A DNA stretch of 64,000 nucleotides from Nitrospirales bacterium (GCA_021603905.1 BQIU01000014.1:1-64000), one strand, 5' to 3'; counted from the stretch's first letter, positions 1 through 64,000 are shown. Notes: generated by a model from the sequence alone, not told the origin. Numbers and translations are program-made.

Positions 1-15
1 CTTCACAGAGAAAGG

Positions 16-456
16 ATGAACGGACGTATGGATGTCAAAGTTGGACCACATTGGTATCGGAATTCCGATGGAATTATAGAAATTGAAGGCCTTCCGCAAA
101 TTGAACTGCTGTTACGAAAACCAGAGGGGCCGCTCGGCGTCAATTTTGCTATTTTCGATTCAGGCGGAAAGCTTCATGCCAAGGTAGAACGCAGCTCGAT
201 GGTCATCAATGAACAAGGCGCCTACGATCTGGTGAAAAGCCAAAATCGATTTCTCCTCAGAATGAAAGAGTCAGGAAAGACCGTTCTTGATTTACACCTT
301 AAAGACGGGGGACACATTGAAATTCCACAGGGGGAATTTTATACACTGAAAGGCCATCTCCTCACGATTACCCCCAAGGAATGGTCGGTTGAAAAAAGCA
401 AAGGCAAGGAAGGCGAGTCTGACATGAAGGGAAAGGCTGTGGCTGTCGCCCCATAG
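16..456 (+). CDS. hypothetical protein, about 142-146 aa
   Basis: I do not recognise the family. The predicted product is soluble, with no signal peptide or membrane segment. It has an alternating hydrophobic/polar pattern suggesting a beta-rich fold, and a Lys/Glu-rich tail ending in an Ala/Val-rich stretch. The ATG at 16 sits directly on the purine run at 9-15, so translation more likely begins at the ATG at 28, where the GAGAAAGGA at 8-16 is a usable though slightly distant ribosome binding site. The gene may belong to an operon that begins before the window. The next gene downstream is on the other strand. Confidence 0.6.
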   Translation: MNGRMDVKVGPHWYRNSDGIIEIEGLPQIELLLRKPEGPLGVNFAIFDSGGKLHAKVERSSMVINEQGAYDLVKSQNRFLLRMKESGKTVLDLHLKDGGHIEIPQGEFYTLKGHLLTITPKEWSVEKSKGKEGESDMKGKAVAVAP

Positions 457-517
457 AAAAAAGCCGTAGCTTGTGAAGCGTAGCTCGTATTTCGTGTAAA
501 GAATTTTTCAGGTTTTT

Positions 518-733
518 CTATATTTCTGCAGCTGGCGCGTGACAGGTCCCCTCACATATCGTGCAGGTTCTGCAGGCGACGCCATCACTGACTTGAGCGG
601 GGCCTAACGCGCAGCTCAGATCAAGAGCGACGACATCATTTCCCTGAAAAGTCCAGAGACGACCACATTCTTGGCAACAATACCAACTGGTATACCCCGG
701 CCAATCTCGATCACGAACCGCCATCACGAACAT
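518..733 (-). CDS. small cysteine-rich protein, possible zinc binder
   Basis: A 71-residue product from the ATG at 733; the frame is open upstream to 784, but the residues there look non-coding. It holds a CCxxC motif (CCQECG) followed about 37 residues later by CRTCTIC and CEGTC, the usual layout of a small zinc ribbon or knuckle protein. GAAAGAAAG just before the ATG could act as a weak ribosome binding site. No membrane segment is seen. The family is not recognised. The regular Cys spacing is the main reason to believe it is coding. Confidence 0.45.
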   Translation of the reverse strand: MFVMAVRDRDWPGYTSWYCCQECGRLWTFQGNDVVALDLSCALGPAQVSDGVACRTCTICEGTCHAPAAEI

Positions 734-822
734 CTTTCTTTCACATCGGAAGTTTCTCGACCAACTGACCAGCAATGATGTCAATTCACCAATTCCCTTT
801 TACCCGCCCTAGCCCCTGTTTC

Positions 823-1053
823 TTATTCCTTCATGACAACCTGAATCTTTTCCTGGAGCGTCAGAAACCATTCGTCAAATGGGATATCGGCATCCACCAC
901 GACCTCAAGCTTTCCATTGGGAAGTTTTTTAATCGATCCCGGACTTTCTGGTGAAAGCGGTATCTCCACCCACTCTCTAGAGAGATTCAATTCATCTGTT
1001 AATTCTAAAATTTTCGTGATTTGTTGAAACGACACAGCTTGCATCTTATTCAC
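823..1053 (-). CDS. conserved-looking small hypothetical protein, 76 aa
   Basis: A short acidic protein with an amphipathic N-terminal helix (residues 5-25) and a C-terminal segment rich in Asp/Glu and aromatic residues. The start is a GTG at 1053, preceded by a good AAGGAG about ten bases upstream, which fixes the start. It lies upstream of the small Cys-rich gene and downstream of the threonine aldolase gene, all on the minus strand, so the three may be co-transcribed. No function can be assigned. Confidence 0.6.
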   Translation of the reverse strand: MNKMQAVSFQQITKILELTDELNLSREWVEIPLSPESPGSIKKLPNGKLEVVVDADIPFDEWFLTLQEKIQVVMKE

Positions 1054-1136
1054 GTGTTCAGACTCCTTACATCAGGATAGATATGTGGACGAGTAAATTG
1101 TAGGAATGGTCCTGGCAGACTGTCAACGTTGCTCAG

Positions 1137-2168
1137 TTAGGTTGAGGAAAACGCTTTGGCAAACATGCGCCCCGCACTTTCAATATCCTCCGCGGACACA
1201 TCCAAATGCGTCACCACCCGAAATGACCGATCACCCACGGAATTTAATAACACCCCAGCCTCCCGACAATGAGAAAGTAATTCATCCGTTGTCCCAAGTT
1301 TTCCGTCAACCTGAAACAGAACCATATTTGTTTCAACGTCGTCTGGGGAACACTGAACGCCGTGGATTTTGGATAATAGGTGCGACAAGCGTTTGGCATG
1401 TTGATGATCTTCAGTTAACCGCGCCACATGATGTTCTAACGCATAGATCCCCGCGGCCGCTAAAATACCAGCCTGACGCATCCCGCCACCAAAAATTTTC
1501 CGCAATCTTCGAAGTTTGGCAATTCGTGTATCATCTGACACAATGAGTGATCCAACCGGAGCCCCCAAGGCTTTTGAAAGACAAAAGGAAACTGTATCAA
1601 ACGGGCTCGCGTAATCCGCAGCCGAAATTCCGGTCGCCGCCACTGCATTAAAAAGCCGTGCCCCATCCAAATGCAAAGCCAATCCGTTCGATCGTGCCAC
1701 GTCTGTTAATTCGTGAATCGTCGACAAAGGATACACCGTTCCTCCACCGCAATTATGTGTTTGCTCTAAACACAACAACGTTGTGGGAGGAGTATGAATA
1801 TCAGGTTGTCGAATAACGGCCTTCACGTCTTCGGCTGCCAAAATTCCCCGCATTCCAGATATACATGTCAGTTGCACACCGGACAACGAAGACGCGGATC
1901 CTCCCTCGTATCGAATGATGTGCGACGAACTTTCCACGATAACTTCATCTCCTGGTCGCGTATGCAATCGAATGGAGAGTTGATTCCCCATGACCCCGGA
2001 TGGTACGAACAGACCAGCATCTTTTCCGAGAAGTTCCGCAGCCATTTGTTCGAGTCGATTGACGGTCGGATCTTCTCCGTACACATCATCACCAACATCA
2101 GCATGGGCCATCGCCTCACGCATCTCCGGTGATGGTTTCGTTACGGTATCACTTCGTAAATCAATCAT
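1137..2168 (-). CDS. ltaE: low-specificity L-threonine aldolase
   Basis: A PLP-dependent fold-type I enzyme that cleaves L-threonine or L-allo-threonine to glycine and acetaldehyde in the cytosol. Counted from the upstream ATG at 2174, the N-terminus carries the family hallmark [10 protein letters not shown], the PLP-contacting DGARLFNA lies at residues 170-177, and the Schiff-base lysine is K201 in [11 protein letters not shown]. Length (343-345 aa) is normal. I prefer the ATG at 2168 because AAGGA then lies six bases upstream; from 2174 it would abut the start codon. The gene diverges from the reductase gene at 2357. Confidence 0.93.
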
Positions 2169-2356
2169 GGGCATTCCTTATATTGTATTTGCACCAACCT
2201 TCAATAAAAGAGGTTCTATAAAAATTGTACGAAAGAGCGGCAGGTCCACACAAGCAAACAACCATCAACCCATCGGGTTCAACGCAGAGTATGAATGATG
2301 ATGGTCCGTTGACTGACCATCCGTTGTTATTGACCTGGAATGATCGGAGCCATAAC

Positions 2357-3223
2357 ATGCCACCCACACTACTTATCACCGGAGGAACTGGATATTTAGG
2401 ATATCACCTCATCAAACTGGCGAAATCATGGCATACCCACGCCACGTTCTTTCAAACACCTCCACCAACATCATCGCCAGCGATCTTCCATCAATGCGAC
2501 TTGACTGAAAAAGATCAAGTCCACAAACTCATTATATCAGTCAAACCTGACGTCATCATTCATACCGCCTGTTCGAACAAGAGTTCGAAGGAAATTGATG
2601 CGATTTTTCCGGCAGCTCATCATCTTTCGACCATCGCACACCAACAATCGATTAAGTTCCTACACCTCTCAACGGATCTGGTCTTTGACGGTACACTCGC
2701 GCCCTACCAGGAAACAGACATCCCGAATCCTCTACACCCATACGGTAAAGCCAAAACCGAAGCTGAACAGATTGTCAGTCTTTATTGTCCTGCCGCGATC
2801 ATCATTCGTTCATCCCTCATGTATGGCATCGATCCCCTTGATCATCAAACTCGTTGGCTGGTCCGTGGCATGGACACAGGAGAACCCGTCCGTCTTTTTA
2901 CTGATGAACGACGATCACCAATTTGGGTGCACACACTTGCTGAAGCTCTCCTTGAATTGACTAACATGGACTTTCAGGGAATCCTTCACTTGGCTGGCCC
3001 AGAGACCATGAACCGATGGGACTTTGGCCTTGCGATTCTTACGCTTTTGGGACGCGGCGCAACATCAAATATTCAAACTTCCACCATCGAGACTTCTGGA
3101 ATGATTCGTCCCAAAGATCTGGCGTTTACGATCGATACGGCAAGACAATTACTCAATACACCACTTCTTTCTATTTCAGAAGTCACAAATCAGCTTCGGG
3201 AAGAAAAACCCCGAAATCGTTGA
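2357..3223 (+). CDS. SDR-family sugar-nucleotide reductase (RmlD-like)
   Basis: An NAD(P)-dependent extended short-chain dehydrogenase, most like dTDP-4-dehydrorhamnose reductase (RmlD) and its relatives. The N-terminal Rossmann motif ITGGTGYLG lies at residues 6-14 and the catalytic YxxxK appears in HPYGKAK. A middle segment (STDLVFDG, then PHP-type residues) is typical of the RmlD branch. The start is the ATG at 2357 with GGAG seven bases upstream; the open frame to 2225 is not needed. No other rhamnose-pathway genes are nearby, so the substrate is unknown. Its 3' end overlaps tsaC, which converges on it, by 34 bases. Confidence 0.8.
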   Translation: MPPTLLITGGTGYLGYHLIKLAKSWHTHATFFQTPPPTSSPAIFHQCDLTEKDQVHKLIISVKPDVIIHTACSNKSSKEIDAIFPAAHHLSTIAHQQSIKFLHLSTDLVFDGTLAPYQETDIPNPLHPYGKAKTEAEQIVSLYCPAAIIIRSSLMYGIDPLDHQTRWLVRGMDTGEPVRLFTDERRSPIWVHTLAEALLELTNMDFQGILHLAGPETMNRWDFGLAILTLLGRGATSNIQTSTIETSGMIRPKDLAFTIDTARQLLNTPLLSISEVTNQLREEKPRNR

Positions 3224-3852
3224 CCAAGAAGCTTCAGAGCCTCTTCGAGGTGTGCAGTCGTGATAGGACCATGCCGTAACACACGAATATCATCAACCAC
3301 ATTGAGAAGCGTAGAAGGGGGGCCGCCTGGAGAAGGTCCACTATCCAAGATCATGTCGACTTCTTCGCCGAACTCTCGCATAATCTCCTCTGAGGTTGTT
3401 GCTGGAACCAACCCTGAACGATTGGCACTCGTTCCCGTTAATGGGCCAACGGCCTCAAGGAGCTGCAGGAGTCGAGGCTGATCAGGTTGTCGAACGCCAA
3501 TCGTATTTGTCCCCGCCGTGAGTAAGAATGGAAGATTTGGAACAGCAGGAAGAATGAGCGTCAACGGGCCTGGCCAAAATCGATCGATTAAAAACTCTGC
3601 AATGGGCGAGAGCGCCGAAACAACCTGAAGCGCTTGAGCTTTTGAACTCACGAGTAACAAAATTGGCTTACTCTCCCGATCCCCCTTCATCGCTGAAATT
3701 CGGTCAATGGCCCGAGGATGCTTGACGCCGGCTGCCAAAGCATACACACTTTCTGTCGCTACCGCTAAGACACCATCGGCAACAATACACTGAGATGCGG
3801 TCTTGAGGATATCTGAAGTCAGTTCACGAGGAATATGAAGAAGGGACGCCAC
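3190..3852 (-). CDS. tsaC: L-threonylcarbamoyladenylate synthase
   Basis: YrdC/Sua5 fold enzyme that makes threonylcarbamoyl-AMP from threonine, bicarbonate and ATP, the first step of t6A37 tRNA modification. Family signatures are visible: an early TESVYALA segment, the KGDRESKP nucleotide-binding stretch, and GTSANRSG near residue 143. At 220 aa it is the short TsaC/YwlC type without the extra Sua5 domain. The start is a GTG at 3852 with AAAGG seven bases upstream. It begins 18 bases after purD, so the two probably form an operon. Confidence 0.9.
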   Translation of the reverse strand: MASLLHIPRELTSDILKTASQCIVADGVLAVATESVYALAAGVKHPRAIDRISAMKGDRESKPILLLVSSKAQALQVVSALSPIAEFLIDRFWPGPLTLILPAVPNLPFLLTAGTNTIGVRQPDQPRLLQLLEAVGPLTGTSANRSGLVPATTSEEIMREFGEEVDMILDSGPSPGGPPSTLLNVVDDIRVLRHGPITTAHLEEALKLLGQRFRGFSSRS

Positions 3853-3870
3853 GTATGGACCTTTAAGACG

Positions 3871-5145
3871 TTAGGTCAGTGGAACGGCACGATGGGCAAT
3901 ATCGCGTCTATGATGCTGGCCATCAAATGTGACCAAATCCACGGCCTCATAAACACGATTTCTGGCAGATCTCAGATCATGACCAATAGCCGTAATTCCC
4001 AAAACCCGTCCACCACTTGTGACGACATCATTCCCTTGAGTTTCAGTCCCGGCATGAAAGACAACCAAGTCCTTTGCATGATCAAGAGTCGACAAGCCAG
4101 AAATGGGCAACCCTGATTGATACGACCCTGGATATCCATAGGACGCAAGAACCACGCAAACGGCCGCGTCATCATGCCATTGAATGGCTATTTGGTCTAA
4201 ACGGTGCTCGACCACGGCTTCAAGGACATCGACCAAATCTGTCTTCAGCAATGGCAACACGACCTGAGTTTCTGGATCGCCAAAACGTGCATTAAACTCC
4301 AAGACATAGGGTTCTCCCTGATGAATCATCAGACCGGCATAAAGTACCCCATAGTAAGGACTGCCCACACGCGAAAGTCCTTCAACCACAGGATTGAGAA
4401 TATCCCGAACAATTCGCTGGCGAAGGGAGTCCGTAGCAATTGGCGCCGGTGCATAGGCTCCCATTCCTCCGGTATTCGGACCGGTATCGCCTTCACCGAC
4501 CCGTTTATGATCCTGGGCCGCAATCATGGGAATCACTGTCCTTCCATCAGCAAACGCCATCAACGTCAGTTCCTCGCCATCGAGAAACTCTTCAATCATC
4601 ACCCGCATACCAGCCTCGCCAAATTGACCGTGTTCGAGCATCTTGGTCACGGCTTCATGAGCTTCTTCTTTTGTCTGAGCAATGATGACTCCCTTGCCTT
4701 GAGCTAATCCATCGGCCTTGACCACAAGGGGAACAGCATGGCTATCAATGTACGCTCGTGCTTGGTCAAGCTGATCAAAGGTCTTAGATTGTGGAGTTGG
4801 AACATGGCAGCGAAGCAGCAAGTCTTTGGCAAAAGACTTACTTGATTCAATACAGGCGGCATTCCGCGTCGGCCCAAATATCCGAAGTTTTGCCTTACGG
4901 AATTCATCAGCAATACCGAGCGACAAGGGCAGTTCAGGCCCCACAACCGTGAGATCGATCTCTTTCTCTTGTGCAAAGTTTTTTAACCCAGCAAGGTCAT
5001 CGACTTTGAGTGGGACGCATGTCGCCAACTGACGAATACCCGCGTTACCTGGCGCACAATACAAAGCTGAGACGCGTGGAGACTGTGATAATTTCCATAC
5101 GAGAGTGTGCTCACGCCCGCCATTTCCGATGACAAGAATTTTCAT
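3871..5145 (-). CDS. purD: phosphoribosylamine-glycine ligase
   Basis: ATP-grasp enzyme of de novo purine synthesis that joins 5-phosphoribosylamine and glycine to give GAR. The N-terminus MKILVIGNGGREH is the classic PurD start, and GDTGPNTGGMGAY and the ATP-grasp ending EFNARFGDPETQ are present. Length from the ATG at 5145 is 424 aa, normal for the family. A TTG at 5193 with GGAAG six bases upstream would add 16 residues; homology favours 5145, although 5145 itself has no clear ribosome binding site. purH lies upstream on the same strand, separated by about 365 bases. Confidence 0.95.
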   Translation of the reverse strand: MKILVIGNGGREHTLVWKLSQSPRVSALYCAPGNAGIRQLATCVPLKVDDLAGLKNFAQEKEIDLTVVGPELPLSLGIADEFRKAKLRIFGPTRNAACIESSKSFAKDLLLRCHVPTPQSKTFDQLDQARAYIDSHAVPLVVKADGLAQGKGVIIAQTKEEAHEAVTKMLEHGQFGEAGMRVMIEEFLDGEELTLMAFADGRTVIPMIAAQDHKRVGEGDTGPNTGGMGAYAPAPIATDSLRQRIVRDILNPVVEGLSRVGSPYYGVLYAGLMIHQGEPYVLEFNARFGDPETQVVLPLLKTDLVDVLEAVVEHRLDQIAIQWHDDAAVCVVLASYGYPGSYQSGLPISGLSTLDHAKDLVVFHAGTETQGNDVVTSGGRVLGITAIGHDLRSARNRVYEAVDLVTFDGQHHRRDIAHRAVPLT

Positions 5146-5510
5146 ATTGCAATTGTCTACAGTTGGAAGATCGTTAGCTTGTAGTCGCTTCAAATAACTT
5201 CCGATGTTGAGGCGGATATTACGCTGCCTTGGGTACCTCTAATCAACGCCTCAGGGTGGAAGGCCGGGTTCAACGTTCAATGCCTATTCAGCTCTCTGTC
5301 AGGCATACTACGATCGTCGCCTAGACAACCTTTCCTCATAAACTGGAAATTAAATAGATACGCTACAACGTTTCACCAATACGTTCGAACTCACAGATTA
5401 AAACCAATACAGACCGCATAATGAGTACCGAAATTCGTCAGACAGCAGGGATACTGTCGTATGATTGAGGACAACACCTCAAGAAACTCCGTGTGTGTCT
5501 CAGTTGTATT
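5146..5510 (-). other. intergenic region between purH and purD
   Basis: No gene is visible here. The only structure seen is a small perfect hairpin, TTGAGG-ACAACA-CCTCAA, at about 5465-5482. It lacks a U-run on either strand, so it is not a convincing terminator. The gap is long for genes of one pathway, so purD may have its own promoter in this stretch. I could not place -35/-10 boxes with confidence. Confidence 0.4.
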
Positions 5511-7067
5511 TTAATGTCTAAAGTGGCGCATGCCAGTGAAAATCATGGCCAACTGATGCTCATCAGCAGCTTTAATGACTTCCTCATCACGTATCGAACC
5601 ACCGGGCTGGATCACAGCCGTCACGCCAACCTCGGCAGCTGCATCAAGGCCATCTCTAAATGGGAAAAAGGCATCAGACGCCATCACCGTGCCTTTGACC
5701 GGCAACACCGCCTTCATTTCAGAGAGTTTCACCGAATCAATCCGACTCATCTGTCCTGCACCAATTCCCACCGTTTGGTTATTCGACACAAGAACAATGG
5801 CATTCGATTTGACGTGCTTGCAGACCTTCCAGGCAAAATCGCAGGCTTCAAACTCTTCGGTTGTTGGTTGTCGTTTGGTCGGAATACTCAACTCGCCGAG
5901 ATCTTTGAGCGTGCCAAGATCTCGGTCTTGAACCAGCAGCCCGCCAACGAGTTTCTTTAAATCAAATCCCTCCCGCTGATCGACATCAAGAGAGCCGACT
6001 TCTAAGAGCCGAAGATCCTTCTTCCTGCGTAATTCGGTCAGGGCTTCTTCGCTAAACCCCGGAGCCACAAGGACTTCAACAAACGTCGAGGTCACCTCTT
6101 TTGCTGTCTCAAGGTCAACTTGACGATTACACGCGATGACGCCACCAAACGCTGAAGTCGGGTCTGTGGCCCTTGCTCGAACATAGGCATCCACCGCGGT
6201 CGTCCCCAACGCGACCCCACAGGGATTATTATGTTTGACAATCACCACAGCCGTGTCATCAAACTCTTTGACTAATTCCAGCGCCGAATTCGCATCTAAA
6301 TAATTGTTATACGACATGGCCTTTCCGTGAAGTTGCTGGGCTCTGGAAATTGACGGTTCCTGCGCATTCACTTCTTGATAAAAAGCGCCCTGTTGGTGTG
6401 GGTTCTCTCCATACCGTAGATTTTGAACTTTCTTATACTGCAGAGAAAGTTGAGAGGGAAATTTCAGATCGGAAGTTTCACTCGCCTGTTGTTCAAAGTA
6501 AGCGGCGATGAGACCATCATAGCGGGAAGTATGGCTGTACACTTTCCTCGCGAGCTCTCGCCGAAGATCTAACGAGACGGTTCCAGACTGTAAGGCATCG
6601 AGCACACGAGCATAATCATCAGGATCAACGATCACCAAAACATCTTCGTGGTTTTTCGCTGCCGACCTCAACATGGATGGACCACCAATATCGATATTCT
6701 CAATCGCTTCTTCAAAACTGCACCCAGGCTTCGCAATGGTGGCTTCAAATGGATACAAATTCACAATCACCACATCAATGGGTTCAATGCCATGCTCGTT
6801 CATTTGTTTGACGTGAATATCCAACTTCCGTCGTCCCAGCAAACCACCATGAATTTTCGGATGAAGCGTTTTCACGCGCCCGCCAAGAATCTCCGGTGAG
6901 CCGGTGTAAGCCGAAACATCCGTCACGGTGACACCTTCATCTCGCAATGCTTGAGCCGTCCCTCCAGTCGAGAGAATTTCTGCACCGAGCGCAACCAATC
7001 CTTTGGCGACGTTCACCACGCCAGTTTTGTCAGATACACTAATCAAAACCTTATTCACGTTAGCCAT
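5511..7067 (-). CDS. purH: bifunctional AICAR formyltransferase / IMP cyclohydrolase
   Basis: Catalyses the last two steps of de novo IMP synthesis: formylation of AICAR by 10-formyl-THF, then ring closure. The N-terminal MGS-like cyclohydrolase domain carries GGRVKTLHPKIHGG at residues 62-75. The transformylase domain has RYGENPHQ (218-225) and the catalytic KHNNPCG (278-284). At 518 aa it is full length. It lies upstream of purD and tsaC on the minus strand. The family and ends are clear. Confidence 0.96.
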   Translation of the reverse strand: MANVNKVLISVSDKTGVVNVAKGLVALGAEILSTGGTAQALRDEGVTVTDVSAYTGSPEILGGRVKTLHPKIHGGLLGRRKLDIHVKQMNEHGIEPIDVVIVNLYPFEATIAKPGCSFEEAIENIDIGGPSMLRSAAKNHEDVLVIVDPDDYARVLDALQSGTVSLDLRRELARKVYSHTSRYDGLIAAYFEQQASETSDLKFPSQLSLQYKKVQNLRYGENPHQQGAFYQEVNAQEPSISRAQQLHGKAMSYNNYLDANSALELVKEFDDTAVVIVKHNNPCGVALGTTAVDAYVRARATDPTSAFGGVIACNRQVDLETAKEVTSTFVEVLVAPGFSEEALTELRRKKDLRLLEVGSLDVDQREGFDLKKLVGGLLVQDRDLGTLKDLGELSIPTKRQPTTEEFEACDFAWKVCKHVKSNAIVLVSNNQTVGIGAGQMSRIDSVKLSEMKAVLPVKGTVMASDAFFPFRDGLDAAAEVGVTAVIQPGGSIRDEEVIKAADEHQLAMIFTGMRHFRH

Positions 7068-7595
7068 GATGCCTACCTTTATGTTCGTTCGGGAGTCTAT
7101 GTAATACGGATTTTCAGGAGAAAGGAGCCGTAGCTTATCAAATCACTCCCAAGAACTTCAACGAACAACGCTCATCATTGTTCTTGCTTCCATCATACAG
7201 AGGGGAACGTTTCTGATTACTCTCCACAACCCCCATCTTGGCATCAAAAACACCTTAATGGAAGACCATAAAATCTCCGCTAAACTCTTAATTTTATGAT
7301 TTTTTTTTGATTTCGAACCTTTAATTAAGTTCGTGTGTATTTCGGCCGAAATTATTCTTGAGACGTTAAGAGATCTACAGTATTTCCGTTTTCTTTTTTT
7401 CATAACAGCTTCAGAGCTTGTGACGAAACACGCCAATGCAGTGGAGGGCTTCCTTTTGCCTAAATCCCTCATAGACATAAACACGAAACGTTCTGTTACT
7501 CAAGGGAAAAGTCCGTTCTTCGTGTTTTCTTCACCATGCGATAATACATCACCCGCTACTGTCGGTATTGGTTTGACGTCATCCTCACATCTCCA
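7068..7595. other. 528-bp divergent intergenic region, purH / membrane protein gene
   Basis: I see no convincing gene. Two open frames here (7158-7484 minus, 7333-7599 plus) look like chance frames. An AT-rich stretch at about 7285-7332 includes a run of eight T and an inverted repeat CGAAC-(ctttaattaa)-GTTCG at 7313-7332. This could be a promoter or operator region serving purH on one side and the gene at 7596 on the other. That is inference only. Confidence 0.35.
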
Positions 7596-8249
7596 ATGAT
7601 TGAACTCGTCATCATCTTCATTATCCTTGTGGTCTTACTCGGCATAGGATTTAGTATCCTGCACTTAAGCAAAAATTCTTCAGTTACGGCTCCAGATCCG
7701 ACTTCGTCGACATTTGCGGATTCACATTTCACGCCCACTCAAATGTACTTAGATCATGCCAGTGGAACAGGAATCGCCATCAATGAATCCACTCAAACAG
7801 TTTGCGTCATCCAATCCGCAACACGGCCTCCACACTTTGTTCATTTCACTGAACTCGCAGCCTCGTTTATTCTAAAAAATGGCGAGATCATTCACACAAC
7901 TCTGCGAACGCACCCTCAGGAATATGCCGCTATGGCTAATGATCTCCAAGGCCAGCTGAAAACTAAAGCTGAATCAATGCCGTCGACCTCAACAGGAAAC
8001 ACACAAAACCAAAAAATTGAACTCGGCATCGCGTTGCTTGGACAAGAAAGTTCAATCCATATGATTGATTTTTTGGATATGGAGACGAAGGAAGAAGGCA
8101 TTATGTTCACGAAAGCCATGGCCAGTACAAAACACTGGCATCACTTACTGTCCGATCTGATCCAGGAAGCTAATGGAGTCAAGGCTAGTTCAGAATCTGT
8201 ACAACCACCACACCGTCATGCTCCAAACAACGCCGCGTTAAATCGCTGA
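7596..8249 (+). CDS. hypothetical protein with one N-terminal membrane anchor
   Basis: A 217-aa product whose first 25 residues form a strongly hydrophobic helix (LVIIFIILVVLLGIGFSIL) with no clear cleavage site, so it is likely a membrane-anchored protein with a soluble domain outside or inside the membrane. The soluble part is polar with a His-rich C-terminus (PPHRHAPNN). I do not recognise the family. No clear ribosome binding site precedes the ATG. It is followed by the convergent lhgO gene. Confidence 0.55.
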   Translation: MIELVIIFIILVVLLGIGFSILHLSKNSSVTAPDPTSSTFADSHFTPTQMYLDHASGTGIAINESTQTVCVIQSATRPPHFVHFTELAASFILKNGEIIHTTLRTHPQEYAAMANDLQGQLKTKAESMPSTSTGNTQNQKIELGIALLGQESSIHMIDFLDMETKEEGIMFTKAMASTKHWHHLLSDLIQEANGVKASSESVQPPHRHAPNNAALNR

Positions 8250-8381
8250 TTGACTCAACGAAGGCACAAATCCGAATCAAAGACTATTTTTGTGACCGCC
8301 GCCTCGCAACCTTCAAAAAGCACAACGCGCACCGCTTTTCAGTATTGTTCCATAAACAGGACAAATCTTTCAGGTCGTCTG

Positions 8382-9581
8382 TCATGCAAGTGCCTGAACA
8401 ATTTTCTCGCAGACATAGCTCGAAAATGGCATGGCACAAGTAAAACCAGGTGATACGGCATTCAACACATGCATGGACTTATCGTCCCCTTCAATGACAA
8501 AGTCCATCTCTAACTTTCCTCGCTTGACATCAATCAATTGCGCTCGAATACCTGGTCTTCCCCATCTCGTATAATCCTCAACTACAATATCGTGAGCTAA
8601 GGTCGAGGCCAAACGAATCAAATGGGAACGAGAATACTTCCGAAGTTCTTGAAAGGCAAGACGGGAAAAATCAAAATTCGAAGAAAGCAATAGGCCCGTT
8701 TGCCGTCTGAGTAAATCAACCAACTCCATAAGATTCAAGTTGTCGAACCCCTGATACTGTTCCCTCCAAAATGCTGGGATGGCCGTTGGGCCAATTTTTG
8801 CCTGTCCTTCAACATTCACTGTCACATGCACGCCTAAAAAAGGGTTGTTCAAGTCTGGGACTGGATAAATATTGGTACGAAACGATCCGACTGGTTCATT
8901 GGAATACAGATACAACCCTTTGAATGGAAGGATCTGATACCGGTCAGAAAAACCAAATTCTCTGGCAATCACATCGGCGTACAAACCAGCGGCATTCACA
9001 ATATACCCGGCTTCATACGCTCCCGATGAAGTCTGAATCACTCCCCCTTTTCTTTCCTCATATCTCGTATGATAGTGAATCGCGACCCCCTCACACTGTG
9101 CGTCATCAACAATCGATTGCAGAACTTTTACAGGGTCCACGGTAGAAGTTGTTGGAGAAAACAGCGCCCGCTCACAGGTCTTCACTCGAGGTTCGATTTC
9201 TTTCGCCTGCTGCTCTGTAATGTCTTCGAGCGCAATAGCGTTCGCTTGCCCCCGGGCGAGCAGAACATCCATCGAAGCATGATCCTGTCGATCTTTGGCC
9301 ACAACTAACTTTCCACAGCGATGAATCGGTAAGCACTTTGACTCACAATACTGTGTCATCAAGGCATTTCCAGTTTTTGTCAACTGCGCTTTCAAACTGT
9401 CGGGAGTATAATAAAAACCAGCATGAAGGACTCCGCTATTTCGTCCACTCGCATGTCGATCAGAGGTATCTTCTTTTTCTAAGACGCTCACTGAGGAATC
9501 ATGGAACCGTCGCTTTAACTCTCGAGCAATACTTAACCCGATAACTCCCCCACCAATCACCAGAAAGTCAGTTGTCTTCAT
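8382..9581 (-). CDS. lhgO: L-2-hydroxyglutarate oxidase
   Basis: FAD-dependent oxidoreductase of the DAO superfamily that oxidises L-2-hydroxyglutarate to 2-oxoglutarate, normally passing electrons to the membrane quinone pool. The FAD dinucleotide-binding motif VIGGGVIGLS lies at residues 8-17, followed by the LEKED beta-2 end and HASGRNSGVLHAG, which is typical of LhgO. Length from the ATG at 9581 is 399 aa, as usual. The frame is open to 9695, but the extra 38 residues do not resemble the family. It is divergent from the ankyrin gene. Confidence 0.9.
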   Translation of the reverse strand: MKTTDFLVIGGGVIGLSIARELKRRFHDSSVSVLEKEDTSDRHASGRNSGVLHAGFYYTPDSLKAQLTKTGNALMTQYCESKCLPIHRCGKLVVAKDRQDHASMDVLLARGQANAIALEDITEQQAKEIEPRVKTCERALFSPTTSTVDPVKVLQSIVDDAQCEGVAIHYHTRYEERKGGVIQTSSGAYEAGYIVNAAGLYADVIAREFGFSDRYQILPFKGLYLYSNEPVGSFRTNIYPVPDLNNPFLGVHVTVNVEGQAKIGPTAIPAFWREQYQGFDNLNLMELVDLLRRQTGLLLSSNFDFSRLAFQELRKYSRSHLIRLASTLAHDIVVEDYTRWGRPGIRAQLIDVKRGKLEMDFVIEGDDKSMHVLNAVSPGFTCAMPFSSYVCEKIVQALA

Positions 9582-9694
9582 CCCATTCCATTTCTTGCTA
9601 ATAACCCCTCTTTTGGGGAATTGCTTACAGACTCGTCTTATCTGGTTGAATGCTCTGATAGAGCACAATTGACTAAAACCGCGGGCCCGGGCCA

Positions 9695-10591
9695 ATGACC
9701 AACAGACAACTCATTCTTGTTGTAAAAGAAAACTTCATGAACGAAAAACCACGGATACCAGAAATCCCGAAAGTCTACTACCGCATCCTCTTCGTAGCAT
9801 CAGCTCTCATACTCACACTCATACGTTATCTTTCTTTCGACCATTCTGAAACACTCCACCCATTTGTGAAAACAGGGGACGTTGAAACCGTTCGCGCACT
9901 TATTACAAAAGGAGCGCACGTCAATACTCAAACGACTCAAGGTGCTACCCCCTTACACTTTGCCGCCCAAAAAGGCAGTCTTCCTATCACCAAACTGCTC
10001 CTTGAGAATGGCGCAGATCTCCAGGCACGGTATCAACACATTTGGACCCCATTACATCTCGCGGTACAAGAGGGGCACGAAGATCTGACCAAATTCCTTC
10101 TTGCACAGGGAGCTATGCTCAACAGTCAAAAAAACGAGTTTACTCCTCTCCATATAGCCGCTCAACAGAATCATCTCAATATCGCGAGAATACTCTTAAC
10201 ATACCAAGCTAATATTCACGCACAATACCGTAACGGATGGACCCCACTGCATCTTTCAGCGCAAGAGGGACATAGTCAGATGGTCAATTTTCTGCTCCAA
10301 CATGGAGCACATATTGAAGCACAAAATGCTTTAGGAATGACTCCCTTACATTGCGCGGCTCAACTCGGTCGTCTAGATGTCATCCAAGTTTTACTCAAAC
10401 ACGGAGCCGACCCTACCAAACAAGACACAACTGGACAAACCCCAAAACAACTCGCCATCACCTTTCAACACGACGAGGCTAGTCAGCTACTCAACGAGCC
10501 ATTTGACACAAAACGTCCTTTTAATGTAGAGCTTTTGGCTATACCAACATACGATTCCTCCATACTCTTAACCAAGACGTCAGACTTCTAG
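9695..10591 (+). CDS. membrane-anchored ankyrin-repeat protein
   Basis: The N-terminus has one hydrophobic helix (about residues 28-46, ILFVASALILTLIRYL) followed by ankyrin repeats. Five repeats show the TPLHxAxxxGH core (for example ATPLHFAAQKGS and WTPLHLAVQEGH), flanked by a capping half-repeat (VKTGDVETVRALI) and a final degenerate repeat (QTPKQLA). Ankyrin domains bind proteins; partner and role are unknown here. The ATG at 9737 would give a shorter tail before the helix and is an equally plausible start, since neither has a strong ribosome binding site. Confidence 0.85.
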   Translation: MTNRQLILVVKENFMNEKPRIPEIPKVYYRILFVASALILTLIRYLSFDHSETLHPFVKTGDVETVRALITKGAHVNTQTTQGATPLHFAAQKGSLPITKLLLENGADLQARYQHIWTPLHLAVQEGHEDLTKFLLAQGAMLNSQKNEFTPLHIAAQQNHLNIARILLTYQANIHAQYRNGWTPLHLSAQEGHSQMVNFLLQHGAHIEAQNALGMTPLHCAAQLGRLDVIQVLLKHGADPTKQDTTGQTPKQLAITFQHDEASQLLNEPFDTKRPFNVELLAIPTYDSSILLTKTSDF

Positions 10592-10863
10592 ACGGCCTAC
10601 CCGTAAGACAAATTGTCTGCCATAATAGAAAGAAACAAAACACGTTCCAGTATCTGCCCCTCTCGACAATCCTTGCGTCAACCTCGGAATACCAATTAGG
10701 CATTCCATGTTTAAACTTGTCGCACCTGGACGTGTCGATTAACGTAGCCTATAGACGCAATGTAACGTTGAAAAATTTTGGAACGGCTGTCTATCTCCAA
10801 AACACACGTGTCTTCACATATCATTGCATCTCACTTCAATTTCAGACCACGGAGGGATAGATT

Positions 10864-11256
10864 ATGACAGTGTTCTACAGACTCGGTGTATTTTGTATGC
10901 TGGCAAACACTCTCACATTGGGATGTTCGACGACTCCCTCGACAGTTCATTCAGACCAAGAGAGTCTCGGCCAAGGCATCGTTGTCGGAGCATTAGCAGA
11001 ACAACAAAAACTACAAAATGGCATTGAATCCTGGCCCCCTTCTCTAACCGTCACCGGACAAGTCACCAAAATTGAAGGTGCGGCCTACCTCCTGACAAAC
11101 AATGCTGGAGATACCATACGCCTCCCGGTTGATCAAGAAACGATGATTGATCGGCCAGCCCATGTGGGCGACTGGCTCAAAGCCTACACCGATAATAGCG
11201 GCCGAGCCTTACAGATCAGAAATATTGATGAAGAAATGATAGTAGCAGAAAATTAA
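10864..11256 (+). CDS. small lipoprotein with a beta-rich C-terminal domain
   Basis: A 130-aa secreted lipoprotein. A hydrophobic signal segment ends in the lipobox LTLGC, with Cys21 the predicted lipidated residue. The second half (VTGQVTKIEGAAYLLTNNAG, then VGDWLKAYTD) looks like a small beta-barrel of the kind found in periplasmic lipoproteins of unknown role. The start is well supported by GGAGGGA about six bases before the ATG. It is followed by nuoN, convergent, 54 bases away. Function unknown. Confidence 0.8.
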   Translation: MTVFYRLGVFCMLANTLTLGCSTTPSTVHSDQESLGQGIVVGALAEQQKLQNGIESWPPSLTVTGQVTKIEGAAYLLTNNAGDTIRLPVDQETMIDRPAHVGDWLKAYTDNSGRALQIRNIDEEMIVAEN

Positions 11257-11310
11257 GACAACATGGCGCCCTTCAGGTAATCAGACAGAAAGAACGCCGC
11301 GCCAAGAACG

Positions 11311-12792
11311 TTAGGGAAATGAAATCACGGCCGACGTGGTCACAGAGACCAGAGGTCCTGGGAATACTCCCAAGAAAACCACGCCTGCAAGCGCGCAAGC
11401 CAAGACAACGGATGTGGTAGGAGAAAATGCGAGACGGGTATCGTGCTCTTGAGTGGCTGAAGGTTCCCGCATATACATTACCATCACCACGCGTAAATAA
11501 TAGAAAGCAGAAATAGTCGCGAAGATCAATCCAATAATCGCCAACCAAGCCATACCAGCATTTACCGCAGCCATAAAGAGATAAAATTTTCCCATGAACC
11601 CAGCCGTTGGTGGAATACCGGCAAGGGAGACCATGAAAACCATCATGAGAAATGCAGCGCCTTTATGACGCTTTGAGAGACCGGTAAAGTCATTAAGCTC
11701 TTCGCCTTCCAACCCCCCCCGCCTCAAAATCCCAATCATCGCAAATGCCCCCATGGTCATAAACGAATAAATTGCTAAATAGAGCATCACACTGGAAACC
11801 CCACGAGAAGCAATGGGATCGCCATTGACTACGGATCCTGCCACCACAATGCCAATTAAAGCATACCCGGCATGCGCAATGCTGGAATAAGCGAGCATAC
11901 GCTTCAGATTGGTCTGGACAATCGCAACGAGATTACCAAGCACAATTGTGATTAAACAGATGACTAATATGAGACCTTGCCAATTCGGTTTCACCCCGCC
12001 AAACCCTTCGAGCAGGACTCGGAGAAACGCGGCAAAACTGGCGGCCTTGGATGCTACGGCCATAAAGGCCGTCACGGATGTCGGAGCCCCTTGATACACA
12101 TCAGGAGTCCACATATGAAAGGGAACGGCGGAAACCTTAAATCCAAATCCGACAATCAGCAGCATGGTCGCCATCAAAACTAGTGGATCATCGAACCCTC
12201 GACTATTGACCGCCTGGGAAATGTCCGTCAGTTTCGTACTCCCGGCAACTCCATACAGAAGAGAGATACCATACAAAAGAATGCCCGATGAGAACGATCC
12301 AAGAATAAAATACTTCGCCGATGATTCAATAGATTTCGCTTCGAATCGTTTGAACCCGGCCATGATATACAGCGCGATCGACATGAGTTCGATTCCCAAA
12401 TAGATCGTCAACAGGTCAGCACCCGACACCATGATCATCATCCCGGCAAGCGACAACAGGATGAATCCATAATACTCGGCAAGATCAATTTTTTCTTCTT
12501 TTAAATACGTCATCGAGAGAAGAATCGTCAGCCCACTGATGACATAGAGCAGCAATTTCCAGAAAGCGGCATACGGATCAATAATGACCAAATCGCTAAA
12601 CGCCAAGACACGATGATTCAAATCGCCAATCGTAACGACAAAGCAGGCAACGAGAGCCCCAAGACTCATCCAAGCCAAGAGATCTTTTTTCGACGAAGGG
12701 GTAATAGGATCGAGGACGAGCAACAAGCACGCGGCTCCAACAATCAGGAGTTCCGGCAATATCGCTCCGAGATCAACCAGTGAAGGGGTCAT
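11311..12792 (-). CDS. nuoN: NADH-quinone oxidoreductase subunit N
   Basis: One of the three antiporter-like membrane subunits of complex I that couple electron transfer to proton pumping. At 493 aa it has about 14 predicted membrane helices. The expected helix-7/8 region with conserved Lys/His and the discontinuous helix motif AVPFHMWTPDVYQGAP are present. It is the last gene of the operon and overlaps nuoM by four bases (ATGA), so the two are translationally coupled. Confidence 0.95.
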   Translation of the reverse strand: MTPSLVDLGAILPELLIVGAACLLLVLDPITPSSKKDLLAWMSLGALVACFVVTIGDLNHRVLAFSDLVIIDPYAAFWKLLLYVISGLTILLSMTYLKEEKIDLAEYYGFILLSLAGMMIMVSGADLLTIYLGIELMSIALYIMAGFKRFEAKSIESSAKYFILGSFSSGILLYGISLLYGVAGSTKLTDISQAVNSRGFDDPLVLMATMLLIVGFGFKVSAVPFHMWTPDVYQGAPTSVTAFMAVASKAASFAAFLRVLLEGFGGVKPNWQGLILVICLITIVLGNLVAIVQTNLKRMLAYSSIAHAGYALIGIVVAGSVVNGDPIASRGVSSVMLYLAIYSFMTMGAFAMIGILRRGGLEGEELNDFTGLSKRHKGAAFLMMVFMVSLAGIPPTAGFMGKFYLFMAAVNAGMAWLAIIGLIFATISAFYYLRVVMVMYMREPSATQEHDTRLAFSPTTSVVLACALAGVVFLGVFPGPLVSVTTSAVISFP

Positions 12793-14366
12793 GGCGTGTG
12801 ACTCCCTGAGGTGAATGATTGTGAGCGAGAATTTGAAATGAATGACAGGTCCTGTAAATCATGGACAGGCCGATCAACTGTCATCACTTGAGCCTGCCGT
12901 TGAACCAGACGATCAACGCTAGCATGCATGACGTCGAGGAATGGCTTGGGATACAGTCCAATCCAGAACACCAAGATCACCAAGGGCACCATCATGCCAA
13001 ATTCACGAAAGTTGAGATCTCTAAGCTTGGGAGCCATCTGTTCAGATGGCGTGCCATACACCACTCGCTGCAGCATATAAAGAATATAGGCCGCCGCTAA
13101 AATGATGCCGAGTGAGGCAAGCGTCGCGGCAAATTTACTCCACACAAATGCGCCAATAAGCACAAGGAATTCACCAACAAAACTATTCATCCCAGGAAGC
13201 CCAACAGACGAAAGCGCAAAGATTACAAGAAATGTGGCGTATTGCGGCATCGGCGTGGCAAGTCCAGCATTATCAGAAATTTGTCGACTATGGGTTCGTT
13301 CATAAATGATTCCGACACACATAAAGAGGGCACCTGTCGTAATCCCATGATTCACCATCTGTAAAATGGCGCCTTCAATACCCTGCGCATTGAATGCAAA
13401 AATCCCAAGCGTCACAAACCCCATATGGCTCACACTGGAATAGGCAATAAGTTTCTTCAGATCAGACTGCGCGAGCGCCATATACGCCCCATAGATGATC
13501 GCGATCACAGACAACGTCATCATCGCAGGCGTAAAAAGTTCGGTGGCATCAGGCAGCATAGGCAACGAAAAACGAAGAAACCCATAGGTCCCCATCTTGA
13601 GCAACACACTCGCCAAAATAATACTGCCGGCCGTCGGAGCTTCAACATGCGCATCCGGCAACCACGTATGAAATGGGAACATCGGCACTTTCACGGCAAA
13701 CGCGGCAAAAAAAGCCCAAAAGAGTAACGCCTGAAGACTTGGCGCATATTCAGCCTGGCTCAACGACAAAATATCGAAGGTCTGACCGCCTTGGAAAAAC
13801 AACACCAAAATCGCCACGAGAAGAAGAATACTCCCGGCCAAGGTATAGAGGAAAAACTTAATGGCCGCATACACACGATTCGGGCCACCCCACACACCAA
13901 TCAACAGGTACATGGGAATGAGCATGGTTTCCCAAAACACATAAAACAGCACAAAATCCAACGCGCAAAAAACTCCAATTGTCGCCGTTTCCATAACCAG
14001 CAAACTGATCATAAACTCACGAACCCGTGTTTCAATCGCCGTCCATGAGACAAGGATACACAGTGGAGTCAGGAAGGTCGTAAGAAGCACAAGGGGCATG
14101 CTGATCCCATCAATTCCCACAGAATAATTGATGGGTGGTGAGGCAATCCAAAAATGCCGTTCGACAAACTGCATCCCGGCATTGGTGTTATCGAATAATA
14201 TCCAGAGTGGTAACGACGCAAGAAACACGAAGCCTGAGGAGGCGAGTGCAACCTGTCTCGCGGAGGACTCTTTCGCAAGAAGAATGGCTCCGACTCCGAT
14301 GATAGGCAAAAAAATCACCAACGTCAGCCAAGGAAATCCACCTGCTGGCATCACCATATCAGTCAT
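12789..14366 (-). CDS. nuoM: NADH-quinone oxidoreductase subunit M
   Basis: Antiporter-like proton-pumping subunit of complex I (525 aa, about 14 helices). The family motif FPFHTWLPDAHVEAPT is intact, and conserved Glu and Lys residues of the channel are visible (for example in VFWETMLIP). There is only one NuoM in this locus, so it is the ordinary arrangement and not the two-NuoM type. It follows nuoL after 91 non-coding bases and overlaps nuoN. Confidence 0.95.
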   Translation of the reverse strand: MTDMVMPAGGFPWLTLVIFLPIIGVGAILLAKESSARQVALASSGFVFLASLPLWILFDNTNAGMQFVERHFWIASPPINYSVGIDGISMPLVLLTTFLTPLCILVSWTAIETRVREFMISLLVMETATIGVFCALDFVLFYVFWETMLIPMYLLIGVWGGPNRVYAAIKFFLYTLAGSILLLVAILVLFFQGGQTFDILSLSQAEYAPSLQALLFWAFFAAFAVKVPMFPFHTWLPDAHVEAPTAGSIILASVLLKMGTYGFLRFSLPMLPDATELFTPAMMTLSVIAIIYGAYMALAQSDLKKLIAYSSVSHMGFVTLGIFAFNAQGIEGAILQMVNHGITTGALFMCVGIIYERTHSRQISDNAGLATPMPQYATFLVIFALSSVGLPGMNSFVGEFLVLIGAFVWSKFAATLASLGIILAAAYILYMLQRVVYGTPSEQMAPKLRDLNFREFGMMVPLVILVFWIGLYPKPFLDVMHASVDRLVQRQAQVMTVDRPVHDLQDLSFISNSRSQSFTSGSHTP

Positions 14367-14457
14367 AGCGTAAGAGAAATGTCATAGTGAAAGTAACGGA
14401 TTTTCTTTGCGACACCATCGCATTTTTCAATTGACAGTTTTCATGTTGCATTGTCTG

Positions 14458-16350
14458 TTAGTAGAACAAATAGACTCCTAAGATTGTTACCGCACCAACA
14501 GTCATGGCCAGCGCATAATTTTGCGCCTCCCCACTTTGAAGTAATCGAGTCACCCAACCAATCCATGCCACGCCACGTGCGATTCCATTCACCGCGCCAT
14601 CAATGACCGCCACATCAACACGTTTCCACATCTGATCTGCGGCTTGAAACGTCGGATTCACAATAGACTTATCGTAGGCCTCATCGACATACCACTTATT
14701 CAGAGAAAATTGGTAAAGGGCTTGCCATCGGGTTGCCATCCGTTCCGGTAACCCCGGCGATTGAACATAGACAAAATACGCAGCAGCGATTCCCGTGAGG
14801 CCAAGGAGTGTGGCGACAATCATGATGCCCGCGGCTGCCGTGCCATGGTGGGCACCCCCACTTCCAGGAAATGCCGGCTGCAGAAATTCAGGAATGCCAA
14901 TATAACCAGCCACGAGGCTTAACACCGCAAGAACCAAGAGCGGATAGGTCATGGTCTTGGATGGTTCATGGATATGATCGGCATGATGAGGATCAACTCT
15001 CGACTCTCCCCAAAAGGTCACAAACACTAATCGAAAGCTATAAAATGCCGTCATCAGGGCAGTCAACAACCCTAACACCGTCAGGATCTTCCCCAAATCG
15101 CCAGACATCCAGGCGACCAACAACAATTCGTCCTTACTGAAAAATCCGGAAGTCAATGGGAATCCGGCTAAGGCTAATGATCCAATGACAAACGTCCAAT
15201 ACGTAATAGGCAACTTATCTTTCAACCCACCCATTCGCCGCATATCTTGTTCATGATGCAACGCGATGATCACGGAACCACAACCTAAAAAAAGCAGCGC
15301 CTTAAACGCGCCATGCGTCAGCAAATGATAAATACCTTCAACATAGCCACCGAGACCACATGCCATGATCATGTACCCGAGTTGGCTCATCGTCGAATAG
15401 GCGACTACCCGTTTGATATCGGTTTGCGTCAGAGCAATCGTTGCGCCGACCACCATCGTCAATCCACCCACCATAGCTACGACATTCATCGCCACTGGCG
15501 ACAAGTTATACAGTGGCGACAATCGTGCCACCATAAATACGCCAGCCGTGACCATGGTCGCGGCATGGATCAAAGCAGAGATAGGCGTCGGCCCTTCCAT
15601 CGCATCCGGCAGCCAAACATGAAGAGGAACCTGCGCTGACTTTCCAATGGCTCCGACAAAGAGCAACAGACAAATCAACGTCAAGGCCGAGACGTCCCAA
15701 CTACCTCCAACAGAACCCAACAGATTCACTGTGGCATTCACCATCTTCGGGGCCGCATCAAATACCGGCAGGTAGGCCAAACTTCCAAACATGACGAAGA
15801 CCAATAAAATTCCCAGTAAAAACCCAAAATCACCTACACGGTTCACAACAAACGCCTTTGTCGCGGCGGCTCTCGCAGACTGTCGTTCGTACCAATGACC
15901 AATCAACAGATAGGAACACAACCCGACAGCCTCCCAAAATACAAACAGCTGCAGGAAATTATCCGACATCACGAGCATCAACATCGAAAAGGTGAAAAGC
16001 GCAATATTGCTAAAGAATCGATCGTAGGCTGGTTCCCCGTTCATATAGCCAATCGTGTAGATATGGACGAGAGAACTGACAATCGTGACCAAGAGCAACA
16101 TGACCACGGTCAACTGATCGAGATAAAGCCCCAACTCAATACGCAGATCTCCTGATGTGGCCCAGGTATAGAGCGGAATGTGCAGGATATTCCCGTTGGC
16201 CACTTCAGAGAAAGCCACAACGGAAAATACGAAGGACAGCAGCACAGCCGGAACAGCAATCAAGTGACTTCGGCCTTTAAAATACTGGCCAAAAAGTCCA
16301 ATACTGACAAACGCCAAGAGTGGGAGGAGAGGAATTAAGACGTAGAGCAT
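14458..16350 (-). CDS. nuoL: NADH-quinone oxidoreductase subunit L
   Basis: The distal antiporter-like subunit of complex I (630 aa). It shows the NuoL motif VPLHVWLPDAMEGPTPISAL and a C-terminal extension (about residues 500-630) that in known structures forms the long lateral helix clamping the membrane arm, plus a last membrane helix (ALAMTVGAVTILGVYLFY). It begins four bases after nuoK. Length and motifs are normal for the family. Confidence 0.95.
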   Translation of the reverse strand: MLYVLIPLLPLLAFVSIGLFGQYFKGRSHLIAVPAVLLSFVFSVVAFSEVANGNILHIPLYTWATSGDLRIELGLYLDQLTVVMLLLVTIVSSLVHIYTIGYMNGEPAYDRFFSNIALFTFSMLMLVMSDNFLQLFVFWEAVGLCSYLLIGHWYERQSARAAATKAFVVNRVGDFGFLLGILLVFVMFGSLAYLPVFDAAPKMVNATVNLLGSVGGSWDVSALTLICLLLFVGAIGKSAQVPLHVWLPDAMEGPTPISALIHAATMVTAGVFMVARLSPLYNLSPVAMNVVAMVGGLTMVVGATIALTQTDIKRVVAYSTMSQLGYMIMACGLGGYVEGIYHLLTHGAFKALLFLGCGSVIIALHHEQDMRRMGGLKDKLPITYWTFVIGSLALAGFPLTSGFFSKDELLLVAWMSGDLGKILTVLGLLTALMTAFYSFRLVFVTFWGESRVDPHHADHIHEPSKTMTYPLLVLAVLSLVAGYIGIPEFLQPAFPGSGGAHHGTAAAGIMIVATLLGLTGIAAAYFVYVQSPGLPERMATRWQALYQFSLNKWYVDEAYDKSIVNPTFQAADQMWKRVDVAVIDGAVNGIARGVAWIGWVTRLLQSGEAQNYALAMTVGAVTILGVYLFY

Positions 16351-16354
16351 TGAC

Positions 16355-16660
16355 TTACCACTTCAACAACCGGAAGTCATCAACATTAATACTCGGAGTA
16401 TGACGGTATAAAGCAATAATGATCGCTAATCCAACCGCAACTTCAGCTGCCGCGACGGTTAACGCAAAAAACACAAAAACTTGACCGGATAAATTCCCGA
16501 GATATGCAGAAAAGGCCACAAAATTAATATTTGTCGCATTGAGCATCAACTCAATCGATAACAAAATAATAATAATATTTCGGCGTGTGAGGACGCCGAC
16601 CAAGCCGATCAGAAAGATCAACCCACTTAACATGACGTAATAGCTAATAGGAACAGCCAT
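16355..16660 (-). CDS. nuoK: NADH-quinone oxidoreductase subunit K
   Basis: Small membrane subunit (101 aa, three helices) of the complex I proton-path core. The two buried glutamates of the family are seen in [12 protein letters not shown] (helix 2) and [11 protein letters not shown] (helix 3). The ATG start overlaps the last base of the nuoJ stop codon, and nuoL follows after four bases, so J-K-L are tightly coupled. Confidence 0.94.
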
Positions 16661-17175
16661 CAGGATTTTTGATCTAACAGACCTTTTTTAGAGAGAATGA
16701 CAGCCCCGACCATCGCCACAAGCAAAATTAATGAGGCCACTTCAAACGGGAACAGATAGGTTGAAAATAAGACCTGTCCAATCAATTCGGTATTTCCCGT
16801 CACAGCCCCGGCAGATTCGACTGCAGCAGGAGCTGGAAAGACGGGCCCTTTGCTCTGCAACACCAACAAAACCGCCTCAGTCAATAGCGTCACCCCTAAA
16901 AATAATGCGACAAACGATTGTCGATGCAAACGCAATTCTCGTTTCACATTGAGTAACATCACGACAAAAAGATACAAGACAAGAATGGCTCCGGCATACA
17001 CAATAATTTGAATGGCTGCCAAGAACTCCGCATGAAGTGTGACATAGAGCCCGGCCACATGAAAAAACATCACCAGAAGCGATAAGACGCTATAAATTGG
17101 ATTCCGAAGTGCAACCACGAGCGTCGCTGTGACGACGATAATACTCGCGAAGTAAAAAAATATGAGACTTTCCAT
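16660..17175 (-). CDS. nuoJ: NADH-quinone oxidoreductase subunit J
   Basis: Membrane subunit of complex I (171 aa, five helices). Helix 3 holds the conserved [20 protein letters not shown] segment, whose pi-bulge tyrosine region is characteristic of NuoJ and takes part in coupling. It follows nuoI after a 160-base non-coding gap, the longest inside the operon, and overlaps nuoK by one base. Confidence 0.94.
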
Positions 17176-17335
17176 ACTCTAATTAAACCCAAACAGTTTC
17201 TAGCTTCCCGCGTGTCGTTGATACAACACGAACACATACATCACTCAAACTCGATCCTCTGTACGCAAATACATCGTCATTTGCCAATTCGGCAAAGTCC
17301 TGCCCATAGCGCATCACGCCGGCAGCAAGGAGTCT

Positions 17336-17875
17336 TTAGCTCTCCTTTTGAGGAAGACTTTGGAATGCCACATTGAAGTGGGCAACATTGGGATGCTGAA
17401 ATTCGATGCGTTTTTCACGCACTGGGAAGGCTCGATCCCCGATCGCTAATAACTGTTGCTTATCCAAGTGGAGATTCCGCTTATCGTACACGGCCCATTC
17501 GAATTCACGTGTCATACCCAATGCATCGACAGGGCAGGCTTGCACACAGAGTCCACAAAATAGACACCGTGTCATATCCATATAATATTCTTTAGAGTAG
17601 CGTTTCGTCGGCTCGCCAGGTACTTCGGCACTCACCACTCGAATCACTCGAGAGGGGCAGGCGGCTTCACATAAGTCACACCCAACACATTTTTCCGTTT
17701 CATCATCATATTTCAAAAGAGCCAGCATCCCTCGATAGTTTTCGGGAAGAGGCTTTTTCTCATGAGGATATTGAATGGTAATGGGCTTGTATCGGAGAAG
17801 ATGAGACATCGTCGTCTTCATACCTAACAAGAGTTCATAGAACGTGAGCGTCTTAATCCATTCTTTAATTTTCAT
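17336..17875 (-). CDS. nuoI: NADH-quinone oxidoreductase subunit I
   Basis: The 8Fe ferredoxin-like subunit carrying clusters N6a and N6b, which pass electrons toward N2 in NuoB. Both CxxCxxCxxxCP motifs are complete (CVGCDLCEAACPS and CLFCGLCVQACPVD). At 179 aa it is a usual length, with an amphipathic N-terminal helix that lies on the membrane in known structures. It begins 18 bases after nuoH. GGGTGAAAT precedes the ATG. Confidence 0.96.
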   Translation of the reverse strand: MKIKEWIKTLTFYELLLGMKTTMSHLLRYKPITIQYPHEKKPLPENYRGMLALLKYDDETEKCVGCDLCEAACPSRVIRVVSAEVPGEPTKRYSKEYYMDMTRCLFCGLCVQACPVDALGMTREFEWAVYDKRNLHLDKQQLLAIGDRAFPVREKRIEFQHPNVAHFNVAFQSLPQKES

Positions 17876-17893
17876 ATTTCACCCACTTCTCGA

Positions 17894-18955
17894 TTACGAA
17901 CCCGGAAAGATATAGGCAAAGATGGACGTAACGACAATATTCCCAATCGCAATTGGCAATAAGACTTTCCACCCAAACCGCATCAATTGGTCATAACGCA
18001 ATCGTGGTAACGTGGCACGAATCCAAAAGAAGAAAAACAAAAAGGCATAGACTTTTAACGTGAACCAAAAAATTCCGGTTATCCAGACCATCGACCCCGC
18101 CCCTTGAAGAATCGGCAACGGTGCCTGCCATCCACCGAAAAATAAGACAGAGGCTACACAGGACACCAAAATCATATTCGCGTATTCAGCCAGGAAGAAG
18201 AAAGCGAAACGCATTCCGCTGTATTCGGTAAAGAAGCCGGCGACCAATTCACTTTCTGCTTCAGGCAAATCAAACGGGACTCGATTGGTTTCCGCAACAG
18301 CTGAAATAATGAACACGACGAAGGCAATGGCTTGCGGAAACGGCAACGCAAAGAAGAACCAATTCCAGAACCCGCCAGCTTGAGCTTCAGTAATTTCCAC
18401 CATGCTGAGTGACCCGGTGAGCAACAAGACGCCAACAATCGAGAGACCAACATTCAGCTCATAACTAATGAGCTGAGCCGCCGACCGCAATCCACCCAAT
18501 AATGAATACTTACTATTCGACGACCACCCACCCAAAATAATTCCATAGGCCCCAATCGACGTAAACGCCAGGATATACAAGATACCGATATTGATGTCGC
18601 TAATTGCGAAAGGTTGAAATTCAACTCCAAAGAAGTCAACAGTCCAATTGGGTCCGAACGGAATAACGGCAAAGCCGATCAACGCGGGCACTAATGACAG
18701 CACCGGAGCCATCATAAACATCATCCGATTGGCTCCTGCAGGGATAATGTCTTCTTTAAAGAACAGCTTCAGCCCATCAGCTACCGGCTGTAAAATTCCA
18801 TACGGTCCGACTTCCATTGGCCCCATACGATCCTGCATCCAACTCAACACCTTCCGTTCCAAAAGAGTCAGGATGGCAACGGTCAGTAAGACAATACCCA
18901 TAACAGCAGCAATTTGGGTCACCGTAAGCGCGAATTTTATGCCGAAATCAAACAC
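17894..18955 (-). CDS. nuoH: NADH-quinone oxidoreductase subunit H
   Basis: Membrane subunit at the quinone chamber, joining peripheral and membrane arms (353 aa, about eight helices). The family motifs LLERKVLSWMQDRMGP near the N-terminus and ETNRVPFDLPEAESELVAG in the loop facing the quinone site are intact. The start is a GTG at 18955 with GGAG seven bases upstream. It lies between nuoG and nuoI, the usual order. Confidence 0.96.
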   Translation of the reverse strand: MFDFGIKFALTVTQIAAVMGIVLLTVAILTLLERKVLSWMQDRMGPMEVGPYGILQPVADGLKLFFKEDIIPAGANRMMFMMAPVLSLVPALIGFAVIPFGPNWTVDFFGVEFQPFAISDINIGILYILAFTSIGAYGIILGGWSSNSKYSLLGGLRSAAQLISYELNVGLSIVGVLLLTGSLSMVEITEAQAGGFWNWFFFALPFPQAIAFVVFIISAVAETNRVPFDLPEAESELVAGFFTEYSGMRFAFFFLAEYANMILVSCVASVLFFGGWQAPLPILQGAGSMVWITGIFWFTLKVYAFLFFFFWIRATLPRLRYDQLMRFGWKVLLPIAIGNIVVTSIFAYIFPGS

Positions 18956-19024
18956 GAGGTTACTCCAAGATTAAGAAAGAATAACGATGCAACACCTCAA
19001 CCGTTGCATGACCCACCACAGACC

Positions 19025-21697
19025 TCAGGAGACCTTCTCCACAATCACCGACGTACATTTATAACATGGCACCTTCGTCTCGCCATCCACGGACACGGAC
19101 AAAAGCGTCCGAATGTCTTCATCAAAATGCTCGGGGAAAAACAGCACTCCCGTTGGCAGACGATCAAGCAATTTTACGGTGGTATCGACTTGACCTTGGG
19201 CATTCGAGACACGAACACGAGATCCACATTCAATTCCCAATCGCTCCGCATCCTCAGGATTCATGTTCAAGATTCCTTGGTCTTGAATTCGGAGTAGGCC
19301 TTTTGCGCGAGTCGAAAACTTTCCTGAATGAAAAAGTGACTGCCCAACGTTGAGGACAAACGTCGCCTTATCGATCCTGTCTGAAAGCTGATAACGCGTT
19401 GCGAGAGATTTGCGATACCCCTCTTGAAGGTAGTGCGTCATGGTCTCAGAGCTGGGTTCGGGAGGTGAGGGCGAGGGACCCAACGTTCGGGTTCCAGGAA
19501 TCACATTCCGCATTTCCTTGCCAACGGCTTTTACACCTTCATACTCTAAAGGATTGTCCATTAAAGCAGAGAGTGCGGAAAGAATTTCCCAATCCGGACG
19601 ACTGTCGCCCAGTGGATCGATCGCCTTTCTGACCGCTTGGGTGTGTCCCTCAGTATTGGTAAACGTGCCATCTTTTTCAGCATAAGAACAAGCTGGCAAC
19701 ACGACATCCGCCAGTTTGGCCGTTTCCGTCAAAAACAATTCTTGACACATAAGGAACTCAAGATTTTCCAAGGCGTCTTTTACGCCGCTTGTTGGAGGAA
19801 GTGAGGCAACAGGATTTTCCCCAATCACCATCATCGCTTTCAGCTGTCCGCTTTTGGCTCCATCCAGCATATCCATAAGCGACAAGCCCGCGTTCGCTGG
19901 CAGAGCACACCCCCACGTAGTTTCAAGAGTTTGCCGAGCATCTTCCGATGCCACATCAAGAGCGCCTGGCAGCCATTCAGCAATGGCTCCCATCTCGACC
20001 GACCCTTGATCATTATTTTCTTCAGCCAGCGGACCGAGTCCGCACCCTGGTCGACTCAACTTTCCCGTCAAGACGAGCAAGTCTAAGAGGTTTAACGTTA
20101 TGCCAAACCCACCCTGACTTCGGAGAACACCCTGGCCAACAAGAACCACCGCACGCTCAGCCTTAGAAAACGCCGTCGCCGCATCATTGAATCCGGAAGA
20201 CATAAGACCTGTTTGAGCCTCAATATCACTCCAGGAAATCGCACCAACACGTTCCTTGATATTCAGAACATAATCCTTGGCCTTCGCTGACAGGTCGGCA
20301 TCAACCAATTCTGCTTCAATCACTGCCTTGAGCAGACCAATCACTCCTGCACCAAACTGATCTGGCGAAACAGGTAAATGATGCGTCGACAACAAGGTAA
20401 TATTACTGATGGTCCCGATAGTCGGCCGTAAGGCTTCCAGGGTGATTAAATCTGTCCCACGTCGCTTAACCGCTTCTTTGACCTTGAGCGCTGTAATGGG
20501 ATTGGTCTCAGTGATGTTGGTTCCAACCAGGAGCACGGCATTGGCCGCAAGAATATCTTCATAACTGACTGTCCAGCTATGGGTCCCTTGAACCTGCCGC
20601 AGCGCATGAATACCATTCACATGTCCAAAGCGCGCACTACTATCCAGGTTATTCGTGCCGATCACCACCCGCATGAATTTTTGAAACAGATACAGATCTT
20701 CATTCGTACAGCGCGACGCGATCAGCCCACCTATGGAGTCAGGACCGCTCTCAGTTTTTATGCGCATCAACTGTTCAGCGACGACCTCCAGCGCCTCTTC
20801 CCACGTGACTTCAACGAACACCCCATCACGACGCACGAGCGGCGCCTTTAAACGATCTTCGTGAACGTTGGCATGATAACCGAAATATCCGCGAGAGCAG
20901 AGATCCCCGTTATTTCTCCCGGCACCGTGGGTTGAATTGACTTCAATGAGGTCGTCATTCTTCGCCTGAAACGTCATCTGACAACCATCCCCGCAATAGC
21001 CACAGATGGATTCCGTTCGTTTCAGCATCCAAGGCCGAAACTCATACATCGAGAGACGACTGGTGATAGCTCCAACCGGACAAATTTGGACACAGCCCCC
21101 ACAAAACTCGCAATCAAGTTCATGCACGCCAAAGGACTGAATTTTCGTCATAGTCCCTCGACCTGCAGGAGCCAACGCCCGCACATCCATAACTTGATCG
21201 CAATACCGCACACAACGCAGGCACTGCACACATCGATTCATTTGCGTCTCAATAACTGGACTAAAGTACTCTTTCTGAAACACCCGTTTGAGTTCGACAA
21301 ACTTTGTCCCTGATGCTGTATATTCATGAGAAAAATCTTGCAAGTCACAGCGCCCGCCTTGATCGCAGACCGGACAATCAAGAGGATGATTCGCCAAGAT
21401 AAAGTCGAGGACCGATTTTCTCGCCTGCTTCACCGTTGAAGAAGCCGATGAACGAACAACCATGCCGTCTGACACTGGAGTGCTACAGGACGTTTGAAGC
21501 CTCGGCATTTTCTCGATTTCAACCAAACACATTCGACAATTGGCATCAGGCGTAAGTTTCGGGTGATAGCAAAAGTGGGGAATCATCACGCCAACTTGGC
21601 GTGCGGCTTCAATGACCAGTGTGCCTTTCGGCACTGTGGTTGTGTGGTCATCAATCGTGACCGTCACCATGTCAGTTGCGGTTTGTTCACTCATCAC
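19025..21697 (-). CDS. nuoG: NADH-quinone oxidoreductase subunit G
   Basis: Large iron-sulfur subunit of the NADH module (890 aa). In order: a [2Fe-2S] N1b set C43, C54, C57, C71; the N5 set H104, C108, C111, C117; two [4Fe-4S] sets C155/158/161 with C165 and C195/198/201/205; then a molybdopterin-oxidoreductase-like domain that begins with C231-x2-C234-x3-C238-x27-C266. The last set matches the off-path cluster N7, which many lineages have lost. The C-terminal half is the inactive formate-dehydrogenase-like fold. It begins five bases after nuoF. Confidence 0.95.
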   Translation of the reverse strand: MMSEQTATDMVTVTIDDHTTTVPKGTLVIEAARQVGVMIPHFCYHPKLTPDANCRMCLVEIEKMPRLQTSCSTPVSDGMVVRSSASSTVKQARKSVLDFILANHPLDCPVCDQGGRCDLQDFSHEYTASGTKFVELKRVFQKEYFSPVIETQMNRCVQCLRCVRYCDQVMDVRALAPAGRGTMTKIQSFGVHELDCEFCGGCVQICPVGAITSRLSMYEFRPWMLKRTESICGYCGDGCQMTFQAKNDDLIEVNSTHGAGRNNGDLCSRGYFGYHANVHEDRLKAPLVRRDGVFVEVTWEEALEVVAEQLMRIKTESGPDSIGGLIASRCTNEDLYLFQKFMRVVIGTNNLDSSARFGHVNGIHALRQVQGTHSWTVSYEDILAANAVLLVGTNITETNPITALKVKEAVKRRGTDLITLEALRPTIGTISNITLLSTHHLPVSPDQFGAGVIGLLKAVIEAELVDADLSAKAKDYVLNIKERVGAISWSDIEAQTGLMSSGFNDAATAFSKAERAVVLVGQGVLRSQGGFGITLNLLDLLVLTGKLSRPGCGLGPLAEENNDQGSVEMGAIAEWLPGALDVASEDARQTLETTWGCALPANAGLSLMDMLDGAKSGQLKAMMVIGENPVASLPPTSGVKDALENLEFLMCQELFLTETAKLADVVLPACSYAEKDGTFTNTEGHTQAVRKAIDPLGDSRPDWEILSALSALMDNPLEYEGVKAVGKEMRNVIPGTRTLGPSPSPPEPSSETMTHYLQEGYRKSLATRYQLSDRIDKATFVLNVGQSLFHSGKFSTRAKGLLRIQDQGILNMNPEDAERLGIECGSRVRVSNAQGQVDTTVKLLDRLPTGVLFFPEHFDEDIRTLLSVSVDGETKVPCYKCTSVIVEKVS

Positions 21698-21702
21698 ATG
21701 CC

Positions 21703-23016
21703 CTACACTTGACTCAACACTGGAATTTCCTGTTTCCTGTTTGGGCGAGACGCCTCGGCTTCTCGAATCAATTCCTCATACTCCGATCGCCAATGCCGCA
21801 TTGTGCTCACAATGGGGGAAACTTCAGCTTCTCCAAACGCACAGACCGTCCGTCCTTCGATGCTTTTGCAAAGATCCAGCAAGAGGTCGAGATCAGACAT
21901 CCGACCTTCTCGACGCCAAATCCGTTGCATGGTTTGCACAAGCCAGGAACTCCCCTCTCGACATGGCGTACATTTCCCACAGGACTCGTGATAGAAAAAC
22001 TCCATTAAACGAAGGGCCGCCCACACCATACTGGTCCCTTCCTCCATCACCGTTATCCCCCCAGACCCGAGCATCGATCCAGCCTTGGCCACCGACTCAA
22101 AATCCATTTTCACGTCTAAGTGTTCTGGAGTCAGAAATGGTGCTGATGCACCACCAGGTATAAACGCTTTGAGCGGTGTGTCCGAACGCATCCCTCCACC
22201 GATCTCATAAATCATTTCACGAAACGTCACGCCCATGGGCACTTCATAATTGCCGGGACGTTTGATGTGCCCGCTCAGACAGAAAATTCTGGTTCCTGAA
22301 CCCTTAGGCGGTTCACCGATCGCCGCAAACCACTCAGCTCCGCGATTCAAGATGTGAGGAATATTCGCCAGAGTTTCGACATTATTCACGACCGTTGGTT
22401 TTTGATAGAGGCCATGTGTCGCTGGAAAAGGTGGCTTGAATCGTGGCTTTCCACGCTTCCCTTCCAAGGATTCAAGCAAAGCCGTTTCCTCTCCACAAAT
22501 ATATGCACCCGCGCCTCGATGGACATAGATATTGACAATCTTTCCAGTACCCAACACATCGCCACCAAGATAGCCCTCTTGCTTCGCTTCTTCAATCGCG
22601 CGCTCCAAGATCTGAGCCCCGAGCCAAAATTCACCCCGAATATAGATGTAGGCCGTCTCTGCGCCAATCGTATAACACGTAATGGCCATGCCTTCTAGCA
22701 CTTGGTGCGGATCACGCTCCATGAGCTGGCGATCTTTAAAGGTCCCGGGTTCACTTTCATCAGCATTACAACATAAGAACTTTGGTCCGGGATGGTCTTT
22801 CGGAATAAAACTCCATTTCACGCCTGTCGGAAAACCGGCGCCACCGCGTCCCCGAAGACCGGACTGTTTGACGGTTTCAATAATGTCGTCAGGGGCCACT
22901 CCACCAAACACTTTTCGCAAGGCTTGGTACCCACCATATTGCTCATACTCCTTTAAAGAGCCGGCATATCCCGGTTGCTCCATATTTTTGAACAGAATTT
23001 TTTCGTATTGCGCCAT
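21703..23016 (-). CDS. nuoF: NADH-quinone oxidoreductase subunit F
   Basis: The NADH- and FMN-binding subunit with cluster N3 (437 aa from the ATG at 23016). The NADH-binding loop RGRGGAGFPTGVKW lies at about residues 55-68, and the [4Fe-4S] ligands are in ESCGKCTPCREG plus a later Cys in GRTVCAFGE. The frame is open 12 codons further upstream, but GGCGGAG about ten bases before 23016 supports that start. It sits between nuoE and nuoG, completing the NADH-oxidising module. Confidence 0.96.
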   Translation of the reverse strand: MAQYEKILFKNMEQPGYAGSLKEYEQYGGYQALRKVFGGVAPDDIIETVKQSGLRGRGGAGFPTGVKWSFIPKDHPGPKFLCCNADESEPGTFKDRQLMERDPHQVLEGMAITCYTIGAETAYIYIRGEFWLGAQILERAIEEAKQEGYLGGDVLGTGKIVNIYVHRGAGAYICGEETALLESLEGKRGKPRFKPPFPATHGLYQKPTVVNNVETLANIPHILNRGAEWFAAIGEPPKGSGTRIFCLSGHIKRPGNYEVPMGVTFREMIYEIGGGMRSDTPLKAFIPGGASAPFLTPEHLDVKMDFESVAKAGSMLGSGGITVMEEGTSMVWAALRLMEFFYHESCGKCTPCREGSSWLVQTMQRIWRREGRMSDLDLLLDLCKSIEGRTVCAFGEAEVSPIVSTMRHWRSEYEELIREAEASRPNRKQEIPVLSQV

Positions 23017-23132
23017 ACGTATCAGGCTCCGCCTATTAAGACATAAGGCCAAAATGTAAGAGGGGAAATGTTCATAACTAAAGACAGGACATCCTCATGA
23101 CATTTTTATTTTAAATTTTGCACTTTGATTTT

Positions 23133-23654
23133 TCACTTTGCCATTTCTGGAAACATAAACGGACCACTCTTCTTCGAAGAAGCCCCCTTCTGCTTCAACT
23201 CATCAAGAACTTGTCCAACCTTTTCCTCAGTCAAACGTTCATAATAATCATCGTTCACCTGCATCATGGGACCCGTGCCACATGACCCTAAGCATTCTAC
23301 GACACTCAGCGTAAAATTTTTATCTGACGAAGTTTGTCCAGGAGCGATGCCGACTTTTTTATGAATCCATTCTACGACATTATCAGAACCCACTAACGCA
23401 CACATCAAAGACCGGCAAACCTGTATATGAAACTTTCCAATCGGCTTGAGGTTGTACATCGAATAAAACGTCACCGTTTCATATACCTGAGAAGGGGTCA
23501 GATCTAAGAGCTTGGCAATTTCTTTCATGGACGGCTCACTCACATACCCCTCTTCACGCTGCGCGATATACAACAACGGTAACAATGCCGAACGCTTCAC
23601 CGGGTAGCGCGATAAAAGATCATCGACTTCGTTTTTAAGTTTGTCAAAAATCAT
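23133..23654 (-). CDS. nuoE: NADH-quinone oxidoreductase subunit E
   Basis: Thioredoxin-fold subunit with the off-path [2Fe-2S] cluster N1a. Counted from an in-frame TTG at 23660, the ligands are C82 and C87 (CRSLMC) and C123 and C127 (CLGSC). I chose the ATG at 23654, two codons later, because the codon at 23660 is a TTG. Length (about 173 aa) is normal. The N-terminal helical domain has the typical ALLPLLYIAQREEGYVS segment. Spacing to nuoCD is about 100 bases and to nuoF about 116. Confidence 0.94.
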   Translation of the reverse strand: MIFDKLKNEVDDLLSRYPVKRSALLPLLYIAQREEGYVSEPSMKEIAKLLDLTPSQVYETVTFYSMYNLKPIGKFHIQVCRSLMCALVGSDNVVEWIHKKVGIAPGQTSSDKNFTLSVVECLGSCGTGPMMQVNDDYYERLTEEKVGQVLDELKQKGASSKKSGPFMFPEMAK

Positions 23655-23755
23655 GGTCAAATCAATGAAAAGTTGAAAATATAAAATTGAAGAAATGTGC
23701 TCCGAACTTCACAGTAATTTTGCACTTTGCTATTTACATTTTGCATAGCATTTTC

Positions 23756-25507
23756 CTATCGATCACACTCCCCCATCACAATGTCATATGTCCCAAAAAT
23801 TGTAATAATATCTGAAATCAGGTATCCACGTGCCATATGATCAAATGCTCCCATATGCACAAACGAAGGCGACCGGATTTTCATACGATACGGCCTTGGA
23901 CTTCCATCACTAATGAGGAAAAATCCCAGTTCACCCTTCGGCACCTCGGTTGCACAATAGGTTTCACCTTTCGGTGGCTTAAACCCCTGCGTAAAGATAA
24001 TAAAATGATGAATCAGACTTTGCATATCCCGCATGACATCAGGTTTAGGAGGCGGGATCACTTTTGAATTTTCAGCAATAATCGGCCCTTCCGGAAGCTG
24101 TTCCAAACATTGCTCGATAATGCGCGCACTTTGTCGCATTTCTTCAACGCGAATCCAGTACCGATCATAGGTATCGCCATCTTTCCCGACCGGCACTTCC
24201 CAGTCAACTCGATCGTAGACGCCATAGGGTTCTAACTTTCGGATATCATAGGCCACGCCCGACCCGCGAAGACTAGGACCAGTCAAACCAAAATTAATGG
24301 CATCTTCAGCTGAAATCACAGCAACGCCCTTCGTTCGGGCTACCCAGATTCGATTTGACCTCAAGAGCGTATCGTATTCATCAATGTGCGCAGAAAAGGT
24401 TTTCAAAAATTCTTTGAGTTCTGCAAGAATTTCCGGTGTGAGGTCGCTATCGACTCCGCCAAAACGGAAATAATTCAACGTCAGGCGAGCTCCACATAAC
24501 TTCTCAAACATATCCAGTAAGACTTCACGCTCTCGGAACGTGAAAAAGAACACCGTCATCGCCCCGATATCCAGGGCCTGAGTTCCCAGCCAAAACAAAT
24601 GACCGATAATTCTCTGCATTTCCGCGACGATCGTCCGAACGTATTCTGCTCGCTCTGGAATCGTGATGCCCACTAATTTTTCCACGGCACGAACGTACGC
24701 GTAATTATTGGTCATGGCACAAACATAGTCCAACCGATCAGTGTGGGGGAGGATCTGCATGTAATGAAGCCCCTCAGCGAGTTTTTCCACCCCACGGTGC
24801 AAATACCCAAGATCCGGTACGGCCTTTGTGACACGCTCACCATCGAGTTCTAACACGACTCGCAGGACACCATGCGTACTTGGATGCTGAGGACCCATGT
24901 TCAATAACATCTCGGTCGTCCGCTTAGAATCTTCCGGCGAATCCCCTGCCATGAATTGATGACGCTGATCAGACGGAATCTCCTCTTCCGACCAGACCGT
25001 CTCAGGTTCGTCCAACCTGGGAATAAAGTCCATTTGACTTCGCCACCCTCTGCCTTCTGCTGGAAAATCCTTTCGCAAAGGGAAACCCTCATCATAATCC
25101 TCGGGCATCAAAATCCGGCGAAGATCGGGATGTCCGGAAAAATGAATCCCCATGAGATCATAGACTTCTCGTTCCAGAAAATTTGCCCCAGCCCAGATAT
25201 CACTGATCGTCGCAAGACTCGGATCTTCCTCAGGCACCCGAACCTTCACACGTATTCTGATCCCATGCGGCAACGAGAGAAAGTGATAAATCACCTCAAA
25301 CCGTTCAAGAGCGTCAGGGTAATCCGCGGAACAGATATCCGTCATATGATCAAATGCCATCGCGGGGTTATCGTGAAGAAACCTGGCGACTTCCCCCCAC
25401 CCACCACGTGCGACCTGGGCAGACAGCTCGTGACGCTGCGTATCCTCATTCACCGATTGCACAATCGATGGAAACTGTTGCTGTAAGGTTTCAAGAACTA
25501 CATGCAT
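23756..25507 (-). CDS. nuoCD: fused NADH-quinone oxidoreductase subunits C and D
   Basis: A single 583-aa chain: a NuoC (30-kDa-like) domain at about residues 1-165, with its signature ERExxDLMGIxFxGHPDLR, then a NuoD (49-kDa-like) domain to the end. The quinone-site loop is GPQHPSTHG (H208, H212), and R238 in YLHRGVEKL is the equivalent of bovine NDUFS2 Arg85, the residue dimethylated by NDUFAF7. A MidA/NDUFAF7-type gene lies just upstream of nuoA. Fused nuoCD is known from other bacteria; I see no frameshift at the junction. Confidence 0.96.
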   Translation of the reverse strand: MHVVLETLQQQFPSIVQSVNEDTQRHELSAQVARGGWGEVARFLHDNPAMAFDHMTDICSADYPDALERFEVIYHFLSLPHGIRIRVKVRVPEEDPSLATISDIWAGANFLEREVYDLMGIHFSGHPDLRRILMPEDYDEGFPLRKDFPAEGRGWRSQMDFIPRLDEPETVWSEEEIPSDQRHQFMAGDSPEDSKRTTEMLLNMGPQHPSTHGVLRVVLELDGERVTKAVPDLGYLHRGVEKLAEGLHYMQILPHTDRLDYVCAMTNNYAYVRAVEKLVGITIPERAEYVRTIVAEMQRIIGHLFWLGTQALDIGAMTVFFFTFREREVLLDMFEKLCGARLTLNYFRFGGVDSDLTPEILAELKEFLKTFSAHIDEYDTLLRSNRIWVARTKGVAVISAEDAINFGLTGPSLRGSGVAYDIRKLEPYGVYDRVDWEVPVGKDGDTYDRYWIRVEEMRQSARIIEQCLEQLPEGPIIAENSKVIPPPKPDVMRDMQSLIHHFIIFTQGFKPPKGETYCATEVPKGELGFFLISDGSPRPYRMKIRSPSFVHMGAFDHMARGYLISDIITIFGTYDIVMGECDR

Positions 25508-25599
25508 GGTTATTCAACCGCAGACATAATACTTCTGGGTACGATCCCAACCCTCTCGTAACATGAAGACGGTGGCAATCGACATAATTGGCGATCCAC

Positions 25600-26079
25600 C
25601 TATTTAACGAACACCTTCTCTCGCTGAATTTTTTCTTGTAGCTTAATCAGGCCATCTAGGAGGGCTTCCGGACGTGGAGGACAACCAGCGATGTAGACAT
25701 CAACGGGGACAATCTGGTCAACACCTTGCACAACACTGTAGCTGTTATAATGATTACCAGACGTCGCACAGGACCCCATCGAAATGACGTAACGAGGCTC
25801 GGCCATTTGATCATAAATACGACGAATGACGGGCGCCATCTTTCGACAGACGGTGCCGGCCACAATCATCAAATCCGATTGCCGCGGGGAGGCCCGGAAC
25901 ACTCCAGCTCCAAATCGATCAATGTCATAACGAGATGAAACCGACGCAATCATTTCAATGGCACAGCAGGCTAACCCAAACGTCATCGGCCAGAGCGCAG
26001 ACTTGCGAGCCCAGCTAATGAAATAATCGAGTTGCGTGGTCACGATATTCGGTTCAAGTTGTCGTTCGAGAAAACTCAT
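25600..26079 (-). CDS. nuoB: NADH-quinone oxidoreductase subunit B
   Basis: Subunit carrying the terminal [4Fe-4S] cluster N2, which reduces quinone. The four ligands are present: the tandem cysteines C39-C40 (GLACCAIEM), C104 (MGSCATSG) and C134 ([10 protein letters not shown]). Numbering here counts a TTG just ahead of the ATG at 26079; I take the ATG, with GGAG four bases upstream, as the true start. Length is about 159 aa, as expected. Confidence 0.96.
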
Positions 26080-26213
26080 CAAGCTCCATCCGACCGAGCA
26101 TGGCTACCGACCACCCAGTCACTCTCACTATGGTTAATATCCTAACCAGTTTATACCCTGATTAGGGATCTCGCGTTAGCGGGCTATTTTATCTGGTCAC
26201 ACCCCTTTTTGGC

Positions 26214-26236
26214 TAGGCCTAATGGCCTATTTTTTA
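26214..26236. terminator. strong hairpin plus T-run between nuoA and nuoB
   Basis: A perfect stem TAGGCC-TAAT-GGCCTA at 26214-26229 is followed on the plus strand by TTTTTTA (26230-26236). In plus-strand orientation it has the form of a rho-independent terminator. It sits at the 3' end of nuoA, which is on the minus strand; read in that direction the A-run comes first and no U-run follows. It may therefore block antisense transcription or shape the nuoA-nuoB mRNA, but not end it. Confidence 0.5.
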
Positions 26237-26605
26237 TTCCCAGTCCAATGCTCCTTTTTTCCAGACATACCAAAAGCCAACTACAAGAATGGCGATAAAG
26301 AGACCCATTTCAATGAGCCCCAGCAAACCAAGATCTTTGAATGCCACAGCCCAAGGAAACAAAAAGATAATTTCAATATCAAAGATGACAAACAGCATGG
26401 CAATAATATAGTAACGCATCGGAAACTGGATGCGGGCATCCATAAACAACGGACTTCCACTTTCATACGGAAGTAATTTCGCACGGTAGGGACGACTGGG
26501 ACGTAAGGCAATACCGACGAGGAGTGACACCAACCCAAAGGCTGTCCCGATAACCACAAATATGACGATAGGGATATAATTGAATGGAACCGTTTCACCA
26601 CCCAT
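26234..26605 (-). CDS. nuoA: NADH-quinone oxidoreductase subunit A
   Basis: Three-helix membrane subunit (123 aa). The loop between helices 1 and 2 that lies at the quinone chamber has the family pattern KLLPYESGSPLF, and helix 2/3 has FVIFDIEIIFLFPWAVAF. GAGAGGT about five bases before the ATG supports the start. First nuo gene of the block; it follows the MidA-family gene after 135 bases and is separated from nuoB by about 154 bases that contain two hairpins. Confidence 0.95.
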   Translation of the reverse strand: MGGETVPFNYIPIVIFVVIGTAFGLVSLLVGIALRPSRPYRAKLLPYESGSPLFMDARIQFPMRYYIIAMLFVIFDIEIIFLFPWAVAFKDLGLLGLIEMGLFIAILVVGFWYVWKKGALDWE

Positions 26606-26740
26606 ACATTACCTCTCGTGAATCCTTCGATCTTGTCGGCACAGTTTGCATAGTCATGACAATCATCAACAATACTGACATCTTTCTTTGTATCTTGTCG
26701 TTCGTTGCTCGGATCTCGTAAAAAGAAGAATGAATTCGGC

Positions 26741-27967
26741 TTAGTGTTCTGAGCCGATATCAAGCAAAGCTTCTTCAAAGAAGGGCCGAAATTTGAGACC
26801 TGCTAACGTCGGAGACTCAATCGCTTTGTGTTGTACCAAAAATTTAAAGGTTTGTCCCATACTCTGTGGTCGCAAAAACTGAATGGCTGACTGCATTTCC
26901 TCTGATTCAGGATCGACATCGGCCAGCATTTCATCAGCTCCAAGTCCAAGAAGAAAATTCATCAGGTTGGTAAAACCGGTCACTGACAACCCAACTTGCT
27001 TTCCCTTCCTCGCCAGCGCCGAAAAATTCACATGTGCCGTGATATCCTGTTCTCCAACTCGAACGAACGGATTCGAGGAAGCGGTATGCTTGTGATAACA
27101 CAACAAGGTTCCATCTTTCCGGGACATATCGTAATAATCCGAAGCCGTATGTCCATAGTCGATCGTGAGCACAAAGCCGCGCTGGAGCACACGAGCGACT
27201 TCTTCTATCCAATTCAGCGACTCCAAATGAGCCTCTGTGCTGTAACCATCTGGCCACTTCTGACTTAAGCCATCGGTATATGATTCAAGATAGTCTCGAA
27301 CGTCTGACGTTGAAAGCTCCCCTATGTGTTCGCACAATGCCCCTCCCTGATAATCAACAAAGACTTCATGAATCCTATGATCCGATACTCGGACGCGGTG
27401 AACGGGCAAGGCATCGACTAACTCATTGCAGAAAATCACACCATGGACCGAGTGCTGATCCAGTGCTGATAATGAGGTGCGCCATTCAATAGACCACCCA
27501 TTTTCCACAAATTCGGCAAGATGATGCGCTTGCGTTTTTTGCATCATTGGACTTCGTTCAATCAAGACGTAGGTCAACCTCGCGGATAAGTCAGCATCCT
27601 CATCGATGCAGGCACGTAACACATCACGTGCAAGCAGCCCTTTTCCTGGCCCCACTTCCACGACCGACAATTGAGGGGGGCGCCCCAGTAGATCATCCAT
27701 TTCACGAATTTGTTTTATTAAACATTTCGCCAGCAACGGATGAACATCGGATGATGTATAAAAATCTCCAGACCATCCAATGCGTGAATTTTGCGTTGAC
27801 TCCTTAGAGGCTTGCGTCCCGCTGGTCATATAATACCCTTCGTCTGGATCATAGAGGACTAACTCCATAAAACGCGCGAAGGTTATTGGACCGAGCCGTG
27901 CAATCTCGTCAATGATTCGTTGGGAAAGTACAGTGTGGCTGACCTCTGTTGAATTCGAGAGTGACAC
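26741..27967 (-). CDS. MidA/NDUFAF7-family SAM-dependent methyltransferase
   Basis: A 408-aa class I methyltransferase of the MidA (DUF185) family. The N-terminus has the family pattern GPITFARFMELVLYDPDEGYY (residues 26-46) and GDFYTSSDVHPLLA (68-81). The SAM-binding motif I is VVEVGPGKG (102-110). In mitochondria the homologue NDUFAF7 dimethylates an arginine of the 49-kDa complex I subunit and is needed for assembly. Here the gene lies directly upstream of a full nuo operon, which suggests the same job (inference). The start is GTG at 27967 with AGGA seven bases upstream. Confidence 0.87.
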   Translation of the reverse strand: MSLSNSTEVSHTVLSQRIIDEIARLGPITFARFMELVLYDPDEGYYMTSGTQASKESTQNSRIGWSGDFYTSSDVHPLLAKCLIKQIREMDDLLGRPPQLSVVEVGPGKGLLARDVLRACIDEDADLSARLTYVLIERSPMMQKTQAHHLAEFVENGWSIEWRTSLSALDQHSVHGVIFCNELVDALPVHRVRVSDHRIHEVFVDYQGGALCEHIGELSTSDVRDYLESYTDGLSQKWPDGYSTEAHLESLNWIEEVARVLQRGFVLTIDYGHTASDYYDMSRKDGTLLCYHKHTASSNPFVRVGEQDITAHVNFSALARKGKQVGLSVTGFTNLMNFLLGLGADEMLADVDPESEEMQSAIQFLRPQSMGQTFKFLVQHKAIESPTLAGLKFRPFFEEALLDIGSEH

Positions 27968-28447
27968 AGAATGTTCCTAACATACGAAAACTCGCTAGAA
28001 AATAACCTCGTACGATACGGGGCCAAGGATGAGCAAGTCAAGCAAAGAGCATGAGGGCACACCAAGAGAAACGATAACTCATTATTCACCGAGAATCACA
28101 AACGCGAAGACCGCAACCCCTGAAACTCAAACGTGAGAATGGACACGGCGACACACCCACATGACACAACCTGGGATTCCGATTTTTCGAGAAAAGTTCG
28201 GGACAAGTTAGAAGACTCGAATAGAGAAAGAAGAGCGGCAGACAATATGGTAAGCAGAATAGTCTGTCATCTGAAAAAATTAGGGCAGAACGTGGTAAGT
28301 AACACTCTGTGCATGTACATCATACAGAGCTTTTCTGACGGCACATGACGCACATTCATCATTTCGTGTGAGTACAATGAAGCTTCACGCAATTTTTCAC
28401 CAAGCACCTGGGATGTCATGTACTTGGAGCAACGTCGCACGCTCGAT
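27968..28447. other. 480-bp region without a recognisable gene
   Basis: Between the methyltransferase gene and the PIN toxin gene. No frame here shows coding character or similarity I can name, and no terminator-like hairpin with a T-run is evident. It presumably holds the promoter of the MidA-nuo block near 27968-28050, but I could not pick out convincing promoter boxes. Confidence 0.35.
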
Positions 28448-28807
28448 TTAAGTAAAATCTCTATCGCGGTGGAATAACTCGACATCATTCGCAATACACA
28501 CCGCGGCGATAAGACAATCAACAGTCTTGCGAACCGTCAGCCCTCGCCATCGACAGGCCCGATAGATACTCGCGCTTTGTTCAAAAATCACAAGACTGTC
28601 CATGCGGAGGATTGGATAGGAGAGGAAAATAGTCCGGGTCTGCGCATAGACCGCGTCATCTCGAATACCTTGGAGAATTTCGCAAAAGATTAGATCGGTC
28701 AGAGCAAGAGAGTGGGATTCGCGAATGAGATATTGGAGATAACGGTCCTCGGGAGTCTGGGCACGGTTAAAGAATTCGATCCACACGGTCGTGTCGACCA
28801 CAATCAC
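28448..28807 (-). CDS. vapC: PIN-domain toxin (VapC type), short C-terminus
   Basis: A PIN-fold ribonuclease toxin of a type II toxin-antitoxin pair. Acidic active-site residues are D5 (VVDTTVW), E43 (CEILQG), D97 (KTVDCLIA) and D115/D117 (HRDRDF). At 119 aa it is slightly short: the chain ends right after RDFT at a TAA. The in-frame continuation (IERATLLQVH) resembles the usual VapC tail after one lysine, so the last eight or so residues may have been lost to a nonsense change. The start overlaps the antitoxin gene by four bases. Confidence 0.85.
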   Translation of the reverse strand: MIVVDTTVWIEFFNRAQTPEDRYLQYLIRESHSLALTDLIFCEILQGIRDDAVYAQTRTIFLSYPILRMDSLVIFEQSASIYRACRWRGLTVRKTVDCLIAAVCIANDVELFHRDRDFT

Positions 28808-29004
28808 CCGCGAGACTCGCGGGTCTCGTCAATATTACCTTCCCATCTCACTACTCCGCGAAGCTGCAGAATTCCCCTCCTCTTTTCCTTCTTCAACAAC
28901 TCTTGCAACGCTAAATGAACGAGGTCTTTTTTCGACTTGCACTTGAAGAGGCGCATCCCCTCCTTGACCAACTTGTCTTCCAAATCTATATTTGTTCGAG
29001 TCAT
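28804..29004 (-). CDS. vapB: VapB-type antitoxin
   Basis: A 66-aa antitoxin of the VapB2 type. The N-terminal ribbon-helix-helix-like part (TRTNIDLEDKLVKEGMRL) would bind operator DNA, and the C-terminal LRGVVRWEGNIDE is the typical toxin-neutralising tail. GGAGG eight bases before the ATG is an excellent ribosome binding site. It is translationally coupled to the PIN toxin by a 4-bp overlap. Such modules autoregulate; no clear operator palindrome was found. Confidence 0.87.
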   Translation of the reverse strand: MTRTNIDLEDKLVKEGMRLFKCKSKKDLVHLALQELLKKEKRRGILQLRGVVRWEGNIDETRESRG

Positions 29005-29141
29005 AGTATACCTCCAGGCGACACCTTTACTTGTAACACATCATGGTGTATGCCGCTATAGATTTTGGTGTATAGGTCGGTATTGAAGGAAGGTAGAGAA
29101 ACTGAAGGCCGGTACACGTTCTCGCAGGCGACACTTACGAC

Positions 29142-30749
29142 TCAAAACTCCATGGCTTCCGATAAGATTTCAAGATCATCAATATCGAGCCAATGTCCAT
29201 TGGTGTACACCACGCGAATCTCAGATCCTTGGCGTATGAGATATTCAAACAAGTCATTCATTCGAAGGGCATGGAAATCATATCGGCCATGAAGTTCTGC
29301 TAACGCTGCCTGAACATGTTTCGCACCCTCGGCACTCAACTTCACCAACCCAATCCATTCGCCATCGGCCTGATCTGGAGGAAGAGAAGGGTTCACCTCT
29401 AGCAATCGGACAGACTCCTCAAAATAATCCGTGTCATACCGTCGCGAACACCGAACAAAATCGGTAAAGCGATTGAGGACATGGGTTCGTATTGGATTTG
29501 CGTCCACACTCACGACGATGTCTCCAGGCTCATTGAGCAAGCGGAGCAAGATATAGTTTTTGAACAGAATATCCCCGTACGACACAATGACTGGCCGATC
29601 TAAATCGTCCAACACCGTATACAAGGAACACAGTTCTTTGGTCTGTTCATACTCCGCATTGACCACCAATTTGATGTCAGGAATATCAATGGTTTCAGAT
29701 TTATACCCGCCCACGACAAGAATATCGTGAATTCCAACGGTATGAAAATGGTCAGTAAGCCGCTGCAACAAAGGCTTTCCTTGAATAGGCAACATGGCCT
29801 TCGGCCTATCAGCAGTCAATGATCCTAAATCTGCCCCTTTAGATGCCGCCAACACAATGGCACGCCCATGCTCAGTTTGACGGCTGGGAAGATACGCCTC
29901 CTCGGCAATCTTTAAGGTTTCTGCATCTTGCAAACGAAACACTTCTCGAACCGGCACAATGGCATCTTCCACCGTCAAAAGTGATTGTTCGGTATAAATC
30001 TTTTTGGCAATATCCTGCATCGCTGAAATACTCGCCCGGACTAAGTGATTCGCCCAAATCACCATGCTAATCTTCGCTTCTTCAAACACGCTCGTTGGAG
30101 TGGCATAGTACATCGTGGGAACAATAACCACCGGACAGGGCTCGTGCCACTCTTTCATAAACGTCAAAATTTGATCAGGCTTCGACAACTTGCTATGGAT
30201 CAGCACAGCATCGGCCCCAGATCGAGCATAGGCCTGAGCTCGCTTCAATGTTTCAGTCAGACCCCAGCCGGCAATAAAGGCTTCGACGCGCGCCACCACA
30301 CAAAAATCTGAATCCTGCTGCGTGTCTTTAGCCGCTTTAATCTTGCCGCAAAACTCATCCATGTCTGCCAGAGGCTGTTGCTCTCCTAGAAAAGAATTGG
30401 TTTTGGGGAATAACTTATCTTCGAGGCACACCGCCGCCACATTGCGTTGCTCCAGTTTCCGGACAAGCCTGCAGACATTATTAAAATTTCCATAACCCGT
30501 ATCTGCATCCAACAATAACGGAATCGTCGTCGCATCACTCATGAATTCGACAACCTCTAATACTTGCGTCCAACTCGCCTCATTGTTGTCTCTCACCCCT
30601 AAGGCCGCCGAAATACCTAGGCCACTGCCCCAAATTCCCTTATGCCCCGACTCCTCAACGATTTTGGCACTTAGACCATTATGGGCTTCGAGGAGAAACT
30701 CCAGTCGATCTGATTGCAACATCCGTTTAAATTGCGTGGTCTTTTTCAC
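29142..30749 (-). CDS. pepM: phosphoenolpyruvate mutase fused to a nucleotidyltransferase
   Basis: Two domains. Residues 1 to about 290 are a PEP mutase/ICL-superfamily barrel that makes phosphonopyruvate from PEP: metal-site DADTGYGN (81-88) and the diagnostic [10 protein letters not shown] (110-119), which separates PEP mutase from isocitrate lyase relatives. Residues about 293-535 are an NTP-transferase domain with [13 protein letters not shown] and [14 protein letters not shown]. Such fusions are known in phosphonate biosynthesis, where the second domain activates the phosphonate with CTP. No phosphonopyruvate decarboxylase or transaminase is nearby. The start is GTG with AAGGTG upstream. 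Confidence 0.9.
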
Positions 30750-30984
30750 TCACTTCACCTTCGATTGTCGGACATGGCAAAACATGTAAACAAAACACAT
30801 GAGTTTCCAGCGAATGGCAGCATAGTGGAACTATCATCAACGTTCTAAGAAATTTACGAGTCGAATCGCAAGAGAAGCAATAGGTGAATCTAGGAGGAAA
30901 TCGTCACGTATCTCAATTCATCCGTCAGTGATCTCTTTAACCATTGCCTCACGCCGCTCAAATAAAAAAAGCACTGCAGCACAA

Positions 30985-33699
30985 TTACTGACCATGACAT
31001 TTTTTATACTTTTTCCCGCTACCGCATGGGCAAGGATCATTGCGTCCGACTTTTTCCTCTGTCCGAACAACCGTCTTCCGTGCTGGAGCGGAGTCTTCGC
31101 CTCGATTAAAACTCATCTCTGGGGCACTTGGGACTTCGGCAATAGGTTCAGGTTGCTCTCCTCGAACCAACTGCACCTTAAACAACCGTTCCAACGCCTC
31201 TCCTTTGATCCGCGCCATCATTCCTGCAAACATGTCGTAGCCTTCACGCTTATATTCCGCCAACGGATCTTTCTGTCCATACCCGCGAAGGCCAATACCA
31301 TCCCTCAACTGATCCATGCCTAACAAGTGGTCTTTCCATTGTTGATCAATAACTTGCAGTAAGACCATTTTTTCTAAATATCGAAACATCTCCGAGGTGA
31401 CGCCCTGCTCCTCAGCAGACCGTGACTCTTTATCTTTATAGGCCTGGTGTACATGTTCCTGAACCTCCTCTTTCAAACCATCTCGTCCCATCTCTTTGAG
31501 GTCATCAATTCGAAGGAAATCAAGACCAAATTGCCCGTGAATTTGTTCTACAAACCCTTCAAGATCCCATTCTTCGGCATATTGATCTTCTGGACAGTAG
31601 GTATCGACTAAGGAGTTGATCGTATCTGTGATCATATCCTGAAGTTCTGAAGACAAATCTTCAGCACCCAACACCATCGAGCGATGTTCGTAGATAATCT
31701 CACGTTGCTTATTCATCACATCATCATATTCAAGAAGGTGCTTTCTAATTTCAAAGTTATGCGCTTCGACTTTCTTTTGGGCATTTTCAATGGACTTACT
31801 CACCATCCGATGTTCAATCGGCACCCCCTCTTCCATGCCCAGCTTGAGCATCAAGTTTGACACACGCTCGGATGCGAAAATTCGCATTAAGTCATCTTCC
31901 AGGGAGAGAAAAAACCGAGAGGAACCAGGATCGCCCTGACGCCCCGCTCGACCGCGAAGCTGATTATCAATACGCCGACTCTCATGTCGTTCAGTACCAA
32001 CAATATGCACGCCACCCGCGGCTAATACTTCGACTTTGTTCTCTTCACATTGCCGCTTGATTTTTTCATACGCCTCAGCCTGTTGTTCTTCCGTCAAACC
32101 TTCATCTTTATAAATGACCTGCTGCTTGAACAACGCCTCAGGGCTGCCACCCAAGAGAATATCCGTTCCTCGACCGGCCATATTCGTCGCCAATGTTACG
32201 GCACTTTTTTGGCCGGCCAACGCAATAATTTCGGCCTCTTTTTCATGGAACTTGGCGTTCAAGACATGATGTTGAATTCCACGGTGCTTCAGCAGGGTCG
32301 AAAGCCGTTCTGACTTTTCAATCGAAATGGTTCCCACCAACACCGGCTGACCACGGTCATGAAATTCCTTAATTTCATCGGCAATGGCATTGAATTTTTC
32401 TTTTTCCGTTCGAAAAACCACATCAGCATAATCGATGCGGACCATCGGACGATTGGTGGGAATAACATTGACATCCAAATTATAAATCTTGGCAAATTCT
32501 GCGGCTTCAGTATCTGCCGTTCCAGTCATCCCGGCTAATTTCTCATACATGCGGAAAAAGTTTTGGAAGGTGACAGAAGCCAGAGTTTGATTTTCATTCG
32601 CAATCTTCACCCCTTCTTTGGCTTCTACGGCTTGATGCAACCCGTCACTCCATCGACGCCCAGGCATTAGTCGTCCGGTAAATTCATCAACAATAATGAC
32701 TTCACCATCTTTGACGACGTAGTCCACATCTCGCTTCCACAACGCATGAGCCTGCAGCGCCTTAATAACATGGTGCACAAGACTCAAATGCTTCATGTCG
32801 TAGAGATTGTCAACTCCGAGCTGTTTTTCCACATTTGCATTGCCTTCATCCGTCAGCGTCACCGTCTTGGTTTTTTCTTCGATCGTATAATCTCGTTCAT
32901 GCTGCAAGTTCGGAATGATGCTGTTAATACGGTAATACATATCGGTGCTGGCTTCAGCCGGCCCGGAAATAATGAGCGGGGTCCGGGCTTCATCGATCAA
33001 AATACTGTCAACTTCGTCCACTATCGCAAAAAACGGTTTTCGCTGTGAAAACTGGCTCAAATCCGTGACCGTGAGATTATCGCGTAAATAGTCAAACCCA
33101 TATTCGTTATTGGTTCCATACGTAATGTCAGCACGATAGGCTTCTGGCCTCGAACAGGGGCGTAAATATTGTAAGCGTTTATCAGGGGCGTCATACGTAG
33201 AATCAAAGAGGAACGACGCATCATGTTGAATAATGCCAAGTGTCAGACCTAATCCTGTATAGAGGGGCCCCATCCACTGGGCATCGCGTTTTGCTAAGTA
33301 ATCATTCACCGTCACCAAATGGGCACCCTTGCCAGCTAACGCATTGAGATAGACGGGAAGCGTGGCAACCAACGTCTTTCCTTCACCCGTTCGCATTTCC
33401 GCAATCCGTCCCTGATGCAGCACCATTCCGCCCAAAAGCTGCACATCGAAATGCCGCATGCCTAAACGCCGCTTGGACATTTCACGACAAACCGCGAACG
33501 CCTCTGGCAAAATATCGTCCAAGGTCTCACCGGCTTCTAATCGTTTTTTGAAGGTTTGGGTTTGATCCGCCAGCCCTTCGTCTGAAAGTGACGTGAGTGA
33601 CGATTCTAATTCATTAATCTTATCAATAACCGGCTGAAACGCCTTAAGTTCTCGATCGTTCTTACTTCCAAAAAGAATGTTCAGGAGTTGAATAAACAT
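30985..33699 (-). CDS. secA: preprotein translocase ATPase SecA
   Basis: The ATPase motor of the Sec pathway, driving precursors through SecYEG. At 904 aa it is full length. Walker A is in [14 protein letters not shown], the DEAD-type box in [20 protein letters not shown], and helicase motifs continue with [13 protein letters not shown] and [13 protein letters not shown]. The C-terminal zinc-binding tail [17 protein letters not shown] is intact, which supports use with SecB or ribosomes. It stands alone, flanked by long non-coding stretches. Confidence 0.97.
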
Positions 33700-34419
33700 G
33701 TGGCAGAACCAATCATTTAGCAGTTAGCACAATTGTGGGATGTGACATACGAAGGGTAAACGATGTCAAGAATGTATCTAGATGAGATAGCGTAAGACGA
33801 AATCAAGAAGAATTACTTACTGGCTATCCGACTGTTGGGTTCAGGAATTCACGAGAGAAATGCGAAATCCCCGACCGTGGCCATTAGTATACCTGAATAG
33901 GGGAAGGAATCAACAGAATGGTTGGGTAAAGTACTTCGCTACTCACATACCATAATACTTGCATCGCACATGACTTACCTCGGAGAAAACGACCAAGTCC
34001 GAGGGCTCAACAATTTAAAAACGACATGAAAGATCGTCACTCAGACTTTGCATTCAATTTTAAATCTCCGAAATGAGTGATTCGAGTATGATGCTCAGCA
34101 TTATGGGCCGTCAATCAATCGCCAGTATGGAGGCCAGAATCAAGCGAGACGATTAGCTTTCCCCACCGTCTTTCATGAACTCCGCATAGCTCCTAAAGAA
34201 TCTACAAAAGTGACCAAAGGCATAAGTATTTCTCTGAGATTTACAAAAAGAATCTAATAACACCGACCAAGTGTTGCATCCGTTAGTATCCATAAGCAAA
34301 GACTCGTAGAAAATACAGCTGTTTTCGGAGTAACGTAGCACTTACTAGAACGCATGACAGTCATGACGTTTGTCATCTCGATTTTCCTAGTTTTATCAGT
34401 ATATTGAAAGGAGCAAGAG
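33700..34419. other. 720-bp intergenic region upstream of secA and the PEP-CTERM gene
   Basis: No gene recognised; the only long frame (34153-34341, minus) looks like chance. Structure seen: an inverted repeat CCTCGGA/TCCGAGG at 33978-33984 and 33998-34004, and a short palindrome ATGAC-A-GTCAT near 34354-34364, repeated in part downstream, ahead of the PEP-CTERM gene. The latter could be a regulator site. The secA promoter should also lie here. Confidence 0.35.
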
Positions 34420-35091
34420 ATGTTTGTATTTACACAAAGATGGCCTTTTTACCTCTGCATCACCTTACTACTGAGTTTGGTCGCTACGACTCCTGTGTTC
34501 GCGCATGGCATTACCTTTAAGACGGACTTTAATGACCCCACAGCTGGACCAGGAACGATTTTAGACCAAAGCTCCATCAGCCCCTCTCGAATTTTTCAAT
34601 ATACAGAAAATGATGTCTATGCAACGGCTATTCGAGATCTAGACGCTGAAAGTCATTTTCACCTCTTCGGAGACGGTTTGGTGATGGCGGGAGACTCCGA
34701 AGGTGTCAGATTCACGTTTGGCGGAGCAAATCCGACTACCCCGTTCCATGCATTTAGTGTTGACGTCACGGAACTCGGTACGGTCGATACGTTATTCACA
34801 CCGTTTATGGGAACAACGGCCGGACCATCGTCTCTCATTGCCGGAACAGGACTCTTCACGTTCGATGAAAATGCATGGAGCGGCATTTCGTCGTTCACGG
34901 CGACGTTTGGAAACCCACTGCCGGGAGAAACAGCCAGACTCGTTCTCACCGATTTGAACGTCCATCAAGCCGAAACGAACCCAAACCCGGTCCCTGAACC
35001 TGGAACCCTCGGACTGTTTGGCGCTGGCCTGATCGGGCTAGGTCTTCTCCGTTATCGGAAAAAATCTGCCGGCTCATCGTCTTGCGAGTAA
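34420..35091 (+). CDS. PEP-CTERM sorting domain protein
   Basis: A 223-aa exported protein: a signal peptide (residues 1-28, cleavage near VFA-HG), a beta-rich secreted domain of unknown role, and the C-terminal sorting signal with VPEPGTLGLFGAGLIG, a short hydrophobic helix and a basic end (RYRKK). PEP-CTERM proteins are processed by exosortase/EpsH systems in bacteria that make exopolysaccharide. No exosortase gene is in the window. GAAAGGAG before the ATG is a good ribosome binding site. Confidence 0.88.
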   Translation: MFVFTQRWPFYLCITLLLSLVATTPVFAHGITFKTDFNDPTAGPGTILDQSSISPSRIFQYTENDVYATAIRDLDAESHFHLFGDGLVMAGDSEGVRFTFGGANPTTPFHAFSVDVTELGTVDTLFTPFMGTTAGPSSLIAGTGLFTFDENAWSGISSFTATFGNPLPGETARLVLTDLNVHQAETNPNPVPEPGTLGLFGAGLIGLGLLRYRKKSAGSSSCE

Positions 35092-35385
35092 GGGATCGTT
35101 TTCTTTTCTCGAACGAACACATTCAATCTCTCGCTACGGGTGGACAGAACCAAGCGGATCTCACCGTCAACGCAGGAGGACACCACGCGTAGCAAATTGG
35201 AAGTACGTTCTTCGTTCAGTCACTATGGAGGGACAGGAGTCTCACACGGCTTCTTGACACTCTGAAAATTCCTTCCATAAGATGAACGAACCTTCCAATA
35301 TTGAATGCGAGCATAACACCTCATACATCATAGATAGAGCAGCATTCATTCAACGTGGAGCGAATCACCAACTCTCTGTGTTCCC

Positions 35386-35979
35386 ATGACAAATCAATCA
35401 CCGAATGCCATCATTGGTTTTGTTGCCATGATCCTCTTCTCATCGTTTCTCATTGGAATCCCAGACGGACAGGCACAAGCACCAGATCAGGATGAAGTTG
35501 AAACACTCGACATCATCGAGATCCCGGGTACCGCCGTGACGCAAACGCCTCGAGAGCTCTCATTTCCAGAACCGGACATGGCTTCATGGCAGCCTCTCCT
35601 TGATCATTCACGATTAGAAATTCCCGTTTCACTCAACATCAACCGCCCCCTTTCACAACCACCTACCCCGCTCGATCCAATTGGGCATATCAAAGGAGTG
35701 CGCTCACCGGTCAAACCGATCAAAGCCGAGCATCCGACCTACCCACGTTTCGCGAGGGAGCAGGGATGGGAAGGGATCACCGTGGTTCGAATAACCGTTG
35801 AGACTGATGGACATGTGATCTCGGCTGCAACTCAGAAAAGTTCAGGATTTCCGATTTTAGATGAAAGCGCTGTCCAAACGGTGAAGCAATGGATCTTTAC
35901 TCCAGCAAAAAATGGAGAATTTCATGTTGCCTCAACTGTCGACCTTCCGATACGCTTTGATTTGGATCAACCGAATTAA
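35386..35979 (+). CDS. exported protein with a TonB C-terminal domain
   Basis: A 197-aa product with an N-terminal hydrophobic segment (residues 9-27) that looks cleavable (GQAQA), a variable linker, and a TonB C-terminal domain (about 110-195) with YPRFAREQGWEGITVVRI and AVQTVKQWIFTPAK. The domain is clearly paralogous to that of the tonB gene at 37066. The linker is not very proline-rich and is short, so this may be an accessory TonB-like protein rather than the main energy transducer. First gene of the tonB-exb operon. Confidence 0.78.
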   Translation: MTNQSPNAIIGFVAMILFSSFLIGIPDGQAQAPDQDEVETLDIIEIPGTAVTQTPRELSFPEPDMASWQPLLDHSRLEIPVSLNINRPLSQPPTPLDPIGHIKGVRSPVKPIKAEHPTYPRFAREQGWEGITVVRITVETDGHVISAATQKSSGFPILDESAVQTVKQWIFTPAKNGEFHVASTVDLPIRFDLDQPN

Positions 35980-36025
35980 CATGATGCTGCCTCATCACAC
36001 CCCAACACATAGACCTCGGCGAAAC

Positions 36026-37069
36026 ATGATTAATCTTCATCAATGGTTGATGATTCTGACAGGATGGATGATCTTGATTTTTCCATTGACCGTGTTCGCA
36101 GATGAGGCACTCGATCATTTCAATATGGCCCATCAACATGTCCAACAAGGTCAGTATGAGCAAGCCGCCACCGCACTTGAAACGGCCATTAACGCCTACC
36201 CACACTTCGCGGAAGCCCATCATTTGCTTGGGCTTGTGTACTTCACTGGACTACAGGATCCGGAGAAAGCCCTCGCGGCATTAAAACGTGCCGTCTCCTA
36301 TTATCCCAACTTCGCACGTGCACACATGGATATGGGAACCGTCCTCCATCATCAACAGCAAGTTGTCGATGCGGAAGCTGCCTACCAAAAAGCCGTTGCC
36401 CTGTATCCTCGTTTTCTTGAGGCCCAACTTGCCATGGCAAACCTGTATGACCAGACAAGGCAACCACAAAAAGCCATCACCGCGTATACCTCCGTCCTCA
36501 AGCTGAATTCCGATCAACCGGAAGTTCTCTACAAACTCGCCTATTGGCATCATCAAGTCGGAGAGGAGCAGAACGCGCACATGATGCTTGATCGTTTACT
36601 GAAAACTGATCCCCATCATCTGGAAAGTTGGCTCCTTCAGGGAGAAATATTCGAAAAAGAGAATAAACCAGATAACGCGATACAGGCCTATGAACAAGCA
36701 CTCAGTGTCAAAGAAGATTTACTTGGCCCACACCATGCCTTAGGATTTTTGTACCAGGACCAAGGAAATAGTAAGAAAGCGGCCAAACACTTTGCGGAAG
36801 TCGTCAAACTAGACCCCAAAAATCCAGAGGCTCATCTCAATTTTGGTGTCATTTTAGCCGGATTAAAACAACTGGATGAGGCTGAACGAGAATATCAAAC
36901 GGCGATTTCATTAGATTCGGATCTCATAGAAGGCTATTACAATCTGGGCGTGTTTTATGAATTTTACCGGAAAGATACAGATAAGGCGCTGATCCAGTAT
37001 CAAGAATACCTGAAGCGTGGCGGAACAGATGAACGCATCACAAAATTAGTCAAGAAAGTTCAACCATGA
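36026..37069 (+). CDS. exported TPR-repeat protein
   Basis: About 347 aa with a signal peptide (MINLHQWLMILTGWMILIFP, cleavage near VFA-DE) followed by roughly nine tandem 34-residue TPR motifs (for example ALDHFNMAHQHVQQGQYEQA). It is expected in the periplasm as a protein-protein scaffold. I chose the ATG at 36026 because it gives a normal signal peptide; ATGs at 35981/35984 are possible, and the frame is open to 35912. It overlaps the tonB gene by four bases (ATGA), tying it to the TonB motor. Confidence 0.82.
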   Translation: MINLHQWLMILTGWMILIFPLTVFADEALDHFNMAHQHVQQGQYEQAATALETAINAYPHFAEAHHLLGLVYFTGLQDPEKALAALKRAVSYYPNFARAHMDMGTVLHHQQQVVDAEAAYQKAVALYPRFLEAQLAMANLYDQTRQPQKAITAYTSVLKLNSDQPEVLYKLAYWHHQVGEEQNAHMMLDRLLKTDPHHLESWLLQGEIFEKENKPDNAIQAYEQALSVKEDLLGPHHALGFLYQDQGNSKKAAKHFAEVVKLDPKNPEAHLNFGVILAGLKQLDEAEREYQTAISLDSDLIEGYYNLGVFYEFYRKDTDKALIQYQEYLKRGGTDERITKLVKKVQP

Positions 37070-37971
37070 CCTCGGCTGCTGCCATACAGGAAGAGATCTC
37101 AACTCGAACATTCGTCATGTGTGGCATCTTGTCACTCATGCTTCATGCATGTGTGCTGACGGGATTGAACCTGATCCAAACATCAAAACCTGTGACAGAA
37201 ACCGTGCCTGTGGTAAAAGTGACTCTTGTTCCCACTGAAATCCCGACTCAAACTGAAACCCCTAACGCGTCAACCAAGACTGAAGCGCCACCACTACAAA
37301 CTGTACCTCGGCGGATTCCCACGCCACCCGTGCCTCAACCGACTCAACCACAGATCTCGCAACCACAACCAATCACGGCAACCGCCGCACTCCAACTCGA
37401 ACCGATACCCACGACAATAGAGCCTCCGACCCCGGTCCGAAAGACTCGAACCTTGAAAGATACGCTGGCGTCGAATGCGTTGTTCGCGCAGAGTACGACG
37501 AAAATGGTGAAACGCTCGAGGACAAGTTCTGCGACGACTCCATCTGCATCCAACAACACACAAATGACTATCACAAAACTTCCAACAGTCGGACCGTTAC
37601 GCTCCTTTGTGAAACCGATCGAGAGCACATCCCTGGCGGCAGCGCCTCCACGATCACGACGATTAACGACAAACCATTCAGCAATAAAAGGATTGGGAGT
37701 TGAAAAAATTGGTGTTCGCCATTCCGTACGTCCCATTTATCCTCGAGTCGCAAAAGAAGAAGGATGGGAAGGCATTGTGCTACTCCGTGTTCTAGTTCAT
37801 ACCAGTGGTGTGCCGGGAAAAGTGACCATTCAAAAAAGCAGTGGATATAAGGTCTTAGATGAGGCCGCTATTGACGCGATTCGCCAATGGCGCTTTGCAC
37901 CGGCTAAAGATGGCAACTTTGCCATTGAAAAGCATGTCGACGTCCCACTGAAATTTGGGCTCCATGGATAA
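37066..37971 (+). CDS. tonB: energy transducer TonB
   Basis: A 301-aa TonB: one N-terminal membrane helix (residues about 12-34), a long Pro/Thr-rich periplasm-spanning stretch (about 60-125) and a C-terminal TonB domain (about 220-300) with YPRVAKEEGWEGIVLLRVLV and AIDAIRQWRFAPAKDG. It transmits proton-motive energy from ExbB/ExbD to outer-membrane receptors, three of which are encoded downstream in this window. Coupled to the TPR gene by overlap; exbB and exbD follow immediately. Confidence 0.92.
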   Translation: MTSAAAIQEEISTRTFVMCGILSLMLHACVLTGLNLIQTSKPVTETVPVVKVTLVPTEIPTQTETPNASTKTEAPPLQTVPRRIPTPPVPQPTQPQISQPQPITATAALQLEPIPTTIEPPTPVRKTRTLKDTLASNALFAQSTTKMVKRSRTSSATTPSASNNTQMTITKLPTVGPLRSFVKPIESTSLAAAPPRSRRLTTNHSAIKGLGVEKIGVRHSVRPIYPRVAKEEGWEGIVLLRVLVHTSGVPGKVTIQKSSGYKVLDEAAIDAIRQWRFAPAKDGNFAIEKHVDVPLKFGLHG

Positions 37972-38009
37972 CTGTATTGATATTCTCGAACAGTGAGGCA
38001 ACGCACCAT

Positions 38010-38615
38010 ATGATACAGATGATCATAGCCGGCGGATGGATGATGGCGCCCATCGTCCTCTGCTCCGTCTTAGGCGTGGCCATTATCCTTGAACGCTTGT
38101 TCTATTTCCGGCACCTCGGCTATGAAGCCGAAGCCAAAAAAATCATCACGCTTACCGAACAAGGTAAATTGGCCGACGCCCTAGCCGTTGCCGAACAGCG
38201 CCAGAAGCCACTGTTGCGCGTTTTAGCCGCAGGCATTATGAAACGAGGTGAATTGCCTGAGAAAGCCATGGAAGCGGTAAGCCTTGCCGAACTAGCACGG
38301 CTCAAACGAGGGCTATCCGCACTCGACACCATTATCACACTCGGTCCGCTCTTGGGTCTGCTCGGAACCATTGTAGGGATGATTGACTCGTTCGGCATCA
38401 TGGCTGAATCGGGCCTCGGCCAACCTCACGCTGTCACTGGGGGGGTGGCTGAAGCATTGGTCTGCACCGCAGCAGGAATTTTTGTCGCCGTCACAACCCT
38501 CATTCCCTATAATTATTTCCTTGCCAAAGTGGAACAAGAAACCGAACGTATGGAACAATATGCCACACAGATTGAATCGGCTCTAGCCAGCAACACTCCA
38601 CCACGCCAGTCATGA
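38010..38615 (+). CDS. exbB: ExbB / MotA-TolQ-ExbB proton channel
   Basis: Inner-membrane proton channel subunit, about 201 aa, with three helices: residues about 5-28, then a pair bracketing LGPLLGLLGTIVGMIDSF and EALVCTAAGIFVAVTTLIPY. These are the core ExbB motifs. The frame is open from a TTG at 37977, but the ATG at 38010 starts directly at the first helix and has GAGG about 12 bases upstream. It overlaps exbD by four bases. A degraded copy of its C-terminal part lies at 50582-50740. Confidence 0.9.
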   Translation: MIQMIIAGGWMMAPIVLCSVLGVAIILERLFYFRHLGYEAEAKKIITLTEQGKLADALAVAEQRQKPLLRVLAAGIMKRGELPEKAMEAVSLAELARLKRGLSALDTIITLGPLLGLLGTIVGMIDSFGIMAESGLGQPHAVTGGVAEALVCTAAGIFVAVTTLIPYNYFLAKVEQETERMEQYATQIESALASNTPPRQS

Positions 38616-39022
38616 GACTTCCAGCTTCAGCCAAAAAGAAAGCTCGCATCGAAATCATCCCGATGATCGACACCATGTTCTTTCTTTTGGTGTTTTTCAT
38701 GATCGCCACGCTCTCGATGACGACCCAGCATGGCATGCCGGTGAACCTTCCGGAAGCCAACTCAACCACAGATTCTGTCAACGAACCTGTTTCGTTAACG
38801 ATAACGGAACAGGGGGACTTGTTTTTCAATAAAGAAGCCATTACGCTTGAGCACCTGAGTGCCAAACTTCAAGTTATGACTCAAGAACACTCAGAACCCT
38901 CGGTCGTCATCAATGCCGACGAACGCATTCACCATGGGTTGGTGATCGCCGTAATGGATCAGGTCAGACAACACGGCATTCATGACATGGCCATCACCAC
39001 AAAACCTGGAATACGCCGGTAG
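38612..39022 (+). CDS. exbD: ExbD / TolR-family protein
   Basis: A 136-aa partner of ExbB with one N-terminal helix. The essential membrane aspartate is in IEIIPMIDTMFFLLVFFM (ExbD type). The rest is a periplasmic domain ending in GIHDMAITTKPG. It completes the TonB-ExbB-ExbD motor. Start codon overlap with exbB (ATGA) shows translational coupling. No obvious terminator follows. Confidence 0.92.
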   Translation: MRLPASAKKKARIEIIPMIDTMFFLLVFFMIATLSMTTQHGMPVNLPEANSTTDSVNEPVSLTITEQGDLFFNKEAITLEHLSAKLQVMTQEHSEPSVVINADERIHHGLVIAVMDQVRQHGIHDMAITTKPGIRR

Positions 39023-39073
39023 CTCAATGGGCAGGATGTTACACAATCGACCATGGCCCAATGACCCAATAAA

Positions 39074-39421
39074 ATGATGACGAATTCCACACATAGGCGA
39101 ACTATTCGGTCAGGAGGGATTCTTCTTTCATCGCTCTACCTGTTCTTGTTGGGGGCCGCTTCATTTTGTTTGTTTGCTCATGCGGCTCCTCCCAATGAAA
39201 CCACGCACCATACTCAACAGACCACCAATCATTCGACACTGTGCATATGGGCTTGCCAAGTCGGCTCCTATTCCTCAACGGGTCAGCTAGATTCAACTCC
39301 CGATACGAAACCTGACCTTCTCGTTGTAGCGATTCTTCAACACCCCTCTACCCTAGCGCCTCAAAACGATGCGCTCTCCATTCGATCCCGTGGCCCTCCT
39401 CAATCATTCCTGACAGTGTAA
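39074..39421 (+). CDS. small exported His/Cys protein, CxWxC-SRGPP type
   Basis: A 115-aa protein with an N-terminal hydrophobic signal (about residues 14-36, ending FAHAAPP), a His-rich stretch (THHTQQTTNH), the motif LCIWACQ (CxWxC) and a C-terminal SRGPP. The gene at 39940 has the same plan (His-rich, WCDWLC, SRGPP), so they are paralogues. I do not know a named family, though the layout resembles small DUF2946-like exported proteins found near TonB receptors for metals. 51 bases after exbD. Metal binding is inferred. Confidence 0.6.
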   Translation: MMTNSTHRRTIRSGGILLSSLYLFLLGAASFCLFAHAAPPNETTHHTQQTTNHSTLCIWACQVGSYSSTGQLDSTPDTKPDLLVVAILQHPSTLAPQNDALSIRSRGPPQSFLTV

Positions 39422-39608
39422 TTCTTTATTGCATTCGCTTGTCGTTCAATCGGACTTGTCTTCGTTGACATGCCTGATCATGAACACCGCGCCGTGAAAA
39501 AGAACGTCCGGCTGTCCAGCAGACGGAACGCATGTTTTCACAAGGCTTTGGCAGCAATGCCATACCGACACATTTGCACACAGGGGAAAAAAGAGGAGGA
39601 TACGCACC

Positions 39609-39815
39609 ATGACCAAGCAACTTTTACGCGTAGGCGAAGCCGCTCAAGTACTCAATGTCAGCCGCTGGACCATTTACCGTTGGGTCGAAGAAGGCCGGCT
39701 CGAGGCGACAAAAATCGGAAAAGGCAGTCTGAGAATTTTCCATGAATCCGTGAGTTCCCTCGTTCAAGACAATCGCAAGGAACATTGGGAGCCTGTGCTC
39801 ACTGGGTCACGATAA
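39609..39815 (+). CDS. excisionase/MerR-type helix-turn-helix protein
   Basis: A 68-aa DNA-binding protein of the excisionase (AlpA/HTH_17) kind. LLRVGEAAQVLNVSRWTIYR is the helix-turn-helix and WVEEGRLEATKIGKGSLRI is the wing. GAGGAGG about eight bases upstream of the ATG fixes the start. It lies between the two CxWxC exported proteins. Proteins of this type serve as excisionases on mobile elements or as small regulators; no integrase is nearby, so a regulatory role is at least as likely. Confidence 0.85.
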   Translation: MTKQLLRVGEAAQVLNVSRWTIYRWVEEGRLEATKIGKGSLRIFHESVSSLVQDNRKEHWEPVLTGSR

Positions 39816-39939
39816 TTTTTTTCAAAATTGTTGCAGGGCTTAGTAACCATCTGTAGACGAACATGCGTCTTCGCGATACAGTTCAACTCAACAGTCGGAA
39901 TACCATGATTAGGTTTTTCTCGTCTGCCGTTGACATTCT

Positions 39940-40260
39940 ATGATGACCATTCACATGAAATATCGGGTTGAACAACAAGTCGTCGCTCTCGTCCTGAGTT
40001 GTTGCTTCCTGGCTGTCAGCACCTCGTATGCCGGCGCCATGGCCAATCACGCAACCGATCATCACAGTCAGAACAGCCATGTACAATCGTGGTGCGACTG
40101 GCTATGCAAGGCAAGCCAGGCCATTCAAACGCCAAAGGTACAGCTTGATCAAGCATATACAGACATCACACCCCTTCTCTCTCATGAGGGAGAGCAACAG
40201 GTTCTCTGCTTCAACCTTCCTCCAGGATCTCGCGGCCCGCCCGTCACTCACAGTTCATAA
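39940..40260 (+). CDS. small exported His/Cys protein, second CxWxC-SRGPP copy
   Basis: A 106-aa paralogue of the product at 39074. It has a signal segment (about residues 12-33, ending SYAGA), a His-rich patch (NHATDHHSQNSH), WCDWLCK (CxWxC) and a C-terminal GSRGPP. Neither ATG (39940 or 39955) has a strong ribosome binding site. The shared plan with the first copy, despite little other identity, argues that both are real genes. Function unknown; periplasmic metal binding is a guess from the His/Cys pattern. Confidence 0.6.
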   Translation: MMTIHMKYRVEQQVVALVLSCCFLAVSTSYAGAMANHATDHHSQNSHVQSWCDWLCKASQAIQTPKVQLDQAYTDITPLLSHEGEQQVLCFNLPPGSRGPPVTHSS

Positions 40261-40551
40261 CTCGTTCATATGCAGATTATAGCGAATCCAAATAAGTTCC
40301 AAGTAGGAAAATAGCGCGAACTCAACGCGGTACAACGTGAACATGAGGAAAGTTATGCCCGCCTGGATGCCCTGCAGACGATTGACGGTTTAAGAACGAA
40401 GGGGCAATCAGAATGTAGTAGGTCGACATTTAACTAATTCGGCATAACTGAAACGGCTATAGACAGCACGGATCATTCGTACCTGCCTTTCGTATAGATG
40501 CAGGTCTATACCGTACCACCTCAATCGTACCGCGATCTTTATGAGGTAAAG

Positions 40552-41325
40552 ATGTCTCGTGCCTTGTGGAGCATGTACACCACGATGAATTTCTCTCGTT
40601 ACCATTCTAGCCAGAGAAGATTGTTCGCCATACTGTTGCTACCATTCATAGCCATGGCCGGCCTCCCGTCCACGGGGTACGCCAATCAACTATTTTCACT
40701 CCACCTTGCAGCCAAGCCCTTTAGTCCCACAATGTGCAAGGGCAACGGGCATAGTGCGTTCATTCGTATCCAAGTCGCTCATCATCGGGATCTGATTGTA
40801 AGACGAATCCCGGGACAATACATTCCGAACAATACCGATGAGGCAAGGCAGAAAGACTACAATCACTACATCGAGCTAACAGATCTCACCAACGGACGAG
40901 TGACGAAAGGTGCCATAGCGTTCGATACACAACATGGTGTTATCTTCACAGACACCCACCCTGGAGGACTGTCTCGACCGACGTTTATCAATGAACAGCC
41001 TGAAAACCTCCGCCCAGTTTCGCATCAAGCGCTGAACACGTTTTTGTATATCCATCGAATTCTCAATGCCGCCATCGATGCGTGTCGCGCCTATCCTCCC
41101 AAAGTGGCGTATGAAACCGATGATGAAATTCTCCGGATCGAAGCAGGCAAACACCGGTACCGAAGCCTTGTCCATCGACATAATAGGCAACCGATACCGA
41201 AGGACTTTACCATTCGACACGAAACTGGCTATACCGATGGGTTTGTGAATCCCCATGCAGGAAAACAGGCAAACGTGAGCTATCACGCCATGAACCCTTT
41301 GAACTTTTATGTACCGTCATCCTAA
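40552..41325 (+). CDS. secreted hypothetical protein
   Basis: A predicted secreted protein of about 257 aa. The ATG at 40552 has GAGG five bases upstream and leads into a signal peptide (LFAILLLPFIAMAGLPSTGYA). The mature part is rich in His, Arg, Tyr and Asn (for example VAHHRDLIVRRIPGQYIPNN), with no motif I recognise and only one obvious cysteine after the signal. It is followed by the 91-bp repeat region. Its place in the TonB island suggests an envelope role, but nothing more can be said. Confidence 0.65.
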   Translation: MSRALWSMYTTMNFSRYHSSQRRLFAILLLPFIAMAGLPSTGYANQLFSLHLAAKPFSPTMCKGNGHSAFIRIQVAHHRDLIVRRIPGQYIPNNTDEARQKDYNHYIELTDLTNGRVTKGAIAFDTQHGVIFTDTHPGGLSRPTFINEQPENLRPVSHQALNTFLYIHRILNAAIDACRAYPPKVAYETDDEILRIEAGKHRYRSLVHRHNRQPIPKDFTIRHETGYTDGFVNPHAGKQANVSYHAMNPLNFYVPSS

Positions 41326-41409
41326 CCGTAATGGATGACACGTGCCCTTTGAAGTAGATATTTATGTAGATGTGGTTTCCGGACAGTTCGCCTGTCCGTT
41401 TGTTGAATG

Positions 41410-41601
41410 CCAAGGTGGGAGCCCACGTGACGGGAATATCGCGTGGGTGCTGAGATGATGACCTGACGGGGCAAGGCATGTGTTCCGTTGTGTGTGACAC
41501 CCAAGGTGGGAGCCCACGTGACGGGAATATCGCGTGGGTGCTGAGATGATGACCTGACGGGGCAAGGCATGTGTTCCGTTGTGTGTGACACCCAAGGTGG
41601 G
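41410..41601. repeat. 91-bp tandem repeat, 2.1 copies
   Basis: Two identical 91-bp units, 41410-41500 and 41501-41591, and the first ten bases of a third (41592-41601, CCAAGGTGGG). Each unit can form a hairpin AGCCCACG / CGTGGG-t-GCT with a 14-base loop. The unit length is not a multiple of three, so the long minus-strand frames across it change frame from copy to copy and are unlikely to be genes. The partial third copy supplies the left arm of the adjoining hairpin element. Confidence 0.93.
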
Positions 41602-41676
41602 CTCTTCCTCCTGGCCTTGGGAAACCCCAGGGTGAAGGCTTTTTAGGAATTGCAACCTCCTTGGCCTTCACCCTGG
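41591..41676. repeat. double-hairpin element, copy 1
   Basis: Hairpin B: CCCAAGG (41591-41597) and CCTTGGG (41615-41621) around a 17-base loop with CCTCC. Five bases on, hairpin A: CCAGGGTGAAGGC (41627-41639) and GCCTTCACCCTGG (41664-41676) around a loop with TTGCAACCTCCTTG. The same two hairpins, with equal spacing, recur at 47678-47760. Three stem pairs differ between the copies and all keep pairing, so the structure itself seems conserved. It could act as RNA on either strand, or be a repeat element. Confidence 0.75.
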
Positions 41677-41730
41677 ACTCTTACACCACGGATCGTAGTC
41701 TGGCTCGCACTCCTAGAATCAAGGCACCAG

Positions 41731-41910
41731 ATGGACAATCAAATGGCAACCGTTCAACAACAGCTGACTCAACAAATTAAAATCCGAGACCCTCAAGGAA
41801 GATGGCGCCGTGTCTCGAGTCTGAGCGAAACTGAAATTGAGCAAATCTGGAGTGAAACAACTTGCGAATTGCATGAAGGAGATGTCCTAAAACAACCTCT
41901 AAAAAGATAA
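41731..41910 (+). CDS. possible small protein, 59 aa
   Basis: A short charged product (IKIRDPQGRWRRVSSLSETE, then IEQIWSETTCELHEGD) with no signal or membrane segment. AAGG lies about six bases before the ATG at 41731. The frame is open further up to 41650 but runs through hairpin A, so the internal start is preferred. Coding character looks fair, and no family is recognised. Confidence 0.4.
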   Translation: MDNQMATVQQQLTQQIKIRDPQGRWRRVSSLSETEIEQIWSETTCELHEGDVLKQPLKR

Positions 41911-42122
41911 GCTCAAGTCGTCCCTTGCACTCCCCAAAAACTTGTTGGTCAAGTACAGATCGCATCCCCTTCCCATCATCATGCCACGTTTTTTCATTCT
42001 GAGAGACACGACTACATGCCGCATCAGACAGAAACACAAATCCAAAATCTTCATACTCTCGTAAGAGTTAATACATCAGTCACACTCCACTGTAATGTTA
42101 ACGTTTATAAAAGGAGGCATTC

Positions 42123-42791
42123 ATGATAAACAGAAGTATTATACATGACATCACGCATAGGACTCCCGGTTCTACCCGATTGGCTTTTACGAACATTTTC
42201 TTATATTTAGAAAAGATGAGGAGATTGCAGGTCATGAAAAAACTCATGGCTACGAGTCTATTGAGTATGCTCATCCCGTTCATTGGGTGTTCATCGATGT
42301 CGATGACTCCATCGGCACAATCCGATGACATGCCAAAAGACGGAGAACTGATGTTCCCCAAAGACTACAACACGTTTCCGACATTTTTGAAAGGCATTCA
42401 AAAACCTGATGCCGTTCGAGACCTCTACATTAATCAAACTGGCGCAAACGCTAGCCAAGGTATGCCGTTTGCTGATGGCTCGATCTTAGTCATGGCAATC
42501 TACAATGCGGAAAAAGACATGAATGGGGAATTCGCAAAAGATGCGCAAGACAATCTAGTCAAGGATCATCTAGCTAAGGTCTTTGTGATGCAAAAGGGTA
42601 AAGGCTGGGGCAAGCAGGCACCCATGGGATTGAAAAATGGAGATTGGATTTACTCGGCCTTCAAAGCAAATGGAGAACGATTAGACGTAGATTATAAGGC
42701 TTGCCGAGACTGCCATTTGCCGTTAGGGCAGTCCAAAGACTATGTCCATCGTTACGATGAGTACTTTGAAAAACGCGGTCATGCCTATTGA
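42123..42791 (+). CDS. cytochrome P460-family lipoprotein
   Basis: A mono-haem c-type protein of the cytochrome P460/c'-beta family. The C-terminal haem motif is ACRDCH (CxxCH), and the body has LVMAIYNAEKDMNG and WGKQAPMGLKNGDWIYSAF as in P460 proteins. Family members oxidise hydroxylamine or bind NO; activity here is unknown. An internal start at 42234 gives a clean lipobox (MLIPFIGC). The upstream ATG at 42123 has a near-perfect AAAAGGAGG but would add 37 residues ahead of the signal, so the real start is uncertain. Confidence 0.83.
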   Translation: MINRSIIHDITHRTPGSTRLAFTNIFLYLEKMRRLQVMKKLMATSLLSMLIPFIGCSSMSMTPSAQSDDMPKDGELMFPKDYNTFPTFLKGIQKPDAVRDLYINQTGANASQGMPFADGSILVMAIYNAEKDMNGEFAKDAQDNLVKDHLAKVFVMQKGKGWGKQAPMGLKNGDWIYSAFKANGERLDVDYKACRDCHLPLGQSKDYVHRYDEYFEKRGHAY

Positions 42792-43523
42792 ACCGAAAAT
42801 CAGACAGCCTATCGACATAAGAGAGGTCCTAACGAATTCTTAGATGCCGAAGTAGTCTATTATGCTGAGATGTACAGTTAGCAGGGTGAGGACGAACTGA
42901 AACCGCACGTTTCGTGGTCTTCACCCTGAACTCTAGCAACAAAGAACCAAGCCCGACTCAAACCCCATCACGGATATTGGCCCGTGTTACGTTGAGCGAA
43001 AGTCCAAAGCTCGATAAGTCATGATGCACGTACCGCACACCTTTGCCAACATCGCGGCATCAAGAGTGAAGGACTGCTGATTCTGACGTAAGACAATTCC
43101 CCATCATTTCTCCCTGCAATCCACTAGTCTAAAAAATGTGAAGCCCACTTTCCTCCTACGCGATTCGCAATAAAAATCACTCACTGCTTCTCAGCACAAG
43201 TAACCTGACACCTTTAGGTCATGGGACATAATTCTAATACTGTAGCATCCAGCAGTTTTTGGTGCGTTGATAGGTAGTTTATCCGTAGAACCCTATGGTA
43301 CTAACAAGCATATCTTGTACATAAATAGGAGCCCATAGAGAAAAAGATTAGAGAGTCTCTCTAGACTTCACCCAACGTGCGCCACGTTGTACATCTCCCA
43401 ACACACAATATTTAACTGTCACAATCTATCCAGCCAAGTCTTATGACGCAGGACTTCCTCACAATATATGAGATGCAAAAAACTGAAGTTCGTACGCCGT
43501 GCGCTGATGAGTGATCGAATGCC
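42792..43523. other. 732-bp intergenic region with inverted repeats
   Basis: No gene is visible. It contains the hairpin at 42882-42928 (listed separately), a palindrome GAGAG-T-CTCTC at 43351-43361, and a tight hairpin CAACGTG-cgc-CACGTTG at 43373-43389. The last two lie about 135-175 bases ahead of the amidohydrolase start and could be operator or attenuator structures. No Fur-like box was seen. Confidence 0.45.
42882..42928. repeat. related inverted repeat (third member of hairpin family)
   Basis: CAGGGTGA (42882-42889) pairs with TCACCCTG (42921-42928). The right arm and flank CTTCACCCTG-a-ACTCT match copy 1 of the double-hairpin element at 15 of 16 bases, but the loop is different and contains its own small hairpins (GAAAC/GTTTC, or CACG-TTT-CGTG). 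Hairpin B is absent. It looks like a diverged or partial relative. Confidence 0.55.
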
Positions 43524-44909
43524 ATGAAGTACATGCCTGTCTTCGTCCTATCTGTGATGATAGCCCTCAGTATCCACGCGACACCCCAAGGATACGCTTC
43601 GAATTCGTCGAGCACAGAGACCCTTCCTAAAGTCTATGCGTTTACCAATGGAAAATGGTTTGATGGGCGCACATTTCAAGATACGATCTTCTATGTCAAG
43701 AATGGCTTTTTGACAAAGACTCGTCCGCCGGTTGTCGATGAAACAATCAATCTGAAAGGACAATTTGTTCTTCCACCATTTGGAGAAGCCCATACCCATA
43801 ATGTCGAAGGGCCATGGAATATCGATCAGACAATTCAGACCTATTTGCGGCATGGAGTGTTCTATGTCAAAAACCTGAATAACATCCGGGAGTTTGCTGA
43901 ACAAATCCAGAACAAAATCAATAACCCCCAAAGCATTGACGTCGCCTTTGCCCACGCTGGAATTACTTCTAGCGATGGGCATCCAATACGCCTCTACGAG
44001 GAAGTCCTCCGTCTTCACCGCTATGAACCCATTATTGGAAAAAAGACACCGGGGTGGTTTAACAATCGTGGATATTTCGTCATCGATTCAAGGCAGGATT
44101 TAGACCGGACATGGCCCAAGATCGTCGCGGGCAAGCCGGATTTCCTGAAGATATACATTGGTCAGATTTCACCTGTCGCCCCCCATGCCCATGCACCCCA
44201 AGCACGGTTTCACCGGGGGCTCTACGCCAACCTGATCGCCCCAATCGTCAGGCGCGCTCATAAAAATGGATTACGAGTATCGGCTCACGTCGAAACGGCA
44301 GCAGACTTTCGGCAAGCTGTACAAAGCGGCGTGAATGAAATTGCCCATACCCCTGGCTGGTACATTCCAACCGTCGAGCAAGCCTCTGAAACCATATTGC
44401 AAAAACATGATGCCGATCTTGCGCTCCAACACAACGTCACCGTGGTGAGCACGACAGTGGCTAGCCTCATTTCCCCCTCCGAACAGCATCAATCTGATGC
44501 GGACCCTCATGCTCACAGCTCGGAAAGCCAGACCGATCACCACAACACGCACGCACAACACATTCAACAAGCGGCCGAAAAAATTCAACGCGATAATCTC
44601 CAATTGCTCCACCAACGAGGTGTAAAAGTTGCCATTGGCAGTGATCACGCAGAGACATCGCGTGCCGAAGCCCTTCATCTACATAATCTTGAAATATTCG
44701 ACAACCTCACGTTGCTCAAACTGTGGTGCGAAAACACGGCAGCAACCATCTTTCCACATCGAAAGATTGGCAAACTCACAGAAGGGTATGAGGCAAACTT
44801 TATCGTCCTGCAAGGCGATCCGATTCAAGACTTTGAGCAGATCCGCCATATAACGCTTCGTGTCAAACATGGCAAGCCATTATTCATCACAGACCCCCAT
44901 GCGCATTAA
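43524..44909 (+). CDS. exported amidohydrolase with a His-rich insertion
   Basis: A 461-aa metal-dependent hydrolase of the amidohydrolase superfamily. Signal peptide at residues 1-25; the HxH metal motif is H90-x-H92 (GEAHTHN); later metal/substrate residues are in VSAHVETAADF, NEIAHTPGW and AIGSDHAETSRAE. A His/Asp-rich loop (ADPHAHSSESQTDHHNTHAQ) is inserted before the last part of the barrel, and the protein ends in DPHAH. It precedes the receptor gene at 44975 by 65 bases, so the two are probably co-transcribed: uptake plus periplasmic hydrolysis of one compound is a fair inference. Confidence 0.83.
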   Translation: MKYMPVFVLSVMIALSIHATPQGYASNSSSTETLPKVYAFTNGKWFDGRTFQDTIFYVKNGFLTKTRPPVVDETINLKGQFVLPPFGEAHTHNVEGPWNIDQTIQTYLRHGVFYVKNLNNIREFAEQIQNKINNPQSIDVAFAHAGITSSDGHPIRLYEEVLRLHRYEPIIGKKTPGWFNNRGYFVIDSRQDLDRTWPKIVAGKPDFLKIYIGQISPVAPHAHAPQARFHRGLYANLIAPIVRRAHKNGLRVSAHVETAADFRQAVQSGVNEIAHTPGWYIPTVEQASETILQKHDADLALQHNVTVVSTTVASLISPSEQHQSDADPHAHSSESQTDHHNTHAQHIQQAAEKIQRDNLQLLHQRGVKVAIGSDHAETSRAEALHLHNLEIFDNLTLLKLWCENTAATIFPHRKIGKLTEGYEANFIVLQGDPIQDFEQIRHITLRVKHGKPLFITDPHAH

Positions 44910-44974
44910 TACATTTTTATTTCCAACTCGTATTCGCGTGAACACGCGAATCGCATGTCTCATATGAAAGGATC

Positions 44975-47200
44975 ATGAATGTGATCACAAGAGTGCGTCG
45001 AAACCTATGCATTCCATACAGTCTGTTCAGCATTGGCCTCATGTCCATGACGCTTGGGACTTCCATGACGTTTGCAGAACCGTCGAAGGAACCGGCACCC
45101 ACTGAAGTCGAAATGCTAGCGCCCGTTCTCGTCGAAGGAAAACGCATTGAAAATATTGATGTCGTCAAAGAAGAATTAGCACGACGGCCTGGAAGTGTCG
45201 CGTTAATTGAAGAAAAAGAAATACGCCAATCTCGAGGCGTTAACCTGAACGATGTCTTGCAGTTTGTTCCGGGCGTCCGGTTTCAAACCCGTTTCGGAGC
45301 GGACGAAGGACAATTTCAAATTCGCGGCACGTCACTTCGCAACAACTTTCACCATCGCGGCATTAATATTCTCATTAACGGTATCTACTTTGGAGACGCT
45401 GACGGATTCTCAGACTTTGAATCTATCGACCTCCTCGCCTATGAACGGATCGAGGTGTACAAGGGAGCCAATGCGTTACGCTACGGAGCCAATACAATTG
45501 GCGGAGCCATCAATTTTGTCCCCCGAACGGGATACAATGCCTCATTGCTACAAGTCAGGCTCCAAGGCGGAAGTTTTGGACTCGTCATGGGACAGGTTTC
45601 GAGTGGATACGTAACTAAGCCATTCAAGATTGGACACATGGATGTTGTCGCCGATTATTACATCAGCGCATCCGGCAGTCATCAGGACGGCTATCAGGAT
45701 AACAGCCAACAGGATCGTCAACGACTCAACGCCAACATTGGGTTAAAAATCGGTACCCATCAAGAAGTCCGCGCCTATATTTTAGGAGGCGTCGTCGCAG
45801 AACGCATTCCCGGTTCGTTGACACAGGCGCAGCTTGAAGATAACGATCAACAAGCTAATACCTTAGGAGGAATCAGTCCCTTTGCCTGCGGCCCAAACCA
45901 AGCCTGTAAATATGGCCGATACTACAACTTAATCCGAACAGGGGTCGCCTATCGTAACGAATTTACCGCCAATCAATTCTTAGAAATTATTCCCTATTAC
46001 TCCTATCAGTATGTCGATCATCCCATTTTTCAAACGATTGTCCAGGACAACTATAATGTGGGAGGAGAAATACGGTATAGCAACACCAATCCCCTTTTGG
46101 GTCATGACAATGTATTCATCATCGGTCATCAACCACGATACGGAGATACCAATCAACGACGGTTTGTGAACAATTTCGGGAATCGTGGAACACAAACCCA
46201 AAACCTCAGTTTACAAACGACCAATTTCGGAACATATCTGGAAAACCAATTCAATGTCACCGAGGATTTTATTTTTATTGCCGGAGGTCGGTGGGACTAC
46301 AGTATTCGGGAAGGCCGAAATCAGCTTTTCAGTCCATTTTCGGGAAACATGACCAGCAGTCGGACCGACCTCAGACAATTCAATGCCATTACTCCGAAAG
46401 TCGGTTTTTCCTACCAAACCACGCCGACGTCACAAATCTACGGAAATGTCAGCCGCGGCTATGAGCCACCAATCAATTTAGAGTTAACCTCCTCTGTCAA
46501 CCCTGATGGCTCCACGCCTACCAGCGCCTTCCTCACGCTTGATGCCCAACGTGCATGGCAATTTGAACTTGGCACGCGCGGGATCACCGACGACAATCGC
46601 ATCTCCTGGGAAGTGACCGTATTTGATTTAGAAATGCAAAAAGAAATCATCGCCTCCAATATTAACAATCAGGGAACTTTTCAAAATGCCAAAGGCACCC
46701 GGCACACAGGAGTCGAAGCGGGGGGAAGCATTGTGGTCGCCAATGGCCTTCTGGCACCTGGACCGAAAAATCAAAGTGATACGATCACTCTGAGATCGGC
46801 CTATACCTGGTCATTATTCAAATTCACCGACGACGTCGTCGGAGGAGGAGCCGTTGTCGCCGAAAAGAGTAATCGCGTTCCTGGTGCGCCGGAACATTAC
46901 CTCACTGGCGAGGTACGGTATGATCATCCGGCAGGCTTTTGGATCGCCCCGAACTTTGAATGGTCCATGGTTGGATATTATGTCGACTCGCTCAATACCA
47001 CCAAAAACTCGGCCTATTTCATCACCAACCTCCGTGCAGGATATAGCTACAACGACAGCCTTTCGTTCTTCGCTGAAGGCAGAAATCTCACCAATCAGAC
47101 CTATGCCGGAGCCGTCGTCGTGAATGACTCCTTAGGCCGATTCTTTAACCCAGGGCAAGGCATTAGCGGATTTGGCGGAGTCGAATGGAGATTTAATTAA
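44975..47200 (+). CDS. TonB-dependent outer-membrane receptor 1
   Basis: A 741-aa receptor: signal peptide ending TFA-EPS, plug domain at about residues 60-180 with QIRGTSLRNNFHHRGINILI and IEVYKGANALRYGANTIGGA, then a 22-strand-type barrel ending in an aromatic strand (GGVEWRF). It resembles the FecA/siderophore branch in plug motifs, but the ligand cannot be read from sequence. GAAAGGA lies just before the ATG. Likely co-transcribed with the amidohydrolase, and energised by the TonB/Exb genes upstream. Confidence 0.92.
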   Translation: MNVITRVRRNLCIPYSLFSIGLMSMTLGTSMTFAEPSKEPAPTEVEMLAPVLVEGKRIENIDVVKEELARRPGSVALIEEKEIRQSRGVNLNDVLQFVPGVRFQTRFGADEGQFQIRGTSLRNNFHHRGINILINGIYFGDADGFSDFESIDLLAYERIEVYKGANALRYGANTIGGAINFVPRTGYNASLLQVRLQGGSFGLVMGQVSSGYVTKPFKIGHMDVVADYYISASGSHQDGYQDNSQQDRQRLNANIGLKIGTHQEVRAYILGGVVAERIPGSLTQAQLEDNDQQANTLGGISPFACGPNQACKYGRYYNLIRTGVAYRNEFTANQFLEIIPYYSYQYVDHPIFQTIVQDNYNVGGEIRYSNTNPLLGHDNVFIIGHQPRYGDTNQRRFVNNFGNRGTQTQNLSLQTTNFGTYLENQFNVTEDFIFIAGGRWDYSIREGRNQLFSPFSGNMTSSRTDLRQFNAITPKVGFSYQTTPTSQIYGNVSRGYEPPINLELTSSVNPDGSTPTSAFLTLDAQRAWQFELGTRGITDDNRISWEVTVFDLEMQKEIIASNINNQGTFQNAKGTRHTGVEAGGSIVVANGLLAPGPKNQSDTITLRSAYTWSLFKFTDDVVGGGAVVAEKSNRVPGAPEHYLTGEVRYDHPAGFWIAPNFEWSMVGYYVDSLNTTKNSAYFITNLRAGYSYNDSLSFFAEGRNLTNQTYAGAVVVNDSLGRFFNPGQGISGFGGVEWRFN

Positions 47201-48030
47201 TTACGTTGACCTAACGCAAATAGATCATCGAGAGCATGGACAGACATCAAACCAGCTCAAGCAGGTACGAAGAGGCATTTCAACGAATGAGGATGTGGAA
47301 AATTTCTCAGAATACCCAGGCCCCTCGTCTCATCTGATTCATCAGACGCCGAAGATGAAACCTGAACCTACACGTATGCAAAAGATTTCTGTGATCTGCA
47401 TACCGGCATACCGCCGATTGGGATGACCTAGGAATCCAGTATCCGAAATCATTTTACGAACACTGAGAGTCAATGCACCTTCAATACAGAAGGAGTCGTC
47501 ACGGACATTGATGACAGACGTAACCCCTTCATGAATTCTTCTCGCACCCCGCCACAAAAAATCTGTGCATTTTGTAGCATGGATCAGCACTAACCAGTAG
47601 ACCAAAATCTTCTAATCACCTACTGTTGAGCCGTGCATCATCAACTGACATCCTCAATCTTGAAGTCGCGACATTGCTCCAAGGAAGGACCGGCCTCCAA
47701 ACCTTGGACATGCCCCGAGTGAAGGTGTTTGGACTTGCAACCTCCTTGGCCTTCACTCGGTCTTTTACCTTCATCACGCTTCACTCATACTGATTTACGG
47801 CACACCAACATCCGTCTAGACCACCACCACATATCTTCGAATCGTTGTTGTCATATGTGCACCTCAAGACATGAGTGTGAGTTATGACCGCGCCATGACT
47901 TCTTTCAGATGAACAGCGGACCATACCTACCACCCAAAATCAGGTCAGCTCATTCTGCGGTCTTGGCAACACGCAAAGCCGAATGGTTCATGACTGCGTT
48001 ATTCATTATTTTCCACAAGGAGATTATCGC
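47201..48030. other. 830-bp intergenic region with a double-hairpin element
   Basis: Between receptors 1 and 2. No gene is recognised; frames at 47172-47426 (plus) and 47342-47605 (minus) look like chance. It contains copy 2 of the double-hairpin element (47678-47760), followed by TCTTTTACC. The last 50 bases carry the AAGGAG ribosome binding site for receptor 2. Confidence 0.45.
47678..47760. repeat. double-hairpin element, copy 2
   Basis: Hairpin B: TCCAAGG (47678-47684) and CCTTGGA (47702-47708), 17-base loop with CCTCC at loop positions 10-14, as in copy 1. After the same 5-base spacer comes hairpin A: CCGAGTGAAGG (47715-47725) and CCTTCACTCGG (47750-47760), loop with TTGCAACCTCCTTGG. 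Relative to copy 1, one pair in hairpin B and two in hairpin A are exchanged with pairing kept. It is followed by TCTTTT on the plus strand, weakly terminator-like. Confidence 0.75.
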
Positions 48031-50355
48031 GTGAAACAGCTACGTTCTGTCTGTGTATGGAAATGCTCAGTCTGTCACTTCGTTCTTCTCTTCACTGTTT
48101 ACAGCCTTCTCAGTGCCGCAGCTCCAACGTTTGCTGCATCAGATGACACGTCTGTACTGAGTGAAGAAACCCTCATGCAGCAACAACAGAAGTTGGAAGG
48201 AGAACTCAATCAACTCAGTAATCGATTAGAAGACATACGGAATCAACTCAGGGAGTTGCGTGAAACACCCACCTCCCAACAAACAGATGAACAACAGAAC
48301 ACGCAAGCAATTCTCCAAGAAGAGGAAGTGGAGATGCTGGAGGAAATGAGTATCGTGAGTACCCGCATTCAGAAAAGGCCCGAAGGTCTAGCTGTCTCTT
48401 CCACATTGCAGTCTGAAACCGAATCCCAACCGACCAGGACTATGAAAGAATCGCTTGAGTCTCTTCCGGGCGTCATTCTCCGTCAAGCGAACGGTCCACG
48501 GGATTTCAGCATTTCCATTCGCGGGTCAGGTGTCAAAACGTCCTTCGCAGTCAGGGATATCAAAGTGTATGAAGACGGGTTTATTCAGACTCAATCGGAC
48601 GGGTTGTCCCGACTTGATATGCACGACCCTTGGTTTATGCGAAGCACCGAAGTCATACGGGGCGCCGCATCGTCTCTCTATGACAACTATGCACTCGGCG
48701 GGATGGTGCACTTTAGAACACGCCGTGGCAGTGACATTAATGGAGTGGAAACATTTTTTTCAGGGGGATCATTCGGCTACCACAAAGAAGCCGTTGCCAT
48801 CGGCCAGCAGTACACGAATGTGGATATCTCGGTGTTTGCCAGTAATGCTGCGGAAGAACAAGGATACATCAAGCACAGCGACTACAATACGCAGACCTTG
48901 AATGTTAATGCTCGTTTCACTATCGATGAGAAACAAAGCCTCTATGTCAAAGCGATTACCAACTGGCTGAGCACCAGAGTTCCAACTCGCCTCACCAAGG
49001 CACAGTTTCAGGACAATCCCCGACAAGCGGGCTCATTGGCAGTAGACAGAAATCAACAACGTATTGACCGCCGGACTATCGTGGGAGCCATTTATGAGCG
49101 GGAACTGACACCCAACACCATCCTCACGATGGAAGCCGACTATGACGTGAAAGATATCAACCAGTATTTTTTCCAGATCTTCGATAATGTCAACACTAAC
49201 ATCAAACACTATACCGACCTCCGGCATCATGGCCGGATATTTGGCATGCCGCTACACAGCTATGTTGGATTTTTCGTAAACAATATGGAGCAGGAAGGCA
49301 ATGCGTTTCAAAATCTCTCAGATGGACAGGGAACCCGAGGCACCCTGGCTGCTAACAATCGCGGCACGATTCGTAACATCGGTGGGCGAATTCGCGAGGA
49401 ACTCACATTCCTTCCAAATTGGACACTTGCGGCCGGCCTCGGATTCGAGCAGTCCATTTTGAGTATTCAAACCATTAATTACGACAATGCTGGTGCCGTC
49501 GCCACTCGCGCTGATGCCACGCGCACATTTTATAATTGGGCTCCGGAAATGTCACTGACCTGGAGACCAGAAGAAAAGTATCGTCACTGGGTTCGTGCCT
49601 CAACCGGGTATGCCATCCCAACTTTTGGCAATCTCACACGCAATCCACTTACCGGATTGCCCGGCAGTAACTTTGATTTAAAGGCACAGAAAAATGTCAA
49701 TGTGGAAATCGGCACAGAGTCACAACTTCATAAAACGTTGACGGTCCAATTGGTGGGATTCTGGACCTTTTTTCGGGATGAAATCATCACACAAAATGTG
49801 TTTGATCCAAGCACGACAGCCTCGACGAATGCTGACTCGTCCGAATACCGGGGTATTGAAATCGCGGCGGATTGGCGACCAATACTAGGATGGCACTTTT
49901 CCGGTGCCTACACGCACATTGATGCCCGCTACATTAACTTTATCGACCGATACTTGGTGGGCGGCATTGCCACCGACGTCCCACAAGACGGCAAGGAAGT
50001 TCCCAACGTTCCCCGGGATATTCTCAACATGAAGGCAGCCTATGACCATTTTGAAACCGGATGGGGAGGTTGGGTGGAAACCAATTTTTCCAATAGTTAT
50101 TTCTTAAACAATGGCAATACAGTCGGGGTTCCTTCGTTTTGGGTCGTCAATCTTAATCTTCACAAGACCTTTCAGTTTGAAAACGATTGGGTTCGTTTTG
50201 CGAAGTTGTATTTCGAGATCGACAATCTCGTAAACACAACGTACGCAGCATCTGGACAGGTCGTTTCAGACGCCACGGCAGACGCCAATAAGCAATTGTT
50301 CTTCGCAGGGTATGGTCGTGCGTTTTACGGAGGAGTCACATTGGGACTGTTCTAG
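48031..50355 (+). CDS. TonB-dependent receptor 2 with N-terminal coiled coil
   Basis: About 774 aa from the GTG at 48031, which has AAGGAG eight bases upstream; the frame is open to 47983. Signal peptide to about residue 35 (PTFAAS). Then a Gln/Leu/Glu-rich coiled coil (about 45-90, QKLEGELNQLSNRLEDIRNQ), unusual for receptors, before a plug with SIRGSGVKTSFAVRDIKVYEDG and STEVIRGAASSLYDNYALGG, and a beta-barrel ending GGVTLGLF. The terminal Phe fits the outer-membrane targeting signal. The ligand is unknown. An exbB relic follows. Confidence 0.9.
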   Translation: MKQLRSVCVWKCSVCHFVLLFTVYSLLSAAAPTFAASDDTSVLSEETLMQQQQKLEGELNQLSNRLEDIRNQLRELRETPTSQQTDEQQNTQAILQEEEVEMLEEMSIVSTRIQKRPEGLAVSSTLQSETESQPTRTMKESLESLPGVILRQANGPRDFSISIRGSGVKTSFAVRDIKVYEDGFIQTQSDGLSRLDMHDPWFMRSTEVIRGAASSLYDNYALGGMVHFRTRRGSDINGVETFFSGGSFGYHKEAVAIGQQYTNVDISVFASNAAEEQGYIKHSDYNTQTLNVNARFTIDEKQSLYVKAITNWLSTRVPTRLTKAQFQDNPRQAGSLAVDRNQQRIDRRTIVGAIYERELTPNTILTMEADYDVKDINQYFFQIFDNVNTNIKHYTDLRHHGRIFGMPLHSYVGFFVNNMEQEGNAFQNLSDGQGTRGTLAANNRGTIRNIGGRIREELTFLPNWTLAAGLGFEQSILSIQTINYDNAGAVATRADATRTFYNWAPEMSLTWRPEEKYRHWVRASTGYAIPTFGNLTRNPLTGLPGSNFDLKAQKNVNVEIGTESQLHKTLTVQLVGFWTFFRDEIITQNVFDPSTTASTNADSSEYRGIEIAADWRPILGWHFSGAYTHIDARYINFIDRYLVGGIATDVPQDGKEVPNVPRDILNMKAAYDHFETGWGGWVETNFSNSYFLNNGNTVGVPSFWVVNLNLHKTFQFENDWVRFAKLYFEIDNLVNTTYAASGQVVSDATADANKQLFFAGYGRAFYGGVTLGLF

Positions 50356-50363
50356 CAAGAGAA

Positions 50364-50401
50364 GGCAAAAGGTGGGCATCAAACGCTGCTCACCTTTTGC
50401 C
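50364..50401 (+). terminator. stem-loop terminator after receptor 2
   Basis: GGCAAAAGGTGGGC (50364-50377) pairs with GCTCACCTTTTGCC (50388-50401), 14 bp with a single G-U, loop of ten bases, nine bases after the receptor 2 stop codon. There is no run of T after the stem, so it is a strong hairpin at a gene end rather than a textbook rho-independent terminator. Confidence 0.65.
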
Positions 50402-50581
50402 GGTCTGCATCCTACCAGCAGAATGTATTGGCTCTGCTTCAATTGCTGGAACAAAGTAAGTTTACGAACGCCTTAACTATCACGGAATAGCAGCGTGATC
50501 GCGCCTTACATATATTCGCTTCAGAAATCACCAACCGACTGAAAAGATCTCACGAAGGTCAAGAAGAATCAAGGGCCGGGG

Positions 50582-50740
50582 GAAGTACTAATTTTCACAG
50601 CGACTGGCACATGTCTCGCCGTCACGATATTCATTCCGTACAACTATTACCTCTCTCGCGTTGAACGGGAAACAGAAAGGATCGAGTTCTTTGTCACACG
50701 CGCTGAAGCCGTCATCTTTCAAAGTCAAAAACCATCCTGA
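50582..50740 (+). pseudogene. exbB C-terminal relic
   Basis: Translated in one frame this stretch gives EVLIFTATGTCLAVTIFIPY then NYYLSRVERETERIE and a stop at 50738. It lines up with the intact ExbB of this window (EALVCTAAGIFVAVTTLIPY, NYFLAKVEQETERME). The frame upstream meets a stop after about 20 codons with no ExbB-like sequence, so only the third helix and tail remain. No exbD is recognisable after it. It suggests that a second exbB, perhaps with its own exbD, once followed receptor 2. Confidence 0.85.
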
Positions 50741-51255
50741 CCAGTCAATTGAACCCATTGCCACCACAGAAGCAAAGCGTTTGACAGACGTTTCGCGGAC
50801 ACGTCAATGGCTTCCTACTTGCCGCACATCACCCAGGAAATAGTTTCCCTACTCGTACAGGTCTCTCCCTTTCCCGTTTTATTGAATATCACTCTTCTTG
50901 ATACCTCTGTCTCAAAATTTTGTGGAAGGCATTAGCACAAAGCAGTATCCATCAGTAGAACGACTTTTCTCTCTCTTGATAAGGTTCCAACTGATCTTGG
51001 CGCCACGGGTTGCGCCTGATTCAGAATCTTCGCTGTCCTTGCACAAACAGTGCGTTCTCGCAAGGAGACGCAAAATTCCGACCGTGCACTAGAGAAACAA
51101 CACGATTTCCCAACCGGACAATATTTTAAGCGTAGAGGATTTTCTTTTGCTTTTTACTTCCTGTTTCTCACACATGACACCTGGCACAGACAAGATCGAT
51201 TGTCTTATTCAGCGTATTAGTCTACGAATTCATCCGTTGTTTATGGAGGCTTCAC
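50741..51255. other. 515-bp region without a recognisable gene
   Basis: Between the exbB relic and the receptor 3 gene. No coding frame of note, and I found no trace of exbD. It may be decayed sequence from the lost Exb genes. The last bases include GGAGG (51245-51249), the ribosome binding site of receptor 3. Confidence 0.35.
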
Positions 51256-53452
51256 GTGCGTACAGCTAGGTTTCAACATTTTGGTAAGATGAATTTTGTT
51301 TTCTCTGTCGTCATTGCTGCAATCTGCGTGATGAGTATTGCGATACCAACCGTGACCGGGGAAGAACGAGAACTTTCTCATCCTCAATCGCGCGATAATT
51401 CCATCGCTCCGGAATCCAACACATCCCAAGACGACCTGAATGATGATGATGCGCCAGTGCAACAACTCGACCCCATTCACGTATTTGGGGCCAGACTGGT
51501 GTACCCTGATTTGGGAGCACGTTCTCTTCAAAAAAGCCAGGAGGCCATGACGCACGTTCCCGGAGGCTCTTCGGTTCTCAACATTGAACTGAACCATGAA
51601 ACCGCACTCCAAGACCTTGATGATGCGTTGCTATTTATTCCTGGAGTCTATATCGCCGGGCAAAATACCATAAGCGAAGGGACAAAAATTCAGATTCGTG
51701 GGTCGGGGGTCCGATCACTTGCTAGCCCAATACGAGGTATTTCCGTGTTTCGAAACGGCATTCCTCTCACACGGGCCAACGGGGGAACCGACACACAAAC
51801 GATGAACTATTTTGTCTGGGACCATGTCGAAGTCCTCCGAGGGGCCAATGCCCTGGCGCTGGGAGGATCTAGTTTAGGTGGAGCGATCAATACCATCACG
51901 CACACAGGACGCACGGCTCCAGGCTTTCTTGCCAGGACGACGTTCGGAAGTAATGAATATTTCAGTCCTCATCTCAGCTATGGTTATGCCAATGATCAAT
52001 TCGATGCCTATGCCGCCATTTCGTATGTGTCCTCGGAGGGGAATCGTTCTACGGCCAACGATCATGACAACAAGTATGGATTCATCAGTCTCGGCTACCG
52101 ATGGAACGATCGTCATGAAACTCGTCTCATCGTGGATCTCCAAAGACATCGATGGGAAAATGGAACCACTCTTACTCTCGCAGAGCTAAAAGACAATCCC
52201 CGGAAAAATAACCGAAACCCAGACGATGATAAGTTCCTTATTCCCAATTACCGAGTCTCCTTGAAACACAATGTGCGAACGGACCAATTAGGTCAATTTT
52301 CCTTTAGCACGTTTTACATGCGAAACGATTATGAATTTCCCTTCAACAATTCATTCGGCTTTTTTGAGGACACATGGGAAGAAGTCGGCTTCGCGGCGCG
52401 CAATGAACAGACTCAGCAGTGGTTTGGTCTTGCTCATCACCTCCAAATGGGAATGAATACTCAATAACATGTGGATCACCGATAAAAACTTTTCTTCTAT
52501 TGGTGGGGAAAAGGGCACGCTCACGTTTGGCGAAGATAATCACTTCTTTCTTCTTGAAACCTACCTCCAGGATCGCCTGTCACTCACGGACAGCTTCGAC
52601 GTCCTCCTTGGTCTCCAAGCGACCTACAAATGGCAGGAATTCGCTCAATTTTTTCCTGACATTAAAACTCGAACGGCCAACTCTACCGGTTTCAGTCCGA
52701 AAATTGGATTTACGTGGCAAGCCACCGACCTTGTGCAAATGTATGGAAACGTCAGCCGAAGTTTTGAAACCAAAACATTAAACAATATTACGGATTTGAC
52801 GGGCACCAACAAGATTAAGGATCAAGAAGGCACCACAGTGGAGATTGGAACCAGAGGCGGCTCACCATTGTTCTCCTGGGAACTCAGCTATTATTACGCG
52901 TGGGTAAAAAATGAATTCCTCGTCATTGAAGATCCTCCGCAATCCACGAACTTTGTGACAGGAAACGCCGATGATTCCATCCACACCGGCATTGAGCTGG
53001 GGTTGGCCTCTACGATTCCTGTGGAAATTTTCCATGCCGGTGACTCCATCCGAATGCGAGGCATCTACACGTGGAGTAACTTTACCTTTGATGGCGATCG
53101 CGTGTTTGGCGACAACCGATTGCCGGGCGTCCCCGAACACCTTGGCCTTGTCGAAATCCTCTATCAGCACGGCTCCGGGTTCTATGGCGGACCCAATGTC
53201 AAAATCGCGTCCCCCAATATTGCGGATTTTGGGAACTCTCTTGAGGCACCGTCCTATACACTGGTGGGGTTGCGGGCTGGATACATTCCACGAAGCAAGC
53301 GTTATCGAATATTTTTCGAAGCCAATAACCTCACGAATAAGGCTTATGCGGAATCTATTAGCATTACGAACAATGCCGGAGGCATGGATAGCCGTTTATT
53401 TTTACCGGGACAAACGCTTTCAGTGTTCGGAGGCGTTGAGATTCGATACTGA
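51256..53452 (+). pseudogene. TonB-dependent receptor 3, frameshifted
   Basis: Starts at GTG 51256 with GGAGG six bases upstream. The first frame runs to a TAA at 52465-52467 and encodes signal, plug (KIQIRGSGVRSLASPIRGIS, EVLRGANALALGGSSLGGA) and the first barrel strands. The rest of the barrel continues in the next frame from about 52457 (NNMWITDKNFSSIGG) to 53452, ending FGGVEIRY. The total is 2197 bases, that is 732 codons plus one base, so one extra base near 52450-52465 breaks an otherwise normal 731-aa receptor. Sequencing error and true mutation cannot be told apart here. Confidence 0.85.
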
Positions 53453-53499
53453 TCACTCTCTTAAACAATCACGAGAAATCGATAGGGTGGAACGGAACC

Positions 53500-54660
53500 G
53501 TGCGAAAAATTTTCCTCAATATTCATTTATCGTTAGCGCTAGGCGTCGGGATCATTTTTGCCGTACAAGGACTCTCCGGCAGCCTCATTATATTTTATGC
53601 CGAACTCGATCGCTTATTGAATCCGCATCTCCACACGGTGACACCAGCCCAAACACGTCAATCATTAGAAGATCTGATGGGCATTATTCGCGAGGCCCAT
53701 CCCTCACGCACAGGCAGTTGGAAACTATTGCTGCCGACAGACCCTCAGGCTCCCCTTCGGGCAGATTATCCCAAACCGGTTGAAAAAGAAGGAGCCTTTT
53801 GGGCGCCGCTTATGTTGTCGATCAATCCATATTCCGGGGAAATCCTCGGCACACGGTTTTGGGGCGACACGCTCATGACGTGGATTTATGATGTGCACGC
53901 AGTCTTGCAAATGGACAAATTTGGATGGGACTTGGTTGGCTATATGGCCCTTGTTCTTCTCTTGTCACTTGGAACGGGACTTTACCTCTGGAGTTCAAGG
54001 AAATGGCGAACTCGCCCCTCCCGATGGTTCAAGGTTCATGGTTCCAAGTCACATGTCTTGTTTGACCTCCATCGTCTGATTGGACTGTGCGCTTCAATTC
54101 CTTTGATCATTTTGGCCATATCGGGGTTCTATTTCGTCCATCCCACGCTAGTCAAACCCATCGTCAATCAGGTTTTCCCAATCCGAGAATTGCCGAAAGA
54201 TCTTCAATCGCACATTCTTCCACACCAAAAATTTATCACCTTAGACCAAGCCGTTGACATTGCGTTGAAGTATTTCCCCCAAGGGGAAGTTCGTAAAATT
54301 GTCACACCCAATGGGCAACAGGGAACGTATGAAGTCAATGTGTGGCAACCTGGGAATATGTCTCAGCGTCACCCACTTTCAGTCATTTGGGTGGATCAGT
54401 ATTCAGGAAAACTTCTGGCCACGTTAGACAAGCAAGATAATAATGTAGGGGAAAACGTTCTTGATATCTTTTGGCCACTTCATCGAGAAATTCAAGAATT
54501 CCTTGGAATGCCTGGCCGAATTTTATATTTCTTCATTGGATTGGCTCCAACAGTTATGCTTGTTACCGGTCTAATTTTTTATCGAAAAAAACGTTCAACC
54601 GCAAAGAAACTTCAATCGCAGAAACCCAACGCACTGCTCCAGATCTCAGACTCACAATGA
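53500..54660 (+). CDS. PepSY-associated membrane protein
   Basis: A 386-aa inner-membrane protein of the PepSY_TM family (PiuB/FoxB-like). Helices at about residues 9-36, 138-160, 190-212 and 347-368, with periplasmic PepSY-like loops between (for example LDQAVDIALKYFPQGEVRKI). Relatives sit beside siderophore or copper receptors, and some reduce or release imported iron. Conserved helix His residues (NIHLSL, VHGSKSHVLFDLHRL) could bind haem or metal. The GTG start is preceded by GGTGGAACGG. It lies 47 bases after receptor 3, so they form one unit. Confidence 0.85.
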   Translation: MRKIFLNIHLSLALGVGIIFAVQGLSGSLIIFYAELDRLLNPHLHTVTPAQTRQSLEDLMGIIREAHPSRTGSWKLLLPTDPQAPLRADYPKPVEKEGAFWAPLMLSINPYSGEILGTRFWGDTLMTWIYDVHAVLQMDKFGWDLVGYMALVLLLSLGTGLYLWSSRKWRTRPSRWFKVHGSKSHVLFDLHRLIGLCASIPLIILAISGFYFVHPTLVKPIVNQVFPIRELPKDLQSHILPHQKFITLDQAVDIALKYFPQGEVRKIVTPNGQQGTYEVNVWQPGNMSQRHPLSVIWVDQYSGKLLATLDKQDNNVGENVLDIFWPLHREIQEFLGMPGRILYFFIGLAPTVMLVTGLIFYRKKRSTAKKLQSQKPNALLQISDSQ

Positions 54661-54897
54661 CGTGCTCTCCGACCTAAATCACTCACCACCTCTTCACATC
54701 CATCATCAGTCCACACAAAACTGTAGTATCCATAGGCATTAATGAGCATAAATAAGTAGAACATGACCATCCTTCTCATTTAATTTGATGAAACGGTACA
54801 ATGATCCAATATTCTAAATTACGTGCAAACAGGTCAGACGCAGAGATTTGTTTTTTGCACCTCTTAACAAGAAACCTCATACAGAAAGTTTATAAAG

Positions 54898-56160
54898 ATG
54901 AAACACTTCTCCTCCTTATCTAAATACTCCATCGTGGCCGGCATGACGTTTTGTCTCTGGGCCAGCGTTCCGTTTGTGGCCAGTGCGGAAACCACGCATG
55001 AGGTTTCTCTTGGGCAACAGATATCCATCAACCATGGACATGCACAAGTTTCTGGACCAACCCTGCAGATTGATAACCAGGGAAGTCGGCACGTGGCCTG
55101 GCATGAAGCCGGCGAGGAGCAGAATAAACTTTTTTACGTCAAGATCGATCCCACAGCGACAACCGTTCCGGAAGCCGTACAGGTCAACGGCAAGGGACCA
55201 TCCGTCGCCTCCATTCATCAGTCACCAGGATTGGCCTTGGGAACGAACGACGAAGTGTATCTGTCATGGTCTTCTCCTCAAACTCAAAAATCAAAAAACC
55301 CATTTGCGAGTACATTGCGTCTCAGTACGTCAAAAGATCAAGGGAGGTCCTTCGCCACGCCGATCACCGTCAATGATGATGAGACGCCAACAGGACATAC
55401 CTTTGATAACCTGTGCGTCGACGCAAAAGGCACCGTGCATCTGGCTTGGATTGATGAGCGAACAGGGAAAAAACAACCGAAAACCTATGTCACGCGTTCA
55501 CAAGATCAGGGCAAGAGCGTCGCCAAAAACCTGCAGTTAGAAGGTGAAACGTGCGTCTGCTGTCGAACCGCACTCGCCACGGCACCGGATGGAACGATTT
55601 ACGTAACCTGGCGACAGATTCTAGATGGCAAATTTCGAGAAACCGTTGTCGCTCGATCCAAGGATGGAGGACAAACCTACTCCTCACCTGTCGTGGTCGG
55701 GAATGATCAATGGAACTTTCCTGCCTGCCCGCACCGACCAGCCTCTATTGCGGTTGATGGACAAGGCCGACTCTATGTCGCCTGGTATACCGAAGGACCT
55801 GACGATGTTCCCGGCGTGTACTTAGCCACATCCGACGACGAGGGGCAAACCTTTTCTCCACGTAAAAAGCTCAATGTTTCTCAAAGCACGTTCCCGGACA
55901 AACCGCAAATGGCGGTAGACCGGTTAGGACGCGTCTTGATGGTGTGGGAAGAACTTTCGCCCGTTCGACACGAAATATTCTTTTCATACTCACTGGATCG
56001 GGGGCAGACATTTAGCCAGCCGCAACGGTTGAACAAAGCCAAATCCCAGCACCCGGCCATAGCCGTCAATCAACAAGGACAAGGTGTGGTGTCTTGGGTC
56101 GAACATGCCTTTCCCAACAATGTCACCATGATCCAAGATCTTCATCTTCCTCAATCGTAA
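54898..56160 (+). CDS. exported Asp-box (sialidase-fold) beta-propeller with CxCC motif
   Basis: A 420-aa protein with a signal peptide (residues 1-30) and five Asp boxes of the form S-x-D-x-G-x-[ST]-[FYV] (SKDQGRSF, SQDQGKSV, SKDGGQTY, SDDEGQTF, SLDRGQTF), typical of six-bladed sialidase-like propellers. Cysteines C219-x-C221-C222 (TCVCCR) and C277 (FPACPHRP) form a conserved-looking set that could bind metal or form disulfides. True sialidase catalytic Arg triad and Tyr/Glu were not identified, so an enzyme role is doubtful. tlpA-like gene follows after eight bases. Confidence 0.83.
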   Translation: MKHFSSLSKYSIVAGMTFCLWASVPFVASAETTHEVSLGQQISINHGHAQVSGPTLQIDNQGSRHVAWHEAGEEQNKLFYVKIDPTATTVPEAVQVNGKGPSVASIHQSPGLALGTNDEVYLSWSSPQTQKSKNPFASTLRLSTSKDQGRSFATPITVNDDETPTGHTFDNLCVDAKGTVHLAWIDERTGKKQPKTYVTRSQDQGKSVAKNLQLEGETCVCCRTALATAPDGTIYVTWRQILDGKFRETVVARSKDGGQTYSSPVVVGNDQWNFPACPHRPASIAVDGQGRLYVAWYTEGPDDVPGVYLATSDDEGQTFSPRKKLNVSQSTFPDKPQMAVDRLGRVLMVWEELSPVRHEIFFSYSLDRGQTFSQPQRLNKAKSQHPAIAVNQQGQGVVSWVEHAFPNNVTMIQDLHLPQS

Positions 56161-56168
56161 ACGACAGC

Positions 56169-56711
56169 ATGAGCATGAACGCACGATACACATGGGTGAT
56201 CGCCTTGTTACTACTCACCATGCTGATTTTCAGCACAGGACTATCATGGGCCGCCAATCCCTTTGATCAGTTACGCATCTCCCGTGAACTGGCCGGCACT
56301 CCTATGCCGCCATTTGAGCTCAAGGCATTGGACGGGAAACTGCTTCATTCATCAACACTCAAAGGGCAAGTTGTGCTACTCAATTTCTGGGCGACCTGGT
56401 GCGGACCCTGTAAAGAGGAAATGCCCGCGCTCGCCAAGCTCAAACACCATTTCAGTAATAAAGACTTTCTTTTGTTGACGATCACCGCAGATCTCCAGCC
56501 TGAAGCTATCACGGCGTTTCTGAAAATTCTTAAAGTCGACTTCCCCGTCCTCCTCGACAGAACCAACGAAGTCTCGCATGCCTATATGGCCCGAGCCCTA
56601 CCCCTGACCGTCCTCATTGATCAAGAGGGTAAACTTATTGGAAAAGCTATGGGCCCCCGTGAATGGGACAGCCCTGAAGCCATTGCCATGATCAAACACC
56701 TTCTCGAATAA
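56169..56711 (+). CDS. TlpA/ResA-type thiol-disulfide oxidoreductase
   Basis: About 180 aa: an N-terminal signal anchor (IALLLLTMLIFSTGLSWA) and a periplasmic thioredoxin fold with the active site NFWATWCGPCKEEMPAL and a cis-Pro in ALPLTVLID. ResA/TlpA proteins reduce disulfides in apocytochromes or copper proteins. It starts eight bases after the propeller gene, so the two are co-transcribed; the CxCC cysteines of the propeller are an obvious candidate substrate (inference). Confidence 0.88.
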   Translation: MSMNARYTWVIALLLLTMLIFSTGLSWAANPFDQLRISRELAGTPMPPFELKALDGKLLHSSTLKGQVVLLNFWATWCGPCKEEMPALAKLKHHFSNKDFLLLTITADLQPEAITAFLKILKVDFPVLLDRTNEVSHAYMARALPLTVLIDQEGKLIGKAMGPREWDSPEAIAMIKHLLE

Positions 56712-57017
56712 CCCTTACCCCATCCAGCCCTGAATTAATCTCAGCTGAAGTAGCAAGAACACGCCCTTAGAGTCATAGGGTTATAGCTAACCTACGACAG
56801 TTCCAAATTTTCACTGATTAATAAAAGATCCTCGCCGCAAGCAACGGGGTATTCAGAAGAAGAGCTATTCTTTTTGAGACACCACGGTTTCTCAAGCTCT
56901 TCCCTTTGTTTGGTGACTCCATAGTAAGCTACGGGGAATAGCTAGATTTATCAATTAAGATTTTTTGCAATAATTAAGACGAATTGAAGATTCAGCAAAG
57001 TATTGATCAGGCAAGTC

Positions 57018-57056
57018 TTGCATTTATAGTCACTCATGACTATAATATAGTCATGA
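57018..57056 (+). promoter_or_regulatory. leaderless promoter inside a 23-bp palindromic operator
   Basis: -35 TTGCAT (57018-57023), 17-base spacer, consensus -10 TATAAT (57041-57046), and the antitoxin ATG at 57053, so transcription should begin at about the first base of the start codon. A perfect odd palindrome with arms TCATGACTATA and TATAGTCATGA, centre A57045, spans 57034-57056. It covers the -10 box and start codon, as expected for an autorepressing antitoxin operator. Confidence 0.75.
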
Positions 57057-57316
57057 AAAATGTTGGCATTGCGGATCTCAAAAGTCATCTCAGCGAACAT
57101 CTTCGTCATGTTCGACGAGGGAAAAGCCTCACGATCTTAGATCGGGATACGCCAATCGCTCGAGTCGTGCCATTTCATGAACAAGGTGGCGTGCTCAATG
57201 TACGCTCACCTCTCCCCCACAGTCCTAAACTTCAGCAAATTTCGTTACCCCCCCCTCTTCGCCTACGCAAAGACATCGTCACCCTCCTTCTAGAAGAACG
57301 GCAGACTGAGAGGTGA
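57053..57316 (+). CDS. Phd/YefM-family antitoxin
   Basis: An 87-aa antitoxin. The N-terminal Phd domain has KNVGIADLKSHLSEHLRHVR, SLTILDRDTPIARVVP (the beta hairpin of the DNA-binding dimer), then a Pro-rich linker and a C-terminal helix that would cover the toxin. The ATG at 57053 starts the homology and lies in the operator, with no ribosome binding site, fitting a leaderless mRNA. It overlaps the PIN toxin gene by four bases (GTGA). Confidence 0.85.
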   Translation: MKNVGIADLKSHLSEHLRHVRRGKSLTILDRDTPIARVVPFHEQGGVLNVRSPLPHSPKLQQISLPPPLRLRKDIVTLLLEERQTER

Positions 57317-57729
57317 TCGCCTATCTTGACTCCTCGGTCTTGCTGCGAATCATCTTAGGGCAAAAAAATTCTCTTAAAGAGTGGAAAAACATTGAGCGAG
57401 GCGTTGGGTCAGCATTGCTGGAAGTCGAATGTTTGCGTACGTTGGATCGGTTACGACTTATTGAAGATTTAGACGACAACGCAATCGCTGCCCAAAGGGA
57501 AGCGGCATATCGACTCATTGAAGCTGTGGAAGTGGTCGACATCACACATTCTGTACTGGCACGAGCCGCTCAACCACTTCCAACTGTCCTTGGCACCCTC
57601 GATGCCATTCACTTGGCTACGGCCTTATTATGGCGAGAGCAGATCGATCAGAAATTGGTGATGGCCACACATGATCTCGCACTCGGCACAGCAGCTCGAG
57701 CCAATGGCCTCAAGGTTGTAGGTATATAA
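57313..57729 (+). CDS. PIN-domain toxin of a Phd/PIN module
   Basis: A 138-aa VapC-like PIN ribonuclease. Acidic site: D6 (AYLDSSVL), E37/E39 (LLEVEC), D97 (GTLDAIHLATAL) and D121 (ATHDLALG); all intact and full length. The start is a GTG overlapping the antitoxin stop, so it is translationally coupled. Unlike the neighbouring VapBC and DUF4160 pairs, this module shows no damage. Confidence 0.87.
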   Translation: MIAYLDSSVLLRIILGQKNSLKEWKNIERGVGSALLEVECLRTLDRLRLIEDLDDNAIAAQREAAYRLIEAVEVVDITHSVLARAAQPLPTVLGTLDAIHLATALLWREQIDQKLVMATHDLALGTAARANGLKVVGI

Positions 57730-57818
57730 AAAGGCGTGAACGGGAGGCGATAATCATAAAACTACTAGCTTCTCTATACAAATGCGAATGGCTAACCATT
57801 AGCGGACCGACGAAGCGT

Positions 57819-57847
57819 TTGACCGGCCAAAATTTTCAGTCTATTCT
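57819..57847 (+). promoter_or_regulatory. sigma70-like promoter of the decayed vapBC
   Basis: TTGACC (57819-57824), 17-base spacer, TATTCT (57842-57847), about 31 bases ahead of the ATG at 57879. Spacing is ideal and five of six -35 bases match consensus. No palindrome was seen around it. Confidence 0.5.
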
Positions 57848-57878
57848 TTATGTGTAAAATTTACTCATGGTGGAGATC

Positions 57879-58106
57879 ATGTCAACATACTTAGCCCTTG
57901 AAGATGCCCTCTTGAACAAGGCCCTCCAGACCGGTGGCCTTCGTACTAGAAAAGAGACTGTCACAAAGGCATTGGAGGAGTTCATTCAACGTCACCAAAA
58001 GCAACGACGCCAACAGCGAAAAATATTCCTGGCTATGGGAACCATCGAATTCCGCGAAGGATGGAACTCTAAAACCGATCGGCAAGATTGCAAATATTGT
58101 CGTTGA
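57879..58106 (+). CDS. vapB: VapB-type antitoxin of a decayed pair
   Basis: About 75 aa beginning STYLALEDALLNKALQTGGL, then RKETVTKALEEFIQRHQKQ, the VapB2 pattern. The family ending GxIxFxEGW (GTIEFREGW) is reached, but the last residues (NSKTDRQDCKYCR) do not look like a VapB tail, so a small frameshift near 58065 is likely. GGTGGAG lies just upstream. The toxin gene behind it is broken, so the antitoxin is an orphan remnant. Confidence 0.65.
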   Translation: MSTYLALEDALLNKALQTGGLRTRKETVTKALEEFIQRHQKQRRQQRKIFLAMGTIEFREGWNSKTDRQDCKYCR

Positions 58107-58179
58107 TACGTCAGTATGGTAACTCGTCCTTCAGAGGCCTCAAGTCGAAGAACATCTTCCCTTTGTTCAAACTTTTTGA
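58096..58179 (+). pseudogene. vapC: vapC 5' remnant
   Basis: IVVDTSVW, the first strand of a PIN toxin with its catalytic Asp, is followed at once by TAA (58120-58122). The frame then continues LVLQRPQVEEHLPFVQTF to a TGA at 58177. The expected residue after VDTSVW in many VapCs is Ser, so TCA to TAA is a simple explanation. The start codon reads ATT, also non-standard. No later PIN motifs were found, so the gene is lost. Confidence 0.75.
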
Positions 58180-58488
58180 TTTCATACTCCGAGTAGCCAG
58201 ATAACACCCTAAAGCTAGGGGTTACCACATCTCCTTCAAACAAATTCCGATATAATGTCTATTAATCATGTAGATCAGGGCAACTGACAAAGAGTTAGTA
58301 GAGCATTAAAAAAATGTCAGAGCTTCGAAGATTTTGTGGAATGGACTGGAAACCCTGTTGCGATGAGTAATTCTGATTACTTTGAAAGCGGGCAAATCGT
58401 GACTCGACATGACCACGCCTAATCTCTTGAAGGAAAGAGAAAAGACTTACTCAGCCTTTCGAGCCTTATAAACTGAAGCTACGTTTTT

Positions 58489-58590
58489 CTACTCGAAAGG
58501 CATCGAGCCAAAAAGGCTAATGAGGTTGATCACCGCCCAAGCCACGATCACGACAACTGCAATAACCCCAAGTTCGGCCATTGAGTCCAT
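58489..58590 (-). CDS. possible 33-aa single-pass membrane protein
   Basis: A very short product starting MDSMAELGVIAVVVIVAWAV and ending GSMPFE; nearly all of it is one hydrophobic helix. AGGTGA lies about four bases before the ATG at 58590. It could be a small membrane peptide or a toxin-like peptide. Too short to judge by composition alone. Confidence 0.4.
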   Translation of the reverse strand: MDSMAELGVIAVVVIVAWAVINLISLFGSMPFE

Positions 58591-58701
58591 GGTCTCACCT
58601 CTCATTGACTTGCATGTTTTAGCCATGCTTCGTCCGGACAAATTTTGAACACTCATCGACGTGGGTTTTGAAGTTTTGAAAGTGCAAAAATCGTTCTCCA
58701 C

Positions 58702-59127
58702 TCAGAACCCAACAGTGTTCTAATGGCAATCACGAGAAAGCATCGATAATTCAATGCGTTCGTTCACAACCATCGAATGGATGCTTTCCGCACGGAATCT
58801 GAAGTCGTTCGGATTCACACCACACGACCTGTGCGTATCCGATCAACCGGTCATCGAATTCAACGATTGATATAAAAAGATTGCCTTAATGACACAGGAG
58901 CTTGCATCCAAACTCCAAGAGTCACAACTCATTATGGAAACTCTTTCTGGATGATTGCGAGTTGGAAAAAATACGTGGGCAAGAAAAGATCGGGACTAAG
59001 ATATTCCCCTTTTGGGATGCCATACCTTATAAAACTAAATCTGACCCCAATATCAATACAATATCAATATCTTGACAGAGCCTGCTAATGGGTGACCCCG
59101 GTGACCCCAATATATACGTACATCTTC
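58702..59127. other. intergenic region with direct repeats before hicA
   Basis: No gene seen. Near hicA: TGACCCCAATAT occurs twice (59042-59053 and 59102-59113, 60 bases apart), an 11-base tandem repeat AATATCAATA[CT] lies at 59049-59070, and GGTGACCCC is repeated in tandem at 59091-59108. Such iterons ahead of a toxin-antitoxin pair may be antitoxin binding sites. Confidence 0.5.
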
Positions 59128-59156
59128 TTGCATTAATGCGCATTCGTGTGTATCTT
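59128..59156 (+). promoter_or_regulatory. candidate promoter of hicAB
   Basis: TTGCAT (59128-59133), 17-base spacer, TATCTT (59151-59156). The -35 box and spacing equal those of the Phd/PIN promoter. The predicted transcript start lies about six bases ahead of the hicA ATG, leaving almost no leader. Confidence 0.45.
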
Positions 59157-59168
59157 ACTGGATAAAGA

Positions 59169-59357
59169 ATGAACAGTAAGGAAATTATCAAAGCGCTCAA
59201 AAAAGACGGATGGGTTCAAGTTACCCAAAAAGGCAGTCACAGCCAATTTAGCCATTCCAGTAAAAAGGGCCGAGTGACTGTTCCTCACCCGAAAAGGGAT
59301 ATCCCGATTGGAACGCTGAAAAGCATTGAAAAACAGAGCGGCCTTGCTCTGAGATAA
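59169..59357 (+). CDS. hicA: HicA mRNA interferase toxin
   Basis: A 62-aa HicA with the double-stranded-RNA-binding-like fold. The family pattern is clear: SKEIIKALKKDGW, then QKGSHSQFSH with the catalytic His (about H24), VTVPHPKRDIPIGTLKSI and a C-terminal ALR. Full length and undamaged. It precedes hicB by 33 bases, the usual order in which the toxin gene comes first. Confidence 0.9.
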   Translation: MNSKEIIKALKKDGWVQVTQKGSHSQFSHSSKKGRVTVPHPKRDIPIGTLKSIEKQSGLALR

Positions 59358-59390
59358 GCCACTCCACTCCAGGAAAGGAGGCAGAAAACA

Positions 59391-59774
59391 ATGGACTATA
59401 TTGCGATTATCCACAAAGACGACGGGAGTCACTACGGTGTAAGCTTTCCTGATTTCCCAGGCTGTATCACAGCAGGACGCACCGTCGATGACGCAAAGGA
59501 TATGGCCACTGAAGCACTGGCCCTGCATGTAGAAGGATTGCAGGAAGACGGTGAAGATATTCCCAAGCCTTCGAGCCTCGAAGCCATCATGCAATCGCCA
59601 GAGTTTGCCGACGGCGTGGCGTTCTTAGTAAGCCTTCAACAGCCCGACAGAACAGTGCGCGTAAACCTGACAATGACTGAACGCGAATTACAGGTCATTG
59701 ATGCAGCGGCGGCGGCGCAAGGAATGAAACGCTCCACCTATCTGGTCAAAGCTGGGCTTCAATCTGCTCACTAA
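59391..59774 (+). CDS. hicB: HicB antitoxin
   Basis: A 127-aa antitoxin: N-terminal partial RNase H-like HicB domain (DYIAIIHKDDGSHYGVSFPD, PGCITAGRTVDDA), then a C-terminal ribbon-helix-helix DNA-binding part (VRVNLTMTERELQVIDAAA, GMKRSTYLVKAGL). AAAGGAGG before the ATG is strong, which should give more antitoxin than the poorly led hicA. It likely binds the iterons upstream of hicA. Confidence 0.92.
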   Translation: MDYIAIIHKDDGSHYGVSFPDFPGCITAGRTVDDAKDMATEALALHVEGLQEDGEDIPKPSSLEAIMQSPEFADGVAFLVSLQQPDRTVRVNLTMTERELQVIDAAAAAQGMKRSTYLVKAGLQSAH

Positions 59775-59843
59775 GAATCCGCGCAATCATACGTCGAACG
59801 AATTAGCCATGATGACATGCCTGACACATGAAAATCCTGATGA

Positions 59844-60056
59844 CAAGAGCATCATCGTCCACACATACATTCCCACTATGGGGATGAATCAATCGTCGTC
59901 GCAATTGAAGAGGGAGTAATTGGGGGTGGAACGTTGCCAAAGAACAAAACGAAACTTGAAGAAGCATGGAGAAAGATCCATCGAGATGAATGAATGGCAG
60001 ATTGGAAATTAGTAGTAGAAGGACACCAGTTATTCAAAATTGACCCTCTCAGGTGA
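59844..60056 (+). pseudogene. DUF4160 gene remnant
   Basis: One frame reads EHHRPHIHSHYGDESIVVAI, EEGVIGGGTLPKNKTKLEEA, WRKIHRDE, a TGA, then MADWKLVVEGHQLFKIDPLR and a stop. This is the DUF4160 pattern (PHIHxxYG, EAW, HxDELMADW, FKIxPL). TGA stands where Leu is usual. The N-terminal strand is not in frame, so the gene is also broken at its start. DUF4160 genes usually pair with DUF2442 genes, as here. Confidence 0.8.
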
Positions 60057-60063
60057 GGCACCT

Positions 60064-60312
60064 ATGAACAGAGTCGTTACCGTAGCACCAAATGACAACT
60101 ACATATTGCTTGTCACATTATCCAACGGAATGTCTGGAGAATTTGACGTTTCCCCATACTTAGAAAAAGGAATATTTCAGGAGTTAAAAAAACAAGCAGT
60201 ATTTTGATCAGTTCGGCCAATTTTTGGTGGAATAGCGTGGCCTCATGAGCAAGATTTTACTTTAGACACGATTGAGTTAGAGATGAACGTGTTAAAAGAG
60301 ACAACTGGATAA
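60064..60312 (+). pseudogene. DUF2442 gene with an in-frame TGA
   Basis: From the ATG at 60064 (GGTGAGG five bases upstream): NYILLVTLSNGMSGEFDVSP, YLEKGIFQELKKQAVF, TGA at 60205-60207, then SVRPIFGGIAWPHEQDFTLD and on to a TAA at 60310. The segments on both sides of the TGA match one DUF2442 domain without a gap, so a single codon change has cut the gene. It starts eight bases after the DUF4160 remnant, so they were an operon. Confidence 0.82.
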
Positions 60313-60339
60313 CACATCCAATCTACTTGCAATTCATGC

Positions 60340-60578
60340 CTCGACAAATTACCCCACAAAACAACTAAACATTCTTCCTGCACTTTACTATCACGACTCC
60401 AAGCACGGCACAGTAGTTCGACTTGAGTCACGTACTTCTTCCGAAGTCGCTCACGTGTACGATCAGCTTTCTTCGCTTGTTCCAACAAATGTTCAAACGC
60501 CCACACATCCACCCAACACCGATACGGGCCTAATGTCACTTTACTGTCTTGGACAATGATCGTTTTCTCATCGCCAAG
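60340..60578 (-). pseudogene. BTAD-type transcriptional activator fragment
   Basis: Inside an open frame on the minus strand the stretch LGDEKTIIVQDSKVTLGPYR, CWVDVWAFEHLLEQAKKAD and RERLRKKYVTQVELL resembles the bacterial transcriptional activator domain found in large regulators (typical text LDPRYCWVDVWAFERLLEQA). The expected N-terminal winged helix and the TPR-like tail are not found in frame on either side, so this is a piece of a decayed regulator gene. Recognition is from memory of the motif. Confidence 0.5.
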
Positions 60579-61012
60579 GGGGGCTCGGATGTTTGCTTCA
60601 TGATATAAAAATAGATAAGGTTTGGAGCTATTAAATATCGGGGCGTGAGTTGCCTCACAACCTAGGTAGGGAAGCGAAGTAAAGACAGCCCCGAATTCTA
60701 CGGTACAATCCAAACACATAAAATGCTATATCATGAAGAAAGCGTCTTGACCCCTCTTTTTCGATGGACAAACACCTGATGAGGTCTATAATCTCTCTCA
60801 TCTTCAAAGGCCCGCCCCTGAAGATAAGAAGCAAGCGGCATAACATCAACCACCGAGTTGTAGCTTAACATTGCCGCAAACCTGTCCAACAAAGTGGGAC
60901 CACCTCTTAGGTCTTAATGAAAGTTTAAAAACTATAGCATGATAAAACTAGATCTGATCTCTTGCACGAGTTTACGAACGTTGTATGATAGAGGCAGATG
61001 TTAGGAGATTCG
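60579..61012. other. AT-rich spacer before the HEPN gene
   Basis: 434 bases with no gene I can defend. It probably includes more decayed sequence of the regulator fragment and the promoter of the small ORF at 61013. No repeats or hairpins stood out. Confidence 0.3.
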
Positions 61013-61156
61013 ATGCAGAATTCCAGAGACAGCATTTTTGGCTACATCAAAAACGCACGACAATTGACAGAGATAGTTTGTGGCGAGAGGTTATCCCAAC
61101 TCGTTATCCGAGAGTACGAGAAAACATTTTCAAAAAACAGTCAGTTTAACTTTTAA
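61013..61156 (+). CDS. possible 47-aa protein upstream of the ApeA-like gene
   Basis: ATG at 61013 with TTAGGAG six bases upstream, and a stop at 61154-61156, six bases before the ApeA-like start. The product (MQNSRDSIFGYIKNARQLTE, then IVCGERLSQLVIREYEK and a polar end) would be a small helical protein. Good ribosome binding site and operon-like spacing are the evidence. It could be a translation-coupling leader or a partner such as a small antidote; no family recognised. Confidence 0.45.
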   Translation: MQNSRDSIFGYIKNARQLTEIVCGERLSQLVIREYEKTFSKNSQFNF

Positions 61157-61162
61157 TTCTCA

Positions 61163-62608
61163 ATGACACGATACGATTTATCAAAAACATATAAATTCCA
61201 AGGACTGTGGTGGATTGGTGGTACTTCAGCCAAATTTCCGGGTCAACTTATCCTTTCGCCCGATGAAATAAAATTACGTGTTTACGGAAACTCGAGTGAC
61301 CTTGCCCCGCTAGACGATTACGATAGTGAAAAAAACAAACTTCCCATCTTTGGGAAGAGCGACAACGGCACCCTCTTTACTTTGTGGAGTGCTTCCAGTC
61401 TTGGACTTAGCCACAGTTCTCAACGTATTGCTTCAGTCGAACGAGAATGGCATGCAGTCGCCATCATATTGGCTAATTATTGTTTTATTGGAAAACACAT
61501 TGACTCCCCAAATGATAAAGTTGATGCTGATTGCTACATTAACTTCCCTCATCTTGAAGCTTGGTTTGGCCAACCTTTTCATGAAACTAAGTCTATGGCC
61601 AATAATCAAAAGGGAGTGTTAATAAGTCTGGACATCAAAGATTTAGGCAACCTTATAAATGTTGAGCTACCTTCGATGAAGGTCAAACTAAAAAGTCATC
61701 ATGCAGTTCAATTTAATGGAGGCGAAGAATTCAAACAATACAATTCCGATTGTACAGCATATCTTATCTTTCAGGCCGGGCATGATATTTCTCCAGACAA
61801 CGTTATGAACTTTGCTTATAACGTAACAAACCTATGGTCTCTTTTCACAGGAGTTCATATCGCACCTCAAGAAGTCTTTTTCAGGAAAATTAATGAACAA
61901 CTTAGAAATTGGGATGAAGTAAGAATTTACTCACCATTGAAAGAGTATGGTGCATTCGACAGAATTTATCACCACAGAGACATCCTCTTGAAGTACGAAA
62001 TCCTTAAAAACTCTATCGGAAATATAGTGGATAAATGGTTATCTGAAGGTGATCAAATGTCGGCAGTCAAATCCTTATTTTTCAATGCTTATAGATCTCG
62101 CAGAAAACGTGTTTATACTGTTTCCCAGTTCTTAAACTACGTAACCATATTAGAAATTATTGGTAGAAGAGATGATAAACCTGAAAAGCATTTATCAAAA
62201 AACGATGCAAAAGCTCTGCGAGATAAACTTGAGAAAGTCATTAATGAATTTATGCCGGAAACAGACCAACGAGCTCGCATTGTGAAAAAACTTGATTATA
62301 TTCATGTTCCTACGCTTAGAGAAAGCATAGAAAAAATTGCTGACGGTTTAATGCCACAGACAAAAAAACAATTCTCTTTGCTCGACACAGCAATGATTCA
62401 GAAACTCGTTCATTCAAGGAATTATTATACCCATTATGGTGATGTAAATCGGGGCAATGTAATTTCGTTAGATGATTTGCCTAGTGCAATTAATCAACTA
62501 ACAATCATCACCTCTCTTCTCTTATTGAAAAAATTGGGGATAAATGAAGAATTAATAATGGACGGGTTTAAGAATCGTTGGGATTATAAATCCGCGTTGA
62601 GAAATTGA
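61163..62608 (+). CDS. ApeA-like HEPN protein, probable antiphage RNase
   Basis: A 481-aa protein with an N-terminal beta-rich domain like that of ApeA (YKFQGLWWIGGTSAKFPGQL at the start, later EREWHAVAIILANYCFIGKH) and a C-terminal HEPN domain. The HEPN catalytic motif Rx4H is R419-NYYT-H424 in HSRNYYTHYG, followed by the final helix pair. In E. coli, ApeA is a single-gene antiphage HEPN ribonuclease. The gene is clearly more AT-rich than its neighbours, a sign of transfer. Assignment to ApeA proper rests on motif order and length. Confidence 0.78.
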   Translation: MTRYDLSKTYKFQGLWWIGGTSAKFPGQLILSPDEIKLRVYGNSSDLAPLDDYDSEKNKLPIFGKSDNGTLFTLWSASSLGLSHSSQRIASVEREWHAVAIILANYCFIGKHIDSPNDKVDADCYINFPHLEAWFGQPFHETKSMANNQKGVLISLDIKDLGNLINVELPSMKVKLKSHHAVQFNGGEEFKQYNSDCTAYLIFQAGHDISPDNVMNFAYNVTNLWSLFTGVHIAPQEVFFRKINEQLRNWDEVRIYSPLKEYGAFDRIYHHRDILLKYEILKNSIGNIVDKWLSEGDQMSAVKSLFFNAYRSRRKRVYTVSQFLNYVTILEIIGRRDDKPEKHLSKNDAKALRDKLEKVINEFMPETDQRARIVKKLDYIHVPTLRESIEKIADGLMPQTKKQFSLLDTAMIQKLVHSRNYYTHYGDVNRGNVISLDDLPSAINQLTIITSLLLLKKLGINEELIMDGFKNRWDYKSALRN

Positions 62609-62704
62609 ACTATTCCTCAGAACGCTGAGAAGGTAACGAAATGTTTGTAAGTTTGTGGAACTCTATGGAGGTCGCGTAGGAATTGAGAGCCTGCCGACCA
62701 CAGC

Positions 62705-63655
62705 TTACAAGTCACTAGATGGATACACGATCACTGCCAACGCGTCATGATCGCTAAGCACATCTTTCAATGGAAGTGATTGTGGATTTTCGATTTTGAG
62801 TTTTCTGACGGCAATCAGATCAGGACCATGCTGACGAACCAGGGTTAACCCATTCGATGCGAGAAATTCTTTCAAAACTTTACCATCTTGCTTTTCATTT
62901 TCCGGTCGAAGATTCGAATCCATGCCGATAAGGAGTGAGGCGTCTTCAGGAACCAACCGCTGTAATGCCTCGGTGATTTGACGGAATTGCAGAACACGGG
63001 CATCGATGCTGTCTTGGCCCCTCCCAGAATCCATGTGGCTATTGAGCACCCAAAAGTTGGGGAACTTGACCAGCTGAAAGCCTTTTGAAAAGAAATTATC
63101 GGCTTTGTTGAGTTTCGTATTCCATCCCGCGAAAGCCTCATAGGGTTCGGCATACACAAGTTCCGGGTTCTCGTTCGCCAACATGAGCAGACCTGGCGTC
63201 AAACAAATTTCACAAAAGACGCGCAAGGGCCACCAATCCCCACCACCCCCTTCTTCGAAAGCCGGATGATCAGCCCAGACATGACCCGTGTAGCGAGCAA
63301 TTTGCGCGGGCCGGACGAAGGCTTCTTGAAACAGTACCAGGTCATAGTGCTTGGCAAGGTCGCCAATACATGCCACTTCTTCCTCCGTATGCCCTCCTTT
63401 GGACACATTGGATTCTCCAAGCAGACGGTCATGAATGTTCCAAACCAACACATGCAGACCGTTTGTCGTTGTTGAATCGGAAAGCGCCGAGGCATCGATA
63501 CCCGATTGCCAATCGGTTTGGCACGTTTCAGTGAGTCTCGGCTTCGTCTCAAATTTCCCTACACAGGCGTTGAGCATCAGTAATACAAGCAGAGCCAACA
63601 CAAGCCGATCTGCTGGCCAAAGCAATCTTCGTGGTAGGTCGACAAGCAAGAGCAT
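62705..63655 (-). CDS. endonuclease/exonuclease/phosphatase-fold lipoprotein
   Basis: A 316-aa lipoprotein (lipobox LMLNAC, Cys31) with the EEP metal-dependent phosphoesterase fold. Motifs in order: LVWNIHDR, the metal Glu in VLFQEAF, NSHMDSG, GMDSNLR and the final SDHDAL. Relatives include sphingomyelinase C and other phosphodiesterases, so an extracytoplasmic lipid or nucleotide phosphodiesterase role is likely; the substrate is unknown. AGGA about nine bases before the ATG supports the start. Confidence 0.85.
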   Translation of the reverse strand: MLLLVDLPRRLLWPADRLVLALLVLLMLNACVGKFETKPRLTETCQTDWQSGIDASALSDSTTTNGLHVLVWNIHDRLLGESNVSKGGHTEEEVACIGDLAKHYDLVLFQEAFVRPAQIARYTGHVWADHPAFEEGGGGDWWPLRVFCEICLTPGLLMLANENPELVYAEPYEAFAGWNTKLNKADNFFSKGFQLVKFPNFWVLNSHMDSGRGQDSIDARVLQFRQITEALQRLVPEDASLLIGMDSNLRPENEKQDGKVLKEFLASNGLTLVRQHGPDLIAVRKLKIENPQSLPLKDVLSDHDALAVIVYPSSDL

Positions 63656-63792
63656 TTTCTAAATCCTATGTATCAGACCAATATTGAACGAGGTTCAACC
63701 TCTACAGGAATTTCCGTCTCTCTGCTCATTGCAGAAGCGCAAGAGAGGAAAAAGATCAATGTAATCAAGACAGCATTTTCGACAATTCCAGT

Positions 63793-64000
63793 TCACAGTT
63801 TATTCGCGTACGGATCCACGAAGTGAATGTCGTCGTAGCGGTCCTTATGCCTCAGCCATTCCATACCGTAACTGAATCCCGCTTCATCTCGGCCCTTTGG
63901 AACGATGTCAAGTAAATGATACGCGCCGATGAACATATCGAGACCGCGAGCGTATGACGAATAGGTGTGGAAAACACTCCCAGATTGATCCTTGAAAAAC
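63793..64000 (-). CDS. DUF899-family protein, 3' end only
   Basis: The frame runs off the window edge. The visible C-terminal 68 residues read FFKDQSGSVFHTYSSYARGL, DMFIGAYHLLDIVPKGRDE and GMEWLRHKDRY, which matches the end of DUF899 thioredoxin-fold proteins (FHTYSxYARGLD, LDxxPKGRDE, HDRY). The stop is TGA at 63793-63795. Function of the family is not settled. Confidence 0.82.
   Translation of the reverse strand, partial: FFKDQSGSVFHTYSSYARGLDMFIGAYHLLDIVPKGRDEAGFSYGMEWLRHKDRYDDIHFVDPYANKL

Follow-up and report, generated by a model that had tools for sequence, protein, structure and literature searches.

We have found in the genome of a Nitrospirales bacterium (GCA_021603905.1) an element of two consecutive hairpins, each with CCTCC in its loop, that represents a real, lineage-restricted and previously unnamed RNA family, with no entry in Rfam and belonging to none of the families tested. 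The analysis started from one stretch of 64,000 nucleotides (BQIU01000014.1:1-64000, here called the window) and was extended to the whole assembly, to the order and to the phylum. The function that we favor, with roughly even chances of being right, is that of a terminator-type 3' element with two anti-Shine-Dalgarno (anti-SD) loops, the 3' fragment of which would most likely mask ribosome-binding sites in cis or in trans.

Two copies of a double hairpin in the window

A previous reading of the window, made from the sequence only, had described a double hairpin in two copies, and both were recovered where it had placed them, folding on the plus strand as described. The coordinates, with the bit scores of the covariance models R1 and R2 (R2 was made from the 3' hairpin alone) and the folding z-scores of the plus strand, are as follows.

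41591-41683, plus strand: element copy 1, double hairpin and T-containing tail (R1 92.4 bits, E 3.4e-17; z-score -5.1)
41591-41621, plus strand: 5' hairpin of copy 1 (CCCAAGG/CCTTGGG), with CCTCC in the loop at 41607-41611
41627-41676, plus strand: terminator-like 3' hairpin of copy 1, with CCTCC in the loop at 41656-41660 (R2 71.2 bits)
47678-47768, plus strand: element copy 2, double hairpin and T-rich tail TCTTTTAC (R1 93.5 bits, E 1.9e-17; z-score -3.2)
47678-47708, plus strand: 5' hairpin of copy 2, loop GGACCGGCCTCC, with CCTCC at 47694-47698
47715-47760, plus strand: terminator-like 3' hairpin of copy 2, with CCTCC at 47741-47745 (R2 72.9 bits)
42878-42936, plus strand: diverged third hairpin of the 3' type, which keeps the stem and lacks CCTCC (R2 27.8 bits, E 4.3e-4 over the whole genome)

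The two hairpins of copy 1 are separated by a spacer of 5 nt. A 17-nt loop with CCTCC at loop positions 10-14 had been proposed and is correct for both 5' hairpins, and the three compensated stem-pair differences that had been listed between the copies were confirmed. A fourth differing pair, a C-G to T-G wobble adjoining the 3' loop, was absent from that list, and the diverged hairpin, located 87 nt 3' of the cytochrome P460 gene, had been missed. The shared core TTGCAACCTCCTTGGCCTTC, a 20-mer, occurs exactly twice in the window, versus 0 occurrences expected from shuffles. In the search of the whole assembly (4.7 Mb in 203 contigs) the only full copies were these two, plus the diverged hairpin. 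The T-tail is weak in the window copies, and a simple terminator scan with a loop limit of 8 did not pick them up.

Copies 1 and 2 are located 266 and 480 nt behind their preceding genes, and about 215 nt separate the end of copy 2 from the start of the next gene. At 41410-41601 a 91-bp unit is perfectly duplicated in tandem (2.1 copies), up to a point within the first arm of copy 1. The unit begins with CCAAGGTGGG, as does the hairpin arm of copy 1. The duplication may be either genuine and recent or an assembly effect; in the congener G003 the unit is single and diverged. Minus the duplication, about 85 nt would separate copy 1 from the gene before it.

Distribution, covariation and loop motif

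We call home family the family to which the genome of the window belongs, and sister family another family of the same order, probably Nitrospiraceae to judge from its size and place. Searches of relatives found many copies beyond the original two, with their stems conserved. In the home family the element is carried by 24 of 49 genomes, belonging to four genera and including Nitrospirales NPIRA02, NPIRA03, NPIRA04, NPIRA06, OFTM51 and Nitrospira sp. The four congeners have 1-3 copies each, and the range over the congeners and the three further genera is 1-5 copies per genome. The alignment comprised 36 distinct home-family copies. Three subtypes could be told apart by hairpin 1, which has either the loop GGACCGGCCTCC (type I), the loop GGCTCTTCCTCC (type II) or is an unrelated GGAGCGG hairpin (type III), the 5' loop of the latter being without CCTCC. 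These numbers speak against the REP-like repeat that the sequence-only reading had entertained, since the home-family copies are so few per genome and mostly confined to one gene cluster. REP/BIME elements were rejected in the same way: they are defined by many dispersed copies, and here the own genome has two full copies and the relatives have few, largely at one locus.

When R2 was applied to the sister family it gave weak matches, paired on one strand and a few kilobases apart. The elements found there show the same double hairpin, with a T-tail and with CCTCC in each loop, but their stem sequences are different (GTCCGAGC/GCTCGGAC and GCGGGGTGAAGG/CCTTCGCCCCGC). With a model made from them (R3), matches were obtained in 75 of 236 genomes when the order was searched, the home family contributing none of the 75, and in 55 of a sample of 396 genomes from the phylum, each of the 55 being a member of this order. 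Some 30 scattered matches to the hairpin pattern in unrelated phyla, obtained in a scan of a genome collection, were taken as chance. There was no match to Rfam 15 in the window at the gathering threshold, and the elements searched at relaxed thresholds gave chance-level matches only.

Over both families, two-sided changes were detected at 19 of the 22 pairs and 95.6% of the cells were paired, a percentage inflated by the fitting of this alignment to the structure; none of 500 shuffles did as well on either measure. The counts within families are more conservative for this reason. The sister family alone had 13 doubly changed pairs out of 20 (again with none of 500 shuffles equalling either measure), and in types I and II of the home family 98.2% of the cells pair, with two-sided change at 7 of 22 pairs. 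Pairing collapsed when the partners were slid, both in the two-family alignment and in that of the sister family. The selected structure that had been claimed from two copies is therefore secure, given the 19 two-sided pairs and the outcome of the shuffles, and it is strongly supported by the many further copies.

Among distinct copies, CCTCC was present in the loop of hairpin 1 in 25/38 cases in the home family and 28/34 in the sister family, and in that of hairpin 2 in 36/38 and 28/34, the 36/38 being biased by a search pattern that demanded CCTCC. The hairpin 1 loops of the first sister-family copies are unbiased in this respect, since R2 models hairpin 2 only. The motif was found in just 29 of 1289 other hairpins of the same DNA. 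Thus CCTCC is kept in both loops across two families though most of the stem pairs have changed. It is hard to reconcile this persistence, and the maintenance of the two-hairpin layout, with ordinary intrinsic terminators or mRNA-stabilizing 3' hairpins that spread by duplication within the cluster and merely inherited CCTCC. Such an origin would fit the 3' position and the T-tail (see below), tandem duplication is evident, and the diverged hairpin at 42878-42936 has retained its stem and not its loop, but on balance we find it unlikely.

Within the home family the stem core GTGAAGG/CCTTCAC hardly varies, and both hairpins share the layout AAGG-n-GG...CCTCC-n-CCTT. Both features would be expected of a site, in RNA or DNA, where stem and loop are recognized by a protein, such as a metal-responsive regulator dedicated to it. 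However, the stem pairs change freely between the families and the element has no candidate protein linked to it, which makes a protein site quite improbable.

Genomic position and proposed function

In the home family the elements belong to a gene cluster that includes TonB, ExbB, ExbD, a TPR protein, small ORFs, a 275-aa protein (orf275), cytochrome P460, an amidohydrolase, TonB receptors, a BNR protein, a redoxin and a PepSY protein. The copies that could be placed were on the same strand as the neighboring TonB, TonB-receptor, cytochrome P460 or small-ORF genes, often 20-110 nt 3' of the stop codon. At most home-family loci the element is located 16-55 nt behind the P460 stop, or overlaps orf275 or is just behind it, and most of the placeable copies of this family are within about 60 nt behind one of these two genes. 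Hairpin 2 is followed on average by T-rich sequence in both families, on the plus strand only, and TTTT appears within about 16 nt of the hairpin in 15 of 36 home-family copies. No conserved promoter was seen before hairpin 1 in this family. In the window, a TonB receptor is split into two consecutive ORFs, the plug half (51256-52467) and the barrel half (52469-53452), as a result of a frameshift, a pseudogene or an assembly error. Also in the window, the gene at 61163-62608, a candidate for anti-phage defence, codes for a protein with an ApeA N-terminal domain and an Apea-like HEPN domain.

The tail, the 3' position and the strand of the neighboring genes indicate that the suggestion of an sRNA, leader or terminator was on the right track. 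The parallel suggestion, that the minus strand is bound through GGAGG by CsrA/RsmA-type proteins, loses its support, because gene orientation and T-tail point to the plus strand as the one transcribed. A sponge for such proteins made from the minus strand could invoke the GGAGG loops of that strand and the presence of a CsrA gene in the genome (and in 14 of 21 Nitrospirales genomes, own genome included). But the copies run with their neighboring genes, the tail is on the other strand, the window copies have a better z-score when folded as plus strand, and GGA is not conserved on the plus strand of the element, and we consider this sponge hardly conceivable.

Small ORFs are a further neighbor of the element. 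Two of them, recognized by motif, precede copy 1 in the window.

39074-39421, plus strand: CruR/CutF-like small ORF (CIWAC ... SRGPP)
39940-40260, plus strand: CruR/CutF-like small ORF (CDWLC ... SRGPP), which heads the orf275-P460 genes

For the former, no Pfam or NCBIfam family scored above cut-off. Of the 61 sister-family copies, 25 come after a small ORF that has CxWxC and RAPP or RGPP, at 83-91 nt from its stop in 20 of these 25, and others are found behind TonB receptors or an ORF ending in GNQASN or GNQATN, at 60-113 nt. RAPP and RGPP are arrest motifs (PMC12992588), and CruR, involved in the copper control of a TonB receptor, combines CXXC and RAPP with 45 residues between them (PMC9426467). 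In our loci 84 ORFs have a double-Cys motif, mostly CxWxC, and in nearly all of those listed the first Pro of RAPP/RGPP follows the start of this motif by 48-51 residues. Their best score against Pfam DUF2946 was 18.3 bits, below the cut-off of 23.7, and the tested small ORFs adjacent to the elements had no match to DUF1127 and only a weak one to DUF2946. Since the ORFs are CruR/CutF-like and stay below this cut-off, a regulon that senses copper can be suggested only by analogy. These short, exported-looking CxWxC-RAPP/RGPP ORFs form a large family with several members per TonB/P460 cluster, and homologues of those in the window appear in loci L029-L034, L108-L121, L155-L159 and L168-L197. The Pro-Pro of the sister-family RAPP ORFs is coded CCT-CCN in 28 of 38, over a background in which CCT makes up 19% of Pro codons and 32% of those ahead of a second Pro; the home family is less biased (19/46). 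With this coding the motif of the hairpin loops, CCUCC, is also spelled out at the site of arrest.

This association gives rise to the main rival explanation, a cis-only attenuator. The element would be a regulated terminator behind a CruR/CutF-like uORF, and whether the nascent peptide stalls or is completed at RAPP would determine if RNA polymerase continues into the next gene or if the next ribosome-binding site is masked. The 25 sister-family copies with their mostly regular distance speak for it, and precedents are CutF, which works via a downstream stem-loop with an anti-SD (PMC9973294), and CruR, via Rho-dependent termination (PMC9426467). However, most home-family copies follow P460 or orf275 and not a uORF, stalling at RAPP would leave the ribosome about 120 nt short of hairpin 1, and no conserved fold, alternative included, was found in the spacer of about 85 nt behind the RAPP ORFs. 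Besides, two sister-family genomes contain tandem arrays of four elements, in the order RAPP ORF, four elements, RAPP ORF, element, and four terminators in a row make little sense for a single switch. We regard the attenuator as possible, if somewhat doubtful. Between the units of the arrays only spurious short ORFs were detected, so that the RNA itself is likely the product.

In the terminator-type reading that we prefer, the element would be transcribed as plus-strand RNA and fold at, or close to, the 3' end of TonB/ExbBD/TonB-receptor/cytochrome-P460 transcription units, in a gene cluster headed by putative arrest-peptide ORFs of a metal-sensing type. The 3' hairpin would act as an intrinsic terminator or descend from one, and both loops would expose CCUCC, the anti-SD core. 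Once terminated and released, a stable 3' fragment could pair with ribosome-binding sites (AGGAG) and mask them, in cis on its own transcript or in trans as an sRNA, and the transcripts of the regulon might thereby lower each other's translation. A further reading, in which a CxWxC-RAPP arrest peptide controls one to four anti-SD double-hairpin RNAs that silence the translation of TonB-dependent copper uptake and P460 in Hfq-less Nitrospirales, appears rather unlikely to hold in full. Hfq was found in none of the 21 Nitrospirales genomes searched (G000-G004 and 16 relatives).

A candidate partner of the 3' loops is located in the window.

42214-42236, plus strand: translation start region of P460 (predicted duplex -23.4 kcal/mol)

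Over about 16 nt this region can pair with the 3' loop of copy 2 (47724-47749), and it was by far the best in the window, as in the congener G004, when the loop was compared with the start regions of all cluster genes, the next one in the window reaching -16.2. Shuffles of the loop that kept the CCUCC core gave an equally good duplex in a proportion of 0.0005. Across loci the same test gave p values of 0.0005, 0.016 and 0.02 at three and about 0.5 at four others, and strong pairing, present in the window and in the congener G004, fails in most relatives, so the P460 pairing stays a lead only. The extended loop complement AAGGAGGTTGCAA, allowing up to 2 mismatches, was not enriched in the own genome (97 sites versus 229 for the reversed control).

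Relation to known systems

A literature search found no described sRNA in nitrite-oxidizing bacteria, for which the element provides a clean and testable RNA family, with anti-SD hairpins tied to arrest-peptide ORFs in what may be a copper-type regulon. Should the loops work in trans, a design with arrays of anti-SD loops would have emerged in a second phylum, one that apparently lacks Hfq. The first parallel is with the CcsR or cuckoo RNAs of Alphaproteobacteria (ccaF1-CcsR1-4; SmelA075/SmelA099), as described in citing papers (PMC3927594, PMC10253847). Like them, the element has several hairpins with an anti-SD motif in each loop and stems that vary, is found in tandem multi-copy form (here four in a row in two sister-family genomes) and sits behind a small-protein gene with a terminator, here a putative one, at the end. 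In contrast, the shared loop motif is the shorter CCTCC and not the full CCUCCUCCC reported there, the small ORF is CxWxC-RAPP instead of DUF1127, and the hosts are Nitrospirales, without Hfq in the genomes tested, and with no Rfam match. With RNAIII-type and other C-rich sRNAs with anti-SD loops the element shares unpaired loops able to mask ribosome-binding sites (mentioned in PMC3927594); to these it has no known homology in sequence or structure, and its own targets are putative.

The second parallel is with cutF-cutO of Rhodobacter capsulatus, a metal operon in which an arrest-type ORF with CxxxC and a proline-rich motif is followed by an anti-SD stem-loop (PMC9973294). An arrest-type ORF is also upstream of the element in the 25 sister-family copies, but not in most of the home-family ones. 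In CutF the SD of the following gene is part of the stem-loop and is masked by it, whereas the element has no SD (no GGAGG) and consists of two hairpins and a T-tail, mostly after other genes in the home family. The CruR (DUF2946) uORF of Bordetella pertussis has its Cys motif about 45 residues before a C-terminal RAPP, similar to the small ORFs described here, and TonB-receptor and PepSY genes are common to both systems (PMC9426467, PMC12914433). There, termination is Rho-dependent in an unstructured region, while here we find a structured element, and small ORFs that score below the DUF2946 cut-off. The best reading of these comparisons is that the element resembles the CcsR/cuckoo RNAs and the CutF stem-loop and belongs to neither.
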